Shown piece by piece: positions 1 to 64,000 of a DNA stretch of 64,000 bases (the stretch's first letter is position 1; each line of letters begins with the position of its first letter). The position numbers and the translations under genes are program-made. The notes below the pieces were generated by a model that ran no database searches, was not told the DNA's origin, and was given only the letters and a program-made list of their open reading frames with translations. Source of the DNA: Burkholderia sp. GAS332 (GTDB lineage Bacteria; Pseudomonadota; Gammaproteobacteria; Burkholderiales; Burkholderiaceae); assembly GCA_900142905.1 (NCBI GenBank), contig FSRV01000001.1:4216001-4280000 (forward strand), read 5' to 3'.

Positions 1-316
1 GCATAGGTTGGATCAGCACCGAAACAACCATGGCGACAAGCGCCCCAGCGATGACTGCTTTCGATATACGTACGAGGTCCGGCAAGCTCGCAAAGACCCA
101 CATGCCGCGGTATAGGCCGAAGATACGGAACATGACGCCGTAAGTCGGCAGGACCCAGAGGAGCGAATGCATCGCCCCGACCCTGAAGTCTTCAGGGACC
201 ACGCCATTGAAGCGGATGATGTAGGCGATCAGCCAAGCGGCGGCGACCGCGCACAAGTCGAAAAGGAAAGCGCTGAAAGACAGCCACGTGGCCTTGTTTC
301 TTAGCATCAGCGTCAT
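1..316 (-). CDS. WbpM/CapD-like nucleotide-sugar 4,6-dehydratase, N-terminal part (cut by window edge)
   Basis: Only the first 105 codons are inside the window; the frame is open to base 1. The start at 316 reads MTLMLRNKATWLSFSAFLFD, with hydrophobic helices following (residues about 10-35, 45-65 and 85-105). A short loop containing FGLYRGMWVFAS precedes the last helix. This membrane N-terminus is characteristic of WbpM/CapD/FlaA1-type membrane dehydratases, which convert UDP-GlcNAc to its 4-keto-6-deoxy form. The Rossmann and catalytic domain would lie outside the window, so activity cannot be checked. The gene starts 3 bp after the stop of the WbpL-like transferase and sits in a wbpV-wbpL-wbpM-like order, which supports the call. 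Confidence 0.75.
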   Translation of the reverse strand, partial: MTLMLRNKATWLSFSAFLFDLCAVAAAWLIAYIIRFNGVVPEDFRVGAMHSLLWVLPTYGVMFRIFGLYRGMWVFASLPDLVRISKAVIAGALVAMVVSVLIQPM

Positions 317-319
317 ACC

Positions 320-1342
320 TCAGTTATCGGACAGTGTTGATTGGAAACGACGCCAGCGCATATCAACTAAAGCGCCTGCTGCGCAGAGAACGACGATCCA
401 AACGGCGAGCACACACGATTGAAAAATCGCAGAGCGGCCAAGTGCACAAATAGCAAACATTATGCCAGCTACCATTAGTACGTACCACGTCAAAGCTGTC
501 CTGGCGTGCCCGATCCCGGAGCGCACCATACGTTGATAGTAGTGCTCGCGGTGCGCCTGCCAAAATTTTTCGCCACGAAGCAGTCGGCGTGCGAGCGTGA
601 TTGAGGCATCCGCGATGAACGGCGCGAACACGAGGATTGGGAACCAGACCGGCCACACACCGCCGCGCCAGCCCCAATAACCGAGTGCGCCAGCCAGGAA
701 GCCCAGTGAGATCGATCCAGCATCACCAAGAAAAATGCGTGCCGGGTGGAAATTAAACAACAGGAAGCCGAACGCTGCGCCTGAAATCGCCGCTGCAGAC
801 CACGCGAGTTCTGGCAAGGGGTGGTCGCTAAGCAGCGCCCCTGCCGCATAACCCGCGAAGCCAAACAGCGCCATGCCGCCCGCCAGACCGTCTGCGCCGT
901 CCATGAAATTGTAAAGATTAACCAGCCATATCATCAAAAAGGCAAGAATTACCAAAACCCACCAGGGAGCATCGGCGGGAAAGAGCACAACCAGCCCGAT
1001 CACGGCGACCAGATGCGCGGCGAACCTGACTCGTGCCGACAATCCGCGTCGGTCGTCGATTTGCGAAACCGCGGCCAGGAAAGCGGCACCAAGAGCAGCA
1101 CACCACAAGCTCGGCGCCAGTAGCAATGTCGCCGCGACTGCTACCGGCACGATGCCCCAACCGCCAACCCGCGGCGTAGGTCGCACGTGCAGAGAACGGT
1201 CGTTTGGAACGTCAGTGGCAAGCCGCCAGGCCAAGCCCGTTTTCAGTAATACGAATAGGATCGCGCCGCATAGACAGACGGCAGCCAACGCAACAACGGC
1301 GAGGACCGTCCATTGGGAAATCAACAAATCTTGCATCTGCAT
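320..1342 (-). CDS. WbpL/WecA-family polyprenyl-phosphate N-acetylhexosamine-1-phosphate transferase
   Basis: A 340-residue integral membrane enzyme of the MraY/WecA family. Family members transfer an N-acetylhexosamine-1-phosphate to undecaprenyl phosphate and so start O-antigen synthesis. The protein has about ten hydrophobic helices. It shows the family DD-type motif in VNLYNFMDGADGLAGG, the HPARIFLGDAGS loop, and the basic HREHYYQR cytoplasmic loop near the C-terminus. I chose ATG 1342 (MQMQDLL; 1336 is possible) because the upstream gene stops at 1351. The longer open frame upstream is just the other frame of that gene. Between a WbpV-like reductase and a WbpM-like dehydratase, the likely substrate is UDP-QuiNAc or UDP-FucNAc; this is inferred from gene order in Pseudomonas O-antigen loci. 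Confidence 0.85.
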   Translation of the reverse strand: MQMQDLLISQWTVLAVVALAAVCLCGAILFVLLKTGLAWRLATDVPNDRSLHVRPTPRVGGWGIVPVAVAATLLLAPSLWCAALGAAFLAAVSQIDDRRGLSARVRFAAHLVAVIGLVVLFPADAPWWVLVILAFLMIWLVNLYNFMDGADGLAGGMALFGFAGYAAGALLSDHPLPELAWSAAAISGAAFGFLLFNFHPARIFLGDAGSISLGFLAGALGYWGWRGGVWPVWFPILVFAPFIADASITLARRLLRGEKFWQAHREHYYQRMVRSGIGHARTALTWYVLMVAGIMFAICALGRSAIFQSCVLAVWIVVLCAAGALVDMRWRRFQSTLSDN

Positions 1343-1350
1343 CGGCGGGC

Positions 1351-2306
1351 TCAATGGGTCGAACGATACCAGTCTGCCGTCGCCGCCAGCCCATCGTCCA
1401 TAGAAAACGGCGGCTGCCAGCCAAGCACGTCGCGAATGTGCGCCGTTTCGACTCGCAAGCTGCCGATCAGCCGACTCACCTGCTCTGAGCGGCCAGTCAG
1501 ACGGCCCGCCGCTCCCAGCCAGCTCGCCGGCACCGGTAGCAGCCGTGAGGGCTTGCCTAGGTGGAGCGCAAGCGAACGCGCCAACTCCGCAACGGTTGGA
1601 GCATTGGCGTCGGCAACGTGAAAGCATCCGCGCGTTGCTTGTGGGTCGAATGCACAACGCACTAGTGCGTCTGCCAGATTGCCGACGTACAACAGACTGC
1701 GACGAGCCCCAATCGCGCCAATCGGTAGCGGTACGCCTTGCCAGACAGCGTCCATCAGGCGGAGGAAATTGGCGCGCACTTGCGGCCCATACACAAGCGG
1801 CGACCGTACAACGACCACGTCCAACCCCGTCGCATCGCCAAACCGAACGAGCGCATCCTCGGCCTCTCGCTTCGAACGGCCGTACGCATCCTCGGGAGAG
1901 GGTGCGTCGCTCTCGCACAGCGGCTTACCATTGTCCCGCTCCGCCACGGCCTTAATGCTGCTTAAGAACAGAAAACGTCGCGCGCCATGTTGCTGCGCGG
2001 CGGCCGAGAGGCGCAGCGTACCCTCAACATTCGTCGCTCGAAACGCGGCCTCCGGATCGGGAGCATTATCGTTCATTACATGCACGCGCGCCGCAAGATG
2101 AACCACACAATCGCACTTCAAACCAGTCGGCCACGACTGCGCGATCTCCCCGAAGTCCTCCCCTGCATAGACCCATTCCATCACGCCGTCCACCCCCCCC
2201 CTGGCCGACGCACGAGCCCCGTGACAGTGTGGCCGGCCTCGACAAGCACGCGGCACAGCGCCCGGCCGACGAACCCGTTCGCCCCGCTCACGACAACGTG
2301 ACTCAT
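1351..2306 (-). pseudogene. WbpV-like NAD-dependent epimerase/reductase, frameshifted at a G9 run
   Basis: A short-chain dehydrogenase of the extended NAD-dependent epimerase type. Homologues such as WbpV reduce UDP-4-keto-6-deoxy-GlcNAc to an N-acetyl-6-deoxyhexosamine. The start at 2306 is fixed by a 4-bp ATGA overlap with the upstream glycosyltransferase. It reads MSHVVVSGANGFVGRALCRV, a good Rossmann GxxGxxG start. After codon 37 the frame meets nine consecutive G and stops a few codons later (…PGGGWTA stop). All of the rest (VMEWVYAGEDF…, YGRSK active-site tetrad, through to WYRSTH) is intact in the next frame. One more G, or two fewer, would restore about 318 residues. So this is either a phase-variable gene in the OFF state, a simple mutation, or a sequencing error in the homopolymer. 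Confidence 0.8.
2193..2201. repeat. Nine-base C/G homopolymer at the frameshift site
   Basis: Nine C in a row on the given strand, nine G in the coding direction of the WbpV-like gene, 35-38 codons after its start. Reading through it in the start frame gives an early stop; the downstream frame needs 10 or 7 G. Homopolymers like this are classic slipped-strand sites, and they are also classic sites of base-calling error. Confidence 0.85.
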
Positions 2307-3148
2307 ACCCACTTCCACCCGAATCGATTGAAGAAGCGAAACGCCGATGCGATGAACATCCGGATATGCGCGGAACCTTTGCGTGCCGCCCCGCCACCGT
2401 GGTGAAGGACACGCACCGCCGGCATATAGGCGATGCGGGCAACCTCATGCGTGCGCAGGCTCAGATCGTAGTCTTCGAAATAGAGGAAGTACCTCGGATC
2501 GAAACCCGCGAGCGTCTTAAGCACCGAGGTGCGAAATAGCATGAAGCAGCCGCTGACAATCGGCGGATCCCAAACGATGTCAAGGTCGTTGATCAAATCC
2601 TGCATTTCATAGCGAGCCAGTCGCTCCTTGAAAAAACTGCGCGCGCGAGCGGGGAGGAAACCACGCACAAGCAGATCCAATAGCGTCGGAAAGCGGCGGC
2701 ACAAGTATTGGATGCGCCCCCCTTCGTCGCCGATGCGAGGAGTCAGAAGACCCACGTCCTGGTGCCATTCCAAAAATTCCAACGCGCACTTGAGCGCGTC
2801 GCGATCCAGATCGATATCTGGATTCAGCACCAGGTGATAAACGCTCGCCGAGCGCCCGATGGCCAGATTGTGCCCGCGGCCGTAGCCAACATTGCCCTGA
2901 CCGGCGATAACCGAGCACGTTGCGCCGCGGGAACGCAGCTTGTCGACTGCAGCCGTCATGTCCGGCAGGCCGCCATTGTCCACAAGACAGACGGATAGTC
3001 CAATGGATGGATACACCTCGGTCAACGCATCGAAAGCTAGGGCAAGACTTTGAAGTGTCTGCGCGAGTTGCTGTCTTTCAGGCCGATAGACTACGACGGA
3101 CACAGAGAGGCTGTTGATCTCGCTGCCTGACTCACTTTTGATATTCAT
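2303..3148 (-). CDS. GT2-family glycosyltransferase (rhamnosyltransferase-like)
   Basis: A 281-residue family 2 glycosyltransferase. The GT-A fold opening is SVSVVVYRPERQQL (residues about 15-28), followed by the nucleotide-binding LVDNGG, the acidic LNPDIDLD motif (DxD-like, about residue 112) and a C-terminal FDPRYFLYFEDYDLSLR segment that carries the ED acidic pair typical of WbbL/RfbF-like rhamnosyltransferases. It is a soluble cytoplasmic enzyme expected to add a sugar to the lipid-linked O-unit. It overlaps the start of the frameshifted WbpV-like gene by 4 bp (ATGA), so the two are translationally coupled. Donor and acceptor cannot be read from the sequence; dTDP-rhamnose is plausible because the rfb genes are nearby. 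Confidence 0.85.
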   Translation of the reverse strand: MNIKSESGSEINSLSVSVVVYRPERQQLAQTLQSLALAFDALTEVYPSIGLSVCLVDNGGLPDMTAAVDKLRSRGATCSVIAGQGNVGYGRGHNLAIGRSASVYHLVLNPDIDLDRDALKCALEFLEWHQDVGLLTPRIGDEGGRIQYLCRRFPTLLDLLVRGFLPARARSFFKERLARYEMQDLINDLDIVWDPPIVSGCFMLFRTSVLKTLAGFDPRYFLYFEDYDLSLRTHEVARIAYMPAVRVLHHGGGAARKGSAHIRMFIASAFRFFNRFGWKWV

Positions 3149-3728
3149 GTAAAAAACCGACGTATCTTGGAGGCTACATTTTTATGCGCCAGCATCGCCC
3201 TACCGCCGGGAGTGTGCGCAAAATGTCGACCTTGGGCAATTGCGTTTTACTTTTGTTACCTGTGAAACAGGCCTGTTTCGCCGTCGCTTCGAGTCCGGAA
3301 ACGCCGCTAACAACTTGAGCGAATGTGGGAACTGATCGTATCGATGACGTTCGCCGATTTTTAGCCCAACGTGAAGGCTGGATGGCGTTCCCGTGTTGCG
3401 CTGACTCGCAACCGCCTCTGGCCAAGCGAATTATAGATCATCGGACTGCAGGTACTGGGGCGCGGGCCGGCAATGCCGCCGGATGTCACCAGCGCAAACG
3501 AACGCCCCGCTCCTTGCCGACCGCCCACGATATTCGTGCCAGGGAGTGGCAGGCAGCACGCCGTCAGTCCAGACGCGAAAACTAGGGTAAACCTGCCGAC
3601 TTCTGCTTAACGCCGTCTATTTACCATCGACTTGTCAGACATATACCGCGCCTTGTCAGATTCCTCCTCCGGGCGTAGGATTCGCGATTCACATCGACAG
3701 TCATGCTCAGCCAGTGCAACGAACCCAA
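3149..3728. other. Intergenic spacer without a convincing gene
   Basis: About 580 bp between a minus-strand glycosyltransferase and a plus-strand acyltransferase, so promoters for both directions are expected here. The short open frames have low-complexity basic compositions typical of GC-rich shadows and no supporting ribosome-binding sites. I see no hairpin terminator or clear promoter consensus. Confidence 0.6.
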
Positions 3729-4802
3729 ATGTACGCCACCGACATTCGTTTCAATCATGTTCAGGCACTGAGATTTTTCGCTGCTGCCGCAGTAGTACTA
3801 GGGCATTCAGTCATTTTTTGGCACATGAAATTCCCCGGCACGATCGATGACGCCACGCGAGATTATTTCGGTTGGGCGGGGGGCTGGTCGGTGGGCCTGT
3901 TCTTCTGCATATCGGGTTTCGTCATTACGCACTCCTCTCGCAACCAGTCGCCATTGGCATTTCTGGCAATACGGATGCTGCGAATTTACCCGGCGTTCTG
4001 GTTTGCGTGCTTACTTGCTGCCGCAATCAAGCTTTTCTTCTTTCACTCTTTCAACTGGCATGCTGAAGGGTTTACATGGCAATCCCTGCTTTTAGTTCCT
4101 GCCGGTGAAATCCCTTACCCGTTGCGGGTGGAATGGTCATTAGTTCACGAGGTATTTTTTTACATCCTGTTTTTTGTTTTTTTGGCCGTGCCTGGACGCA
4201 GAAAAATTCTTGAGTTCAGCCTTCTCTGGCTGGCGATTATCTTAGGCGCTCAAGTGTTGGGCCACGGATATACCGATCGTTACCCGGTGCTGACTGGCAT
4301 ATTCGTTTCCAGCCGCAACCTGCCCTTTATCGGGGGCGTCATCATTTATTTCTACGCCCAGTCATCATTCGTGCGCCGTTGGCACAAATTTTTTCCGATC
4401 TGGGCGCTCGGAACCGCTCTGCTGGCACAAGTTACCAATTCGACATTTTTGATCCTCGTAACACAAGCAATCTCGTCGATGCTGGTGCTGGCCTACGCTA
4501 TTGAACGCGATCACGTTAAGCCGCTCAGCGCGGACTCAGTGGTGGTCAAATTTGGCGATGCGTCTTACGGCCTGTACCTCTTTCATATCACCGCCATCAC
4601 TGTGTTGCTTGCGCTCTGGAATGGCTCGCACAGTTGGATCGTAACAATTGTCTCCGTCGTAATTTTTGGCTTGTCACTTGGACTCATGTTCGGCGTAGCC
4701 GAACAGCGCTTATATCGCGGAATGAAAAAACGACTGGAGCAGTTGCTCCGGCGATCGCGTCCGCTGAATCAGAGCACTCAACCGGTGTCATCAAACAACT
4801 AA
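3729..4802 (+). CDS. Acyltransferase-3 family membrane protein (OafA-like)
   Basis: About 357 residues with roughly ten hydrophobic helices and the hallmarks of acyltransferase family 3. These include FNHVQALRFFAAAAVVLGHS near the start with the conserved R/H region, a GLFFCISGFVI helix, and WSLVHEVFFYILF. Such proteins O-acetylate or otherwise acylate O-antigen sugars at the inner membrane. I chose ATG 3729 (MYATDIRF); an in-frame GTG at 3714 would add five residues and neither has a strong ribosome-binding site. The gene is on the opposite strand to its left neighbour and looks lower in GC than the core genes, which suggests acquired DNA. The C-terminus is short and polar, without an SGNH hydrolase domain. 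Confidence 0.85.
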   Translation: MYATDIRFNHVQALRFFAAAAVVLGHSVIFWHMKFPGTIDDATRDYFGWAGGWSVGLFFCISGFVITHSSRNQSPLAFLAIRMLRIYPAFWFACLLAAAIKLFFFHSFNWHAEGFTWQSLLLVPAGEIPYPLRVEWSLVHEVFFYILFFVFLAVPGRRKILEFSLLWLAIILGAQVLGHGYTDRYPVLTGIFVSSRNLPFIGGVIIYFYAQSSFVRRWHKFFPIWALGTALLAQVTNSTFLILVTQAISSMLVLAYAIERDHVKPLSADSVVVKFGDASYGLYLFHITAITVLLALWNGSHSWIVTIVSVVIFGLSLGLMFGVAEQRLYRGMKKRLEQLLRRSRPLNQSTQPVSSNN

Positions 4803-5161
4803 CGTTGTTTCAGCCCTTTCCTCCGCTTTATCGGATGCTGTTCTTTGCATCGCCTCTGACTCCGTCATGCACAGCCTGCCCTGCGTCGGTGTGCATCGGA
4901 GCGTCCCCGACGGCATTGTGGATGCCTGCCCTTCACCAAACCAGCACGCTGCAAGCGAATCCGGTCGGAAGTAGCGCCCCCTGCCACGGCTCCTTCGGCG
5001 GGTTTGGCAATCCTCCCCAACTGACGCCGTTTTGTCACCCGTGATCAGGTGTTGGTACTATTCAATTGGAACAGCCTTTGCTTGTCGGCAACCCGATCGT
5101 GTCTTCGTCGGCAGCGAGCCTGATCGCCAGCCACTTAGCCAGATGACCTATTGAACCTGCC
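4803..5161. other. Intergenic spacer, nothing recognised
   Basis: 359 bp between two plus-strand genes. I see no supported open frame, no clear hairpin terminator and no strong promoter. Its length implies that the sulfotransferase-like gene has its own promoter here rather than being transcribed only from the acyltransferase. Confidence 0.5.
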
Positions 5162-6472
5162 ATGCAAGCCACCGTCAGCACAGAATTCACCACGGAAGTG
5201 TTAAGCGAGAATACTCTCATCGTAGTTTTGGGCATGCACCGCAGTGGCACGAGCGTGATCACCCGCGCGATGGAGACGATGGGCGCGGAGTTCGGAGACA
5301 ATCTCAACCCCCCCGCAGCCGAAATAAACGAGAAAGGATTCTTCGAAGATCTCGACATTCATGCAATCAATGTCGACGTTATGAAGGCCGCGAAGGCTGA
5401 GTGGCACAGTCTGGAGCTCGTTGAGATCAGCCGGATCGAAAAGTCGGACTTGACTGCATTGAGGACGCGAGCTATCGAAATCTTACGTGAGAAATGCCAA
5501 AGTAAGATTTTTGCACTCAAAGACCCCCGCATTTCGCGCCTGCTTCCGTTTTGGCAACCCGTCTTCGATGCGATAAGAATTCGCGTCGCTTATATCGTCG
5601 CAATCCGTAACCCTATCAGCGTGAGCCGCTCGCTCGAAAAGCGCGATCAGTTTCCTGATGAGAAGACCTATCTGCTTTGGCTTGCGCATACCGTTCCGGC
5701 CCTGCAGCAGACACGCGGATTGCTTCGCGCACTCGTCGAGTACGACAGGTTGCTCGAAGAGCCAAGCCGAGAACTCGAGCGCATTTCCAGGCAGTTAAAT
5801 TTACCGCTGGATCTCGAGCGCGTGCACGAATTCGAGCAAGAATTTCTTGAAAGCCGATTGCGGCACGCGCGATTTGAGGCTCAAGACCTTGCAGTTGTAT
5901 CTTCCGCTCCGCGGCAAGTCGGCGAATTGTTTAATGCGCTAGAGTTCGCGTCGATAAAAGGGAACGGGCAGCTCACTCCAACCGGTGAAACCGCACTGTC
6001 CGCCGCGCAGTCTTATCTCGACGACATCTCGCCTGTACTGCGTCACTTGGCGCGGGTCGAGCAGCGGCTGTCGCAGTTGAGCGACGAATGCAATGGCCGC
6101 GAACTGCGTGCCGAGGATCTTCAGCGTGCGCTTGAAAAAGCCGAATCGCGTGTACGGCAAGCGGAAAGCGCTATAGAGAACGTTAATAGCGAAAAATCCG
6201 AGGCTCGGGCTGCGCTGGAAGTCATGGCATCGACCATTCGGTCCCTCGAGGATACGGTGGCCACACGACTGACTTCGCTAGAAGCCACGGCCGCCACGCA
6301 ACAGGCTGCCCTAGAAGCGCTGGCGGCAACCATAAGGACTCTGGAGCAGAGTGCCAGCGCACGGGACGTCGCACTGGAAGAGGCAAACCGCAAGCTAATG
6401 CAACTGTTGCAATCAAAGTCGTGGCGCATCACCGCGCCGCTCCGGGCTTTGCAACGATATATCTCGAAGTAA
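5162..6472 (+). CDS. Sulfotransferase-family protein with C-terminal coiled coil and SWRITAPLR tag
   Basis: 436 residues. The N-terminal half has the P-loop-like PAPS-binding segment VVLGMHRSGTSVITRAME (about residues 22-39). Next come the KDPRISRLLPFW block and a second motif IVAIRNPISVSRSL that fits the 3'-phosphate-binding R…S site. Together these mark a sulfotransferase-like fold, which transfers sulfate from PAPS. Residues about 290-405 are a long heptad-like region rich in Glu, Arg, Ala and Leu. The last 17 residues begin SWRITAPLR, a tag repeated in the next gene and in the methyltransferase/GT2 fusion downstream. A sulfated surface glycan is possible. Alternatively the domain may be a non-sulfating relative used as a scaffold. 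Confidence 0.75.
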   Translation: MQATVSTEFTTEVLSENTLIVVLGMHRSGTSVITRAMETMGAEFGDNLNPPAAEINEKGFFEDLDIHAINVDVMKAAKAEWHSLELVEISRIEKSDLTALRTRAIEILREKCQSKIFALKDPRISRLLPFWQPVFDAIRIRVAYIVAIRNPISVSRSLEKRDQFPDEKTYLLWLAHTVPALQQTRGLLRALVEYDRLLEEPSRELERISRQLNLPLDLERVHEFEQEFLESRLRHARFEAQDLAVVSSAPRQVGELFNALEFASIKGNGQLTPTGETALSAAQSYLDDISPVLRHLARVEQRLSQLSDECNGRELRAEDLQRALEKAESRVRQAESAIENVNSEKSEARAALEVMASTIRSLEDTVATRLTSLEATAATQQAALEALAATIRTLEQSASARDVALEEANRKLMQLLQSKSWRITAPLRALQRYISK

Positions 6473-6795
6473 AAGACCGGTACCGCTCCCCTTGAGCATC
6501 AACAATGACGCAAGTCAGGCAAAAGATGCAACGTTCGAACCTGCGTAGCCAGGTTCGATTTCCATGGTAGAGGCATAGTTCTCCGCGTCAGAATCCCCCA
6601 GACGCGACCGGGTCGATTACGATACATAGGCTAGGTCGCACAAGATCGCCATACAACTGAAGGAAGGCCCTTCAGATTTTCAGCAGACGAAACCTACCGA
6701 CAGTCGACGGAAAGTGCGGATGTTGTACTCGCCGGCCAGATCCATCGGTAGAATTCCTACGTGAATCTCGAAAGTTCGAACGCCGGAGAGTCAGC
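6473..6795. other. Intergenic spacer, nothing recognised
   Basis: 323 bp between two plus-strand genes of related C-terminal design. No coding frame, terminator hairpin or clear promoter motif could be supported. Confidence 0.5.
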
Positions 6796-7767
6796 ATGAC
6801 ACTTACCGTGGTTGACGAGCGTTACCAACACTACGACGAAGCGTATTTTCAGGACGGCTCCCAACGGGGGACTCAATACCGAGGCTACAAGGAGGGTGCG
6901 CGTCGCAATCGCACTTACTTTGAAGTAGCCGAGACAATAATCAAATGCTTCCGCCCCAAGCGAGTCCTTGAGATTGGTTGTGCCACCGGTATCGTTGTAA
7001 AACATTTGAATGATCTCGGCGTCGAAGCGCACGGCATCGATGTCTCACAATGGGCGATCGATAACCGGGAGCATCCCAACATCATCTTGTCCGGCGCAGA
7101 GTCAATACCATTCGACGACAACTACTTTGACGTCGTTTATTCGGTCCATTCACTTGAACATTTGCCGACCGACATTAAAGACGCCGCCTTCACCGAGATG
7201 ACGAGAGTCTGCCGAACCGGAATTCAGTTCCACATGCTCCCGATTATTGGAAGTGGTCCCTATGTCGGCGATACATTCCAGCACCTGATCAATTTGCGCA
7301 GTGATCCATCGCACAACCTGTTATTTAACAAGGAGTGGTGGATTAAACAATGGTCGGCACACGGTTGGCGAGATACCGGGATGCAGATTGCTTTCGTTCA
7401 CGACAGCGAACACTTCGAATTAACGCTGTGCCAATATATTCTTTCGCAGCAAAATCTGCCCGACGAGCAAATTCAGCGAGTGTTGCAACACGACATCAGC
7501 GTTGCCTATGGCCTCAATCAAGCTTTACACGGAAAGCCGCCTCCAGGCCTGGATGTACACATCGCGGCACTTTGCGACAAAGTCCGTGGACCGGCCACCC
7601 CGCCCTTTGATAAAGAGGCAACTGTCAACTATCTGGAAACAGCGGCAGTCAAACAAGTAAGAAACGAAGCTGAAAGGTTACGCGCCGCCTATGACGAGGT
7701 TCTCAAATCTACATCGTGGCGCATTACCGCGCCACTGCGGGCGTTACGCCGCTGGCTCAAGGTATAG
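6796..7767 (+). CDS. Class I SAM-dependent methyltransferase with C-terminal SWRITAPLR tag
   Basis: 323 residues. The SAM-binding motif I is VLEIGCATGIVVKHL (about residues 56-70), followed by the acidic GIDVSQWAI strand, IPFDDNYFDVVYSVHSLEHL (motif IV and post-I) and a typical CRTGIQFHML segment. It is therefore a Methyltransf_11-like enzyme, probably modifying a sugar or lipid-linked glycan. After about residue 270 it changes to a short helical region. It ends in 17 residues starting SWRITAPLR, nearly the same ending as the sulfotransferase-like gene upstream, with recognisable similarity at DNA level too. The shared ending suggests the two proteins dock to the same partner or membrane site. 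Confidence 0.8.
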   Translation: MTLTVVDERYQHYDEAYFQDGSQRGTQYRGYKEGARRNRTYFEVAETIIKCFRPKRVLEIGCATGIVVKHLNDLGVEAHGIDVSQWAIDNREHPNIILSGAESIPFDDNYFDVVYSVHSLEHLPTDIKDAAFTEMTRVCRTGIQFHMLPIIGSGPYVGDTFQHLINLRSDPSHNLLFNKEWWIKQWSAHGWRDTGMQIAFVHDSEHFELTLCQYILSQQNLPDEQIQRVLQHDISVAYGLNQALHGKPPPGLDVHIAALCDKVRGPATPPFDKEATVNYLETAAVKQVRNEAERLRAAYDEVLKSTSWRITAPLRALRRWLKV

Positions 7768-7831
7768 CGCAAAGCACACTGCGCCCCATCGGCCAAGGAC
7801 GTGATGGGCCGCTTGCTAAGCGGGCAGTTTG

Positions 7832-9022
7832 TCACGCCGCGAGTTTCGGGCTAGCGCCCGTACGGCTGCGACGGTCCGTTATTGATTTGCCGAGCTTCAT
7901 CCCGGTGCGCTCAATAAACTGGAAGGTCAACGTCGATACGGCGATCACCGCAGAGAAAGTACAAAACGCCACTGCCCAAAAATTCGTCGGCGAAATTAAA
8001 GCGCTTTTACCGAGAACTGATGGCGCCATAACGATAGTCAACACGAGTCCATGCAACAGATAGATGCTGTAGCTCATATGGCCCATCCGTCTCGTTCCTC
8101 GAAGTGTTAGCAAGCCAAACAGCGATGTTCCTGAAGCGATAAACAGAAAGAAAGCGCCCATAAAAATAACGGCGCCAGTCGAGTAAGCTGTATCGGTGAA
8201 TTTGAAAGCGCAGGTTGCGCTCGCCAAGGCGACGAGTGAACGAATGGGACCGTCGCCCTTCAAGTCCGGATACGTCCTAATGAACGAGGCAGCGACCATT
8301 CCAAGCAGAAATTGCGCGACGAAATATCTGTTGGGCTCACCGATGAGTCCTTCGATATTCAAGACAAGCGCGAGCGCAGCGAGCGAAATTGCGAGAGGGC
8401 TACGGGCCTTCGCGAATACCGCCAATAATGGCAATGCGAAATAGAAGATCCATTCGTAGTAGAGTGTCCACGTCTGACTGGTCACGCTCAACGACCGGGT
8501 ATCGCCTAACAGCGGTTCCGGGCGCGCCACCGCCCCAAACGATAGCCATTGCACGAGTTGGCTAGCGAATTCACGAATCGGAATATGGACTTGAAAATGA
8601 GCGCGTACCAGCACGACTAAAATATAGGAAAATATCACCAACATATACAATGGCACGATTCTAAAGAACCGATTTATGTATAGCTTCGCCCAATTATTTT
8701 GCCCTCCGCTATCAATCAGACGCCCCCAGAATAAATAACCCGTAATCATAAAGAAGACCGCGACGCCGGCCTGTCCCAGCAACGAGTAGAAATGCGACGG
8801 CGGCAGCTCCCACCGGCCTGTCACTAGTGCCCAACGCTTGATCACCAAATGGTGGAACACCACAGCAACGGCAAGGATTCCGCGCAGGCCGTCTAGTGAG
8901 TCCATACGGTGGACGGAGGCCGTCGGTAGATTGTCTAAAAAGCGGAATGGGCGAGGCAGGGACAGCAGGGTGACGCATACCGTCACAATGGCGAGCATCG
9001 GCCAGATTGAGAAAAATGACAT
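7832..9022 (-). CDS. Acyltransferase-3 family membrane protein
   Basis: 396 residues with about ten transmembrane helices. Motifs include MDSLDGLRGILAVAVVFHHL (conserved R and H of the family at about residues 40-60), GVAVFFMITGYLFW, RFFRIVPLYML and the late MGHMSYSIYLLHGL helix. It is expected to acylate a surface polysaccharide at the inner membrane. It is the second such enzyme in this locus, on the minus strand downstream of hddA with a 163-bp gap. It converges on the plus-strand methyltransferase, 64 bp away. It has a first helix before the canonical start (MSFFSIWPMLAIV…), which is a normal variant. Confidence 0.85.
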   Translation of the reverse strand: MSFFSIWPMLAIVTVCVTLLSLPRPFRFLDNLPTASVHRMDSLDGLRGILAVAVVFHHLVIKRWALVTGRWELPPSHFYSLLGQAGVAVFFMITGYLFWGRLIDSGGQNNWAKLYINRFFRIVPLYMLVIFSYILVVLVRAHFQVHIPIREFASQLVQWLSFGAVARPEPLLGDTRSLSVTSQTWTLYYEWIFYFALPLLAVFAKARSPLAISLAALALVLNIEGLIGEPNRYFVAQFLLGMVAASFIRTYPDLKGDGPIRSLVALASATCAFKFTDTAYSTGAVIFMGAFFLFIASGTSLFGLLTLRGTRRMGHMSYSIYLLHGLVLTIVMAPSVLGKSALISPTNFWAVAFCTFSAVIAVSTLTFQFIERTGMKLGKSITDRRSRTGASPKLAA

Positions 9023-9185
9023 TTGGACGCTTTCCAGAAGTTCGACTACTCGACGTCATTAGCGCGGAATAGCAATAGCACGGACAGCGTCCGCAATGCG
9101 CACCTGGCGCGGCAGCGTGCGCCAGGTGGTGGATCCTGTTGGCCGCGAGTCATTCGCAACCCTGGAGCACATGGAGGAAAACTGC

Positions 9186-10169
9186 TTAATGGTGGTGGAA
9201 GATGACGCCGGTTCCTTGGCGCTCGAACTGGAATTCGAAGTGCCGCAAATGTGAAAGAGCCGTCTTGATCGCGGGGTGCTTCTCTTTCGGTGCAAAGAAC
9301 ACGAGGAAGCCGCCGCCACCCGCACCCAGAAGCTTTCCGCCGGTCGCTCCGGCTGCCATTGCAGACTCGTAACAATCGTCAATGAAACCGCTCGAAATAC
9401 CCTCGGTCAGACTTTTCTTGAGCTGCCAGTTTTCGTGCAGTATTTCGCCCACCGCGTCGATATTCGATGCTGTAAGTTCCCGTCGCATGACATCAGCCAG
9501 TTCGACCATTCGATGCATCGTCCTGCGCTTGAGTTGGTCGGAGGCCATCACGTCCGATTGCTTTTGAAGGAGCGCCGATGCCGACCGGGTAATGCCCGTA
9601 TAGAACATGATCAAGGACTCTTCTACCGCTTGAATCACGCCCTTCGGTGACACCACGGGTTCGATGTCGATTGTGTCGTCCGGATTGAAGCGAATGAAAT
9701 TGACGCCGCCCATCGCCGAGCCGTACTGGTCCTGCTTTCCAATTGGTTCTTTAAGAATATCAATTTCGATTTCACAAGCCTCGGCGGCGAGTTCCTGCTT
9801 TGACTTGTAGACACCCAAATAGGCGTATGCGCAGTGCAGCAGTCCAACCGTAAACGCGCTCGATGAACCGAGGCCGCTTCCACGCGATGGGACGTCCGCC
9901 ATCGAGGTAATCTCAAGACCGCCCTTAATTCCCAGCTTTATCAGAATGGCCTTCACGAGGCGATGCTGAACCTGCTCAACTGTCTCAACCTCTTCAGTTT
10001 GCGAATAGCTCACCCTAAGCGTGTGATCGAAGCGCTTGTTCAGTGTCAGATAGACAAACTTGTCGATCGAGGTACTCAGAACCGCACCGCCGTGCTCACG
10101 GTAGTAGCTGGGAATGTCACTCCCACCTCCCACAAAACTGAGACGTAGTGGAGTCTTCGTAATAATCAT
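9186..10169 (-). CDS. hddA: D-glycero-D-manno-heptose 7-phosphate kinase (GHMP family)
   Basis: 327 residues. It begins MIITKTPLRLSFVGGGSDIP, the HddA/WcbL-type substrate loop. It contains the GHMP phosphate-binding loop SRGSGLGSSSAFTVG (about residues 96-110), IGKQDQYGSAMGG, and GGKLLGAGGGGFLVFF near the C-terminus. The family phosphorylates the anomeric position of heptose 7-phosphate to give the 1,7-bisphosphate. The start overlaps the stop of the upstream fusion gene by 4 bp (ATGA). That upstream protein carries the next two steps, phosphatase and nucleotidyltransferase, so the gene pair forms a tightly coupled GDP-heptose module. Confidence 0.88.
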   Translation of the reverse strand: MIITKTPLRLSFVGGGSDIPSYYREHGGAVLSTSIDKFVYLTLNKRFDHTLRVSYSQTEEVETVEQVQHRLVKAILIKLGIKGGLEITSMADVPSRGSGLGSSSAFTVGLLHCAYAYLGVYKSKQELAAEACEIEIDILKEPIGKQDQYGSAMGGVNFIRFNPDDTIDIEPVVSPKGVIQAVEESLIMFYTGITRSASALLQKQSDVMASDQLKRRTMHRMVELADVMRRELTASNIDAVGEILHENWQLKKSLTEGISSGFIDDCYESAMAAGATGGKLLGAGGGGFLVFFAPKEKHPAIKTALSHLRHFEFQFERQGTGVIFHHH

Positions 10170-12064
10170 TGTTGCAATTCCTTAAGCAAAATACGGTGAT
10201 CAGCGACTGCAGCACTCTCTCGTATCAAGGGCACCTCATCCTCATTTCGAGTGGTATATAGCGACTCAATTTCAGCTGCCGCCATCCCACGACGCTCGTA
10301 CTCGGCAACGAATCGCCGATGACGAACATCTCCTTCGCATTCCAGGAATATTCGATGCTTTGCTATGGCTAACAGCGAAGGGCTGGTGAGTGCAGGACAT
10401 CCCTCGATGATGATGACGTCACCCCTATCCGCCTCGATCTGCACGGCGTCAGGAACGCTGGTCCAGGTCATCTCGTCATATCGCGGCGTCACGATGCGCT
10501 GTCGCTCCTCGACCAGCGCAAGCAATTTACGCTCAGCTTCCGCCATGTCGTAACGACCCAATACCCCCGCACCGCGCGAATCGAGCGAGCGCAACCAGCT
10601 ATCGAGCGATATGACGATGGCACGCATCCCCTTCTCTCGTAATGCGATCGACACCGTGGACGCAAAACTGGATTTTCCGGACCTCGCAGCGCCACCTATC
10701 AATACGACGTCGCCTTCCTTAATGTCGGCCACGATCGTGGCCGCGCTTTCCGAAAGAATCGGCCACTGGTCGAGAATCAGGCTCACTGCTTCGGACAGTG
10801 CGGGAACGACGAAATCGGCAGTCACCTTGTATCGGCCGTCTCGCCCGCCGTGCCCGGTGCGCACGAGAATTGAGCGAATTCCCGCTCGCCGCGCAAGCTC
10901 GAGATCAGTGGTCGTGTCACCGACCATCCATGATCCTCGTAACGCCAAGTTCAGTTCGGCCTTCGCGCGATCGATCAAGCCGGTGGCAGGCTTGCGACAA
11001 TCGCATACGCGCTTCAGCTCGGCAACCTCGCCCGGGAATCCACCATCGGGGTGGTGCGGACAATAATACAGACTGTCGACAAACGCACCCTTTGCACCGA
11101 GCAACGTATCCAGACGCGCATGAATGCCTGCCAACTCCTCTTCCGTGCAGTCGCCGCGCGCCACAACCGGTTGATTAGTAACCACAACGGTACGATACGA
11201 GGATTGGTTAAGCCTCCTTACCGCCCCTTCGACCCCTGGGAGCAATACGAGGTCGTCGGCGCGAGAAACACGGTTGCGCTCTTCGTTCAACACGCCGTCC
11301 CGATCCAGAAAAATCGCCGGCACGGCCTCCCTTAGCGACATCCGTGCAACACGACCACTTGCGAAATCCTTTCGAACCTTGGCGATTCGATCAGGCGTCC
11401 CGGCATCCTTAATATATTCAGGACTCTTGTATGCAAGGATCTTCTGTCCGCGCGCCAACATTCGGGCAAAAACGTGCTTGCCGAAATCGGGCTTATCGGG
11501 CAAGCCATCCAGTCCAGCCAGAGCGTCCCGTTGCAGGACGTACAAGCCGGCGTTGACAAGATTGGGCAGATCTACGCCTTCAGCGTGAGGATAGGGCATG
11601 AACGCGCGAACGTAGCCGTCTCCATCCACCGTCACGATATCTGAATCGTACGGATGGTCATTGGGATGCAGAAAGAGAGTCGCAGCAGCATTGGCCTTCT
11701 GATGCGCAGCGACCAGGCGATCCAGGTCCACATCCAGCACCGTATCACCGTACATAACGATAAACGCGGGATCGAGAAGCTGCTGCGCGTCGAGCACGGC
11801 GCCTGCTGTTCCTCTGGCATTATGCTCGGTGACGCAACGCACGCTCAGCCCCCAACGCTCGCCGTCACCGCAATACTGGCTGATTTCTTCCGCGCCGTAG
11901 CCCGTGAGAATAAGGACGTCTCGGCACGTCTGGGTAGCAGCAATCAATTCGAGTTGCCTGCCAAGCAGCGGTTCACCACAAACGTCGACCAAAGGCTTCG
12001 GCAAATCGCCAGTGATTAGCTTGAGACGGGTGCCCCTGCCGCCTGCGAGAATTATGACTTGCAT
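10166..12064 (-). CDS. Three-domain fusion: HddC-like nucleotidyltransferase, GmhB-like phosphatase, uridine-kinase-like P-loop
   Basis: 632 residues with three domains. Residues 1-235 are a sugar-phosphate nucleotidyltransferase (MQVIILAGGRGTRL, PKPLVDVCGEP, MYGDTVLDVD). Residues 248-430 are a HAD phosphatase of the GmhB type, with catalytic FLDRDGVLN (D254, D256), TNQP, the zinc-binding CPHHPDGG…CDCRKP and MVGDTTTDLELA. Residues 450-632 are a P-loop kinase-like domain with GGAARSGKSS (K464) and IIIEGCPAL. The first two domains match the last two steps to GDP-heptose (1,7-bisphosphate to 1-phosphate, then nucleotide transfer). The third resembles uridine kinase or related P-loop kinases, with unknown substrate. 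ATG 12064 is chosen because the upstream gene ends at 12069 and MQVIILAGG is the family start. Confidence 0.85.
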   Translation of the reverse strand: MQVIILAGGRGTRLKLITGDLPKPLVDVCGEPLLGRQLELIAATQTCRDVLILTGYGAEEISQYCGDGERWGLSVRCVTEHNARGTAGAVLDAQQLLDPAFIVMYGDTVLDVDLDRLVAAHQKANAAATLFLHPNDHPYDSDIVTVDGDGYVRAFMPYPHAEGVDLPNLVNAGLYVLQRDALAGLDGLPDKPDFGKHVFARMLARGQKILAYKSPEYIKDAGTPDRIAKVRKDFASGRVARMSLREAVPAIFLDRDGVLNEERNRVSRADDLVLLPGVEGAVRRLNQSSYRTVVVTNQPVVARGDCTEEELAGIHARLDTLLGAKGAFVDSLYYCPHHPDGGFPGEVAELKRVCDCRKPATGLIDRAKAELNLALRGSWMVGDTTTDLELARRAGIRSILVRTGHGGRDGRYKVTADFVVPALSEAVSLILDQWPILSESAATIVADIKEGDVVLIGGAARSGKSSFASTVSIALREKGMRAIVISLDSWLRSLDSRGAGVLGRYDMAEAERKLLALVEERQRIVTPRYDEMTWTSVPDAVQIEADRGDVIIIEGCPALTSPSLLAIAKHRIFLECEGDVRHRRFVAEYERRGMAAAEIESLYTTRNEDEVPLIRESAAVADHRILLKELQQ

Positions 12065-12068
12065 AGTG

Positions 12069-13034
12069 TCAAACCAACCCGCGCTCTTCAATCAACTCGT
12101 CAATCGCACGGCGCACCGCTGCTTCCGAACCGCCGGACGGACGCCAGCCGAGCTTCGCCAGCTTCTCGACCGAGTAGCTGAAGCGAGGCACATCGCCGAC
12201 CCACCCACGATCACCCCCGGTGTATCGCAACCGCGCGTTCGTCTTCGATGCTTCGACGATGGAACTGGCAATGAAGGAGACTTTAGCGCCGTCGTCCTCG
12301 GGCCCGATGTTATAGAGAGCCCGCCGTTCGTTGGCCGATTGCCAGATGAATATCATCGCATTCACAAGATCAGCGACGTGGAGATACGGCTTCTTTTGCT
12401 CGCCATCGCCCAACACTTCCAGCTCTTGCCGATTGATCAGAAGTTTGTCGATCAAGTCGCGAATGACGCCGTGCGTACCGCGGCTGCCAACAACGTTAGG
12501 AAAACGGAAAATCCACGCACGCTCCAAGAACGATTCGGCCGCGGCACTGATGATCGCTTCACCGGCCAGCTTCATCGCGCCATACGCGGAGATCGGAAGC
12601 AACGGACCGAGCGTCTCGACAAGACGCTCCGGGGTCTCGCCATACACGGCTGACGTCGAGGCGAACGCAAGCTGACGCATGCCAAACTTTCTGGCGATCG
12701 CGAGAGTCTCAAACGTGGTCATGAAAGTATCGCGCAAGTCGATTTCCGGATCCGCCACGCCCGCTGCGATATCCGAATTTGCAGCAAGATGCCATACTGT
12801 ATCGACGCGTTCTTCGGCGGCAAATACGGGGTGCAGCACGGCTTCGACAGCTGCCCTGTCCGTAATATCGAGTTCGAAGAAGCGGAAGTTTTCATTCTGG
12901 AATGCAAGCTCGAGGTTCGCTTTCGTGCCCCGCACAAGGTTGTCGGTACCGATTACGCGATGTCCGAGCGAAAGCAAGCGGTCCACCAGATGACTACCGA
13001 TAAAACCCGCTGCACCAGTTACATAAATCAGCAT
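12069..13034 (-). CDS. GalE-like NAD-dependent epimerase/dehydratase
   Basis: 321 residues. It starts MLIYVTGAAGFIGSHLVDRL (Rossmann GxxGxxG), then HLAANSDIAAGVADP, the catalytic S…YGAMK pair near residue 145, and the NPF-like RFPNVVGSRGTHGV loop. It belongs to the extended SDR family that epimerises or dehydrates nucleotide sugars. It lies between gmhA and the GDP-heptose fusion gene, with only 4 bp before the latter, so its substrate is probably the NDP-heptose or a derivative; that is inference. A start at 13049 would add five residues (METTF); 13034 fits the family better. It is clearly different from GMD-type 4,6-dehydratases, which have a different N-terminal motif. Confidence 0.8.
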   Translation of the reverse strand: MLIYVTGAAGFIGSHLVDRLLSLGHRVIGTDNLVRGTKANLELAFQNENFRFFELDITDRAAVEAVLHPVFAAEERVDTVWHLAANSDIAAGVADPEIDLRDTFMTTFETLAIARKFGMRQLAFASTSAVYGETPERLVETLGPLLPISAYGAMKLAGEAIISAAAESFLERAWIFRFPNVVGSRGTHGVIRDLIDKLLINRQELEVLGDGEQKKPYLHVADLVNAMIFIWQSANERRALYNIGPEDDGAKVSFIASSIVEASKTNARLRYTGGDRGWVGDVPRFSYSVEKLAKLGWRPSGGSEAAVRRAIDELIEERGLV

Positions 13035-13171
13035 GAATGTCGTCTCCAACGCCGCTAAGACAGCGGCCTAATTACACATGGCTTTGGTGGGCGCCGCGCC
13101 GAGACAAAATTGCGCGGCCGCCCGGCCCTAAACCTCAAGTACCAGGAAGGCGGAAGCCCCGAGCACGCCTT

Positions 13172-13798
13172 CTAAAACTTCACCGTTCCGATAGATGACC
13201 TGTCCTTCATGTACTGCTGGCGTGCATGTTGCGCAAGGATATGCATCAGGCTTTGGTGGACGTCTTCGACGATGCCGTAATTATCAGCCTTCACCCAGAG
13301 ATTGACGTCAGCGAGCTGCGCCGCTTCACCACCCGAGAACCCGGTCATCGCAATCGACTTCATGCCCAGCTCCCGGGCCCGACGCAATGCTTCGAGAATG
13401 TTCGGAGAGCTACCGGACGAGCTGATAGCGATCAGCAGATCCCCCTCCTTTCCGTGACTTTCCAGCTGGAACGAGAAAATCTGGTCGTACGCGAAGTCGT
13501 TCGCGATAGCGGTAATCAACTCAACTGTGGACGCAAGGCTGTAGACATTCGGCTTTACGGTCGTGCCGTTGCGAATCCCCTTCAAGCAGTCACACGTCAG
13601 ATGATTGGAGATAGCAGCAGACCCGCCGTTTCCGCACGCAAATACGGTGCCGTTACGCTCGATGACGTCCTTCAGAAGTGCAGCAGCCCGCGTGATTTCA
13701 GTTCGATCCACGGACGCCGTAGCCTTTGCGATTCCAGCGAAGTAGTCTTCGCTGAACTTACCGCAGTCCTCGTAGTAAGCGCTCGGAAATATGTTCAT
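13172..13798 (-). CDS. gmhA: Phosphoheptose isomerase (SIS domain)
   Basis: 208 residues. One SIS domain carries the sugar-phosphate-binding FACGNGGSAAISNHLTCD (about residues 53-70) and LLIAISSSGSSPNILEA (about 122-138). The conserved C-terminal HQSLMHILAQ is present (about 181-190). GmhA isomerises sedoheptulose 7-phosphate to D-glycero-D-manno-heptose 7-phosphate, the entry step for ADP- or GDP-heptose. A separate core LPS gmhA is expected elsewhere in a Burkholderiales genome, so this copy is probably dedicated to the O-antigen or capsule heptose. It is 42 bp downstream of the large glycosyltransferase and 137 bp upstream of the epimerase. DiaA-like SIS proteins are an alternative, but the neighbours argue for GmhA. 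Confidence 0.88.
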   Translation of the reverse strand: MNIFPSAYYEDCGKFSEDYFAGIAKATASVDRTEITRAAALLKDVIERNGTVFACGNGGSAAISNHLTCDCLKGIRNGTTVKPNVYSLASTVELITAIANDFAYDQIFSFQLESHGKEGDLLIAISSSGSSPNILEALRRARELGMKSIAMTGFSGGEAAQLADVNLWVKADNYGIVEDVHQSLMHILAQHARQQYMKDRSSIGTVKF

Positions 13799-13840
13799 TT
13801 CCCAATCTCATAAAAAATTGTTAATACAACGTGTAGCCGC

Positions 13841-16800
13841 TCAAGCTTGGCGCGTGGCGTACCAGCGCTCGTCCTTGAGTGATCGAACCTCGACAGGTGC
13901 TGCCTCTCGTATGACCTTCGTATACCCGATGATCATCTCTTCGAACCCAGGCAAACTCTCGAGAACAGCTTTACTTCTTGAGCGAAGCCGGTCTCGAAGC
14001 TCGTTGTTGGTTGCCAACGCGGATACGAGTTTCGAAAGCTGCTTCACGTCACCGGCGTCATAGAAAAGTGCATTGACGTCCTCCTTGACCTGCTCGGGAA
14101 TGCCAAAAACCGGTGTGGTAATGATAGGCAGACCGCAAGCCATTGCCTCCACGAGTACGCGCGGCGCACTTTCGATATGGGAACTACAGACGTAAATATC
14201 CGCGGCACTGTAGTAGACGAAAGGATCCTCCACTGGGCCAGTCAATGTTACCCGCTCCCGAACCGCGGCCGGCAGCGCGGATATCACCTTTTCTATCTCA
14301 TCGAAATAGGCGGCCTCTCCCGATTTGCCCGCCAAAAATACACGAACGCGTTGCTGAACTTGCGAAGACATAAGGGCGAATGCCTGGGCAAGATCGAGTT
14401 GTCCTTTTCGGTGGCAGATGGTACCGACGACCACTACGACGATATCGTCTTCGTTGACATCGAGTTTGGACCGAGCCTCCTCGCGTGACCAGCGCCCTGT
14501 TTCCTCGGCAAGGCGTTGCGGTGGAATGCCGTAGCGGATCACCTGCAGGTTCCCACGCGTCTCGACATCGCGCCAGGCGCGGCGGGTGGCCTCTGCAACG
14601 TAGAGCACCCGATAGGCCTGAGCGAAGGCGCCATAAGCAACCCTCCGCGCTGCCAGCGGGAGGTAGTCAAAGTACGTATTCCACGGCTCGCTTTCGTGCT
14701 GGCACCAGATTGATGGGATGCCGGCCGCGGTTGCGCCAGCGATAGCCCAAAACGTCACGAGCGTATTGGCCAGAACGACGTCCGCACCGAGATGTTTGAA
14801 AACGCTGCCGACCGTCTCGAGCGTCGCCGATACAGCATACTCATCGTTCATGACGGATGGATCGTTCAGCACATGGACTTTGAAGCCCGCACTTTCGAAA
14901 TCGGCACGCAATGGGCCATCCCACGGCGATACGATTGTGGCCTTCACGCTGCCGTGATCGACTAGGCCCTTGACAAGATCGAACAGGAAGATCGGGGCAC
15001 CCTCAAAGTTCAGGTTGTGCGTCACGAACACCACGTGCACCGGTCCATCGCGACGGGTCTGGGAATGAATCGCGCCGGGTTCGAACCACTCGTTTTCGAG
15101 AGAAAGATTGCGGTTGTACCAGCGATCGTTCCATTGGCCGTATTTACGACGAAACGCCGTGATCTCGAGAGGATTATCTTTCGACCCTCTCGACTTGCCT
15201 TCGAAGTGGAATAGTTCGGCCTGCGGCGCGTACACACAGTTCCATCCCGCCTGCACAAGACGATAGCAATAATCAACGTCATTGTAGGCAACGGCAAAGT
15301 TGGTCTCGTCGAATCCGCCGATGTCGAGGAACAGTTTCCGCGGCGTGACAAGGCAAGCAGCCGTAACGGCTGAATATTCGCGAGCGGTACGAATGAAGCC
15401 CAGATAACCCCAGTCGTGCGACGGCTTGCATCTGAAAGCGTGTCCGACCATACCTTCGTTATAACCGTGAACGATACCGGCGTGCTGGATCGTACGGTCC
15501 TCGAAATACAGTCGCGCACCGACAGCGCCCACCTTTTCCATCTGCGCGTAGCCCATCATCGCACTGAGCCAGATATCGCTGATCACCTCAGTGTCGTTAT
15601 TGAGGAACAACACGTATTCGCCGCGAGCATGCGTGACCGCTTCGTTCATTAATGCCGAGAAACTGAAGCGGCCTCCTTTACTAGGAATACGAACGACTTC
15701 ATGCCGCGGTCGATCTTTCAGCGACTTAAGATATTCGATTGTCCTTGGATCGTCGCTGTCGTTATCGACCACCAGCACGTCGAAATTACGGTAACGAGTC
15801 CGTGCGAGCGAATCGACACACGTTTTAATAAACGAGAACTGGTTTTTAGTCGGAATGACGATCGAAACAGACGGCCCGTCATGCGGGAAGTCGATCTCGA
15901 ACATCCCGACCTTGGCTGCCTTCGCCCAGTCCGGCTGGACGACACGAGCGTCTTTCAAGCCTCGTCGTCCGACGGCCTCTTCTACCGCCTTGCGCCCCGC
16001 TTCGAAGCTCTCAGGTTTCGCGTCTCCCGATGCCGCCGTCGAACCGGGAACCACTCGCCAGTTGTACAGAATCTTTGGCACATGACCCACGTGGCGCGCC
16101 CGTTCGACTGCACGCAACGCAAAATCGAAGTCTTGCGATCCGTCAAAAGGCTTGCGGAAGCCGCCGATTTCCCTGAACAACGACCTCCGTACCGTGAAAA
16201 TATGACCCAAATACATATACGACAGCAGTAACACTGGCGACCAGTCCGGTTTGAACTGCGGCGCGAAGTGCCTCCCGGCAAGGTCCACCTTGTCGTCGTC
16301 GCTGTAGACAATGTCCGCGTCTGCGTGGTCGGCATAGTAAAGCGCAATCTCCGCGAGACAGTCAGGCGTAATCAGGTCGTCGTGATCGACAAATGCGATC
16401 ACTTCGCCTGCTGCGATTTCCACAGCGGCATTGGTCGCAACGCTTATTCCCCCATTTTTTTCCAGGTGCACGACCTTGATTCGACTATCAAGCGACTGTG
16501 CACGCTCCAGCATCGCAGCTACATGCGGCGACGGACTGCCATCGTTGGCAATACACCATTCCCAGTCCGTGTAGATTTGGCCCGCCACGGCGCGCTCAAG
16601 AAGCCCGAACAGTTTGGGATCGGTGTTGTAGACGGGCGTGATGATCGAGATTTTTGGCAGCTTGCCAGCTCTTTGAGCCAGCGCATGCCTTAACTCGTCA
16701 ACATCAACCTCGCTTAGGACATTCACCGCTCGCCAGGAAGCATAAGGCTCCAACCTTCCGGTACTCCCCAATTGGCCGATCGGAGCATCGCCGTCGGGTA

Positions 16801-17275
16801 ACGCCTTTAACCACGTGCTCAAGTGTGAAGGTAGTTCTGCTTTGGATCGCGCAGAGAGATCGCCGGACGCATACATGCCAACCTGCGTGCCAGGAGTTCG
16901 CCCCTCCCGTCGACCATGGAGGAGATAATGCACGAGCGGGTTGACGCCAAGCGCCCGGACATCGGCGTTGCGCATCAAATACCATTTGGTATCGAACGTC
17001 GCGCTCGGGTTGCGCCCCTCAGTTGCGCCGTACATCAGGTAATGCAGAAGGGGGTCGACTTTGCTCGTACGCACATCGGGGTAGTGCGTAAGGTACCAGG
17101 TGGCATCGAAGAACGATGCAAGTTCCAGCTTCGGATCGTGCCTGAGCCGATGCGCCAGGAACCGAGCTCTGACGTGACGCTTTAAGAGCGCGCTCTTGCG
17201 TTGCAGCGTCGCCGCCCCTACGTCGTGTGAGGGGCGCGCAGTAGGCCGTAATTGGCGAAAGATTGAGCGCATCAT
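13841..17275 (-). CDS. Very large glycosyltransferase: N-terminal WYL/YPDV repeats, two GT2 domains, C-terminal GT4
   Basis: 1144 residues. After a basic N-terminus there are two tandem units of about 35 residues (about 54-90 and 92-128) with the pattern F-x-x-x-W-Y-L, P/A-D-V-R, NP/DP-L-x-H-Y-L and EGR-x-P. The first GT2 domain starts near 208 (ISIITPVYNTDPKL, FVDHDDLI, YSDDDKVD). The second starts near 475 (VSIVIPTKNQFSFI, VVDNDSDD, LNNDTEV). A GT4 domain occupies about 735-1130 (VFVTHNLNFEGAP, VVGTICHRKGQLD, EAMACGLPIITTPVFG). It could add several sugars in sequence at the membrane. The 5' side has a 501-bp spacer, so it may have its own promoter. It lies directly before gmhA. Confidence 0.88.
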   Translation of the reverse strand: MMRSIFRQLRPTARPSHDVGAATLQRKSALLKRHVRARFLAHRLRHDPKLELASFFDATWYLTHYPDVRTSKVDPLLHYLMYGATEGRNPSATFDTKWYLMRNADVRALGVNPLVHYLLHGRREGRTPGTQVGMYASGDLSARSKAELPSHLSTWLKALPDGDAPIGQLGSTGRLEPYASWRAVNVLSEVDVDELRHALAQRAGKLPKISIITPVYNTDPKLFGLLERAVAGQIYTDWEWCIANDGSPSPHVAAMLERAQSLDSRIKVVHLEKNGGISVATNAAVEIAAGEVIAFVDHDDLITPDCLAEIALYYADHADADIVYSDDDKVDLAGRHFAPQFKPDWSPVLLLSYMYLGHIFTVRRSLFREIGGFRKPFDGSQDFDFALRAVERARHVGHVPKILYNWRVVPGSTAASGDAKPESFEAGRKAVEEAVGRRGLKDARVVQPDWAKAAKVGMFEIDFPHDGPSVSIVIPTKNQFSFIKTCVDSLARTRYRNFDVLVVDNDSDDPRTIEYLKSLKDRPRHEVVRIPSKGGRFSFSALMNEAVTHARGEYVLFLNNDTEVISDIWLSAMMGYAQMEKVGAVGARLYFEDRTIQHAGIVHGYNEGMVGHAFRCKPSHDWGYLGFIRTAREYSAVTAACLVTPRKLFLDIGGFDETNFAVAYNDVDYCYRLVQAGWNCVYAPQAELFHFEGKSRGSKDNPLEITAFRRKYGQWNDRWYNRNLSLENEWFEPGAIHSQTRRDGPVHVVFVTHNLNFEGAPIFLFDLVKGLVDHGSVKATIVSPWDGPLRADFESAGFKVHVLNDPSVMNDEYAVSATLETVGSVFKHLGADVVLANTLVTFWAIAGATAAGIPSIWCQHESEPWNTYFDYLPLAARRVAYGAFAQAYRVLYVAEATRRAWRDVETRGNLQVIRYGIPPQRLAEETGRWSREEARSKLDVNEDDIVVVVVGTICHRKGQLDLAQAFALMSSQVQQRVRVFLAGKSGEAAYFDEIEKVISALPAAVRERVTLTGPVEDPFVYYSAADIYVCSSHIESAPRVLVEAMACGLPIITTPVFGIPEQVKEDVNALFYDAGDVKQLSKLVSALATNNELRDRLRSRSKAVLESLPGFEEMIIGYTKVIREAAPVEVRSLKDERWYATRQA

Positions 17276-17776
17276 CGATATTACCGTAAAAATATTTGTG
17301 TCCAGAACGCGAACGCGTCCGCATAACGGATCGTTCCCGGGCGGGATCCTTCCCGCGAGCGGCTTCCAACTGTTCCAATTGTCGCAAGCGGCGTGGCTTG
17401 CAGCGCGCTCGATGTTCGTGAGAATACACTGCTGGCCTTGCGGCAGGCTTGGGCATATTCCTCACCGTTGATCGAAACCGGTAAGCATTGCTCGACATTG
17501 ACATACAACCGGAAACTGTTGCCGCCCTCAGTTCAGGTGTACGTCGCGGGCCATACGGCTATCCATATACCGGAACCGCATGCTCATCCCAACTGTTGGG
17601 TCGGCCTACTTAATACCCGCATTTTGTAGCGCACGACGACGCCCAACAATGCTTGACATTAACCCAGCGACGCTGTTTATCGAACCCGCTATGCCGACCA
17701 CTAGAGCGCTACCGCCGGCGCGATCATCAGCTAAATTTCGCGCAAAGATAGCGCCCGGCCAGGGATATGCGTTGCC
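17276..17776. other. Intergenic spacer, nothing recognised
   Basis: 501 bp between two minus-strand glycosyltransferase genes. Short open frames on both strands have no family features. No convincing terminator hairpin or promoter was found, although a promoter for the 1144-residue glycosyltransferase is expected here. Confidence 0.5.
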
Positions 17777-20700
17777 TTAGTCCAGAAGCGTAACGCGAGG
17801 CGGCCAAGCGAGACTGAAATCCTCATACTCCAAACTCAAGTTAGGGCTATAACAAGGATCCTTCGCTAGCAGCTGTCCCCAGCGCTTACGCATGTAGTCC
17901 ATTTCCGACAGGAAACGAGCCCGCTTTAAGGGGTCATCCTCGTAACCGCGTGTCGCCGACTCATAGTGATAGAGCTCGGCATACGGTGTGCAAACATTCC
18001 TATAGCCGGCCTCAGCAACACGCAAGCAAAAATCGACATCATTGAAAGCAACTGTCAAATCCTTTTCGTTCAACCCTTTGACCTCCTGGAAAACGGATCT
18101 ACGCACAATCAGGCACGCCGCGGTGACCGCCGAAAATGCGGAAATGAGAGCAGTTCTCTCAAAATAGTTGGCATACGGTGGCCGCACATATTTATTGGCG
18201 TGGCCGGCGACCCCACCAATTCCTAGCACGATACCTCCGTGCTGCAGCCTGTCGTCCGGATAAAGTAATCTCGCACCCACAGCGCCCACCGACGGCTGCA
18301 GGGCCAGACGTACCATTTCCGACAGCCAGTCGGGCGAAATGACTTCGATGTCGTTATTGACGAGACCGAGAAGCTCACCCTTGGCCTGCAAAGCAGCCTG
18401 GTTGTTGAGCGCGGAATAATTGAAGGGCCGATCATCACGACACACCCGAATGCGTGCATCAGTGCTCAACGAAGTGAAATACTGAAGCACTTCCGGGTCG
18501 TCTGAGCCGTTGTCGACAATCAAGATCTCATAGTTTGGATAAGTCGTTCTATCGACAATGCTTTCTATGCAGCGGCGAATGAGGTCGAGCCCGTTGCGCG
18601 TCGGAATGATTAGACTGACAAGCGGCAGCGTGGCGGGCAACCCGTAAAACGCCCTGTAGCCGTTGCCCACCCACTCTACCCGGCACACTACGTCCTGCCG
18701 CGTGAAATGTTCGTTGAGCGCGCGTTCACCGGCTACTGCAGCATACGGTTTGACGGCAACATTCTTAGCGGTGCTCTCTGAATGCGCGCGCCAGTGGTAC
18801 AAGACGTGCGGAATATGACGCACTGCTTTGCTACCAGCGCGCTCGACACATCGCAGCACCAGATCGTAATCTTGCGACCCTTCCAGTCCCACCCGGAAAC
18901 CGCCGATGGCCTCGACCAGCTCGCGTTTAAATACGCCCAAATGGCAAAACATATTCTGCGAGTAAAACAAATCCAGATTCCAGTCGCATTTAAAATACGG
19001 ATCGTAGCGGCGGCCGGAAGCATCGATCTTGTCTTCGTCACTATAAAAGAGACTCGCTTCTGGATTCGCAATGATCGCTTTAGCCACGCAATACAGCGCG
19101 TGTTCCGGCAATAGATCGTCGTGATCAAGCAAAGCGATCCAGTCGCCATCGGAGACACCAAGTGCGCTGTTCGAAGCAGCCGAAATGTGGCCGTTCTGTT
19201 CCCGGAAAACGACCTTGATACGTGAGTCCTTCTGACGATATTCCTCGAGAATTGACCGCGTCGTCAGGTCGGATGACAGGTCATCCGCAATGCAAAGCTC
19301 CCAGTGAGGATAAAGTTGCATCCGTACCGACTCTATCGCCTCCTTCAGCCACTCCGCTTTTGGGTTATAGGTCGGCATGATCACCGAAATCAGCGGTTGA
19401 CTGGGCATCGCCGCGATCCGCTCGCGAATAGCTTCGCGCTCCTGATCGCCCATCAGATCATAGGTCTGAATCCAGCGGTCATAATCGTTCTGCCGCGCAG
19501 AAGCAGCGCCTGCCCGCCCTGCCAAGCGGCTGCGCAATCCCGAAAGACCTTCTTTAGAATACAGTTCAGTTGCCTTCCGAACGGCAGCCTTCAGGCCTCC
19601 GTTCGCCCGAACTGAGCGCATACCCACACTCGCCACGTGTCGCACGCGTAACATCTGCGTGACGGACCGTCGCAAAGGCGCCGTCAAACGCCAACTGGTC
19701 GAACTAACAAGCGCATTGATGTCGCCTTGAAGCCGCAACATGCGCACATCGCGGCGAACAACATCGTTACGCAATCCGGCAATCTGATGTTCGTATCGAT
19801 CAAAAGCCTGCCGGTCATCGGCCAGTTCTGCCCGTAGACCATTGGCTTCGCTTTCGTATCGCTGGACGGCCTGCTGCAGACCGGCTAACTGGCGTTCATA
19901 TTGCTCGACCTCGCTCGTAAGTGCCGCAATTTGCTGCTCTCGCGCCCCGATCTGATCATTCAGCACGGCTACGCTCGCCCTCAATGCCTTCGTTTCTTCC
20001 CACTGCTTTTCCCACTGCGCCGCCGACGCACTCTCGACGATGGACCACTTGTTCGCACTCTGGTCCGGTGTGATGCGGTCGATAGTCATCTGCTGCATGG
20101 CGGCCGAACCTCCCGCCACTATTTCTTCGCAACCGGCAATGACACGAGGACCAAGAATGTTTTGCGCTGCCGGCATCTTGCGGACGATACATACGGAATT
20201 GACAAATTCGACCGAGTGTATCGACGCCGATATGTCGACATGGGGCTCGCAGTCGTAATGCTCATAGAACCCACGCAGCAGATCCGCGCCGGTTTTACTA
20301 ACACCCCAGTGCTCACGATTGACTATATCGGCCAACGCCTTGAAAAAGGCCATCGACGAATGCGGATAATGTAGTCCGCCATCGAATTCCTGCCAGTAAC
20401 TGCAATGAAGATCTTCCGCGATAAAGATCCCACCATCAATAAGCTTGGGAAAATAAAGCAGGAAAGATTTAATGATATCGCCGGATCGATGCGACCCATC
20501 ATCGATCACAATGTGAAGAGATTCCGCGTGCCTGGCGATTTCCCGCTCCACCTCCGGCTGGTTCGCATCGCCGATCACCACGACAATGCGCGGGTCAGCA
20601 TATTCGAGGCGGGCGCAATCCGTGTTTATGTCACAACCGATTATCCTGTTATGGGCTTTAAGAAATTCCGCCCATATTTCAAGCGACCCCCCATTCTGAA

Positions 20701-20833
20701 TTCCGATTTCCAGCAGATTAACCGGCGAGTCGCGAAACTCCCTGAGCAGCCGCTCATACTCGGATAGATAAATTGACCATTTATCCGACACTTTCCCATG
20801 GTGCAGCTCATAGAGTTCTTTCAACGTCTTCAT
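17777..20833 (-). CDS. Fusion of a class I methyltransferase, coiled coil with SWRLTAPLR tag, and two GT2 domains
   Basis: 1018 residues. Residues 1-220 are a class I methyltransferase of the cephalosporin-hydroxylase or macrocin-O-methyltransferase type (NLLEIGIQNGGSLEIW at 39-54, IGCDIN, HIVIDDGSHRSGDI at 107-120, FIAEDLH). Residues about 270-370 are a coiled coil with QIAxL-type heptads, followed by SWRLTAPLR at 380-388. The first GT2 starts at about 481 (ISVIMPTYNPKAEW, LLDHDDLLP, YSDEDKID); the second at about 725 (VSLIIPTRNGLDLI, IVDNGSDDPEV, LVNNDIEV). The enzyme may methylate a sugar and extend the chain in one polypeptide. The tag here is internal, whereas in the two plus-strand proteins it is C-terminal. 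Confidence 0.87.
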   Translation of the reverse strand: MKTLKELYELHHGKVSDKWSIYLSEYERLLREFRDSPVNLLEIGIQNGGSLEIWAEFLKAHNRIIGCDINTDCARLEYADPRIVVVIGDANQPEVEREIARHAESLHIVIDDGSHRSGDIIKSFLLYFPKLIDGGIFIAEDLHCSYWQEFDGGLHYPHSSMAFFKALADIVNREHWGVSKTGADLLRGFYEHYDCEPHVDISASIHSVEFVNSVCIVRKMPAAQNILGPRVIAGCEEIVAGGSAAMQQMTIDRITPDQSANKWSIVESASAAQWEKQWEETKALRASVAVLNDQIGAREQQIAALTSEVEQYERQLAGLQQAVQRYESEANGLRAELADDRQAFDRYEHQIAGLRNDVVRRDVRMLRLQGDINALVSSTSWRLTAPLRRSVTQMLRVRHVASVGMRSVRANGGLKAAVRKATELYSKEGLSGLRSRLAGRAGAASARQNDYDRWIQTYDLMGDQEREAIRERIAAMPSQPLISVIMPTYNPKAEWLKEAIESVRMQLYPHWELCIADDLSSDLTTRSILEEYRQKDSRIKVVFREQNGHISAASNSALGVSDGDWIALLDHDDLLPEHALYCVAKAIIANPEASLFYSDEDKIDASGRRYDPYFKCDWNLDLFYSQNMFCHLGVFKRELVEAIGGFRVGLEGSQDYDLVLRCVERAGSKAVRHIPHVLYHWRAHSESTAKNVAVKPYAAVAGERALNEHFTRQDVVCRVEWVGNGYRAFYGLPATLPLVSLIIPTRNGLDLIRRCIESIVDRTTYPNYEILIVDNGSDDPEVLQYFTSLSTDARIRVCRDDRPFNYSALNNQAALQAKGELLGLVNNDIEVISPDWLSEMVRLALQPSVGAVGARLLYPDDRLQHGGIVLGIGGVAGHANKYVRPPYANYFERTALISAFSAVTAACLIVRRSVFQEVKGLNEKDLTVAFNDVDFCLRVAEAGYRNVCTPYAELYHYESATRGYEDDPLKRARFLSEMDYMRKRWGQLLAKDPCYSPNLSLEYEDFSLAWPPRVTLLD

Positions 20834-21016
20834 CGCATGGGGTCCCGGTTAACTGGAAACAGGTTGTGACAATTACAGAATCTTGACTAAGGGGTGTTGC
20901 TCCCTGATCTGAACAGCATTCGACAGAACAGAACCCCGATCTGCAACTATCGGCAGATCGATGAGCATCCGGCGCGCGATTCGCGCAATTCGAGCACACG
21001 CCAGATGCTCCGCCAC

Positions 21017-21763
21017 TCACACGGATGATTCGTATGCAGAGACCACTTCCTCGACGGGACCAAACGCCCGAACCCTACCGCGCTCCATCCAGAGAGCCTT
21101 GTTGCACACTTTGCGAATCTCGCTATTGGAATGCATAGCGAGCACCACGATCTCCGCGCGACTGTGCAAGTCTGCGAGGCGCTGCTCTGCCTTGTGCATA
21201 AACGATGCGTCACCGACACCCATCACTTCGTCCAGAAGGAGAATCTCGGCATCAACTGCCGTCGAGACAGCGAAAGCTAAGCGGACCCGCATACCGCTCG
21301 AATACGTCCGCAACGGGAGATCAAGATAGTCGCCGAGCTCACTGAATTCACCGATTGACTGCTGCTTGGCACGAATTTCGGCGTCGGTCATGCCGAGCAA
21401 CAGACCTCTCAAACGAATATTCTGAATGCCCGACGAGTTCTCATCCATGCCCAACCCGATGTCGAGCAGCGTCACGATCTTTCCTTCGCTCACGACATCC
21501 CCGGCGGTAGGAGCATAGATGCCCGCCATCGTTCGCAGTAACGTGGACTTGCCCGCGCCGTTTTGACCGATCAGGCCGATCCGGTCACCGCTCTCGAAGC
21601 GGAGGTCAATGTTGTCAAGCGCACGAACGACAACCACCCCATCACTACCTTCCGCAATGGTGTTGCGACGGCCCATGCTCATGACTTTCTTCTTCAGCGA
21701 ACGACCCTGTACGTCAAAAATGGGTAAGTCGAGCGTTGCGCCCTTAAGTTCGATGTATGCCAT
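21017..21763 (-). CDS. wzt: Polysaccharide ABC exporter ATPase (Wzt, short form)
   Basis: 248 residues. Walker A is GLIGQNGAGKSTLL (about residues 80-93), the signature is YSSGMRVRLAFA, and Walker B is EILLLDEVMGVGD, followed by the switch His in VLAMHS. It powers export of a complete lipid-linked polysaccharide across the inner membrane together with Wzm. It starts 9 bp after the permease gene. Unlike the long Wzt of E. coli O8/O9a it has no C-terminal carbohydrate-binding domain, so it should not recognise a specific chain-end modification; it resembles KpsT or short Wzt forms in this. The 5' end MAYIELKGATLDLPIFDVQG is typical of Burkholderia and Pseudomonas O-antigen exporters. Confidence 0.93.
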   Translation of the reverse strand: MAYIELKGATLDLPIFDVQGRSLKKKVMSMGRRNTIAEGSDGVVVVRALDNIDLRFESGDRIGLIGQNGAGKSTLLRTMAGIYAPTAGDVVSEGKIVTLLDIGLGMDENSSGIQNIRLRGLLLGMTDAEIRAKQQSIGEFSELGDYLDLPLRTYSSGMRVRLAFAVSTAVDAEILLLDEVMGVGDASFMHKAEQRLADLHSRAEIVVLAMHSNSEIRKVCNKALWMERGRVRAFGPVEEVVSAYESSV

Positions 21764-21772
21764 GTTGATCTC

Positions 21773-22555
21773 TTAAACCCAGTACGGAATGCGCTTCAAA
21801 AAACGACCTGTCAATGCAAGTGCGAATAGCCAGCCCAACACGCACATTGCGATCGTGACGACCCATGTCGTCGCGCTGGGCATTTGTCCTACCAGCGGAG
21901 CGCGTACCAGTTCGATGAGATATGCCAGCGGATTCCACTCAACGATGAACGAAAAGCGATTCAATGCGTTCGGCCTATAAATAACCGGAGTCACATAGAA
22001 CGCGATCTGCATCAGGGCTGCAACCATTTGCGGCAAGTCACGAAAACGCGCGGACAGAAGGCCTGCAACCATCGCGATCCACAGCGCGTTGCACATGTAG
22101 AGCACCAAGGCGGGAATGAACACCGGCAGTGTTTCCCAGCTCTTCACGCCGAAAATCACCAGCAGCAACACGATGATCAGAAAGTTATGTCCAAGGATGA
22201 CGAGGTTGCGCCAAAGCACTTGCAGCATAAAAATCAGCTTCGGCGTCGATGCCTGGCGTATATATTGACCGCTGTTGATGTACGCGGTGCTCCCCTCAGT
22301 CACGATCTGTGAGAAGGTCCCCCACATGACAAGACTGATCGCCAGAAACGGAAGATAGTCGCTCATTTTCTGTCCGAAAAGCGTGCCATAAACGACTCCG
22401 ATCGAGCCAACGAGCACGCCCATGCTAACAGTGAGCCAGAACGGCCCTAGCCGCGAACGGGCATAGCGCTGCCTGACCTCAAGCCACCCAAGCAACATCC
22501 AGAGACGCCAGGAGGCAATACTTTGCTTTAGATCTTTGAGAATTAAATTAAACAT
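21773..22555 (-). CDS. wzm: Polysaccharide ABC exporter permease (Wzm)
   Basis: 260 residues with six hydrophobic helices and the ABC-2 permease pattern. The conserved amphipathic LLGWLEVRQRYARSRLGPFW segment lies at about residues 22-41, and a later FYVTPVIYRP motif precedes the last helices. It forms the membrane channel of the O-antigen exporter with Wzt. It is 9 bp upstream of wzt and 63 bp downstream of a GT2 gene in one minus-strand unit. The presence of an ABC exporter, rather than a Wzx/Wzy pair, in this half of the window implies that the chain is finished in the cytoplasm before export. Confidence 0.93.
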   Translation of the reverse strand: MFNLILKDLKQSIASWRLWMLLGWLEVRQRYARSRLGPFWLTVSMGVLVGSIGVVYGTLFGQKMSDYLPFLAISLVMWGTFSQIVTEGSTAYINSGQYIRQASTPKLIFMLQVLWRNLVILGHNFLIIVLLLVIFGVKSWETLPVFIPALVLYMCNALWIAMVAGLLSARFRDLPQMVAALMQIAFYVTPVIYRPNALNRFSFIVEWNPLAYLIELVRAPLVGQMPSATTWVVTIAMCVLGWLFALALTGRFLKRIPYWV

Positions 22556-22618
22556 GTGGGCTTTTAGCCTTCAGTTGAAGATGGTGCAGCGATCGTTCGT
22601 CGTCGCGGCCGTGGTGCG

Positions 22619-23539
22619 TCACCGTTGCTCAAGCCGGCCCATTCGACCGATCAACCCGTGCCAGATACCTATAAAAGCCATGCGTAGATGCTCGAGCCGC
22701 GGCTGCAGGAACAATCCATAGATAGCCAAACGAAACGGAAACTTGATCAGCTCAGTCGATTTCCAGCTCCACGGAACGTAATCGCGCTTGATCAGGGAGA
22801 CCGCGTTACGAAACAAGTAGTAGTGGCGAAGCGGACTATGGGACGGATAGGGTCGGCCAAAAATACGCACGGGCTCCCCGCCTAGTTCGTGAGCAAGCCG
22901 TACAGTCGGCGCGCCCAACAGTTCATAGCCCTTGGCACGCGCACGCACGCACCATTCGAGATCGACAAAGTCGATGAATAAGTCATCCTCCATTGGACCG
23001 ATCTCTCTCCAGGCAGCGAGGTTAATGCATGAGCCCGAAGTAATCAGGAAGTCCACAGACAACGGCCGCGTACCGACGGGCTCAACGCGCCGCAGCCTGA
23101 GATAGCCAAAGCGCACGAACGGCGCGACACCACCGAGACGCAAATCCTCGTACGCCGGACCGATCAATGCGACCTTGGCGTGCTGGCTTAGCGCTGTCGC
23201 CAAGGCGATTGGCAACGCTCCAAGCAGATGCGACGACGGCTCGCTATCCTGATCGAATACGAGTGCGTAGCGGCAGCCAGCCCTCAGGAGCAACTCGACG
23301 CCTTGATTGATCGCAGTCGCAATGCCACGGTTACTTCCGTTCGGAACATAAACGACACGCTCATCGAGCCCCAGCTCCCCGGAAGTGCACACCTGCTCCG
23401 TATTGTCGACGACGATACAAGGCCCCGCTTCGGCGAGACGGTTCGCCCTTCGCACGCAGGCGGCGTCGGGCCGATAAAAGACGACAACAATTCCAGTTGA
23501 CGTGTTTTCAGGCGGCCAATCCCGGCTGACTGAACTCAT
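22619..23539 (-). CDS. GT2-family rhamnosyltransferase-like enzyme
   Basis: 306 residues. The GT-A opening is GIVVVFYRPDAACVRR (about residues 17-32), with VVDNTEQ, the acidic LVFDQDSEPS (DxD equivalent, about residue 100) and the late DDLFIDFVDLEWCVRAR acidic block. This pattern fits RfbF/WbbL rhamnosyltransferases that use dTDP-L-rhamnose. It lies between rfbD and wzm in the same direction, supporting an O-antigen rhamnosyltransferase. The C-terminus has an amphipathic stretch (RLAIYGLFLQPRLEHLRMAF) that may associate with the membrane. The start MSSVSRDWPPENTSTG has no alternative nearby that fits better. Confidence 0.88.
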   Translation of the reverse strand: MSSVSRDWPPENTSTGIVVVFYRPDAACVRRANRLAEAGPCIVVDNTEQVCTSGELGLDERVVYVPNGSNRGIATAINQGVELLLRAGCRYALVFDQDSEPSSHLLGALPIALATALSQHAKVALIGPAYEDLRLGGVAPFVRFGYLRLRRVEPVGTRPLSVDFLITSGSCINLAAWREIGPMEDDLFIDFVDLEWCVRARAKGYELLGAPTVRLAHELGGEPVRIFGRPYPSHSPLRHYYLFRNAVSLIKRDYVPWSWKSTELIKFPFRLAIYGLFLQPRLEHLRMAFIGIWHGLIGRMGRLEQR

Positions 23540-23602
23540 AAAAGCGCGGATGGGCTGCCAGGCTGCGCATGCAGCAAAAACAGCGTCATGTATAGACCGA
23601 CG

Positions 23603-24505
23603 TTATGCATGTTGCTCGGCCATGCAAAGCCGCAACGCCTCATCCCAAGTAGGCAAACACAAACCAAACGTTTCGGACAATTTACGATGGGAGAGTCGCG
23701 AATTCACGGGACGCTTAGCAGGCACAGGATATTCGCTCGCTGGAATCGGTAAAACCTTGGGCGCCTTATCGCCCATGGCCGTATCCAGAATCGCTCTGGC
23801 AAATCCGCACCACGAGGTTTCGCCGCTCGACGTCAAATGATAGATTCCCGTGCGCTCGCGCCACCAGTCCATGCTACTAGCCGCTACGCCTTGTGCCACA
23901 AGATGTGCCGTCGAGGTTGCAATCGTGTTGCTCCATGTAGGCGCGCCAAACTGGTCGGCAACCACCTTCAACTCCGGACGGTCGGCGCCCAGGCGCAGCA
24001 TCGTCAGCAAGAAATTCTTGCCGCGCATGCCGTACACCCAACTCGTCCGAATGATCAAATGATTCGCGCCGGTCGCGGCAATAGCCTGCTCGCCGGCGAG
24101 CTTGGTGCGTCCATACACATTCTGCGGATCGGTGGGATCGTCTTCGACGTAGGCGCCATCTTTCTCGCCATTGAACACGTAATCGGTCGAATAGTGAATC
24201 AGCGTTGCGCCGAGCTTTTCCGCCTCCTCAGCCAGCACGCCTGGCGCCTCGCCATTGATGCGCATGGCGAGGTCAAACTCCTCTTCGGCCTTGTCGACCG
24301 CAGTGTAGGCCGCGGGATTGACGATCAGCGCCGGCCGCACGTCACGAACGACGGCGCGCACCTGGTCCAGATTGGACAGATCCAGCGTGGCGCGGTCGAC
24401 CGCGACCACGTTGCCGAGCCCTTGCAGCGTACGCGCGAGTTCGAAGCCAACCTGGCCATTTACACCGGTGACGAGAATCGTCCGCCTGGCATCATGTGCA
24501 CTCAT
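23603..24505 (-). CDS. rfbD: dTDP-4-dehydrorhamnose reductase
   Basis: 300 residues. It begins with a short lead, then ILVTGVNGQVGFELARTL (Rossmann), VNPAAYTAVDKAE, the catalytic YGRTK pair near residue 131, and IIRTSWVYG. It performs the last NADPH-dependent step to dTDP-L-rhamnose. It is the final gene of the rfbB-A-C-D run, 11 bp after rfbC, and is followed by a rhamnosyltransferase-like GT2 and the ABC exporter. Length and motif spacing match typical RfbD (RmlD) proteins. Nothing unusual is seen. Confidence 0.95.
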   Translation of the reverse strand: MSAHDARRTILVTGVNGQVGFELARTLQGLGNVVAVDRATLDLSNLDQVRAVVRDVRPALIVNPAAYTAVDKAEEEFDLAMRINGEAPGVLAEEAEKLGATLIHYSTDYVFNGEKDGAYVEDDPTDPQNVYGRTKLAGEQAIAATGANHLIIRTSWVYGMRGKNFLLTMLRLGADRPELKVVADQFGAPTWSNTIATSTAHLVAQGVAASSMDWWRERTGIYHLTSSGETSWCGFARAILDTAMGDKAPKVLPIPASEYPVPAKRPVNSRLSHRKLSETFGLCLPTWDEALRLCMAEQHA

Positions 24506-24516
24506 GCGGCCCTCCC

Positions 24517-25068
24517 TTAGGCGTAGACTTCAGCATCGGCAAGACGCTTGCCCGCCGCGTCTTTCGCGGCCAGCAACGGCTCGAAGTCGATCGGCCACTC
24601 AATGCCCACCGCAGGATCGTTCCAGACGATGCTGCGCTCGTACTCCGGGAACCAGTAGTCGGTGGTTTTGTAGAGGAACTGCGCCGATTCCGACAACACG
24701 ACGAAGCCGTGAGCGAAACCAGGCGGCACCCACAACTGCCGATGGTTCTCAACCGACAGCGTCACGCCCACCCACTTGCCGAAATTCGGCGAACTCTTGC
24801 GGATGTCGACAGCCACGTCGAACACTTCACCTTCAACCACGCGCACGAGCTTGCCCTGGGCGTTCTGGATCTGGTAATGCAAGCCGCGCAGCACGCCTTT
24901 CGCGGAGCGCGAATGGTTGTCCTGCACGAACTCGACGCCAGGCTCGACCTGCTCGGCAAACTCGAGCGCATTGAAGCTTTCGAAGAAAAAGCCCCGTGCG
25001 TCGCCGAACACTTTCGGCTCGATGATTTTGACTTCAGGCAGCGCCGTAGCGGTTACTTGGATGGCCAT
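24517..25068 (-). CDS. rfbC: dTDP-4-dehydrorhamnose 3,5-epimerase
   Basis: 183 residues, the usual RmlC length. The cupin core shows [33 protein letters not shown] with the catalytic His, and [15 protein letters not shown]. It converts dTDP-4-keto-6-deoxy-glucose to the L-lyxo form. ATG 25068 ([15 protein letters not shown]) is chosen. Longer in-frame extensions upstream are only the shadow of rfbA, and the start overlaps the rfbA stop by 16 bp, which indicates coupling. It is cytoplasmic and part of the minus-strand rhamnose operon. Confidence 0.95.
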
Positions 25069-25946
25069 GCAACTTGGTCCGTAAGAAGGTTTTGCAGATA
25101 CTTGCCGTACGCGTTCTTCGCCAGCGGTTTGGCGAGCGCAAGCAGTTGCTCGCCGTCGATCCACGCCTGCCGGTACGCGATCTCTTCCGGACACGCGACC
25201 ACCAGGCCCTGGCGCTTTTGCAGCGTCGCGATAAACGTAGCCGCTTCGATCAGCGAATCGTGCGTACCCGTGTCGAGCCACGCATAGCCACGGCCCATGA
25301 TCTCGACATTGAGCGCGGCGTTGGCCAGATAACGCGAGTTGACGTCGGTGATTTCGAGCTCGCCACGCGGCGACGGCTTGATGTCCGCCGCGATATCGCA
25401 GACCTGCTTGTCGTAGAAGTACAAGCCGGTTACAGCGTAGTTCGAGCGCGGCTTGACCGGCTTCTCTTCGATCGACAGCGCGCGGAACTGCTTGTCGAAT
25501 TCGACGACGCCGTAACGCTCAGGATCGTGCACGTGATAAGCGAAGACGGTCGCGCCTTCGTCTTTCTCATTTGCACGCTCCAGCTGCTTCGCGAGATCGT
25601 GGCCGTAGAAGATGTTGTCGCCAAGAATCAGCGCCGACGGATCGTTGCCCACAAAATCGCGGCCGATGATGAACGCCTGCGCGAGACCGTCCGGCGAAGG
25701 CTGAACCGCGTACTGAATGTTCATGCCCCACTGGCTGCCGTCGCCCAGCATCGCCTCGAAACGCGGCGTGTCCTGCGGCGTGGAGATGATCAGGACGTCA
25801 CGAATACCCGCCACCATCAGCGTGGACAGCGGGTAGTAGATCATCGGTTTGTCGTAGACCGGCAGCAACTGCTTGGAGACGACGTGCGTAATCGGATACA
25901 GGCGCGTGCCCGATCCACCCGCGAGAATAATGCCTTTGCGCGCCAT
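25053..25946 (-). CDS. rfbA: Glucose-1-phosphate thymidylyltransferase
   Basis: 297 residues. Motifs: [41 protein letters not shown] with the metal-binding Asp, VEFD, and [18 protein letters not shown]. It makes dTDP-glucose from dTTP and glucose 1-phosphate, the first step of the rhamnose pathway, and is normally feedback-inhibited by dTDP-rhamnose. The start ATG 25946 (MARKGIIL) is 10 bp downstream of the rfbB stop. Longer frames upstream are shadows of rfbB. Sequence and length are ordinary. Confidence 0.95.
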
Positions 25947-25956
25947 TGCCGTGCCC

Positions 25957-27018
25957 TTACGCGCGCTGCGCGTAGTTGGTCTCCACCCACTTCCGATACT
26001 CGCCCGAAGCGACTTCGTCAGACCACGCCTGATTGTCCAGATACCACTGAACCGTCTTCGCGAGGCCTGTTTCGAACGTCTCAGCCGGCTTCCAGCCGAG
26101 CTCGCGCTCGAGCTTGCGAGCGTCGATCGCATAACGGCGGTCGTGGCCCGGACGATCCTTCACGTAGGTGATCTGGTCGCGGTACGAGGCACCCGCCTTC
26201 GGACGCAATTGATCGAGCAGGTCGCACAGCGTATGCACGACGTCGAGGTTCTTCTTTTCGTTCCAGCCGCCGATGTTGTACGTTTCGCCCGGCGTGCCGC
26301 GCGCGAGCACTTCGCGGATCGCGCTGCAATGGTCGCCGACATACAACCAGTCGCGCACGTTCTGACCGTCGCCGTAAACCGGCAGCGCCTTGCCGGCGAG
26401 CCCGTTGGCGATCATCAGTGGAATCAGCTTCTCGGGGAACTGGTACGGGCCGTAGTTGTTCGAGCAGTTCGTGGTGAGCACCGGCAGGCCATACGTATGA
26501 TGGTAGGCGCGCACCAGATGGTCGGAACCCGCCTTGGTGGCCGAATAGGGGCTATTCGGCGCGTACGGCGTGGTTTCGGAGAATTGCGGATCGGTGGCGG
26601 ACAGCGAGCCGAACACTTCGTCGGTCGAGACGTGCAGGAAACGGAACGCTGCCTTGTCGGCCTCGCCGAGCGCATTCCAGTACTGACGGGTGGCTTCGAG
26701 CAACGTGAAGGTGCCGACCACGTTGGTCTGCACGAAATCAGCCGGGCCGTGAATCGAACGATCCACATGGCTCTCTGCGGCGAAGTGCAGCACGGCACGC
26801 GGCTTGTGCTCGGCGAAAAGCGCGTCGAGCGCGGCGCGATCGCAGATATCGGCACGTACGAAGACGTGCTTGGGGTTGGCTTGTTGCGACTTGAGCGTGC
26901 CCAGATTGCCGGCGTAGGTCAGCTTATCGACATTCAGCACCGCTTCGTCCGACGCATCGAGCCAGTCGAGCACGAAATTGGCGCCGATAAAGCCGGCACC
27001 GCCCGTTACCAGGATCAT
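25957..27018 (-). CDS. rfbB: dTDP-glucose 4,6-dehydratase
   Basis: 353 residues. [20 protein letters not shown] (NAD-binding), [19 protein letters not shown], the catalytic [22 protein letters not shown] and the [12 protein letters not shown]-terminal motif are all present. It converts dTDP-glucose to dTDP-4-keto-6-deoxyglucose. It is the first gene of the rhamnose operon; the 298-bp spacer upstream should hold the promoter. The product also feeds other deoxysugars, but rfbC and rfbD directly downstream assign it to L-rhamnose. Confidence 0.95.
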
Positions 27019-27164
27019 GAAATTCCCTTCTAGATGTTGGTTGCAGATCGGAATCAGCTCGCCGACCTGCGCACCCCGCGTTGTGGTGTCCGATTCTTGT
27101 CAACGCTTGCCGCCACCCCTCGCACCGCGGGCAGGCGCTCAAACGCCAATCTTATGAAACCACG

Positions 27165-27170
27165 ATTATA
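27165..27170 (-). promoter_or_regulatory. Possible -10 element of the rfbBACD operon
   Basis: On the minus strand a perfect TATAAT (preceded by GGCTT) lies about 147 bp before the rfbB start, inside the 298-bp spacer between rfbB and the Rmd-like gene. At 17-bp spacing there is no good -35; TTGCTA is 20 bp upstream. The call rests on the -10 alone and is weak. Confidence 0.3.
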
Positions 27171-27316
27171 AAGCCGCCCGGTGCAAAAACTAGCAACCTA
27201 ACAACTTGAAACAGCTTGACAAGTTTCGTTTCCACTGCGCATCAAGGGAATGATTTGACACGGCGCTACAGCACAAGATAGCGACAAATGGCCGCAGATG
27301 CCGCCGGTTCCGCGAA

Positions 27317-28228
27317 TTAAGCCGGCAACATCCAGCGCAGCGTATCCATGAACGGAATCGCCTCGACCTTCGGCACCAGCGAGCGCAGCTTGGCCGGCGA
27401 CCCGGCCAGCATCTTCACGTCGGTTTGTCGGACGAAAGCAGGATTGATCCGGATCTCGAGCTCATGCCCGGTCAGATCGCTGGCCGCCGACAGAATGTCC
27501 CGCAGTGTGTACGGCGTGCCGGTACAGACATTGACCGTTTCAGCAGCGGCCTCTGAGTCGAGCAAAGCCTCATACGCGCTCGCCACGTAGCGCACGTCCG
27601 AGAAATCACGCGCCACGTCGATATTGCCGAGCTCGATAGCCGGTTCGCGACGCGCGAAATGCTCGACGATCTTCGGCACGAGGAAATTCGACGCCTGGCC
27701 GCGGCCGGTGTAGTTAAACGGCCGTACGATCAGGATGGGCAGCCGGTCGAACCAGGTCCGCACCATCGTTTCCATGGCCGCCTTGCTGGCGGCATAGTGG
27801 TTCACCGGCGTGACCGGGAAGGTTTCGTCGATGGCGTCGCTCGTGACATTGCCGTACACATTCGCGCTGCTCGCGATCAACAGCTTGCGCGGCGTATGGC
27901 CGACGGCCGCACAGGCCTCCAGCAGATTCAGCGTGCCGATCACGTTGACGCGGTAAAAGTCGAGCGGATCGTTGTGGCCCACGAAGCTGATCGCGGCCAG
28001 ATGCACAATGTAGTCGGGCCGCGCGGCTTCGATCACGCGCCGGCATGCGTCAGGCGACGTAATGTCGAGCCTGAGGCGCGTCGGCGTTTCAGGCTCGTTG
28101 CGCCCGGCCATCGTTTCGATCACGGTATGGCCGCGACCGAGCAGGTTGTCGACCAGATAGCGGCCCGTGAAGCCGCTCGCCCCGGTAACGAGGGTGCGAA
28201 TAGGTTGCTTCGCATCAGCAGACGACAT
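27317..28228 (-). CDS. rmd: GDP-4-keto-6-deoxy-D-mannose reductase-like (Rmd family)
   Basis: 303 residues. RTLVTGASGFTGRYLVDNLL (Rossmann), YIVHLAAISFVGHNDP, SSANVYGNV, the catalytic YAASK near residue 160, and RPFNYTGRGQASNFLVPKIV with RDFSDVRYV, a pattern typical of Rmd. The family reduces GDP-4-keto-6-deoxy-D-mannose to GDP-D-rhamnose. ATG 28228 (MSSADAKQP) has GGAGAA 4-9 bp upstream; ATG 28252 (MTLVNGES) would add eight residues. No GMD-type dehydratase, which should supply the substrate, is present in the window. A related nucleotide sugar, such as a GDP-heptose derivative, is therefore also possible. Confidence 0.8.
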   Translation of the reverse strand: MSSADAKQPIRTLVTGASGFTGRYLVDNLLGRGHTVIETMAGRNEPETPTRLRLDITSPDACRRVIEAARPDYIVHLAAISFVGHNDPLDFYRVNVIGTLNLLEACAAVGHTPRKLLIASSANVYGNVTSDAIDETFPVTPVNHYAASKAAMETMVRTWFDRLPILIVRPFNYTGRGQASNFLVPKIVEHFARREPAIELGNIDVARDFSDVRYVASAYEALLDSEAAAETVNVCTGTPYTLRDILSAASDLTGHELEIRINPAFVRQTDVKMLAGSPAKLRSLVPKVEAIPFMDTLRWMLPA

Positions 28229-28509
28229 GCTTTCTCCGTTCACGAGGGTCATCCTGTTGTAGTGCAATATCGCGCGCGCCGGTGGCGGTGCCCCTGGCAG
28301 CACGCCCCGGCAGTGCCCGTTGCTGGCGATTCCTGACGGTGCATGCCGCGATATCCGTGCTTCAAACCAGCTATTATGTCACGCTAGCTTGTTGCACCGC
28401 CCAACGCAGCACGCCTTGTTCGTAACCGCGTGCATCGAACTGCACCGACTTCTCGATGACATCCTCCACCGTTTCCACCATCGCTTCTCCTGCTGCTTCC
28501 ATTGCCACC

Positions 28510-29358
28510 ATGCAGCCGCACCCGCTGCCTCTCGCTTTCGGCGACCTGCAAGGCTGCCGAAAACCGTTCCAGCAATTGCTGGCCAAAGCCGCGCCGCCCG
28601 AAGGCACGCCGTTGTGGTTCGCGGGCGATCTGATCAACCGCGGCTCCGAATCGCTCGCCACGCTGCGCGACATCATCGCGCTGGGAGACCTCGCGGTGCC
28701 CGTGCTGGGTAACCACGACCTGCATCTGCTGTCGGTGTCGGCGGGGATTCGCAAATCGAAGAAAGGCGACACGATCGACGATATTCTCGCTGCGCCGGAC
28801 GCCGCCGACCTGCTCGAATGGGTCCGCCACCGTCCGCTCGCGCATTTCGAGCACGGCATGCTGATGGTGCATGCAGGCGTGCTGCCGCAATGGGACGCCG
28901 CCCTGACGATGGAACTCGCCGAGGAATTGCAACGGGCGCTGCGCGCGCCGAACTGGAAGGAAACGCTCGCGGGACTCTACGGCAACGAGCCGAATCGCTG
29001 GACGCCCGGCATCAAGGGCATCGAACGGCTGCGCCTGACGTGCAGCACATTGACGCGCATTCGCTTCTGCAATGCCGAAGGCGTGATGGATTTCAGCACC
29101 AGCGGCGGCCTGAATTCCGCGCCGCCGGGCAGCATGCCGTGGTTCGACGTGCCGTCGCGCAAGACCGCGGACATCACTGTGGTGTTCGGCCATTGGGCCG
29201 CGCTCGGCTTGACCTTGCGCGACAACCTGATCGGCCTGGATTCCGGCTGCGTATGGGGTGAGAAACTCTCTGCGGTGCGTCTCGCGCAAAATCCAACGGA
29301 GCGCACGCTGACCCAGGTCGACTGCGAGACTTGCCGCGTGCCAGGCGGCGGCAACTAG
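28510..29358 (+). CDS. apaH: Symmetrical diadenosine tetraphosphatase
   Basis: 282 residues. The metallophosphatase signature is complete: FGDLQGC, FAGDLINRGSESL, VLGNHDLHLL, MLMVHAGVLPQWD, and GHWAALG near the C-terminus, followed by LDSGCVWG. It hydrolyses Ap4A to two ADP in the cytoplasm. I chose ATG 28510 (MQPHPLPLAFGDLQ); an in-frame start at 28456 adds 18 residues without family similarity. It is on the plus strand between the rfb/rmd operon and the pyr operon and converges with plsC, 9 bp apart. Ordinary core gene. Confidence 0.93.
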   Translation: MQPHPLPLAFGDLQGCRKPFQQLLAKAAPPEGTPLWFAGDLINRGSESLATLRDIIALGDLAVPVLGNHDLHLLSVSAGIRKSKKGDTIDDILAAPDAADLLEWVRHRPLAHFEHGMLMVHAGVLPQWDAALTMELAEELQRALRAPNWKETLAGLYGNEPNRWTPGIKGIERLRLTCSTLTRIRFCNAEGVMDFSTSGGLNSAPPGSMPWFDVPSRKTADITVVFGHWAALGLTLRDNLIGLDSGCVWGEKLSAVRLAQNPTERTLTQVDCETCRVPGGGN

Positions 29359-29367
29359 GCAGCCCCG

Positions 29368-30219
29368 CTAGGCCGACCGGCTGGACTGATCGACGGGTTC
29401 GATCAGCGCCGGCGCGGTATTGGAGGCGTCAGAGACCTTGGGCGATGTGATCGACGCCGCGATCGCAGCACCGGATTTCGTCATGCCGCCCTGCATCTCC
29501 CGCAACGCCATTCCAATCACCCCTTCCGCCTCCGCCGCCAGCGTGCGCCGATCCGCACCCGGCGCAAGCGGCGCGCCGACATACACGTGCGCGGTCAACG
29601 GGCCGCCGCGCAACAACATATTCAGCGAATCAGCCAGCGTCAGGTCGTCGATATACGCAGGCGCGGTAGATTGCCGGCCGTGCGCATCTTCATACATGAT
29701 GCAAAGCGGCTGCACCGGCACCGAGGCCGACACGGCCGCCTGGAACATATTCGCGTGAAACGGCAACAGCGCCAGACCATTTGACGTCGTCCCCTCAGGA
29801 AACACGCACATCAGTTCACCCGCGCCCAGGCGGTCGGACAGTTCGTGCATGATCCGCTTCGCATCGCTGCGCTTCTCGCGCTGGATGAACACCGTGTCCA
29901 GTTGCTGCGCCAGCCAGCCAACCACCGGCCACTGCCGGATCTCGGCCTTCGAGACGAACGGCGTGGGCCGCCACGCGTTGATCACGTAGATGTCGATCCA
30001 CGAGATGTGATTGGCGACCACCAGCACGCCGCGGTCGAGCCGCGCACTGTCGTTATGCACGACGAGCTGCATGCCGCATAGACGCAGCATTTTCAGCGAC
30101 CATTCACGGTTGAGCGTCTGCCGCCCTTCTGCACCGGCTTTGGGAAAGCGCGTCGCGACGATCCACATGCCGTGCAGCAGATGCGCGATAAGACAGGCCT
30201 TGCGTAACGCGAGCTTCAT
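29368..30219 (-). CDS. plsC: 1-acyl-sn-glycerol-3-phosphate acyltransferase
   Basis: 283 residues. It starts with a hydrophobic helix (ACLIAHLLHGMWIV) and has the PlsC motifs: NHISWIDI (H-x4-D, about residues 71-78), FVSKAEI, and FPEGTTSNGLALLPF. It acylates lysophosphatidic acid at the membrane in phospholipid synthesis. It is the last gene of the algH-ruvX-pyrR-pyrB-pyrX-plsC minus-strand row, 37 bp after pyrX. The C-terminal 60 residues are low-complexity (AAIAASITSPKVSDASNTAPA) and probably unstructured. Confidence 0.92.
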   Translation of the reverse strand: MKLALRKACLIAHLLHGMWIVATRFPKAGAEGRQTLNREWSLKMLRLCGMQLVVHNDSARLDRGVLVVANHISWIDIYVINAWRPTPFVSKAEIRQWPVVGWLAQQLDTVFIQREKRSDAKRIMHELSDRLGAGELMCVFPEGTTSNGLALLPFHANMFQAAVSASVPVQPLCIMYEDAHGRQSTAPAYIDDLTLADSLNMLLRGGPLTAHVYVGAPLAPGADRRTLAAEAEGVIGMALREMQGGMTKSGAAIAASITSPKVSDASNTAPALIEPVDQSSRSA

Positions 30220-30256
30220 TGTCGGAGCTTTCCGTAACTGGGCAATGACGCGGATA

Positions 30257-31537
30257 TTAGCGCTGTTCGAACGCGACGTGACCGGACACGATGGTCGCCC
30301 GCACGCGCGCCGGCAGTTCGTAGCCGAGGAACGGTGTGTTGTGCCCCTGACTCTTCAAGGCGCGCGGCTCGACGCGCCAATACGCGTTGCGGTCGAACAC
30401 GCAGAGATCGGCGGCGGCGCCCACGGCGATGCGACCGGCCGCCTCCAGCTTCAGCACATCGGCCGGCGCCGTAGTGATGCGGTTCAGCGCCTTGGCCAAC
30501 GGAACGCGCGCTTCGTCGGCCCATTTGACCGTGAGCGACAGGAACAGCTCGAGACCCGTCGCGCCCGGCGTGGCTTCGGCAAACGGCAAGAGCTTTTCGT
30601 CGTCGTCGACCGGCGTGTGGTCGGAGCAGATCGCGTCGATCGTACCGTCGACGAGACCCGCGCGTATCGCTTCGCGATCGCGCTGCTGGCGCAGCGGCGG
30701 ATCGAGCCGGAACTGCGCATCGAAGTAGCCGATGTCGAGGTCAATCAGGTGCACGTGGTTCACGGTGACGTCGCACGACACCGGCAAGCCCTCGGCCTTG
30801 GCCGCGCGCATCAACTCGATGCCGGCCGCCGACGACACATGCGACAGATGCACCCGCGCCCCGGTCACGCGGACCAGTTCGAAGATCGTGTGCAGCGCGA
30901 TCGTCTCAGCCGACACCGGCACGCCCGACAAACCGAGCCGCGACGCCAGCGCACCGCTCGCGGCCACACCGCCCTTGCCGAGATACGCATCGACCGGACG
31001 CAGCCACACGGTGTAGCCGTAGGTCTTTGCGTACTGCAACGCACGCATCAATACCTGCGTGTCGACGACCGGCACGTCGGCCTGCGAAAAACCGATACAG
31101 CCCGCTTCGGTCAGTTGAACCATCTCGGTGATGACCTGGCCTTTCAGTCCAACGGTCAACGCGCCGAGCGGATACACATGTGCCTGGTTCAGATTGCGCG
31201 CGCGGAACTTGAGCATCTCGACGAGGCCCGGTTCATCGAGCGTCGGATCGGTGTCCGGCGGACACACGAGACTCGTCACGCCGCCTGCGAGCGCCGCGGC
31301 CATTTCGGACTCGAGCGTCGCCTTGTGTTCGTAGCCCGGTTCGCGCAAGCGCGCGGACAGGTCGACGAGGCCCGGCACGATCGACAAACCTTTGGCGTCG
31401 ATCGTCTTCTCGGCCTGAAAATCAGCGGGCGCGTTGCCGATGGCGACGATCTTCCCTTCCGCGATAAAAATGTCCTGCTGCTGTTCGGTGCCCGCTGCCG
31501 GATCGATCAGCGTACCACCTTGAATATGAATCGTCAT
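30257..31537 (-). CDS. pyrX: PyrX/PyrC'-type dihydroorotase homologue lacking the zinc HxH (likely non-catalytic)
   Basis: 426 residues of the amidohydrolase family with a dihydroorotase profile (GLKGQVITEMVQLTE, HLSHVSSAAG, AICSDHTPVDDDEK, GATGLELFL). The canonical metal site near the N-terminus, D-L-H-x-H-x-R-x-P-G, reads DLSARLREPG here, so both zinc-binding His are replaced (Ser and Arg). In Pseudomonas, PyrC'/PyrX proteins with this loss are inactive as dihydroorotases but needed for assembly of the aspartate carbamoyltransferase holoenzyme. The gene directly follows pyrB, fitting that role. ATG 31537 (MTIHIQGG) has GAGG eight bases upstream. A real PyrC must be encoded elsewhere. Confidence 0.9.
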   Translation of the reverse strand: MTIHIQGGTLIDPAAGTEQQQDIFIAEGKIVAIGNAPADFQAEKTIDAKGLSIVPGLVDLSARLREPGYEHKATLESEMAAALAGGVTSLVCPPDTDPTLDEPGLVEMLKFRARNLNQAHVYPLGALTVGLKGQVITEMVQLTEAGCIGFSQADVPVVDTQVLMRALQYAKTYGYTVWLRPVDAYLGKGGVAASGALASRLGLSGVPVSAETIALHTIFELVRVTGARVHLSHVSSAAGIELMRAAKAEGLPVSCDVTVNHVHLIDLDIGYFDAQFRLDPPLRQQRDREAIRAGLVDGTIDAICSDHTPVDDDEKLLPFAEATPGATGLELFLSLTVKWADEARVPLAKALNRITTAPADVLKLEAAGRIAVGAAADLCVFDRNAYWRVEPRALKSQGHNTPFLGYELPARVRATIVSGHVAFEQR

Positions 31538-31629
31538 GCGCTGCCTCAATGTTTAGCCAAGCGTTCAGCTAAGTTCTGCGTGACTTGTCGCGTGCGTGGG
31601 TGCGTGTATTGGTGCGTGCCGCGGCGAGA

Positions 31630-32655
31630 TCAATCGTGATTACCCGCGACGATCCCCATCACCGCCATGCGCACCGCGATGCCGAACGTGACCTGATTCA
31701 GAATCACCGATTGCGGGCCATCGGCCACCTGCGAATCGATTTCGACGCCGCGATTCATCGGACCCGGGTGCATCACAATCGCATCGGGCTTGGCGAGCGC
31801 GAGGCGCTCCGGCGTCAGCCCCCAGCTCTTGAAGTACTCTTGCGCCGATGGCAGCAACGCGCCGCTCATCCGCTCGTTTTGCAGACGCAGCATGATGATC
31901 ACGTCGACGTCTTTCAGACCTTCGTCGAGGTTATGGAAGACGCGCACGCCCATCTGCTCAAGACCGCCCGGCAGCAGCGTGCGCGGCCCGATTGCACGCA
32001 CTTCCGGCACGCCAAGCGTGGTCAGCGCATGAATGTCCGAGCGCGCAACGCGCGAATGCAGAATGTCGCCGACGATCGCCACACGCAGATTGGTGAAATC
32101 CTTCTTGTAGTGGCGAATCGTGTACATGTCGAGCAGACCCTGGGTCGGGTGCGCGTGACGGCCGTCGCCGGCATTGATCACATGCACGTGCGGCGCACAG
32201 TGCTGGGCGATCAGGTACGGCGCGCCGCTCGATGCATGACGCACGACAAACATATCGGCATGCATCGCCGAGAGGTTGTTGATCGTGTCGAGCAGCGACT
32301 CACCCTTGCTCGTCGACGAAGCATTGATGTTCAGATTCAGCACGTCCGCCGACAGGCGCGTCGCGGCGATCTCGAAGGTCGTGCGGGTGCGCGTCGAGTT
32401 CTCGAAGAACAGGTTGAACACCGACTTGCCGCGCAACAGCGGCACCTTCTTCACTTCGCGATCGGTCACGCTGACGAACTGGTCGGCGGTATCGAGAATG
32501 TGATTGACGATCGCCTTCGGCAATCCCTCAATCGACAACAGATGTTTGAGCTCGCCGTTTTTCGTGAGCTGCGGATTGCCCTTCAGGAAGCCATAACGGA
32601 AGCGCTCGGTGGCGCTGTCGGCTGAATCCTGGGTGGCCTGGGTGGCGGTGTTCAT
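31630..32655 (-). CDS. pyrB: Aspartate carbamoyltransferase catalytic chain
   Basis: 341 residues. The carbamoyl phosphate-binding signature [15 protein letters not shown] is present (about residues 82-96), then [38 protein letters not shown], and [11 protein letters not shown] near the C-terminus. It catalyses the first committed pyrimidine step. An N-terminal extension of about 30 residues before [18 protein letters not shown] is usual in the class of enzymes that pair with the inactive dihydroorotase PyrX, which follows 92 bp downstream. A 177-bp gap separates it from pyrR and could hold a regulatory segment, but I see no clear attenuator. Confidence 0.95.
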
Positions 32656-32832
32656 GGGGTACCTGCTTCAAATACGGGCTTCAACGTGTTCGGTGTCGAT
32701 GCTGACTGCGTGTGAGGGTTCCGGGCAAACATGGCGCACAACACGCGCATGGTCGGTTCGAAACGCTCTTGCTTAATACGTGCACGAATGCGGCGCGCCG
32801 ACTGCGGTCTCGCTCAAGGGGCCGAGCCGCGT

Positions 32833-33375
32833 TCAATCCACGCGCGCTTCAGTGTGAAAGGTGAATCGCTGATTGCCGCCGGCGGTGTCCGCTTCGCGGG
32901 CCAGCACCAGCGTCGCATCGGCAGGCACCTGCACCACGCCGCCGACAAACCGCGCCGCCACCGGCAACTCGCGTCCACCGCGATCGGCCAGCACGGCCAG
33001 CTCGATCGATGCCGGCCGGCCGTAGTCGTACAACTCGTTCAGCGCCGCGCGAATCGTACGGCCGGTGTACAGCACGTCGTCCACCAGTACGATGCGGCGC
33101 TTGTCCACGGAAAACGGCAGCGAGGTCGGGCTCGCCTGCGAGTGCAGGCCTTTTTTCGCATAGTCGTCGCGATGCAACGCGACATTCACCACCCCGAAGC
33201 TCGGCACATGCAGGTCGCGCGCAAGACGCTCGGCTAGCCACGCCCCACCGCTGTAGATGCCGGCCAGCACGGCGCCTTCGGCGCCGTCTTGCCCGATGCC
33301 GAGCCTGTCACCATACGCGGCACGAATCTGTTCGAGCAAAGCGCTGTAGAGCGCTTCGGCGTCAATGGAACTCAT
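32833..33375 (-). CDS. pyrR: Pyrimidine regulatory protein PyrR / uracil phosphoribosyltransferase
   Basis: 180 residues of the phosphoribosyltransferase fold. The PRPP-binding motif is [17 protein letters not shown] (about residues 96-112), with [15 protein letters not shown] in the N-terminal part and [14 protein letters not shown] after it. PyrR binds UMP or PRPP and regulates pyr expression; in some bacteria it also has UPRT activity. Its start overlaps the end of ruvX by 14 bp. It is the gene before pyrB, so it may regulate that promoter. The C-terminal ARVD end is unremarkable. Confidence 0.93.
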
Positions 33376-33802
33376 GATCGTCGGAAAGTCCGTCTAGATA
33401 TTGCTGGAGGATGATGCTGGCGGCTTCGGCGTCAAGCATATCGGCGCGGCCGTTGCCGGCGCGGATTTCCGCCTTCGCTTCGACTGACGAATAGCGCTCG
33501 TCGATCCACGTCACCGGCAGATTGAAGCGGCCATTCAGCTGATTACCGAAGCGCTTCGCGAGTTGGGTCATTTCGTGCGGCGTGCCGTCCGGGTGCATCG
33601 GCAAGCCGACCACCAGCGCGTCCGGTTTCCACTCGGCGATCAGCTTGCCGACTGCCTCGAAACGATATTCGCGGCTGCGGTTCTGCACGATCACGAGCGG
33701 CCGTGCGCTGCGGGTGAGCGAATTGCCCACCGCCACGCCAATCCGCTTTTCACCATAGTCGAACGCAAGCAGCGTCGCCTCACGTCCGGCCGGCAAGCTC
33801 AT
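33362..33802 (-). CDS. ruvX: Pre-16S rRNA nuclease / RuvX Holliday junction resolvase family
   Basis: 146 residues with an RNase H-like fold: [17 protein letters not shown] (first catalytic Asp), [24 protein letters not shown] (second acidic residue) and a late [15 protein letters not shown] with the third Asp. Family members trim the 5' end of 16S rRNA and have been proposed as resolvases. Its ATG overlaps the stop of algH by 4 bp. It stands in a conserved algH-ruvX-pyrR order seen in many proteobacteria. Confidence 0.93.
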
Positions 33803-34377
33803 GCGTGCCCCGCCTCGCCCGACAGCATCGACAGCGAAATGCCGAGCAGCGCGAGCGCCGCTTCCAGACGCTCTTCCGCAGGCACGTCGAACACGATTTT
33901 CGGGTCGGCTTCGACCGTGAGCCAGCCGTTCTTGGAAATTTCTTCTTCGAGCTGACCGGCGCCCCAGCCGGCATGGCCGAGCGTGAGCAGGAAGCGCTCC
34001 GGACCGGTGCCGCTCGCGACGGCTTCGAGCACGTCTTTCGAGGTGGTCATCTCGAGCCCGCCTGGCACCGACATTGACGACGTATAGGCATTGCCGTCTT
34101 TCGGATCGTGCAGCACGAAGCCGCGCTCGGTTTGCACCGGGCCGCCGAAATACACGGGCACATGAAGAAGGGGTTCGATCTCGAGCTTGAGATCGATGCG
34201 ACTGAAGAGCGCTTCCAGGTCGATATCGGTCGGCCGGTTGATCACGAGGCCGAGCGCACCGCGCTCACTGTGATCGCAAAGGTAGACCACCGTTCCTGAA
34301 AACGTGGGATCGGCCATGTTCGGCATGGCGATCAGGAACTGGTTGGTCAGATTGATGCGATCGGTACTCTTGGACAT
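33799..34377 (-). CDS. algH: AlgH/YqgE family protein (UPF0301)
   Basis: 192 residues. Family features are [36 protein letters not shown] (in blocks at about residues 14-50), [16 protein letters not shown] and [14 protein letters not shown]. Its biochemical role is not settled; AlgH was linked to alginate regulation in Pseudomonas. It is the first gene of the row leading into ruvX and pyrR and overlaps ruvX by 4 bp (ATGA). Confidence 0.93.
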
Positions 34378-34636
34378 AGTTCGAATTTTAGCAAAGACGA
34401 TGCAGGATGGCGGGCTTTAAGCGCCGAACCGCGATGTGCGCGATGAAGGGCGCCGCGAGCCATCGACGGCGAATCAAGTTGCACTCTATCACGCACGCGG
34501 GCCTTGTCCACGGTGCGGCTTAGCGGTGTTTTTGGCACGCATGCCGCGTGCCTAGGGGTTCGAACAGGGCGCCTCGCTGCAGCGGGCTGAGGATGCTTGC
34601 CGGCGCACAGGACGTGCAGCTGCATACCACAGCAGA

Positions 34637-36046
34637 TCAGGCGCCACCCTGTTCGATCGAACGCGTCAACGCGGCCAGCGCGGCGCGGCTTCCAGCGGGC
34701 GCGACGCCCGCCGCCACTTTGTGCAGCATCGCGCGCAACGCTTCGGCAGTCTGCTCCAGCGTGCGCGCCGCCGGCGCGCCGACGATGACGTGGGAGCGCA
34801 CCGCCGGCGTCGATACGCCGGCGTGCGCGCGTCGGCGCCACGCCAGCCCGAGCGCGTCGGCCACCAGCGCCACGTGGCCGAGGCCCAGCGCGCACGCGGC
34901 AGCGCCAAGCCGGTAGGCGGCGTCGCCCGCCTGCAGCGCTTCGCTCGGATCGGCTTTCTCCGGCTGATCGGCCGCGCGGGCGTGCTCAGTTAGCGCTGAA
35001 ATCGCTGCATCCGCGGATTGCAGGAAGTCTTCGTAGGCGTGCGCGTTGACGGTCAGCACACCCAGCTCTCGCGTCAACGTGGTGCGAGTCGCGCTGATCG
35101 CCTGCGCCTGCACGGCGCCCGCTTCCCAAAGCATTTCGGATGCCTGGGTGCCCGCGACGTGCCAATCGACCGTCAAACCATAGTCGTGCAGCACCTCAAC
35201 CTGATCGGCATCTTCTGCCGCGGCGCCGAACAACGCGTAGTCGCGCCACAACAGCGCCAGCGTCGCGCGTACCAGTGAACGCGGCGCGCGCTCGATCCCC
35301 CGCGCATGATCGGCCAGCGTGAGGTTGCAGCGCGCATAGAAACGCCGCGCGTCGGCTTCCCCGGTGGCGCGGCCGCTGACGCGCAGCGCCTTGGCGCAGG
35401 CTTTGGCGAGGCGCCAGAAATCGTACGGGTCCGGGCCGGTGAGTTCGGTCAGGACGGCGTCCAACTCGTCGAGCGCCGCGTTCGTGAACGCCAGCGCGGC
35501 ACCGCTGCTATCGGGCTGCGAGCGCAACACCGGCAGCAGCGCGCGCTCGTAGCGCGCCCGCAAATGGGCCAGTTGATCCGCGGACTGGGCATGCAGCGAC
35601 ACCGGCGGCACCGGGCGGGCGCAGAGCGCGAGATCTTCGAAAGCGACGGTCGAACCGGGCGTGTGCTCCGACAGATGGGTACAGAGCGCGCGATAGTGAT
35701 TGAACAGTGTGGGTGAGCAGGACAGCTCGCGCAGATTGTGGCGCTCGAGCGCCGCGCGGAAATCGCGCAACGCCGCGCCGAACACCGGCCGCGCGCTGTC
35801 CGCGTCAACCGGATCGCCCTCGGCCAAAGGCGAGAGCCGCACCAGCGCGTCCGCGAAGCGCTGCGCGCTCAGCCAGCCGGCCTCGCGCAATGCGTGCGAC
35901 GCGCGCAGCAGCGCCGAGGTGCTCTCACTGTGTTGCTCGAACGCCAGCAGCGCCTCGGCCAGCGCCAGCTCCGCGGAACGGACCGCGCCGCCGCGCGGAT
36001 TCGGCAATGCATCGAAGGAATCGGGTGCTGCGGATCGAAGAGTCAT
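34637..36046 (-). CDS. Orphan protein resembling the helical N-terminus of ChpA/PilL or FimL
   Basis: About 469 residues from ATG 36046 (MTLRSAAPDSF). The upstream in-frame extension to 36256 has a shadow-like composition. The sequence is almost all alpha-helical and rich in Ala, Leu, Arg and Asp, with blocks such as ALAEALLAFEQHSESTSALL and YEDFLQSADAAISAL. There is no kinase, CheW or receiver domain. The first part looks like the Hpt-like repeats at the N-terminus of type IV pilus chemosensory kinases or FimL. In some relatives, such as Ralstonia, pil chemosensory genes stand beside rubredoxin and thiD. I infer that this could be a remnant or a stand-alone scaffold, and I am not certain of the family. 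Confidence 0.6.
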   Translation of the reverse strand: MTLRSAAPDSFDALPNPRGGAVRSAELALAEALLAFEQHSESTSALLRASHALREAGWLSAQRFADALVRLSPLAEGDPVDADSARPVFGAALRDFRAALERHNLRELSCSPTLFNHYRALCTHLSEHTPGSTVAFEDLALCARPVPPVSLHAQSADQLAHLRARYERALLPVLRSQPDSSGAALAFTNAALDELDAVLTELTGPDPYDFWRLAKACAKALRVSGRATGEADARRFYARCNLTLADHARGIERAPRSLVRATLALLWRDYALFGAAAEDADQVEVLHDYGLTVDWHVAGTQASEMLWEAGAVQAQAISATRTTLTRELGVLTVNAHAYEDFLQSADAAISALTEHARAADQPEKADPSEALQAGDAAYRLGAAACALGLGHVALVADALGLAWRRRAHAGVSTPAVRSHVIVGAPAARTLEQTAEALRAMLHKVAAGVAPAGSRAALAALTRSIEQGGA

Positions 36047-36304
36047 GGGCAGTCGACAGGAAGCTGACGGGCCGCCGCTTAGCGCCGCACGAGAGACTGA
36101 TCGGCTAACGCGCGAACTGGCGACAGAACAATGACAGACTACCGCTGCGACACGGCGCGACCGGTGACGTTCCGCGTCGACGCGTTGGAGCAGCGTTCCG
36201 AACGCGTGAACCGCGTTCGATCCGGCCGACGCCGTATGCAAAACGCCGCGCCGCAAGCACTCAGCATGGCACTCAGCGGGACACCGCCGCTTGCCCCTCG
36301 GACC

Positions 36305-36475
36305 TCAGATCTGGACCATCTCGAAGTCTTCCTTGCGCGCGCCGCATTCCGGGCAAGTCCAGTTAATGGGAACGTCTTCCCAGCGGGTGCCCGGCGCAAT
36401 GCCTTCGTCCGGCAAACCGGCTTCTTCGTCGTAAATCCAGCCGCAAATCAGGCACATCCAGCTTTGATATTCCAT
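36305..36475 (-). CDS. rubA: Rubredoxin
   Basis: 56 residues, MEYQSWMCLICGWIYDEEAG at the start, with the two CxxCG-type knuckles C8-x2-C11-G and C41-x2-C44-G that bind one iron. It is a small cytoplasmic electron carrier. The gene is clear although it is below the usual ORF length cut-off. Upstream (36476-36785) it is divergent from the thiD-like gene; downstream lies the ChpA/FimL-like orphan, 258 bp away. Confidence 0.95.
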   Translation of the reverse strand: MEYQSWMCLICGWIYDEEAGLPDEGIAPGTRWEDVPINWTCPECGARKEDFEMVQI

Positions 36476-36785
36476 TCTTGTGTCGCGTCGTAGAGTCCGT
36501 GGAAACGGGAGCCATGATGGTACCGTGTTGCCGCCCCAATGCCTAGCAATCAGAAACGCCCAATCGCAGCGTGCGGCGGCCTTTGGCTAGAGGCTTGCGT
36601 CGGTTTGGCTGGCGCTTGCGGCATGGGGCCGCGCCCACTTGCCGCTGACTTGCCACTTACCTGCTGCTGATTTGCGGCAGCACGCCGAAGAATGCGAAAA
36701 AACGCCTTCACAACGGTTTAGGCCGCATAATTGAGCCGATTGCGCACCCTCTGCGCCTAAATACAGCTCCTTTTTGTAAATCTTC
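36476..36785. other. Divergent spacer between rubA and the thiD-like gene
   Basis: 310 bp that should hold promoters for both flanking genes. No coding frame, palindromic operator or TPP riboswitch fold is apparent by eye; absence of the riboswitch is worth noting for a thiD-like gene but cannot be proved without a covariance search. Confidence 0.5.
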
Positions 36786-37646
36786 ATGCCCAGCGACACG
36801 CCTCCGATCGTCCTCACCTTCGGCCTCTCCGATCCCACCGGTGGCTCCGGCCTGCAAGCCGACCTGATGACCCTTGCCAGCATGGGCTGCCATGGCGTCT
36901 CCGTGCTCACGGGCTATACCGTGCGCGACTCGGCCAGCTGCGACGAAGTCACCGGGCTCGACCCTGAAGTGGTCGCGACCCAGGCCCGGATGCTGCTCGA
37001 AGACATGCCGATCGCCGCGTTCAAGGTCGGCGCATGCACGCGCGCGGAAGTGGTGAGCGCGATTGCGGAAGTGGTCGCCGATTACGACGACATCCCGCTG
37101 ATCCTCGCCCCCGACTTCACGCTCGACGACGAACATGTGCTCGCCGCCGACGAACTACGCGAAGCGATCGCCGATCTGCTGGCGCCGCAAACCACCTTGC
37201 TGGTCGCCGATTCGGCCACGCTGCTTGCCCTCGCTCAGCCGGACGGCGACGCCGAAGCGCCGAGCCTCGACGCGGCGATCTCGCATCTGCTGTCGCAGGG
37301 CTGTGAATACATTCTGTCGACGGAAACCGGCACGCACCGGCTCGTCAACACGCTGTTCAGCGAAGACGGCCAGTTGCGCCAGGATATGTGGGACCGCGGC
37401 AGCCACCGGATCATGGGCATCACGGATACGCTCGGCGCCGCGATTGCCGCCTTGCTGGCTAATGGCCAAGAGCCGGCGGAAGCGGTACGCGAGGCGCAGG
37501 AGTATCTGTACCAGGCGATACGCAACGCATTCCGGCCAGGAATGGGCGCGTATCTGCCGGACCGTTTCTTCTGGGCCCGCAGCAGCGATGACGACACGCC
37601 ACCCGCGACCGGCAAGGACGTCGCGCCGGGCGAGGCACGGCACTAG
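36786..37646 (+). CDS. ThiD-like hydroxymethylpyrimidine kinase family protein (ribokinase fold)
   Basis: 286 residues. It opens LTFGLSDPTGGSGLQADLMTLA, the ThiD-type substrate loop, and keeps the alternating strands of the PfkB/ribokinase fold. The anion-hole motif that is G-T-G-C-T in typical ThiD reads G-I-T-D-T here (IMGITDTLGAAIAALL, about residue 220). This places Asp at the position used as catalytic base in ribokinase and Cys in ThiD. The lid region is also divergent. It may be a ThiD with altered chemistry or a kinase for another small substrate. A canonical thiD is expected elsewhere. It ends 60 bp before a strong terminator. Confidence 0.75.
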   Translation: MPSDTPPIVLTFGLSDPTGGSGLQADLMTLASMGCHGVSVLTGYTVRDSASCDEVTGLDPEVVATQARMLLEDMPIAAFKVGACTRAEVVSAIAEVVADYDDIPLILAPDFTLDDEHVLAADELREAIADLLAPQTTLLVADSATLLALAQPDGDAEAPSLDAAISHLLSQGCEYILSTETGTHRLVNTLFSEDGQLRQDMWDRGSHRIMGITDTLGAAIAALLANGQEPAEAVREAQEYLYQAIRNAFRPGMGAYLPDRFFWARSSDDDTPPATGKDVAPGEARH

Positions 37647-37708
37647 GCACCGACTGCATGAGCGGCAGGCGCATGGCAAGCATTACCGCTGTAATCAAAC
37701 AGCGCCCC

Positions 37709-37740
37709 CAAAAACCCGCATTTCTGCGGGTTTTTTCTTT
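37709..37740 (+). terminator. Rho-independent terminator after the thiD-like gene
   Basis: A 10-bp perfect stem (37711-37720 with 37725-37734), loop TTTC, then a T-rich tract (TTTTTTCTTT). It lies 62 bp after the stop of the thiD-like gene. The core is nearly identical to the terminator after cysC. Confidence 0.9.
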
Positions 37741-37864
37741 TCGAACAGCCCTCTACCCTCCACTGCGAGATGTAAATACACTTTCTAACTTGTAATCAAA
37801 CGTTACAACGCGCCGCTTATTGTCAGGTTAGACTTTACGATTCGTAATCCCGCCACGTCAGCCT

Positions 37865-38536
37865 ATGTCTTCGCCGATTCAAGTTGCCCTGCCCATCGGT
37901 GCTTCGGACGGGCCCCGCACCTTCCTGCAACGCGTCCACGGCGAAGTGACTACCCGCGACAGAATGCAAATGTTCCGCCACAAGCCGGTTACGATCTGGC
38001 TGACCGGGTTGTCCGGGGCGGGCAAGTCAACCATCGCCTTCGAACTTGAACAGCGACTCGTATCGCTCGGCCACGCGTGCTATGTCCTCGACGGCGACAA
38101 TATCCGCCACGGTTTGGCATGCGATCTCAGCTTTGACAAGAAAGACCGGCGTGAAAATATTCGCCGAGTGGCGCACGTGGCTCAATTGATGAACGACGCG
38201 GGTCTTATCGTCATCACGGCGCTTATCTCGCCCATGCTCGAAGACAGAGCGATGGCGCGCGAAATTGTCGGGCCCAGCAATTTCATCGAGACCTACCTGT
38301 CAGCCTCCGTCGACACCTGCGCCCGTCGTGATCCGAAAGGTCTTTATGCCAAAGCCCGGGCTGGCGAGATTGCGTCGTTTACCGGCGTATCCGCGCCCTA
38401 TGAAGCCCCGGCCGACCCTGAGTTGAAAATCGACACCGCCATGCAAACGCCGGCCGAAAGCGTCGGGAAACTATTCGCCTACTTGCGCGATAACTGTCTG
38501 GCGGATCCCAGCTGCGAAGCGCACACCCAATATTGA
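37865..38536 (+). CDS. cysC: Adenylylsulfate (APS) kinase
   Basis: 223 residues. After about 40 extra N-terminal residues it shows WLTGLSGAGKSTIAFELE (Walker A), LDGDNIRHGL with the APS-binding residues, DRRENIRRVAHVAQLMNDAG, and the lid RRDPKGLYAKARAGEI. It phosphorylates APS to PAPS, the sulfate donor for sulfotransferases. It stands alone between two near-identical terminators, without other sulfate-assimilation genes. In this order of bacteria APS is often reduced directly. PAPS made here could therefore serve sulfation, possibly by the sulfotransferase-like protein at 5.2 kb; that link is inference. Confidence 0.93.
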   Translation: MSSPIQVALPIGASDGPRTFLQRVHGEVTTRDRMQMFRHKPVTIWLTGLSGAGKSTIAFELEQRLVSLGHACYVLDGDNIRHGLACDLSFDKKDRRENIRRVAHVAQLMNDAGLIVITALISPMLEDRAMAREIVGPSNFIETYLSASVDTCARRDPKGLYAKARAGEIASFTGVSAPYEAPADPELKIDTAMQTPAESVGKLFAYLRDNCLADPSCEAHTQY

Positions 38537-38564
38537 GCGTTCAACGGAACGCCTCACCGCTTGC

Positions 38565-38608
38565 CCCAAAACAAAAAACCCGCATTTCTGCGGGTTTTTT
38601 GTTTTGGG
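38565..38608. terminator. Strong bidirectional terminator between cysC and groEL
   Basis: A 20-bp perfectly paired stem (38565-38584 with 38589-38608), loop TTTC, with A-rich and T-rich arms on both sides. It can end transcription of plus-strand cysC and of minus-strand groESL, which converge here. Confidence 0.93.
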
Positions 38609-38674
38609 AAGCACGCCTCGCGGCCCACTTCCCCATGTGTTTCCAACCGAGCCTCAGATGAGGCCCAATGGAAA

Positions 38675-40318
<1,644 letters not shown>

Positions 40319-40369
40319 CTAACTCCTTGAATTCTTTGGGATATGACCGGGAAAAGTAGCGACCAGCGC

Positions 40370-40660
40370 TTACTTCTGCACCACGGCCATGATGTCTTCT
40401 TCGCGCATCACGAGCAGTTCGTTGCCGTCGACCTTGACGGTCTGGCCTGCGTACTTGCCGAACAGGACGCGGTCACCAACCTTCACGTCGAGGGCGATTT
40501 GTGCGCCTTTGTCGTCACGCTTGCCCGGGCCGACTGCCAGAATTTCGCCTTGATCCGGCTTTTCTGCTGCGGCTTCGGGGATCACGATGCCCGACGCAGT
40601 CTTGGTTTCTTGATCCAGACGTTTGACGATCACGCGATCATGCAAAGGACGAAGGTTCAT
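40370..40660 (-). CDS. groES: 10-kDa co-chaperonin GroES
   Basis: 96 residues from ATG 40660 ([20 protein letters not shown]). It contains the mobile-loop segment [13 protein letters not shown] and [18 protein letters not shown]. It caps GroEL. A longer in-frame reading to 40720 would start inside the untranslated leader and is rejected; the ATG is preceded by AGGAG (40669-40673 region on the minus strand). First gene of the groESL operon. Confidence 0.98.
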
Positions 40661-40732
40661 ACATACTCCTCTCTTGATTGAGACTGAAGAACGCTGAGAA
40701 AACCCGGCTGGCTGAGCCAACCGGCGATGTTG

Positions 40733-40759
40733 TTAGCACTCTCGTGCAGCGAGTGCTAA
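40733..40759 (-). promoter_or_regulatory. CIRCE element (HrcA operator)
   Basis: A perfect TTAGCACTC-N9-GAGTGCTAA inverted repeat, exactly the CIRCE consensus. It lies about 73 bp before the groES start, directly downstream of and touching the -10 box. HrcA binding here would repress groESL until heat stress. Confidence 0.97.
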
Positions 40760-40787
40760 TTATATGGACGGGTGGTGACAAATTCAA
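40759..40787 (-). promoter_or_regulatory. groESL sigma-70 promoter
   Basis: On the minus strand the -10 is a perfect TATAAT (40759-40764). The -35 is TTGAAT (40782-40787, 4 of 6 to TTGACA) with ideal 17-bp spacing. The CIRCE repeat begins at the -10 end, so HrcA would block RNA polymerase. No sigma-32-type sequence is obvious. Confidence 0.85.
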
Positions 40788-41206
40788 GAAGGGATGTGGC
40801 GGTCGAGATGTCGTGATTCGCTTAGCTTTGAACTTCTGGTCAGCTAAGTTTGAACTCGCCACGTACAGCCGGACGCGGCGACGGCACAGACTTTCATGCA
40901 AAAACAATGACTTAGATTAGCAGTCGCTACTCTGCGGCATCCCATCTGCCGTCCGAGACCGGACCTTTTCTGGCCGCGTCCGGTAGCGAAACTTCGCGAT
41001 CAGCGCTTAGTCCAGGGTAAACCCCGGAACCGCTCACATTCTTCAGCCACACGCTGGAAATTCGAAAAACATGATACGGCCAGCGGTGGCCATACTAGCG
41101 CTCTCCGTGTCCAGCAGCTCGGGGTTCAGTTATGGACGCAAGTCTTACAAATATCTGAGATCATTCCAGATCTTCAAATGTAAGACAAAAGTAAAAAAGC
41201 GAGCAT
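40788..41206. other. Intergenic region upstream of groESL and a small membrane gene
   Basis: About 420 bp with no supported gene. It contains an inverted repeat near its right end (listed separately). The open frame running over the groES promoter has no family features and is rejected. Confidence 0.5.
41142..41186. repeat. Inverted repeat before the small membrane gene
   Basis: GTCTTACA (41142-41149) is matched perfectly by TGTAAGAC (41179-41186), with an inner ATCTG/CAGAT pair, giving a possible two-part hairpin 21 bp before the next start. It could be a leader structure or a binding site. Confidence 0.5.
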
Positions 41207-41419
41207 ATGGACAATCTGCACAAGGAATTACAGCAGGAAGCGCTCGAAGATCAGGGCATTCGCACGTTCAGCAGGAACCGTAATGCCCCTAAACGCAAAA
41301 AACGCAGGACGACGCTCGCTGAGCGTATTTGTTATTTCCTGGCTTCTCTGTGCGTGCTCGGATTACTTGGAATAGTGGTAGTCCACTTCATACCGGATCC
41401 TCCAGCCAATATCCAGTAA
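41207..41419 (+). CDS. Small single-pass membrane protein of unknown function
   Basis: 70 residues. The N-terminal 25 residues are acidic and Gln-rich (MDNLHKELQQEALEDQG), followed by a strongly basic patch (NRNAPKRKKRRTTLAER), one transmembrane helix (ICYFLASLCVLGLLGIVVVHFI, shown here as about residues 41-62) and a short PDPPANIQ tail. The positive-inside rule places the N-terminus in the cytoplasm. No family is recognised. The composition is more protein-like than the surrounding shadows, but the ribosome-binding site is weak, so expression is uncertain. Confidence 0.45.
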   Translation: MDNLHKELQQEALEDQGIRTFSRNRNAPKRKKRRTTLAERICYFLASLCVLGLLGIVVVHFIPDPPANIQ

Positions 41420-41435
41420 GCCGCATCAAGGAAAA

Positions 41436-41572
41436 GTCATGGCCATCCCTCTCATCCTGAACCCCATCAAATCACCAGCGGAACCGTGTTCGTTTTCGGC
41501 TACAACAAGGCAGGCATTCACGGCGCCGGCGCTGTAGAGACAGCCCACCAGAAGCACGGCGCACGTTGGGAT
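41436..41572 (+). pseudogene. Truncated remnant of an HGAGA-type (FGSNxAGxHGAGA) protein
   Basis: An open frame without a proper start reads SGTVFVFGYNKAGIHGAGAV, then ETAHQKHGARWDLP. The opening matches a family found in phages and bacteria whose members begin with VFVFGSN-x-AG-x-HGAGA and continue into a macrodomain-like fold. After about 40 residues the frame runs into antisense of the hydrolase gene and similarity stops, so the gene has lost its 3' end. A competing frame begins at ATG 41439 with AAGGAAAAG upstream (33 codons). If the HGAGA protein once started there, a frameshift has also occurred. Confidence 0.45.
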
Positions 41573-42529
41573 CTACCGAACATTCGCTTGAAAAAACGTC
41601 AGCGCCATTTCGTCAAACTGCTTGTGAAAGGCCGTGCGATCGAAGCCGTTCGCATCTACGCAGATTTCCGGCGCATCGTTCTTCATTGCCGCGGAGCATG
41701 GAGCAAGAAAGGCAAAATGCGCTGCGTTGGGAACAAGGTGATAGTCAGGTCTGTGAGGAAGGGCGTTGGCGAGCGCGGGAGCGTTGTGCGGCAGCACGCC
41801 ATCGCCGCCGAACTGGGAAGCCCAAAGCTGAATTGGCGCTTTCACATTCTTCAGGCTCTCCGCGGTCGGGAATACATTGAGCGGGTCCGCCAGGATAAAG
41901 GCTTTGATCCGCGCGTCGTGAGTCAGGGGATCGGTGGGTACCTCTCGACGTCGGATCTGTTCGCAAATCGGGGCTTTCGGGTCCGTGCAAGGAACATCGG
42001 CGTGCAGGAAATCCGGGTTGCCGCCAGCCAACACCAGGCCCGTGTAGCCGCCACGTGAAAAACCAAAAAAACCTATCCGTTCCGGGTCGATTCTGGCTGC
42101 GTCGGGCGCCGCGCTCAACATGTAGTCGATAAGACGTTTTATATCGGTCGGTCGCTCGACGAACACAGACATCTCGCCCGCGCGAGTCGAATCAGAGAAC
42201 GTATCGCCTGGATGATTGATTGCTGCCACGACAAAGCCCGCGTCGGCAAGCGTCTCGGCAAGGTCATGGTGGCCAAGGAGCGATCCGCCATGGCCGTGTG
42301 AAATGACAACCAGGGGAAGCTTTTCGCCAACGGTCGGACAGTCGCGCCGCCCCTTCAGGACATATGGCCCGATCGGTACCTCTTGGGCAGGCTCTGCGCA
42401 CGGTGTCCACACTATCGCTCGTAACGCCGGGCCGTTGGCATCAGGCGGAATTTGAACGAACTTTATTCCAGCGGCGTGCGCGATTGTCGTAGATAGGCAC
42501 AACAGAACGGCCGATATGAACGTTTTCAT
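41573..42529 (-). CDS. Secreted alpha/beta hydrolase (dienelactone-hydrolase-like)
   Basis: 318 residues. A signal peptide MKTFISAVLLCLSTTIAHAA (cleavage after AHA) directs it to the periplasm. The hydrolase core shows VVISHGHGGS (oxyanion region), the nucleophile elbow GFSRGGYTG (Ser near residue 168), and a late HFAFLAP with the catalytic His. These features fit the PlaF/platelet-activating-factor-acetylhydrolase or dienelactone hydrolase group; the substrate is unknown. It ends by overlapping the truncated remnant region and is preceded by a possible 59-residue gene 28 bp upstream. Confidence 0.85.
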   Translation of the reverse strand: MKTFISAVLLCLSTTIAHAAGIKFVQIPPDANGPALRAIVWTPCAEPAQEVPIGPYVLKGRRDCPTVGEKLPLVVISHGHGGSLLGHHDLAETLADAGFVVAAINHPGDTFSDSTRAGEMSVFVERPTDIKRLIDYMLSAAPDAARIDPERIGFFGFSRGGYTGLVLAGGNPDFLHADVPCTDPKAPICEQIRRREVPTDPLTHDARIKAFILADPLNVFPTAESLKNVKAPIQLWASQFGGDGVLPHNAPALANALPHRPDYHLVPNAAHFAFLAPCSAAMKNDAPEICVDANGFDRTAFHKQFDEMALTFFQANVR

Positions 42530-42557
42530 GTAGTTTTAAGAGGCAATTTGTCTGCTT

Positions 42558-42737
42558 TCAATACCGCTGATTGGCGGTATCACGGCGAAACTGCTCAAAG
42601 GCTGAACTCGACCAGGTCCTGATTTTATTCTCTTGCGCGAAGGGCGGGATCTCGGAGGCTTGCGAAGCCGGAGCGGCACAACCGGCAGCCTCCTCCGCGT
42701 GCTCGACGACCAACCGCGCATCTACTTTGATCGCCAT
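42558..42737 (-). CDS. Possible 59-residue protein of unknown function
   Basis: Starts ATG 42737 (MAIKVDARLVVEHAEEAAGC) with GGAAAGAGAAG immediately upstream as a possible ribosome-binding site; ends FRRDTANQRY. The composition is soluble and slightly acidic, unlike the Arg-rich shadows in other frames. It is 28 bp upstream of the secreted hydrolase and divergent from the SOS-box operon. No family is recognised. Confidence 0.35.
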   Translation of the reverse strand: MAIKVDARLVVEHAEEAAGCAAPASQASEIPPFAQENKIRTWSSSAFEQFRRDTANQRY

Positions 42738-42791
42738 CTTCTCTTTCCGCCGAGTCCAACTTCTTGCGAATTGACTTGCATCCCGGCCAAA

Positions 42792-42811
42792 TACTGTATA
42801 AATTAACAGTA
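42792..42811 (+). promoter_or_regulatory. LexA (SOS) box 1
   Basis: TACTG-N10-CAGTA, 17 of 20 positions as in the E. coli LexA consensus, 25 bp before the start of the 93-residue gene. A possible -35 TTGACT is at 42771-42776, which would put the -10 inside this box. Confidence 0.85.
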
Positions 42812-42829
42812 CTGTTTTTATATACAGGA
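42810..42829 (+). promoter_or_regulatory. LexA (SOS) box 2
   Basis: TACTG-N10-CAGGA, again 17 of 20 positions as in the E. coli consensus and with an intact CTGT-N8-ACAG core. It abuts box 1, sharing two bases, and ends 7 bp before the ATG, so LexA here would also cover the ribosome-binding region. Confidence 0.8.
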
Positions 42830-42835
42830 TCGGTC

Positions 42836-43117
42836 ATGAATCAGCTCATCCGCATCTTGAACGACGGTGATCGCGAAACGCTTGCGTGGTTGCGCAAGCA
42901 TGTCGGAGACGTGCGCGTGGCTGCTGCTGCGCGACATCTGGGAGGCAACGGCAAACCGTACGTGTCCGCGGTGTGCCGCTATCTCGGCGTACGTCCACCA
43001 ACGCCTCATCAGCCCAGCCGGCCTGTTGAAGACTGCACGGTCGGCGATAGCTATCTTGCCCAGATCCGCCAGTTGTTGGCACAACGAAATCAAACGTTGT
43101 TGAAGCATCAACTTTGA
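42836..43117 (+). CDS. Small HTH-like protein under SOS control, function unknown
   Basis: 93 residues from ATG 42836 (MNQLIRILNDGDRETLAWLR). The middle contains VAAAARHLGGNGKPYVSAVCR followed by YLGVRPP, whose spacing resembles a helix-turn-helix, so DNA binding is possible. The C-terminal third is polar. The ATG lies just after two adjoining LexA boxes, so it should be induced by DNA damage and kept tightly off otherwise. The next gene follows directly. I do not recognise a named family. Confidence 0.75.
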   Translation: MNQLIRILNDGDRETLAWLRKHVGDVRVAAAARHLGGNGKPYVSAVCRYLGVRPPTPHQPSRPVEDCTVGDSYLAQIRQLLAQRNQTLLKHQL

Positions 43118-43155
43118 TGCTGCGAGTTACCACGAGTCCTCAGGAAGATAACAGC

Positions 43156-43560
43156 ATGATTAACGACTCTGCTCTTGATATGGATGTCCACGACATCAAT
43201 CCTGCCGCCCTCGAACGTGCACTCCGCAGCGCGTCGCTCGACCTCCAGCAGATCATTGCCACGGTCGCGGGTCGTTATCTCGACAGTGGCCGTCGCCGTT
43301 ACTCAAATGGCGCGCGAGTGCCGACCTGGCGCACGCTGCTGACAATCGACGAACAGGTCTTTGAAAATCGGGGCTTCTGTTCGAGGCACAGCGAGACAGT
43401 ACGCTCGACGTTTGTCCGGTTTGAGGACAGTCGTTTGTCCGGGATGGATCTCGACGAACCCGTCGACTGGCGACGTGATGACGACAACTTGCCAGCCGTG
43501 TACCTGCTCGTGCGCGCACTGGTACAGGCCGACGCTACCGATGTGGCCACTCAGGACTAA
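43156..43560 (+). CDS. Acidic protein of unknown function, second gene of the SOS operon
   Basis: 134 residues from ATG 43156 (MINDSALDMDVHDINPAALE), preceded by AGGAAG at suitable distance. An alternative ATG at 43117 overlaps the previous stop by one base (TGATG) and would add 13 residues. It has a helical N-terminal part (ALRSASLDLQQIIATVAGRYL) and an acidic C-terminus. No catalytic motif is visible. Position and direction put it in one transcript with the SOS-controlled gene upstream. Confidence 0.7.
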   Translation: MINDSALDMDVHDINPAALERALRSASLDLQQIIATVAGRYLDSGRRRYSNGARVPTWRTLLTIDEQVFENRGFCSRHSETVRSTFVRFEDSRLSGMDLDEPVDWRRDDDNLPAVYLLVRALVQADATDVATQD

Positions 43561-44256
43561 TGTGTCGATATCGGCCGTTGGCCGTTATGGCTTTGGATGC
43601 GCGCCCTCTTTTCCGAGGACATCTGTTTTCAAGCCCCATTGACTCACGCAAACTCCAGGGGAAAACTCCGTCTGGCTTCTATGACCCACGCCCGCTCCTG
43701 CCGTGAAACGTTAGTCCAGAGAGACTTCTCTCGGCAGCGTCGCTCGTGAATTTCGCCCCAGCGGCCTGAATCTCTGGCGGCAATTCGAAAGAACCGTCCT
43801 GCAACGCCACACGCACCCAACCTTGGGCATCACCTCTAGCGACTGATCTATGCGACAGTCCGCCTCGTTCAGTGAGTAGTCTGGCCAAATTTCGGCTATT
43901 CAACCCTCGAGCAGACGGCACCTGGAAATGTTGCTAGCACTCGCATTCCGAGCCAACGCGCGAACGCGCGTGATGATCTGGCGACTTGTGCCGTAAGCCG
44001 TTAGGCACGAAGGCGACGCCACAGGGATTGAAGTCACCGTTGGCGGCCACCTTCGCCATTGCTTAAGTCTCCTGACAACACGTCGCCGCCATCAATATCT
44101 CGTTCGGCTTCGAGAAGTGTGGCTGAATCAAACCGCGTTTTGGCAGCACCTGACAGTTATGGTCTCTTACAGTGACCGATTGTGGGAAACGGCATTTGGC
44201 AGATTGCTTAATGTGAAAAATTTACGCGGCGCGGCCGATCAAGCGAGATCAAAGAA
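43561..44256. other. Accessory spacer with possible decayed coding sequence
   Basis: About 700 bp. On the minus strand a 41-codon frame (44059 to 43934, MAKVAANGDFNPCGVAFVPN) has a good AGGAG site, and the following frame (43921 to 43679) reads sensible peptide such as WVRVALQDGSFELPPEIQAAG. The two may be pieces of one decayed gene, but I recognise no family. A GC-rich 16-bp palindrome sits at 43956-43971. Confidence 0.35.
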
Positions 44257-45372
44257 ATGTCTTCATTCTCCGCAAAGTCAAGCCCTATAAAGCTTGGCGG
44301 GTTACAAGCGCTCCGCGCAGTCGCGGTAATTCTGGTCGTCTATTTTCACGTGTCCACGGCGGTCTATGACTATCATGGAGCAGCGACAGATACCCTTCTC
44401 TACGGACTCCACCGAATTGGCCCTGCCGGCGTAGACATCTTCTTTGTCATTAGCGGTTTCATCATGGCTTACACGCGCCGGGACAATGCGGCTGGTATGC
44501 GTGACGCGCGGGTGTTCATCACGCGCCGTATCGAACGTGTAATTCCACTTTATTGGCTCTGGACAGCTGTAGTACTGATGCTGTGGATCGCTGGATTCAT
44601 TCACAAAGCCCATGCATTCCCAGGCATCAAGACAATCATTGCTTCGCTTTTGCTGTGGCCGCTGGCGAACACGATCGAACCCTTTCAGCCTGTTCTGTCG
44701 CAGGGATGGACGCTATCATTCGAAGCTTATTTTTACGTGTTTTTTGCAGCGGCACTGATGGTCCGTGTGCCGGATCGGTTCATGGCCGTGTTTTTAAGTT
44801 TGGTATTTTTGGCAATTTTTCTGGTGGCGAGAAGTACCACGCATGATGCGTCTGTCTTGTACCTGACCGGTTCGCCACTGATCTGCGAATTCATTTTTGG
44901 CGTGGTGGCGGCACAGATCGCGAAAATGACCGCACGCATGGCTATCGGGGCCCGGTTGGCATATTTTGCGCTGGCTGCCGCTGTGATTGGTTTTTTTGTA
45001 ATGATTTACACGACTTGGCGAGGTGTTTCAATCGACAATTATCGCGTGATCATTTTCGGCATCCCAGCTTTCGCAATCGTGCTGGGTGTGGTGATCTACG
45101 ACATGGCAAAACCCGTCACGTCAAAGGCGCTGCTATTTCTCGGTGACGCGTCTTACTCGATCTACCTCTCGCATGGGTTCCTCACGATGCTCGCCGCCGG
45201 CCTTCTCAAGAAGGGACTGCTGCACACGGCCAACGCTGACATGTTGTGCAGCATTGGCACGATAGCGACCGTCGCACTTTCGTCTGTAACGTACCCCCTG
45301 ATTGAAAAGCCGGTGCTTAGACTCGTCAAGTATCGCCGCCTCTCTTCCAGGCTGGGGACCGTTTCGGCATAA
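44257..45372 (+). CDS. Acyltransferase-3 family membrane protein
   Basis: 371 residues and about ten helices. KLGGLQALRAVAVILVVYFHVS (conserved R and H, about residues 12-33), PAGVDIFFVISGFIMAYT, FITRRIERVIPLYWLW and DASYSIYLSHGFLTML are all present. It is the third such enzyme in the window and is expected to acylate the second polysaccharide. It lies on the plus strand at the left border of the exopolysaccharide locus and converges with a GT4 gene 183 bp away. It ends in a short basic tail with no extra domain. Confidence 0.87.
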   Translation: MSSFSAKSSPIKLGGLQALRAVAVILVVYFHVSTAVYDYHGAATDTLLYGLHRIGPAGVDIFFVISGFIMAYTRRDNAAGMRDARVFITRRIERVIPLYWLWTAVVLMLWIAGFIHKAHAFPGIKTIIASLLLWPLANTIEPFQPVLSQGWTLSFEAYFYVFFAAALMVRVPDRFMAVFLSLVFLAIFLVARSTTHDASVLYLTGSPLICEFIFGVVAAQIAKMTARMAIGARLAYFALAAAVIGFFVMIYTTWRGVSIDNYRVIIFGIPAFAIVLGVVIYDMAKPVTSKALLFLGDASYSIYLSHGFLTMLAAGLLKKGLLHTANADMLCSIGTIATVALSSVTYPLIEKPVLRLVKYRRLSSRLGTVSA

Positions 45373-45555
45373 GCGTCCCACGCGCCGCTGCAAGGCCGTC
45401 TATATGCTCGTCGACCAACAGCCAACTCGAGTCCTCAAAAAGGGACTTGAGATCCTCTTTCAGTATTGCGAATAAGGCTCTGGGCTGAGGCGGCCGATCG
45501 CTCCTGATCGCACCGCCCTCACGCAGCTTCAGATAGGTTCAGGCAAGGTTCGTCG

Positions 45556-46797
45556 CTACCGCAACACGCCAGACGATTGGGCGTTGTCAGCGGCGAACGA
45601 ACGGTGTGCGGAAGGTATCGCGCCTTCGCCGATATCCATAATCTCGGCAAGGCGCTCAGCATAATACTCAGGCAGATACTGGCCGACGTCGTACTTTCTC
45701 TCAGGGTTCGATAGATGCGTGGCCAGTTGCCCAAGCGCCCGCTTCAGACTCTCCGGATCAGTGCTGAATTTGATCTTGTTGCCTACAGCGTCTGCGGTCG
45801 TCGCCATGCTTCCGCCATCGCGAACAAGTGCAGGCAGGCCGAGCATCGCGGCCTCGATGATGATGAGCGGCGCGTTTTCCGCGCACACCGACGGCACGAT
45901 GACGGCATCGGCGAAGCGCCGCATATCCGCGAACAACTTCTCCTGCGGCATGCTGCCGAAAAAAATCAGCTTGCCACGCTCAATGAGTGACGCGAAGCGT
46001 TGCTCGATGACCGCTCGCTCCGGACCCTCCCCATAAACACCAATAGCGTCGATGTGCTCGAAGTCCGCCGCTTGCGCAAGCTCGATGAACTGCGCGAGGC
46101 CTTTTTCCTGCGCAATTCTTCCAGCAAACGCCAGGTTGAAGCGCGTCTTGCCGCGGATGGCCAAGGGAATCAGCGGAGTGGGTACAGCGGACGGATTATG
46201 CAGAATCACCGTGTTATCGATCCCGCAGCGGTTCAACGCTTCCTGCATGAACGGACTGGGGCAAAGTATCTGATCGAATACGCGCGACGGCTGACACGCC
46301 GCACGCACGGCATGCCAGTACGTCTTGGTCATGAGGTCGTGCATGAGACCTTTGGGCGACGAACGAAGCGTGAACGCAGTGCGCGTGCTCAAGGCTTCAA
46401 GCGGAAGAATCAGGGGCCGGCCATTCTCGAAGTATTGCATCGCCGGGTTGTAATAGACGAGATGGTAGTCGTGGCACGTATGATACGTGCGGTAGCCCAG
46501 ATCGCGCTTGTAACGCGCGATCACGCTCAGTATCGAAGGCGAGAGGGCGTTATGGTAGTTATGCACCAGCACCCGATGCGGCCGAAACCTGAGAATGGTT
46601 TGCTCGAGCGCGCGAGCGGCAGCAACATTCCAGATTCTCGACAGTATGGAAGTTTGCATAACGAATCGACTGTCGTCGAAGCGCTCGACATCCACCCCTG
46701 GCAATGTACTCAAAAGCTTCGCGGATTGTTTATAAACAATCTCCGCGCCGCCCATGTGCAAAAAATCGTTGATCAGCAATACCCTGCAGCGCTGCAT
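45556..46797 (-). CDS. GT4-family glycosyltransferase, paralogue of the 60.7-kb GT4
   Basis: 413 residues. The N-terminal half starts MQRCRVLLINDFLHMGGAEIVY with the GGAE glycine-rich acceptor loop, then VHNYHNALSPSILSV and HDYHLVYYNP. The C-terminal donor half has LAFAGRIAQEKGL and PSVCAENAPLIIIEAAMLG with the E-x7-E motif. It is a retaining GT-B enzyme in the cytoplasm. It is strongly similar along its whole length to the gene at 60652-61824. The two lie at opposite ends of the locus and probably arose by duplication; whether they use the same linkage is unknown. Confidence 0.88.
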   Translation of the reverse strand: MQRCRVLLINDFLHMGGAEIVYKQSAKLLSTLPGVDVERFDDSRFVMQTSILSRIWNVAAARALEQTILRFRPHRVLVHNYHNALSPSILSVIARYKRDLGYRTYHTCHDYHLVYYNPAMQYFENGRPLILPLEALSTRTAFTLRSSPKGLMHDLMTKTYWHAVRAACQPSRVFDQILCPSPFMQEALNRCGIDNTVILHNPSAVPTPLIPLAIRGKTRFNLAFAGRIAQEKGLAQFIELAQAADFEHIDAIGVYGEGPERAVIEQRFASLIERGKLIFFGSMPQEKLFADMRRFADAVIVPSVCAENAPLIIIEAAMLGLPALVRDGGSMATTADAVGNKIKFSTDPESLKRALGQLATHLSNPERKYDVGQYLPEYYAERLAEIMDIGEGAIPSAHRSFAADNAQSSGVLR

Positions 46798-46944
46798 CTC
46801 CCCGCTCCTTTTTCAATGCACAAATGGGATCAAGCAAAACGTGGACGGTATTGACCGGAATTTCTCGCTCGGGAGATCTTAGCGCGTCCAATTCGACGGC
46901 TATGTTTGCCAGTACACGTAGCGCAACATAACGGCAGCGCGCCA

Positions 46945-47829
46945 TTAAAACTGAGGAAACCGCCCGTTCCAACTGCCACCTTTCTTCAGGTAGTGCAAGA
47001 AGAGCGGAATGCCGGTCAATTGCGCCGCGAATCGCCGCGTCGACGCACTGTCGTCGACGATAATCGTGCGCAGTCGAAACGGATCACTCTGATAATCGTT
47101 CCAACCGACGTCGCATGTGCGCGCACTCTTGTAACCCGCCGCTGCCACGAAACTGACTTCGCGATCGCCATAGTTGCCGTTCGGGTAGGCAAAGTGTTCG
47201 CAAACATCGCGCAGCAGCACCTCGATTTCATGCTTGCTGTTGCCGATTTCGTCTGCGCATTCAATATCGCTGCACCGGGTCAGCACGGGATGGAACCGCG
47301 TATGAGCCTGAAAGTCCACGTACGCCCGCATGGTTTCAATGTGCTCGATGCTGAGGCCGGTCGCCCGATCATCGGCGTCCTGGTGGTAACCGTGTGCCGC
47401 GAGTTCGGCCAGGCGCTCCACATTCGTCATGCGCTTCAACCGTTCGTGGCCCGCCTGCACGGAACCGGGATGCAGCCACCAATGGCTGCGCGAACGGCCG
47501 ACGATGCTACTGCAGAGAAAGATCGTCGGCCGGACGTTGTGCTTGATGAAGATCGGCAGCAAAGCTGCGTTGCCCACATGCCCGTCGTCAAATGTGATGG
47601 CCGCGCGGGGGCGTCCGCGGCCGGGCGCAGCGACATCTGTCAGCGGCACCAGATCACATATTTTCCGAAGGTAGGCGAGATGCCTGTCGAGCGTCGCCGG
47701 GTCGGGGTCGTGATAGAGCAGGACCGCCACCCGGTCGCGCCATAGCCACACGCGCGTCGCTCGTGCAATGCCTGTCAAGACGACCAGCACAGCAAGCGCT
47801 TCCTTGATTAATGCCTTACCTCGATTCAT
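46945..47829 (-). CDS. NodB-type polysaccharide deacetylase, membrane-anchored
   Basis: 294 residues from ATG 47829 (MNRGKALIKEALAVLV), with GGAGAAG upstream; longer frames are rejected. A hydrophobic N-terminal helix (about residues 8-28) anchors or exports it. The NodB domain has VAVLLYHD, the metal-site ITFDDGHVG (DD near residue 77) and HTRFHPVL (H-x3-H). The late FAYPNGNYG is also typical. It should remove N- or O-acetyl groups from a polysaccharide at the envelope. It sits in the same strand row as the flavoprotein upstream and the GT4 downstream. Confidence 0.87.
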   Translation of the reverse strand: MNRGKALIKEALAVLVVLTGIARATRVWLWRDRVAVLLYHDPDPATLDRHLAYLRKICDLVPLTDVAAPGRGRPRAAITFDDGHVGNAALLPIFIKHNVRPTIFLCSSIVGRSRSHWWLHPGSVQAGHERLKRMTNVERLAELAAHGYHQDADDRATGLSIEHIETMRAYVDFQAHTRFHPVLTRCSDIECADEIGNSKHEIEVLLRDVCEHFAYPNGNYGDREVSFVAAAGYKSARTCDVGWNDYQSDPFRLRTIIVDDSASTRRFAAQLTGIPLFLHYLKKGGSWNGRFPQF

Positions 47830-47940
47830 CTCGCTTCTCCGCTCTGTGCGTTTCGAAGAACCCGGTGCCGCGAAGATTGCGCCCGGTCTTGTGCTGAATC
47901 TGGACATTAAGGACCCGGCGGACTGCCTGAAAGGATGCGG

Positions 47941-49194
47941 CTACTCACTCGTTCGCTCGAGCACGGCGCCTTCGGCAGTGGGCCACACGCCGTCTCTCGC
48001 ACCCACTTTCAACGCGTTGGCGATATGCCGCGCAACACTGGGCGCGGCGTGCCTCGCGCCGTAGACAAAACGCATGACGGGCCCAAAGCTATGAGCGGAG
48101 GCCGGTCCGATCACATAGAGGCCACGAACCTGTGTCTCGAAGTTGGACGTGAGCTCGGGCAGGCCGCCGTCGACCGAAATCGCGTCCACGATGTCTTTCG
48201 ATAGAAACGCATGCTGACGCATATCGGTCTTGAAGCCGGTCGCGGCGATGACATGGTCGGCGGCAACAGACGATTCCCTGTTCTCGCTTATCACGTGCAA
48301 GATGACCTGATCCTTCTCGACCGCGGCGGAACGGACCTCGGTCCGAAACGAGATCGTCACCTTGCCGACGACCCGATCGCGCAACCACCAGGCGCCGGAC
48401 GCTCCGTACGACTTCTCCATGATCTGCTGGCGCCGCGCTCGACCGAGCATATGGAAAAGGCGCGGATACTCAGACAGGAAGAGCGAGCGCCAACCTCGTC
48501 CCAAGCCAGCGTCGGGACGCACCAGCCTGGCCAGGATGCCACGCGAAGCTTGCGGCCTTGGATGCCATATCACGCCCGCTTCGCGCATGAGAATGTGAAC
48601 CCGCGATCCTTGCTCGTGCAGCAGCGCGGCGAGTCCCAGCGCAGACTGTCCGCCGCCGACAATCGCGACGTCTTTGCCTTGCGCCCATGCAAGGTCGCCA
48701 TATAGCGCCGAATGAGAGGCATAGCGTTCGGGTAGACCTTGCAGTACGACAGGGGTTTGCGCGAAGCCCTTGAGTCCTAAGGCGATCACTACCTTGCGCG
48801 CGACGAGGGAGCGGCCGTCGCTCAACGCCAATTGAAAGTGCCCGTCGACACGTCGCAGACTGACGACGTCGACCGCCTGGATATTGTCGACCAGGTTCGA
48901 CTGAAACCAGCACGCGTAGTCCACGAATGTCTCGAGCGGCAACTCCATACCCATCGGCTGATAGCGCATCCCCTTCTGGCGGTAGTAATCCTCCAGCGTG
49001 AATCCGCGTTGCGGCGCATGGAGGTTCGACGCGAACGCCTCGGAGCGCAGAAGCATGCCAGGCGGCATGAAGTTGATCCAGGCGCGCATCGGCTGGCCGA
49101 GAATCTGATGGGCCACACCCGCGGCGCTCAGGTGGGCGGCCAAAGACGATCCATATGGCCCTGCGCCAATGATTGCGGTGTCAGTGAACGACAT
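47941..49194 (-). CDS. Flavin- and NAD(P)-binding monooxygenase-like oxidoreductase
   Basis: 417 residues with two Rossmann sites: TAIIGAGPYGSSLAAHL (FAD, about residues 7-23) and DVAIVGGGQSALGLAALL (NAD(P), about 173-190). An ATGF-like ending (VIAATGFKTDM) follows. The layout fits flavin-containing monooxygenases and related lysine/ornithine hydroxylases or SidA-like enzymes. Its substrate is not evident. The position between a deacetylase and an ATP-grasp gene in a polysaccharide locus is unusual, and the three may act together on a sugar substituent. The last 20 residues are poorly conserved-looking. Confidence 0.82.
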   Translation of the reverse strand: MSFTDTAIIGAGPYGSSLAAHLSAAGVAHQILGQPMRAWINFMPPGMLLRSEAFASNLHAPQRGFTLEDYYRQKGMRYQPMGMELPLETFVDYACWFQSNLVDNIQAVDVVSLRRVDGHFQLALSDGRSLVARKVVIALGLKGFAQTPVVLQGLPERYASHSALYGDLAWAQGKDVAIVGGGQSALGLAALLHEQGSRVHILMREAGVIWHPRPQASRGILARLVRPDAGLGRGWRSLFLSEYPRLFHMLGRARRQQIMEKSYGASGAWWLRDRVVGKVTISFRTEVRSAAVEKDQVILHVISENRESSVAADHVIAATGFKTDMRQHAFLSKDIVDAISVDGGLPELTSNFETQVRGLYVIGPASAHSFGPVMRFVYGARHAAPSVARHIANALKVGARDGVWPTAEGAVLERTSE

Positions 49195-49292
49195 TGATCA
49201 TCTCCATCCAGGGACAGCACTCACGGCTTCCAGGCGCCCAGACTCGAGGCCGGCGTTGCGAAGCACGACACGTTGTCAAATACCAGCCCACA

Positions 49293-50483
49293 CTAAACTT
49301 TCACCTGCAACAGTCTGAGTGCCCTCGTCGCCTTCAATGCGCGCTTCAAGCGCTGCAGCGGACTAAGAAGGCAATAAAACTGCAGTGCCGGACAGGGATC
49401 GCTCCAGCGAAAATATCCATCAACAATCTTCGTACGCTCGGCCAGCAGATGAAGCGGCACGCGCTCGGCCATCGTCGCGCGCCACGCGACCGGCACCCGG
49501 CACGACGGCTCTGGTACGGGCGGCAGTCCGAGTTCATGCCGGTAAGCGGCAAGCGGAATGTTGACCCCGCACAGCGTGGCGATTTCTTCCTGCCAGTCCG
49601 TACGGCCGACCGTCGGCTCGACCATCACGAACTGCCTATGGTTGTCGTCCCACTTGTATTCGATGCTACCCATGCCCTCGAAACCCGCCCGCTCGGCAAA
49701 CGACAATGTCAACGGTTCGAGCACTTCGCGAGCTTCGGGCGCGGCAACGCATACAGCGGTATTCCCGACACCGGGCGGAGAACTGAGAACCTTGCGCCCG
49801 GTAAAGATGCTGACTACGCTCCCACCGCTCCCCCGATAGAACAGCGTGAAATAGATGTTGCTGTCAGGCCCCTCGATCCACTCCTGCGCTATGACGCCGC
49901 CAGGCGTGGCAAGCATCGCGATAGCCTGCGCGCGTGCAGCGCTAGGAGAGTCGACGCGAACCGCGCGTTCCCGCTCGCCCCTCAATACATTGCGTTTGTC
50001 ATCCGGTTTCAGCACGCACGGATAGCGTAATTCCGATAGATATTCAATGTCGGACAGTTTCTCGAGAATCACGGACCGCGGAACCGGAAATTGATGCTTC
50101 AGGGCGAAGTCGTGAAATCCTGCCTTGCTACACAACATCTTGACGGTGGCGTCGATCGGAAGACGGAAGCGAAACCACTTGGAAAGCGCTTCTCGATTTT
50201 CCGACACCGCGTGCACCGCGTCTTCTTCGGTCAATATAAGAACGGGGGGCTCACTGAACCGTTTGCCGAGTTCGATCATGTCATCGACAAAAGCTTTTCC
50301 GATAAGGCTTTTGATGAAATGAGCGCGTACGTAACGGCTCCACATTCCCGAACGCGTCATCCTCGTGTCGACCGCTATGACCGGAATGCCCGCGCAGGCG
50401 AGTGACCTCGCCACGCCGAGTCCGTTCAGCGAGGCACCCACGACGACCCCTGCTATCTGATCAGAACCGTATCGGCTCGCCAT
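49293..50483 (-). CDS. ATP-grasp family ligase
   Basis: 396 residues. It opens GVVVGASLNGLGVARSLACA (pre-ATP-grasp Rossmann-like), then SKAGFHDFALKHQFPVPRS and PCVLKPDDKRNVLRG (ATP-binding Lys), VIAQEWIEGPDSNIYFTL, and metal-binding E…N-like FVMVEPTVGRTDWQ. The shape fits carboxylate-amine ligases of the ATP-grasp_3 or carbamoyl-phosphate-synthase-like group. It could attach an amino acid or other carboxylate to a sugar. The gene starts 225 bp after the Wzy-like gene in the same direction. I do not recognise a close named homologue. Confidence 0.8.
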   Translation of the reverse strand: MASRYGSDQIAGVVVGASLNGLGVARSLACAGIPVIAVDTRMTRSGMWSRYVRAHFIKSLIGKAFVDDMIELGKRFSEPPVLILTEEDAVHAVSENREALSKWFRFRLPIDATVKMLCSKAGFHDFALKHQFPVPRSVILEKLSDIEYLSELRYPCVLKPDDKRNVLRGERERAVRVDSPSAARAQAIAMLATPGGVIAQEWIEGPDSNIYFTLFYRGSGGSVVSIFTGRKVLSSPPGVGNTAVCVAAPEAREVLEPLTLSFAERAGFEGMGSIEYKWDDNHRQFVMVEPTVGRTDWQEEIATLCGVNIPLAAYRHELGLPPVPEPSCRVPVAWRATMAERVPLHLLAERTKIVDGYFRWSDPCPALQFYCLLSPLQRLKRALKATRALRLLQVKV

Positions 50484-50708
50484 ACTCTCGATTCCCTGGT
50501 CATCATACGTACGTGAGCGCTTGAAAGCATCGCTGGAAGTTGCGCTGTCGACAGTCTCAACGCACTACCGGTCGAGCCTGCCGCCGCGCGTTAACCCTAG
50601 GGCCGCAGAGCGGCCCGCTCAGTGCGCAGACGCACAATCGCCAAAAAAATCGGAAGAATAAATTGGAGGGAGAATCGTGTCGCAGTCCGTCACACTGACA
50701 CGGTAAAA

Positions 50709-51872
50709 CTAAGTCTTACCGTACCGTGGAAGTGGCTGGAATTGCTGCGAAAGCTCTACGCGGTTAGCGCTGTACGCAGCGAACCGAGGCCAGTAGCAAA
50801 TCAGGTATGCAAGCGGAATAAAGGATGTAACCGTGGTCACGCTCACGGTGGCGCTCACGAGCAGGAAAATCAGCATGACGAAGCCGTCACTCGCGGTAAA
50901 CGCGATGACGCCGAGAAGAATCAATGTACTAAAGAGCCCCATTTCGGCGACAGTGGCCGGGAGACCGGCAAACGGCACGCCGGAGGCCTCCATATCGTCC
51001 TGGATCAGCCGGATATAGGGAAGGTACTTGTAGTGCGCGATCATGTCATGTGCGGTGAGGCCCGTGACAATATCCTCTAGCCGCCCATCGAACATGAAGG
51101 CGTAGCCGGCCAACCGGTGGCCAAATGTTTCCGAGTCGAAGAAATCGTTGGAGGCAAGATACAGCGAGATCGCCGACATCGCCACATAGTAGGCAATCAG
51201 TATCGTCAGTGGATGGAGCGAGCGCAATCTGTCACGTACAGGATAGAGCGCAGCAAAAAGGAACAGCGTCATCGACGATTTCGAGAAGCTAATGAAGAGG
51301 CCGATGAGGTAAATAGCGATCACTTTTTTATTGGGTGAATCGCTGAATAGGTACATGATAAAAGACGTCACCAGCAACGAAGAGAAGAATCCCGCCTCGC
51401 GCGAAAATCCCGAGACGCGGGCAAAGTAGAACACCTCGAAGAAGTTCGTATAAGTACTGGTCGCATAGTCCCCCCAGATCAGTTGCGAAAGATTCGTCGG
51501 TCCGATGAGGTACGCCATGTCATGGTCGATGTAGTACATCGCGAACTGCACGATGGCAAACAGGACGTTGATGACCATCCATGGATGAAGATAGCTGATG
51601 CGGCGCTCTGTCGTGTACATCAGGTAGCCAATGCAGATGGCAATCGACAGGACCCGCACCGCGCCGGAAGGAGACGTCAACGCACTTGCCGCAACCGCAA
51701 TGAGCAACGGTCCGGCCCAGCGACGGACCGTACCGCTAAGAAAACGGGAGAACTCCGGATCAAGAAACGGGATCACAAGATAAAAATATAGGGTAGTCCC
51801 GTCCACCTGCGGATTGAGAATCACGCAGGTGAAGAACATGTAGAACAACGCGGATATTAGTCTGGAGTACAT
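50709..51872 (-). CDS. Wzy-like polysaccharide polymerase
   Basis: 387 residues with about ten or eleven hydrophobic helices, a long periplasmic loop between helices near residues 250-310 (containing DSETFGHRLAGYAFMFDGRLEDIV) and no transporter motif. Wzy polymerases share topology more than sequence, so the call rests on the helices, the big loop with Arg residues, and the position next to a Wzc kinase gene, with Wzx in the same locus. It would join repeat units in the periplasm. O-antigen ligase (WaaL) is an alternative, but the context favours Wzy. A tail of about 15 residues follows the last helix. Confidence 0.75.
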   Translation of the reverse strand: MYSRLISALFYMFFTCVILNPQVDGTTLYFYLVIPFLDPEFSRFLSGTVRRWAGPLLIAVAASALTSPSGAVRVLSIAICIGYLMYTTERRISYLHPWMVINVLFAIVQFAMYYIDHDMAYLIGPTNLSQLIWGDYATSTYTNFFEVFYFARVSGFSREAGFFSSLLVTSFIMYLFSDSPNKKVIAIYLIGLFISFSKSSMTLFLFAALYPVRDRLRSLHPLTILIAYYVAMSAISLYLASNDFFDSETFGHRLAGYAFMFDGRLEDIVTGLTAHDMIAHYKYLPYIRLIQDDMEASGVPFAGLPATVAEMGLFSTLILLGVIAFTASDGFVMLIFLLVSATVSVTTVTSFIPLAYLICYWPRFAAYSANRVELSQQFQPLPRYGKT

Positions 51873-51986
51873 TGTTTTCTCAATGCAAAACCGCGCGAGG
51901 CAAGACGCTTACGCTTGCCTCCTCCAGTCGTCCAGCACGTCGCTATCCAGCTGCCTGGGCAACTGGACGCGACCCGCCGGCGACGA

Positions 51987-54338
51987 TCACGATGCAACAT
52001 GCTGTTGCGGGGTACTCGCTGCAGAATAGGCAACCGCATAGCCATAACTGCGCTTCTCGCTGCGCCGGCGCGGCATCGCGTTGAAGATCATGCCGACCAG
52101 ACGCGCGCCGGCAAGATCGAGACGTTGCGCGGTTTCCCCCAGCTCCCGTTCGCTCTGGGCGTTCGGACGTACCACAAGCACCGTCGAGCCCGCGAGAGAG
52201 GCGATCAGGTTGGCATCGCTGACCGCTAGTACCGGCGGGGTATCGACGATGATCAAGTCATATCGCTCGCCGAGATGGTTAAGGAGTTGGTGCATGCGAG
52301 GTGTCGAGAGCAACTGCGACGGATTGGATGGGAACCGGCCCGCAGCGATGAAAGAAAGTCCATGAACACCTGTGTTGCGAATGACGTGATCAACGTCGAC
52401 CTCGCCACTCAGGACTTCGGCGAGGCCACCGGCGCCGGTCTGCTTCAAAATGGCGGCCAATTGGCCTCGGCGCATATCGCCGTCGATCAGCAATACTCGC
52501 TTGCCGGCCTGCGCGTTGAGAACCGCCAGATTGGACGATATAAAGCTTTTTCCCGTGCCGGGCGTGGCACCCGTCACCACAAGCACGTTATTCGCGGCAT
52601 CCTGAATCTGCCGCTGCAACGACGCACGTATGCCCCGCAGGGCCTCGAGCGGTATGTCGTCGTGCCCGTCAGTGGCGAGCAGGAAGCGGCCGGCGGCGAA
52701 CAGGATGTCTTGCGCAACAGCGCCGGAATAGGTCAATCTGGCGGGCGATCCGGTTGGACGGGCGGCCACTTTCTGCTGTGCACTACCGGAGAGGCGTCTC
52801 TTCTCCGACTGCGAGTTCGAAATCTGCGCGCGGTCCAGGCGGGCCTGCTCGTCACTGAACAACACGTGACCAAAGACAGGCAGGTTCAAATGGCGCTCGG
52901 CCGCCCGCGCGCTCTCAAGGGCGGACGACCCCAGGCGCCGGATAAAGACGTACAGGATCGCCGCCATCAGACCGCCGACGGCGCCCACGCCGATAATCAG
53001 GGGGCGTTTGGGTTTCACAGGGTCCACGGGCAACAGCGCGGTGTCGATGATGTGCACGTTGCCCAGTGTGCCGGCCTGCGTCACCGCCAGCTCATTAGAC
53101 TTGTTGACCATCGCAACGTAGATATCTTCGGCAACCTTTACGTTACGCGTGAGGTCGGCCGCCCGGCGCTCGGAGGCGGGCAACTGGTCAAAGCGCGCTT
53201 CGAACGCGCTTTTAGCATTCTGGAGAAGCTGGAGCTGGCTATCGACCGTCTGCACATCACGTGAGTTTGGCGCAAAGTGACTTTCCAGCGCCGCTTTTTG
53301 TACCTTGAGCAGCGCGATCTGGCGGTCGAATTCAATGCTGCCCTGAAGGTAGGACGCGGCTTCGGTACCCGCCTGCATCGAGCTTGACGCGGTTCTGTAC
53401 TGGCTCAGTTCGGCCTCGGCTTGCGTCAGGTTGGCGCGAAGCTGCGGCAGCTCGCCGACAATGAACTCACGGGTCGTGAGGGCCTCGGCGCGGTGCTGGG
53501 CGATGTGGGACGCGATATAGCCCTGGGCGATGCCGTTGGCAATAGCCTGAGCCAGCTCCGGATCGGCGTTTTCATAGACGATCTGCACAACGCCGGTATC
53601 CTTGCCCGACTCACTGACTTTCAACTGATGCAGGAAGCGTTCGATTGCCTTGACGTCGCTAAAGCGCACGATCGTGAATTCGGTTCCAGGGCGCGCGATG
53701 AGTCGCTCCATGGTGAGCGCCACACCGTTGGCCTCGACCGGTATGCCGGCTGCACCCTCGACGAGCGTGCGCCCGGTCGTCGGATCGGCGAGACGGTAGC
53801 GGCCGCCATCGAGGACGGTCAAGGTCAGCGGTTTGTCTTCGAGACCGGCCGGGACGCTCAGTGAGCCGACAGATGCCTCTTCTCCGCCCCATGCATACGA
53901 GGTCAAACCGATGGGCGCCGGCATCGGCGCGCCTGGCGTGGCGAATTGCCGGCTGATCGCACCGATCACCGGGATGTGGTGTGGCGTAATTGAAATGTCC
54001 TGCTTGAATTTCTTGATCACCGGCTCAAGCACGCTCCGGCTTTGGATGATCTGGATCTCGGCCTCGGTGGGGAGCGTGGGAGGAATGACCTGCTCCTGCG
54101 CCTTCGACGCCTCGCCGAGCGCGTTGGGCTGAGGGAAATCGACCTTGACCAATGCATCCGCGGAATAGACAGGGGTCGCCGCGAACGCGTACAACGCGGA
54201 TAGCCCGGTCACCAGCAGGACAATGCAAATCACCAACCCCAGATTGTCCACGATCAGCCGTGCCAGTTCGCCGGCGGAGAACGCGTCCACGTTGTTCCGC
54301 AGCACACCCGGCGTATTACCGGAAACACTCGTATTCAT
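51987..54338 (-). CDS. Wzc-like chain-length determinant and tyrosine autokinase
   Basis: 783 residues. N-terminal Wzz domain with two transmembrane helices (first at about residues 33-53, second near 440-460), a coiled-coil periplasmic region, and a C-terminal BY-kinase: Walker A GATPGTGKS (590-598), Walker A' LLIDGD (617-622), Walker B LIIVDTPP (695-702). The kinase tail has just three Tyr (765, 767, 771), fewer than in E. coli Wzc. It controls chain length and export together with Wzy. The ATG is preceded by AAGGAG. It starts 256 bp after the glycoside hydrolase gene, with a terminator between them. No Wzb phosphatase or Wza is in the window. Confidence 0.93.
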   Translation of the reverse strand: MNTSVSGNTPGVLRNNVDAFSAGELARLIVDNLGLVICIVLLVTGLSALYAFAATPVYSADALVKVDFPQPNALGEASKAQEQVIPPTLPTEAEIQIIQSRSVLEPVIKKFKQDISITPHHIPVIGAISRQFATPGAPMPAPIGLTSYAWGGEEASVGSLSVPAGLEDKPLTLTVLDGGRYRLADPTTGRTLVEGAAGIPVEANGVALTMERLIARPGTEFTIVRFSDVKAIERFLHQLKVSESGKDTGVVQIVYENADPELAQAIANGIAQGYIASHIAQHRAEALTTREFIVGELPQLRANLTQAEAELSQYRTASSSMQAGTEAASYLQGSIEFDRQIALLKVQKAALESHFAPNSRDVQTVDSQLQLLQNAKSAFEARFDQLPASERRAADLTRNVKVAEDIYVAMVNKSNELAVTQAGTLGNVHIIDTALLPVDPVKPKRPLIIGVGAVGGLMAAILYVFIRRLGSSALESARAAERHLNLPVFGHVLFSDEQARLDRAQISNSQSEKRRLSGSAQQKVAARPTGSPARLTYSGAVAQDILFAAGRFLLATDGHDDIPLEALRGIRASLQRQIQDAANNVLVVTGATPGTGKSFISSNLAVLNAQAGKRVLLIDGDMRRGQLAAILKQTGAGGLAEVLSGEVDVDHVIRNTGVHGLSFIAAGRFPSNPSQLLSTPRMHQLLNHLGERYDLIIVDTPPVLAVSDANLIASLAGSTVLVVRPNAQSERELGETAQRLDLAGARLVGMIFNAMPRRRSEKRSYGYAVAYSAASTPQQHVAS

Positions 54339-54494
54339 ACGACGGACTCCTTGTTGATTGGAACCGGAACGAATCGCTGGCTCGAGAGCGCCGCTCCTCG
54401 AACGCGCCTCAGAGATTGCACAGATTGTGGCGTCGCAGCAACGCCGTCTGTGCTATATCGCACACGAGTCCAAGTCGCGTCACGCAGGTTTTCC

Positions 54495-54538
54495 GACAAA
54501 AAGAAACAGCCCACGGCTCGGAGAGAGCGCGTGGGCTG
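54495..54538 (-). terminator. Rho-independent terminator between the hydrolase and wzc-like genes
   Basis: On the minus strand a 9-bp perfect stem CAGCCCACG/CGTGGGCTG with a 14-base loop is followed by TTTCTTTTTG. It lies 57 bp after the stop of the lipoprotein hydrolase gene, so this gene probably forms its own transcript and wzc has a promoter in the remaining 150 bp. Confidence 0.85.
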
Positions 54539-54594
54539 CGGAGGTGAAGGCTTGGGTTCGCTAGTACATTAGTACGTTAGCGCGATGAGTCGGA

Positions 54595-56040
54595 TCAGAC
54601 CGGATTCGCGGCCACGAATTGCTTGAAGCTCGTGTAGGCCGGGTTCTTCGTGACGCCATCCTCTTGCACGAGGCCGTAGTCCGGATCGATGAGGCAGTAC
54701 ATCATGATGGACTGAATGTTGTACTGACTCATGACCTGCCGGTACTCCGTCATTGCCGTGGTCACGTAACTCGCCGCTTGCGCAGGCGTGTCCTGAGCGC
54801 CGGACCAACCCCATTCCGTCAACCAGATCGGCACGTTAAAGGACTCCTGCAGAACTTGCAGCACGTTCATGCATGCGTTGTTTTGCCATCCACACTGGAT
54901 ATCGCCTGAACTCTGATACCAGTGGTACGTCGTGTAGTCCCAGCGGATGATCTCCGCACCTGAAACGCCATTAGCAGAGCCATCCGGCGTGATGCCGGTC
55001 CACAGCATCTGCAACGCGCGATAGGCGAGCGGGATACCGACATTGACGCCGCACTCGATCGTCGGATCGATCGCCTTGACGCCGTCGATCATGCCACGGA
55101 TGACACCGCGAAATGCCGGCCAGATAGCGGGGCTGTAGTCGATCGTTTGGCTGCCGTCACCGCTTGTCACCAGGCCGTCCGAGTCGAGCTCATTGCCACA
55201 CTCGATGTACTTGACGAGCCCCTTGAGCGGTGTAGTGCACGCGACCGCCAGGTTGTAGCCCAGCGTGTAGGCCGCCGCTTCCGTACCTGTCTGGTCCCAG
55301 CCGGCCGAAACCGGGTTGAGCACCGGCATGATGCCTACTCCGCTGCCGGCAAACGCACCGGTCAATGCGTTGGCAACCGTTTGGGCCATGCCGCCGTCGG
55401 CTACGTCGACGCGATAGATCGTGCAGCCAAGATCCTTGAGCAACGCCAACTGGGCAGCCGGTGACATCGTGGCGTAGATGCCGGTGGGATAGGCAAGGTG
55501 GCCGTTCATGCCGTAGAACAGTGCGCCGGAAGTTGTGCTGGCGACCGTGACTGTGACAGACACAGTGGTCTTGGTGCCGCCCGGCTGTCCCGCCGCGACG
55601 GTGAATCCCATCACGTTGAACTGATGCGAACCCGCGGATAGTTGGGCCGTATTAATGGGGATAGCGAACTTACCGCCACTCGGTGTGGTGTCGGCGCCAA
55701 TCTTCGCGCCAGTCGCGTTGTCGAACACACACACGTTGACCCACTTGCTGCCGGCCGTGCCGGTCACCGTGACAGTACCGGATACAGTCGCGTTGGCCGC
55801 GGGCGCGGTCACCGTAAAACTACTACTTGAGCTGGCCTTGTTGGCCACGCTCGCGTCGTTGGCCACTGCGGCAGGCGAGTCGCCGCTCGAACCGCCACCG
55901 CACGCGGAAAGCGCAATTGATCCGGCGCCTGCGACCAGGCCGGCGAGAAATTTCCTCCGAGGGACAGATGCAGCTGGAACTAAAGAAGGGACAGACTGTA
56001 GAAGATCTTGCTGATTTTTTGATCGGTCGGGTAACGTCAT
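54595..56040 (-). CDS. Tat/lipoprotein glycoside hydrolase (clan GH-A, PslG-like role)
   Basis: 481 residues. The N-terminus has a twin-arginine signal (RRKFL at 28-32) and a lipobox LSAC with Cys47, so it should be an exported lipoprotein. A Ser/Thr/Ala linker and a beta-rich module follow (about 75-168; Big-like, FTVTAPAANATVSGTVTVTG). The C-terminal TIM barrel (about 172-481) has GNELD (acid/base E284) and LTEWGWSG (nucleophile E409), typical of clan GH-A. In the Psl system the analogous PslG cleaves the matching polysaccharide. It may do the same here, trimming or releasing polymer. The GH family number cannot be fixed by eye. Confidence 0.85.
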   Translation of the reverse strand: MTLPDRSKNQQDLLQSVPSLVPAASVPRRKFLAGLVAGAGSIALSACGGGSSGDSPAAVANDASVANKASSSSSFTVTAPAANATVSGTVTVTGTAGSKWVNVCVFDNATGAKIGADTTPSGGKFAIPINTAQLSAGSHQFNVMGFTVAAGQPGGTKTTVSVTVTVASTTSGALFYGMNGHLAYPTGIYATMSPAAQLALLKDLGCTIYRVDVADGGMAQTVANALTGAFAGSGVGIMPVLNPVSAGWDQTGTEAAAYTLGYNLAVACTTPLKGLVKYIECGNELDSDGLVTSGDGSQTIDYSPAIWPAFRGVIRGMIDGVKAIDPTIECGVNVGIPLAYRALQMLWTGITPDGSANGVSGAEIIRWDYTTYHWYQSSGDIQCGWQNNACMNVLQVLQESFNVPIWLTEWGWSGAQDTPAQAASYVTTAMTEYRQVMSQYNIQSIMMYCLIDPDYGLVQEDGVTKNPAYTSFKQFVAANPV

Positions 56041-56272
56041 GAGTACGACTTACGCATTTCGGTTGGGGATCGCAGTATATTCGTCAGTCTTTTTCGTATG
56101 TTGTAACTGGATGTAAAAGCGCGGCGATAAGGCGAACTTTCTCCATACTTATGAGTGGAGGCAAAACTTCGCATTTCAGATGAAGAAAGAGAGAACATGT
56201 GTGCGCGGCCGCACATACGACTGTGGCGTTCGTGCAATGCGGAAAAATAAATAATTCTATTAATTATTAATT

Positions 56273-56292
56273 CACAAAACGTGCGTTTTGTG
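56273..56292. promoter_or_regulatory. 9+9 bp inverted repeat, candidate operator
   Basis: CACAAAACG and CGTTTTGTG separated by TG, a 20-bp near-perfect palindrome inside the AT-rich divergent spacer. Size, symmetry and place fit a dimeric regulator site for the exopolysaccharide locus. The regulator is unknown. Confidence 0.55.
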
Positions 56293-56479
56293 CGCCAACC
56301 CTTCTACTAAGCGGGTTCTGGCGGCTCTGATCGATACGCCATCCCGCATAAATTACGATTTTCCATTGACATTTATTCATACGAATAGGTGTATTCCCTT
56401 CTATTTTTCATTTGTCTGATTAATATGGTAGTGAAACAGATACACGAGAAAAGAAGCGAACCCCTATATCAATTAACTT

Positions 56480-56514
56480 CACCAATGCTTTCGTCTGACA
56501 AAAGCATTATGGTG
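56480..56514. repeat. Imperfect inverted repeat
   Basis: CACCAATGCTTT and AAAGCATTATGGTG are complementary except for a two-base AT insertion in the right arm; the arms are 9 bases apart. It could form a hairpin or be a second binding site in the same spacer. Confidence 0.4.
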
Positions 56515-56983
56515 CCGAATATTCATATCAAATCCGTGCGACTCCATTGAAGCCAACTACAGCTGTCCGTTCTGTAGTCTGAAGGTTGTGGGATACAAGG
56601 TGATTCGTTCTCCATACGAAAATTCCGCCCTTCCTGCCGAAGTACGCAACCCTGAGTAACGAGTAAGAAACCCGAATGCGTCGTGCCACCGCCCCCCGCT
56701 GTGTGCGCAAACGTACCGAAGCCGAAATACCGAGGAGGCACCCTTCTTCTCGGCGGCGTTATCTGTCGGGCATAGCGCAAGACACCGTATTCCCGGGCGC
56801 CGTCCTGTTCGAGTTTGCTTTCGCAGCGTGGATGTGTTTTTCGAAGGTGGCGAGTGCAAGGCCATGCGCTTGTCCATGCAGCAGTGGTGCCGTTTGGCAC
56901 CTGAGCCCTCCACGGCTATTCATGTGCCGCTAACGCCGTGAATGGCAGTCACTGTTGCGCATTTTTCCAAAGGACTTCGAGAG

Positions 56984-58090
56984 ATGAAATATGACGTCTT
57001 GATCGTGGGGGCTGGCTTCGCCGGCGCAGTGTGTGCTGAGCGCCTTGCGGCTGCCGGCAAGCAAGTGCTGATCATCGATAAACGGAATCACATTGGCGGA
57101 AATGCGTTCGATTGTCATGATCAAAATGGCGTGCTGATTCATCCATACGGGCCGCACATCTTTCATACCTCTGGCAAAAGAATCTTCGAGTACCTCTCGA
57201 ATTTCACCGACTGGCGGCTCTACGAGCATCGTGTGCTCGCTCACCTGGACGGAGAGTTTTATCCCATCCCCATCAACCGGACGACGATCAACAAGCTATA
57301 CGGCCTTGATCTGAACGAGCAGGGCGCGACGGCGTACCTTGAATCCGTGCGGGAGCCCCGCGACCGCATCGTGACGAGCGAAGACGTCGTGCTGAGCAGC
57401 GTAGGCAGCGACCTGTGCGAGAAGTTCTTCCGAGGCTATACGCAAAAGCAGTGGGGACTCGACCTCTCTGAACTATCGGCGGGCGTCGCCGCACGCATAC
57501 CGACCCGCGCGAACGACGACGACCGTTACTTCACCGATGCGTTCCAGTTCATGCCCGCCCAGGGTTACACGTCGATGTTCGAAAGGATGCTTGAGCATCC
57601 GAATATCGAGGTGCGTTTGTCGGAGGATTTTCGCGCCATAAGATCGGCCGTGGAACGACAACATACGGTCTATACAGGGCCCATCGACGCCTATTTCGAT
57701 TTTCGCTTCGGCAAACTCCCCTACCGCAGCCTGATGTTTCGGCATGAACATTTAAGCGACGTGGAACGCTTCCAGCAGACCGGGACGATCAACTATCCCA
57801 ACGACCAGGACTACACGCGGATCACGGAATTCAAGCATCTGACCGGCCAGCAGCATAGTGGCACGTCGATTGTGATGGAGTATCCGCGCGCCGATGGCGA
57901 GCCCTACTATCCCATTCCTCGCCCCGAAAACGAGGCGCTGTACAAGCGCTATAACGAACTCGCGGAGGCCACACCCGATGTGACGTTTGTCGGGAGGCTC
58001 GCACAATATCGTTACTACAATATGGACCAGGTCGTCGGCGCTGCGCTGAAAGCTGCCGAGGCGCTGATCGCCGAGGAGCTGATCCAATGA
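56984..58090 (+). CDS. glf: UDP-galactopyranose mutase
   Basis: 368 residues from ATG 56984 (MKYDVLIVGAGFAGAV); a start at 56942 would add 14 residues before the Rossmann strand. FAD-binding GxGxxG is followed by DKRNHIGGNAFD, HPYGPHIFHT, NRTTINKLYG, and YTQKQWGLD. The C-terminal EYPRADGEPYYPIPRPEN is also characteristic. It converts UDP-galactopyranose to UDP-galactofuranose. Its stop overlaps the start of a GT2 gene by 4 bp (ATGA), which strongly suggests a galactofuranose unit in the polysaccharide. Confidence 0.96.
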   Translation: MKYDVLIVGAGFAGAVCAERLAAAGKQVLIIDKRNHIGGNAFDCHDQNGVLIHPYGPHIFHTSGKRIFEYLSNFTDWRLYEHRVLAHLDGEFYPIPINRTTINKLYGLDLNEQGATAYLESVREPRDRIVTSEDVVLSSVGSDLCEKFFRGYTQKQWGLDLSELSAGVAARIPTRANDDDRYFTDAFQFMPAQGYTSMFERMLEHPNIEVRLSEDFRAIRSAVERQHTVYTGPIDAYFDFRFGKLPYRSLMFRHEHLSDVERFQQTGTINYPNDQDYTRITEFKHLTGQQHSGTSIVMEYPRADGEPYYPIPRPENEALYKRYNELAEATPDVTFVGRLAQYRYYNMDQVVGAALKAAEALIAEELIQ

Positions 58091-59100
58091 ACACGGTGCG
58101 CGTTGCAGCAATCGTTGTTTCGTACAACCGGCGTACCCTACTGCAAGAATGTGTCGAGGCGCTGCTTGCTCAAACGCGGCCCGTCGATGCGATTTACGTC
58201 GTCGACAACGGCAGCAACGACGGTTCGCGCGAGTATCTGGCTGCCGTCGAGGCGAAGCACGACAGGGTTGTCGTCGTTCTGTCGGAGAGCAACACGGGCG
58301 GCGCAGGAGGGTTCGCAACGGGCATCAGAACCGCATTTTCCAAAGGCTACGATTGGTACTGGCTCATGGACGATGACGCAGAACCCATGCCCGATGCGCT
58401 CGAACAGCTCATGGTGTCCCAGGAGGCCGCACGCACTGACGTTGTGGCACTCTGCGGCGCGGTATTTGGCATCGATCGGCGTGTGCAGTTCTGGCATCAG
58501 GGCACCTTCGATGAACGGATGCGACTGATTGCGCCAAAGCCCGAATACCACGCGGCCGATTCCTTCAAGACCGACTATATGTCGTTCGTCGGCGCGTGCA
58601 TCCGGCACGATGCGATTCGACGCGTAGGCTTCCCCGCGCACGAGTACTTTGTGTGGAACGACGATGTCGAGTACACCGCACGTCTGAGCGGCATCGGTGA
58701 ACTGCGTTGCGTCACCGCCTCCCACATGACGCACAAGGACGGAGAAAACCGGGATCTGGCGCAGCGCCCGCGCTCATTGCGCGCGTGGTACGAAACCAGG
58801 CGCATGCCTGCGGCTACGCAGTGGAAGTACGCGTGCGGGCTGCGCAATTATGTCGATATGGTGTTTCGGCATCGCGGCCCCGCGCCGTTCTGGGCTGCGT
58901 CGATTTTTGCCAGAAGGCTGGTTCGAATTCTGGTTTTTGGTGACCGCCGTTTAAGCGTCATCATGCTCTATGTCCGCTACTTCGAGCAGGCGGTGGGTCG
59001 AACACAGTTCGATACGGTCAGGCCGACCGACTGGAAAAAGTCTCTGATGGCAAGTCCTGAGCCTGACAAGGCTGTCGCCGCGAAGAGTGCGTCAGATTAG
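58087..59100 (+). CDS. GT2-family transferase, probable galactofuranosyltransferase
   Basis: 337 residues. RVAAIVVSYNRRTLLQECVEAL at the start, VVDNGSNDGSREYL, and the metal-binding WYWLMDDDAEP (DDD near residue 97), then the FVWNDDVEYTARL acidic motif. The arrangement resembles GlfT-like and RfbF-like enzymes. Translational overlap with glf points to UDP-galactofuranose as donor. The gene converges with the Wzx flippase 112 bp away. The last 20 residues are Ala/Lys-rich and probably disordered. Confidence 0.87.
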   Translation: MNTVRVAAIVVSYNRRTLLQECVEALLAQTRPVDAIYVVDNGSNDGSREYLAAVEAKHDRVVVVLSESNTGGAGGFATGIRTAFSKGYDWYWLMDDDAEPMPDALEQLMVSQEAARTDVVALCGAVFGIDRRVQFWHQGTFDERMRLIAPKPEYHAADSFKTDYMSFVGACIRHDAIRRVGFPAHEYFVWNDDVEYTARLSGIGELRCVTASHMTHKDGENRDLAQRPRSLRAWYETRRMPAATQWKYACGLRNYVDMVFRHRGPAPFWAASIFARRLVRILVFGDRRLSVIMLYVRYFEQAVGRTQFDTVRPTDWKKSLMASPEPDKAVAAKSASD

Positions 59101-59212
59101 CTCGAATGCCGCGTCGTCGCGACAATCCAGTTTCACGATAGCCATTCTCCGTGCGTCGACGTTCGGATGCGATAGCGCGCCGACGTCAACGCCTTTCAAT
59201 ACACTCGCGCGT

Positions 59213-60481
59213 TCAACATTCATCAACCGACGCGGCTCGTGTCACGAAGACCGGGACTCTTTTCTGAATGAGATAAAACGCCATGCAGCCGGTAACAAGC
59301 GTTTCGGTTGCAAGTATGGACATTGCCGCGCCTTGTGCGCCAAAGCGAATCGAGAGCGGCACTAACAGCGCGACGTTGAACACCCCGGATCCCAGCAGGA
59401 TCTCGCTGAATTTCTTCTTCATGCCGAGCGGCAGCATCATCTGGAGCCCAAGGACATTACTCAGGGCCACCAGCCACGGCACGAACGCCATCCACCGTAG
59501 AACGTCGACCGCCGGCGCGTATTGAGGTCCCATACCGACGCGAACGATCCATGGCGCAAGCGCCCAGAGCATGATCGATACGGCGAGCATGATGGCGCTC
59601 AGCGCATAAAGTGCTTTGCGCACCAGTGCAAAGGCCTTCGTGGCATCTTCGGCAAACAGTGCATTGACGCGCGGATACAGCGCGTTGGTGAGCGGCGCTA
59701 TCAGGGCCTGCACCACGTTCCGAATCTTGTCGGCGGCACCAAAGTAACCTAGCGTGACGTTGCCCGCCAGAAATCCGAGCAGTACGCTGTTCGTTGTCGT
59801 GTACAGGCTGATGGCGGCAGTTGCGATGAATACGTGCCACCCTTCCTGAAAAGCGCCGATGACATCACCGGCGCTCGGAAGATGGAACGAGATCAGTCTC
59901 AAGCGTGCGATCAGTATCAGCGAGATAATCCCGGCGACCACGGTGCTCATTGATGCGATGAGCGCCGCTCGCCACGTGTCACCGGGCGAGTGAACGAGAA
60001 GATAGGTAGCGGGGATGACAAGCAGGCGTGCGCTCAATGTCGAAATGGTGACAAAGGACATCCGCTCCAAACCCTGAAAGAGCCACTGCGGAAATAGCAC
60101 CGAGCCGATGACGAGCGGAAAGGTCGCAAACATGATGGGCCGAAGCTCGATCAGTTTCGGCACCAGCAAAACGCCCACCACCAGAAGTGCAAGACCGACG
60201 CCCGCTACAAGGATCTTGGCCGCCTGCGTTTTCCAGAAGATTCGCGACACAGCGTCACGGTCGTTCTGCACCTTTGCAATCTCGCCCGTGGCTGACAAAA
60301 TGAAGCCATAGTCGGTCAGCAAGACCAGATAGGCAATCACCGCCTGAGCAAACACATAGGCGCCAAAGTGGTCGGGGCCCAGCACGCGGAACAGATACGG
60401 CAGTGTCGCAAGCGGCAGCACCATATTCGCCACCTGCAAGACTGACAGCGCGAACATGTTCCGCAATATTGGGTGGGCCAT
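59213..60481 (-). CDS. Wzx-like polysaccharide flippase
   Basis: 422 residues with twelve predicted helices. It begins ILRNMFALSVLQVANMVLPL and has YLFRVLGPDHFGAYVFAQAV, a conserved block of the PST/MOP exporter family. It should flip lipid-linked repeat units across the inner membrane before polymerisation by Wzy. It is separated from the GT4 upstream by 170 bp. The presence of Wzx, Wzy and Wzc in this half shows a second, Wzx/Wzy-type pathway distinct from the ABC-type locus at 21-22 kb. Confidence 0.92.
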   Translation of the reverse strand: MAHPILRNMFALSVLQVANMVLPLATLPYLFRVLGPDHFGAYVFAQAVIAYLVLLTDYGFILSATGEIAKVQNDRDAVSRIFWKTQAAKILVAGVGLALLVVGVLLVPKLIELRPIMFATFPLVIGSVLFPQWLFQGLERMSFVTISTLSARLLVIPATYLLVHSPGDTWRAALIASMSTVVAGIISLILIARLRLISFHLPSAGDVIGAFQEGWHVFIATAAISLYTTTNSVLLGFLAGNVTLGYFGAADKIRNVVQALIAPLTNALYPRVNALFAEDATKAFALVRKALYALSAIMLAVSIMLWALAPWIVRVGMGPQYAPAVDVLRWMAFVPWLVALSNVLGLQMMLPLGMKKKFSEILLGSGVFNVALLVPLSIRFGAQGAAMSILATETLVTGCMAFYLIQKRVPVFVTRAASVDEC

Positions 60482-60651
60482 AGTAAGTCAGTCCGTGGAT
60501 CTTAACTGTCTGTTGAATCGGTAACCGTCGGCCCATACCGTTTCTAGTGCCCGATCGATTTCTTGTCGCTTAGATGTGTTAAGTAGTTTTCGGCCAGCGT
60601 CACCTATAGAATCCGCGTGTAATGCGTGTGGGTAGCAAAACGTGTCTGGGT

Positions 60652-61824
60652 CTAGGTCAAGCGCATGATGTGCGCCAGACGCTCCGCATAACATTGAGGC
60701 AAAAATTCGCTCACGTCGTACCGTCTCTCGGGTGTCGCGAGGTGCACGGCAAGCTCATCGAGTGCTGCGCGAATACTCTGCGGGTCATCACGATAAGTGA
60801 TCTTACTGCCGACGGCATTGCCGAAATCCAATCGATGAGCGCCTTCCCGCATCAACGTGGGCAAGCCCAGCATCGCTGCCTCGACAATGACGAGCGGTGC
60901 GACTTCCATCCCCACGGACGGCAGCACGATTGCGTCTGCAAAACGTCGTAGCTCGGAGAATAGCCGGTCCTGTGGCAGGTTACCGAAGAAAATAAGCTTT
61001 CCCGACTCGACCAGCGGCGCATAGCGTCGCTCGATCGCCTCGCGGTCAGGACCGTCGCCAAAAACACCGATGCGCTCAATACGCGCAAAATCAATCGAGC
61101 TCGCGAGCGCAATAAACTCCGCGAGACCCTTCTCGCGGGCGATGCGTCCGACAAATGCAAGATTGAAGCGCTCCCGATCGCGTACGCTTACCGGTTTGTT
61201 CGTCTCTGCCACGACCGAGGGGTTATAAAGGACGACTGTGTTGTCGATCCCTCTCCGATGCAAGGCCTCCTGCATGAAGTCACTGGGACAAATTAACCGG
61301 TCGAAGATGCGCTCCGGTTTGTACACCGCCCGCACTGCATGCCAGTAGGCCTTCGAACAAATGTCGTGGACTGCACCTTTGGTGCTGGCGCGCAACTTCA
61401 GGACATGCCCGGTTCGCAACGCGTCCAGCGTCAAATGCTTGATATGGCCGTTCACAACGTAGTGCAGCGTCGGGTTGTAATAGACAAGATGAAAATCGTG
61501 ACACGTCATATACGTGGCGTAGCCCAACTCCCGCTTGTATCGAGCGATCACGCCGAGGACCGAAGCCGATAACGCGTTGTGGTAGTTGTGGACAAGAATA
61601 CGATGCGGGCGATAGGTGATAACGGTTTGCTTCAGTGCGCGTGCCGCCGCCACGTTCCACGATCTCGACAGCAACGACGAACTCCCGTGGAATCGGCTGA
61701 CGTCGAAACATTCCACTTCCACGCCGGACATTGCACGTAGAAGGTCAGCGGACTGCCGATAGACGACCTCCGCCCCACCCTTTTGCTCGAAATCGTTGAT
61801 CACCAAGACTCTGTATTGCTGCAT
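60652..61824 (-). CDS. GT4-family glycosyltransferase, paralogue of the 45.6-kb GT4
   Basis: 390 residues from ATG 61824 (MQQYRVLVINDFEQKGGAEV); 90 residues of in-frame extension upstream have no family similarity. VHNYHNALSASVLGV, HDFHLVYYNPTLHY, LAFVGRIAREKGL and PSVGMEVAPLVIVEAAMLG align with the paralogue at 45556-46797 nearly block by block. It is a retaining GT-B enzyme. It lies between the Wzx gene and another GT4. The duplication may provide two related linkages or a redundant activity. Confidence 0.88.
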   Translation of the reverse strand: MQQYRVLVINDFEQKGGAEVVYRQSADLLRAMSGVEVECFDVSRFHGSSSLLSRSWNVAAARALKQTVITYRPHRILVHNYHNALSASVLGVIARYKRELGYATYMTCHDFHLVYYNPTLHYVVNGHIKHLTLDALRTGHVLKLRASTKGAVHDICSKAYWHAVRAVYKPERIFDRLICPSDFMQEALHRRGIDNTVVLYNPSVVAETNKPVSVRDRERFNLAFVGRIAREKGLAEFIALASSIDFARIERIGVFGDGPDREAIERRYAPLVESGKLIFFGNLPQDRLFSELRRFADAIVLPSVGMEVAPLVIVEAAMLGLPTLMREGAHRLDFGNAVGSKITYRDDPQSIRAALDELAVHLATPERRYDVSEFLPQCYAERLAHIMRLT

Positions 61825-61960
61825 GCCTGTCTCTTGTCCAGCAAGCGCGGCGCGCTCTACAAGGGAAGAGTACTTGGTGACATACGCAAGGCTATGTTCG
61901 GAATCGCACCGAGGCTCAAGGCGTCGTGCGGCGTCGTGCCTACCCGGCAAGCGCTGCAAC

Positions 61961-63199
61961 TCAAAACCTCGATGCGACGGGAGGCGCGCAGACCGGGCGA
62001 GTGGCCTCGCCCGCCCCGAGTTGACGCTCCAGAACATCCAGCAGCTGACGTGCGGACCGCTCCCACCGGAAGTGGCGTGCATGCTCCCTGCCACGTGCGC
62101 GCAAGGTGTCGCGCAGCGCTGCGTCGCCCATCAACTGGGCCACCTTGTCGGCGATGTCTTCGACGGAGCGCGCGTCGCAATAGACCGCGGCATCGCCGCA
62201 TATTTCCGGCAGCGACGCTTCACGCGATACAACGACGGGACAGCCGCACAACATCGCCTCAAGCGGTGGCAGTCCGAAGCCTTCATACAACGAGGGAAAC
62301 ACAAAACAGGCCGCATTTTCATACAGCGCACGCAACTCACCATCGGACACGAAGCCGGCGGCGATGATGTTCTTCGAGAGGTCGTAGCCCGCCTTGGCTT
62401 TGGGATTGAAGATCCGCAAATCGCATCCGCCAACGACCACAAACTTCCAGTCGTGACGCTCGCTCAGTTGCTCGATAGCGGCAAGCACGCGGGCGAGGTT
62501 TTTGCCGACTGAAAGATTGCCGACCGCGAGCACATAAGCGTCATGCTGTAGATCCAGCCGTGACAGAATCGACTGATCTGCTGCGATTCTGTCAAAGTGG
62601 TCCACGCCATTCCAGACGACCGAAATACGCGACGCGTCGATACCGAGGCGCGCCATGATTCTTTCTTTCGAGAATTCGGACACCGTCACAATGTGGCTGG
62701 CGCTGTGCTTCAAAATCGAAAACGCGAATCGATACCACAACCTGAACTTCCAGGAATAATTCTCCGGCAGATCATAGACGGCCACGTCATGCATCATCAC
62801 GACCTGACGACGTGCGAACAGTGGCCCCATATTGCAGAGGCTAAGCAGGGTTCGCCCGCCGGTCGCGAACGGCAGTGCGAATTGCTCCCACAGGGCGCCC
62901 TTCAGCCGGCGTCCGACCGTTTTTGCTTTCGGTAAGTCGACCTCCGTGCGTGCGTCAACAGGAAGCAGCAGCGGGAGATCGGTGTCCTCGGGAAACAGTC
63001 GCTGAAACGCCATCGCCAGTTCATAGCCAACGCGCTGCACGCCAGTGATCCGCTGAGACGCAAATTTCCCGTTAATTGCAAAACCCGCGAATGGCGCCTG
63101 CCGTTGGGTACTTCGCATCGCGCCGGCGTCGGTTGGCGCTGCCGCCTGAACAGAGCCCTCTTTCCGCTGAGCGTTGGATCGCTCCGTAACGTCGTCCAT
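61961..63199 (-). CDS. GT4-family glycosyltransferase (mannosyltransferase-like)
   Basis: 412 residues from ATG 63199 ([11 protein letters not shown]), with GAGAGG upstream; an in-frame start at 63232 would add 11 residues. The GT-B signature is [18 protein letters not shown] at the N-terminal acceptor side, [35 protein letters not shown], and [19 protein letters not shown] (E-x7-E). This subgroup often uses GDP-mannose or GDP-deoxysugars. It is the rightmost minus-strand gene of the locus, with about 400 bp before the divergent secreted protein. Confidence 0.87.
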
Positions 63200-63616
63200 C
63201 AGATACCTCTCGAGATGATCCTGCGCCAGCAATGCCGTGCGCCCAGGTTTCGCTTACGCCGTGTGATACCCATCGCCGTTCCCGATTTGCCGCACTATTT
63301 CAGTGCACCAAACGGCATCGGCGTCGAAATTGGCCGACCGGCCGATAGCCAGTCCGAGCTTGCATTAAGCGATCTCGCGGGAAACTCGATCAGTACGGTT
63401 TCACACACAAGGTCCGGCGGGGAAAGTAGGTGTGATCCGGCACCGGCGACAGCTTTGAAAGTTCGATTCCGCACTGATGAGTAGAACGGCACATCCTATT
63501 TTGGTCCGGCTTGTTGCCTGGGAAAGGCGACGTCCCGCGTGGCCTCTCAGCGTCGGCGTCTTTGCTTGTCGAGCCGACTGAGTTATTTCCATGAGCGATT
63601 CAACGAGGATGATCCA
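63200..63616. other. Divergent spacer, nothing recognised
   Basis: 417 bp between the GT4 gene (leftward) and a secreted protein gene (rightward). It should contain promoters for both, but I see no clear consensus, palindrome or RNA structure. Confidence 0.5.
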
Positions 63617-64000
63617 ATGCTGACGATTCATCTCCGCCGAAGCTTGTTCAAACCACGCCAATTCAGGCGCACTACGCTAACTGCATTACTGTTTCTGGCT
63701 TTCTCAAACAGCTCATACGCACAGTCGACGCTGCAACTGCTTAGTCCGCCAGGCTCGCAAGTCATGCTGACAAACGGAAAGAAGATCCTCCGCTTCGATG
63801 TTTCAGCGCCGGACGATCTGCACCAGGCGAAGGTAACGGTCAGCGTTTTCCCCTTTGACAGCGACGGCAAGTTGATGCCGGTCCCGCTCGCCTCGTACGA
63901 GAGAACCATCAGCAACATGCAGGGAGGAAAGGCAATCGAAGTCGGCGTCGCGATACCGCGTTCTGGTTTGTTCCGCGTCGACGCAACCCTGAAATCGCCG
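63617..64000 (+). CDS. Secreted protein of unknown function, N-terminal part (cut by window edge)
   Basis: 128 codons are visible and the frame is open to the window end. ATG 63617 has GAGG nine bases upstream. A basic start (MLTIHLRRSLFKPRQFRRTT) is followed by a hydrophobic helix and a probable signal-peptidase site after SYA (about residue 35), so it is exported. The mature part is beta-rich (LLSPPGSQVMLTNGKKILRF, VTVSVFPFDSDG) and resembles Ig-like or carbohydrate-binding modules. It may belong to the exopolysaccharide locus. Confidence 0.7.
   Translation, partial: MLTIHLRRSLFKPRQFRRTTLTALLFLAFSNSSYAQSTLQLLSPPGSQVMLTNGKKILRFDVSAPDDLHQAKVTVSVFPFDSDGKLMPVPLASYERTISNMQGGKAIEVGVAIPRSGLFRVDATLKSP

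What the first reader, a model, noticed from the sequence alone, without database searches (positions are those of the whole stretch)
2193..2201. G9 tract switches off a WbpV-like gene: possible phase variation of the O-antigen start sugar
The start frame (fixed by an ATGA overlap with the upstream gene) ends shortly after nine G. The entire remaining protein, including YGRSK, is intact in the next frame. A tract of 10 or 7 G would restore it. The gene stands in a wbpV-wbpL-wbpM-like set, so switching would change or block the first sugar of the chain and hence the whole surface glycan.
Basis: partly seen in the sequence, partly recalled or inferred. Interest (0 to 1): 0.75.

Follow-up and report, generated by a model that had tools for sequence, protein, structure and literature searches.

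The report
Broken O-antigen sugar gene (wbiG)
A run of nine identical bases breaks a gene that probably helps a Burkholderia-like bacterium start its surface sugar chain; such breaks can heal by themselves, but nothing here shows that the cell uses this one as a switch.

Summary
On the minus strand G9 (2193-2201) lies in nt 106-114 of an epimerase gene whose ATG (2306) overlaps the upstream stop. That frame ends after 41 codons; 278 further residues are open in the next frame. By order and domains it is a broken copy of wbiG in a wbiF-wbiG-wbiH-wbiI O-antigen operon, in a 10.4 Mb Paraburkholderia-type genome. In 60 of 60 distinct fetched relatives (55% identity or more) the frame crosses the site, with no G run above six. 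The two nearest proteins (97%, 95%) are full length with a cysteine inside the stretch. The tract is thus young, not a conserved switch. Decay is slight: one unusual residue in the PPLV motif, a motif whose change removes O antigen in B. multivorans (PMC5069766). A second gene (PAS-GGDEF-EAL) is split by a young G11 tract; four of four fetched relatives are open there. Most likely a real, potentially reversible slippage frameshift that blocks O-antigen initiation; a wrong tract length in the assembly cannot be excluded without reads; true phase variation is possible but unshown.

The parts
2193..2201 (-). G9 homopolymer (C9 on the + strand), nt 106-114 of the epimerase gene; site of the frame break
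2181..2306 (-). 5' part of the broken wbiG-like gene: ATG (2306) to premature TGA (2183-2181), 41 residues with the NAD-binding GxxGxxG motif (GANGFVG)
   Evidence: start matches relatives
1351..2187 (-). 3' part of the broken wbiG-like gene in the other frame, 278 residues plus stop, Pfam Epimerase, YGRSK; residue 169 (numbering of P0003) is Ser where 116 of 120 homologues have Pro
2179..2183 (-). TGATG: premature stop overlaps an ATG of the downstream frame; possible re-initiation of a 276-residue piece without the NAD motif
   Evidence: direct reading; function inferred
2303..3148 (-). wbiF-like glycosyltransferase family 2 gene, upstream, ATGA overlap
320..1342 (-). wbiH-like (WbpL/WecA-type) undecaprenyl-phosphate sugar-1-phosphate transferase, Pfam Glycos_transf_4
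1..316 (-). 5' part of wbiI-like (WbpM-type) 4,6-dehydratase; continues outside the window to L179:8421 (631 residues in all; Polysacc_synt_2)

Best explanation
In the sequenced clone the wbiG gene of the O-antigen operon carries a real frameshift at a young G9 tract. Inference: a base change next to an older, shorter G run lengthened it, and replication slippage then left it out of frame. Without WbiG the cell should lack one nucleotide sugar that the WbiH transferase loads on undecaprenyl phosphate, so O antigen should be missing or altered. A G9 run in an otherwise intact gene is expected to revert more often than ordinary mutations, so the state is potentially reversible. Nothing indicates that it was selected as a switch. 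Shown: break in the assembly, intact remainder, operon, youth of the tract. Inferred: that the break is in the organism, loss of O antigen, reversibility, origin.
For: Frame and remainder. In 60 of 60 distinct fetched relatives at 55% identity or more the frame crosses the site, with longest G runs of 2-6 in the following 90 nt. Nearest copies P0002 (97%) and P0003 (95%) are full length with RRPGGCVDG at the site. No acceleration in the window copy: 4 private changes against 4 in P0002 and 10 in P0003. Operon order kept: GT2 upstream on the same strand in 18 of 20 loci, WecA-like and WbpM-like downstream in 19 of 20. No close paralogue in the genome: next match E 3e-9. Precedent: in B. multivorans a wbiG change in the PPLV motif removes O antigen and a wild-type wbiG restores it; a one-nucleotide wbiI deletion goes with the same loss and may have reverted in clade C4 (PMC5069766, passages). 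Few frame-breaking indels elsewhere: 1 indel not divisible by three in 36,301 coding bases aligned to the near relative G121.
Against: No reads or sibling strain were available; an error in tract length is hardest to exclude exactly at such a run. Of the four clear in-gene tracts of 9 or more, two are out of frame, which would also fit misjudged lengths. The Ser at 169 could mean the gene was already losing function. In B. cenocepacia IST439 variants, wbiI point changes could not be tied to O-antigen loss by complementation (PMC5462993, passages), so not every wbi change explains a rough phenotype.
Confidence: 0.45

Rival explanations
1. The tract length in the assembly is wrong; the gene is intact in the organism.
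For: Long homopolymers are the weak point of many sequencing methods (recalled). Two of four clear in-gene tracts of 9 or more are out of frame, the second in a gene that is open across the site in four of four fetched relatives. The rest of the gene is clean.
Against: Few frame-breaking indels elsewhere (1 in 36.3 kb of coding alignment); completeness 100; a G10 tract inside a 698-residue frame (L169) and a G9 inside an 876-residue frame (L163) keep frame. The tract also differs from the inferred ancestral sequence by a substitution, which a pure length error does not explain.
Confidence: 0.28
2. True phase variation: an on/off switch of O-antigen initiation by slipped-strand mispairing, maintained by selection.
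For: G tract early in a surface-glycan gene, remainder intact. A second gene split by a G tract (PAS-GGDEF-EAL, L175) in the same genome.
Against: Tract absent in all 60 fetched relatives and interrupted in the two nearest copies. Eight of the 13 runs of 9 or more lie between genes or before a gene start, and the flanks scanned are metabolic, transport and regulatory genes, one of them with a Fic domain. mutS and mutL frames are open. No length variation shown. By titles and shown abstract starts, the paper searches listed no homopolymer switch in wbiG.
Confidence: 0.15
3. Ordinary pseudogene: the gene was lost and will decay.
For: Out of frame; Ser at 169 where 116 of 120 homologues have Pro (3 Leu, 1 Met), next to a Pro found in 120 of 120; a change of the second Pro of PPLV abolished O antigen in B. 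multivorans.
Against: No other stop or indel in 278 codons; near-invariant columns kept as in the intact neighbours (2 of 85 deviate, the same two as in P0002 and P0003); neighbouring operon genes open.
Confidence: 0.08
4. The protein is made despite the frame by ribosomal or RNA-polymerase slippage on the G run, or as two pieces by re-initiation at TGATG.
For: A run of G allows slippage in principle (recalled); TGATG overlaps the premature stop.
Against: No unusually stable structure in the 73 nt behind the tract: z = 0.06 against shuffles. All 60 fetched relatives use one frame; the ATG is not conserved (Met in 0 of 117 full-length homologues at that place); the second piece lacks the NAD motif.
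Confidence: 0.04

Closest known systems
wbiG and wbiI mutations of Burkholderia multivorans in one chronically infected patient (PMC5069766, passages)
   Same: Same gene type and operon order by name; a change in it goes with loss of O antigen; a single-nucleotide wbiI frameshift may have reverted
   Different: There a wbiG point mutation and a wbiI deletion selected in a patient; here a wbiG frameshift at a G9 tract in a Paraburkholderia-type genome with no phenotype data
WbpV-WbpL-WbpM of Pseudomonas aeruginosa O6 (UDP-QuiNAc synthesis and transfer; PMC3628348, passages)
   Same: Equivalent three enzyme types in a row: SDR reductase, WecA-type transferase, 4,6-dehydratase
   Different: Exact sugar of the window's enzymes not determined; WbpV itself was not aligned to the window gene here
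Homopolymer phase-variable genes near 5' ends (swrA, flhA, inlA, flhB; PMC2831843, passages)
   Same: Single-base repeat early in a gene, frame decided by length
   Different: No length variation shown here; tract not conserved
B. dolosa wbaD stop codon corrected in patients (PMC12096841, passages)
   Same: O-antigen production toggled by one mutation
   Different: Nonsense codon, not a repeat

Membership tests
WbiG/WbpV-type SDR nucleotide-sugar reductase or epimerase (claim made: a broken copy of such a gene, not a working member) | Epimerase (PF01370) domain with YxxxK | tested here: met
   E 5e-23; YGRSK
WbiG/WbpV-type SDR nucleotide-sugar reductase or epimerase | N-terminal GxxGxxG NAD motif in the same frame as the rest | tested here: not met
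   Motif present but in another frame; in one frame in 60 of 60 fetched relatives
WbiG/WbpV-type SDR nucleotide-sugar reductase or epimerase | Place between a family 2 glycosyltransferase and a WecA-type transferase plus WbpM-type dehydratase | tested here: met
WbiG/WbpV-type SDR nucleotide-sugar reductase or epimerase | Reduction or epimerisation of the UDP-4-keto-6-deoxy sugar | not testable with these tools
   Needs enzyme assay
Homopolymer phase-variable (contingency) gene | Repeat tract inside the gene near its 5' end, length decides frame | tested here: met
Homopolymer phase-variable (contingency) gene | Rest of the gene intact under constraint | tested here: met
   one unusual residue
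Homopolymer phase-variable (contingency) gene | Tract length varies reversibly between cells or siblings | not testable with these tools
   No reads or sibling genomes; one genome per species held
Homopolymer phase-variable (contingency) gene | Repeat kept at the site in relatives (supporting, not strictly defining) | tested here: not met
   Longest G run 2-6 in 60 of 60 fetched relatives; Cys in P0002 and P0003
Assembly artefact | Frame-breaking indels common in this assembly | tested here: inconclusive
   1 in 36,301 coding bases against G121, but 2 of 4 clear in-gene tracts of 9 or more are split and 6 unexplained frame switches in 498 kb were not followed up

The most novel reading that the evidence does not exclude
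A Paraburkholderia-type bacterium has recently acquired poly-G switches in two unlinked genes, O-antigen initiation (wbiG) and a PAS-GGDEF-EAL c-di-GMP regulator on the 0.8 Mb contig, so that surface sugar and lifestyle signalling flip by slippage, in a group for which my searches listed no paper on homopolymer switching of these genes.
Probability: 0.06. Interest if true: 0.55.

Novelty: new member of a known kind. Interest (0 to 1): 0.28.

Why it matters
If the break is real and reversible, a relative of Burkholderia can lose and regain its O antigen by one-base slips, much as B. multivorans lost it in a patient by a point mutation or a one-base deletion. This would bear on phage resistance, host recognition and biofilm. 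If it is only an assembly error, the lesson is to check long G runs in wbi genes before calling pseudogenes.

Tried and rejected
Programmed frameshifting: no unusual structure behind the tract, no conservation. Hypermutation: mutS and mutL frames are open. Unusual richness in G runs: the genome lies within the genus spread. General assembly indel load by a codon-usage model: a first run reported no frame switches because it ignored passages through the non-coding state; a corrected run detected 37 of 38 simulated single-base losses but also reports ordinary gene junctions; a filter against those found only 14 of 46 and left six unexplained sites in 498 kb that I did not follow up. I therefore quote no rate from the model and use the alignment to G121 (only 42.3 of 80 kb aligned, and 13 further indels not divisible by three fell in stretches called non-coding). 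The 20-kb DNA query against G121 returned nothing and was not interpreted. Organism identity by plasmid records: one short weak match only. In the table of tracts L164 is labelled coding although its tract lies before the first Met of a HiPIP gene, and L175 non-coding although the tract splits a gene; I corrected these two by hand. L170 (C9, 245-residue frame, no Pfam hit) is left out of the four clear in-gene cases; the flanks of L172 and of most G8 runs were not scanned. Three of the 120 listed homologues are shorter than 300 residues; one, P0017 (280 residues, contig of 2493 bases), begins exactly behind the site with V, not M, which suggests a gene cut by the contig end, but a break there is not excluded.

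Full report
Observation. The window lies at C1:4216001-4280000 of a 10.4 Mb genome in 3 contigs. Its best named matches by this gene are mostly Paraburkholderia, and the nearest held genome by one conserved region is G121, 97% over 1.1 kb; the same gene in G121 is only 67% identical in DNA, so the O-antigen locus differs even there. The G9 tract, the ATGA start and the frame break are as described. The 278-residue remainder is a clean Epimerase-family protein.

What the gene is. Upstream is a family 2 glycosyltransferase; downstream are a WecA/WbpL-type transferase (PF00953) and a 631-residue WbpM-type protein (Polysacc_synt_2, E 5e-121 for the part in L179). In the 20 loci taken as Burkholderiales relatives (of 80 loci), the glycosyltransferase lies upstream on the same strand in 18, the transferase downstream in 19 and the dehydratase downstream in 19. 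This is the wbiF-wbiG-wbiH-wbiI order of Burkholderia O-antigen loci; the names and the proposed role in initiation are from PMC5462993 (passages) and PMC5069766 (passages), and the assignment is by order and domain type. The window also holds rml-type genes and an ABC-2 transporter. By analogy with P. aeruginosa O6, where WbpV makes UDP-QuiNAc and WbpL transfers it (PMC3628348, passages), the first sugar may be QuiNAc. This is inference.

The site in relatives. Loci gave 60 distinct gene copies at 55% identity or more. All 60 have the N-terminal motif in the frame of the rest, and the longest G run in the 90 nt after the motif is 2 in 6, 3 in 37, 4 in 15, 5 in 1 and 6 in 1. These are the fetched copies only: alone had matches in 127 of 144 genus genomes, of which 30 were given as loci. 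Of 7021 homologous proteins the best 120 were listed. The nearest two, P0002 (97%, metagenome) and P0003 (95%, named Paraburkholderia fungorum), are 318 residues long and read RRPGGCVDG; a cysteine codon begins with T, so a long G run cannot cross that place. Their DNA was not seen. Of 117 full-length homologues, residue 38 is Cys in 82 and Gly in 2. Three of the 120 are shorter; P0017 begins exactly behind the site and is unresolved. So the tract is new in this lineage: by inference the T of the cysteine codon has gone and the length has changed by a number not divisible by three. Intact copies exist.

Decay. Of 85 columns that are at least 97% uniform, the window copy deviates in two, the same two as P0002 and P0003. 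Private changes are 4 in the window copy, 4 in P0002 and 10 in P0003. One of the four is a Ser at residue 169, where 116 of 120 homologues have Pro, 3 Leu and 1 Met; the next residue is Pro in 120 of 120. In B. multivorans, PPLV to PLLV (called P169L) removed O antigen and wild-type wbiG restored it (PMC5069766, passages). The window's change is at the first Pro of the motif, the published one at the second, so it is a hint of weakened constraint and no proof.

Other G runs. The genome has 39 G/C runs of 8 or more, 13 of them 9 or more. By a codon-usage model the 38 runs outside the window fall as 23 non-coding and 15 coding, with the two corrections told under Tried and rejected. Four runs of 9 or more lie clearly inside genes: L163 (G9, 876-residue frame) and L169 (G10, 698-residue frame) keep frame; the window's and L175's (G11) do not. 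L175 has 588 residues with PAS domains in one frame and 596 with GGDEF and EAL-type matches in another. Four fetched relatives (97, 96, 88 and 71% DNA identity over the 1.5 kb queried; a fifth match was not fetched) have a stretch two bases shorter and no G run above six there, and all four are open across the site for 1132 to 1234 residues. Runs of 9 or more between genes lie beside genes such as ribulose-phosphate epimerase, aldehyde dehydrogenase, aldo/keto reductase, cation efflux, HiPIP, a LysR-type regulator, transporters and a Fic-domain protein. This does not look like a set of surface-gene switches.

Assembly quality. Against G121, 42.3 kb of 80 kb aligned, 36.3 kb of it called coding, with one indel not divisible by three there and 13 in stretches called non-coding. 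The assembly is thus good in general, but long runs are a special case and the question of tract length stays open.

Mechanism. Shown: out-of-frame G9 in the assembly, intact remainder, operon, no close paralogue (next match E 3e-9). Inferred: no WbiG, no first sugar or a wrong one, no normal O antigen; reversion by slippage. Published frequencies at an 8-9 A tract are about 1e-4 to 1e-5 in B. subtilis swrA (PMC2831843, passages); the rate for G9 here is unknown. In B. multivorans a wbiI frameshift may have reverted in one clade. Against a simple rule, wbiI point changes in B. cenocepacia variants could not be tied to O-antigen loss by complementation (PMC5462993, passages). A review notes O-antigen modulation in Burkholderia by mutation (PMC12096841, passages), and repeats in B. 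mallei and B. pseudomallei have been discussed as possible phase-variation sites (PMC1574311 and PMC3352902, passages).

Verdict. A likely real, lineage-specific and potentially reversible loss-of-function frameshift in wbiG (0.45), with assembly error (0.28) and true phase variation (0.15) as the main rivals. It is a new instance of a known kind. Reads would settle it.

Noticed in passing
L175:2001-2011 (G000:C3:521948-521958): G11 tract splits a PAS-GGDEF-EAL c-di-GMP gene into 588 and 596 residues in different frames; four of four fetched relatives are two bases shorter there, without a long G run, and open across the site.
   Followed up: partly
G000:C3 (0.80 Mb): Ten of the 39 G/C runs of 8 or more lie on this contig, which is about 8% of the genome.
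   Followed up: no
L156:2001-2014 (G000:C2:822847-822860): G14 run, the longest in the genome, between a cation-efflux gene and an aldo/keto reductase gene.
   Followed up: partly
L005 against window 1-3148: In Paraburkholderia elongata the WbpM-like protein is 98% and the WecA-like 86% identical, but the epimerase and glycosyltransferase only about 73%: a possible recombination border inside the operon.
   Followed up: no
L143:2001-2008: C8 run in a 772-residue frame where three relatives have interrupted runs of the same length; by my reading the changes are synonymous against two of the three.
   Followed up: partly
window:2179-2183: TGATG overlap of the premature stop and an ATG in the downstream frame; the Met is found in 0 of 117 full-length homologues.
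   Followed up: partly
protein P0017 (metagenome contig of 2493 bases): A 73% homologue of 280 residues that begins exactly behind the tract site; contig end or a second broken copy, unresolved.
   Followed up: no
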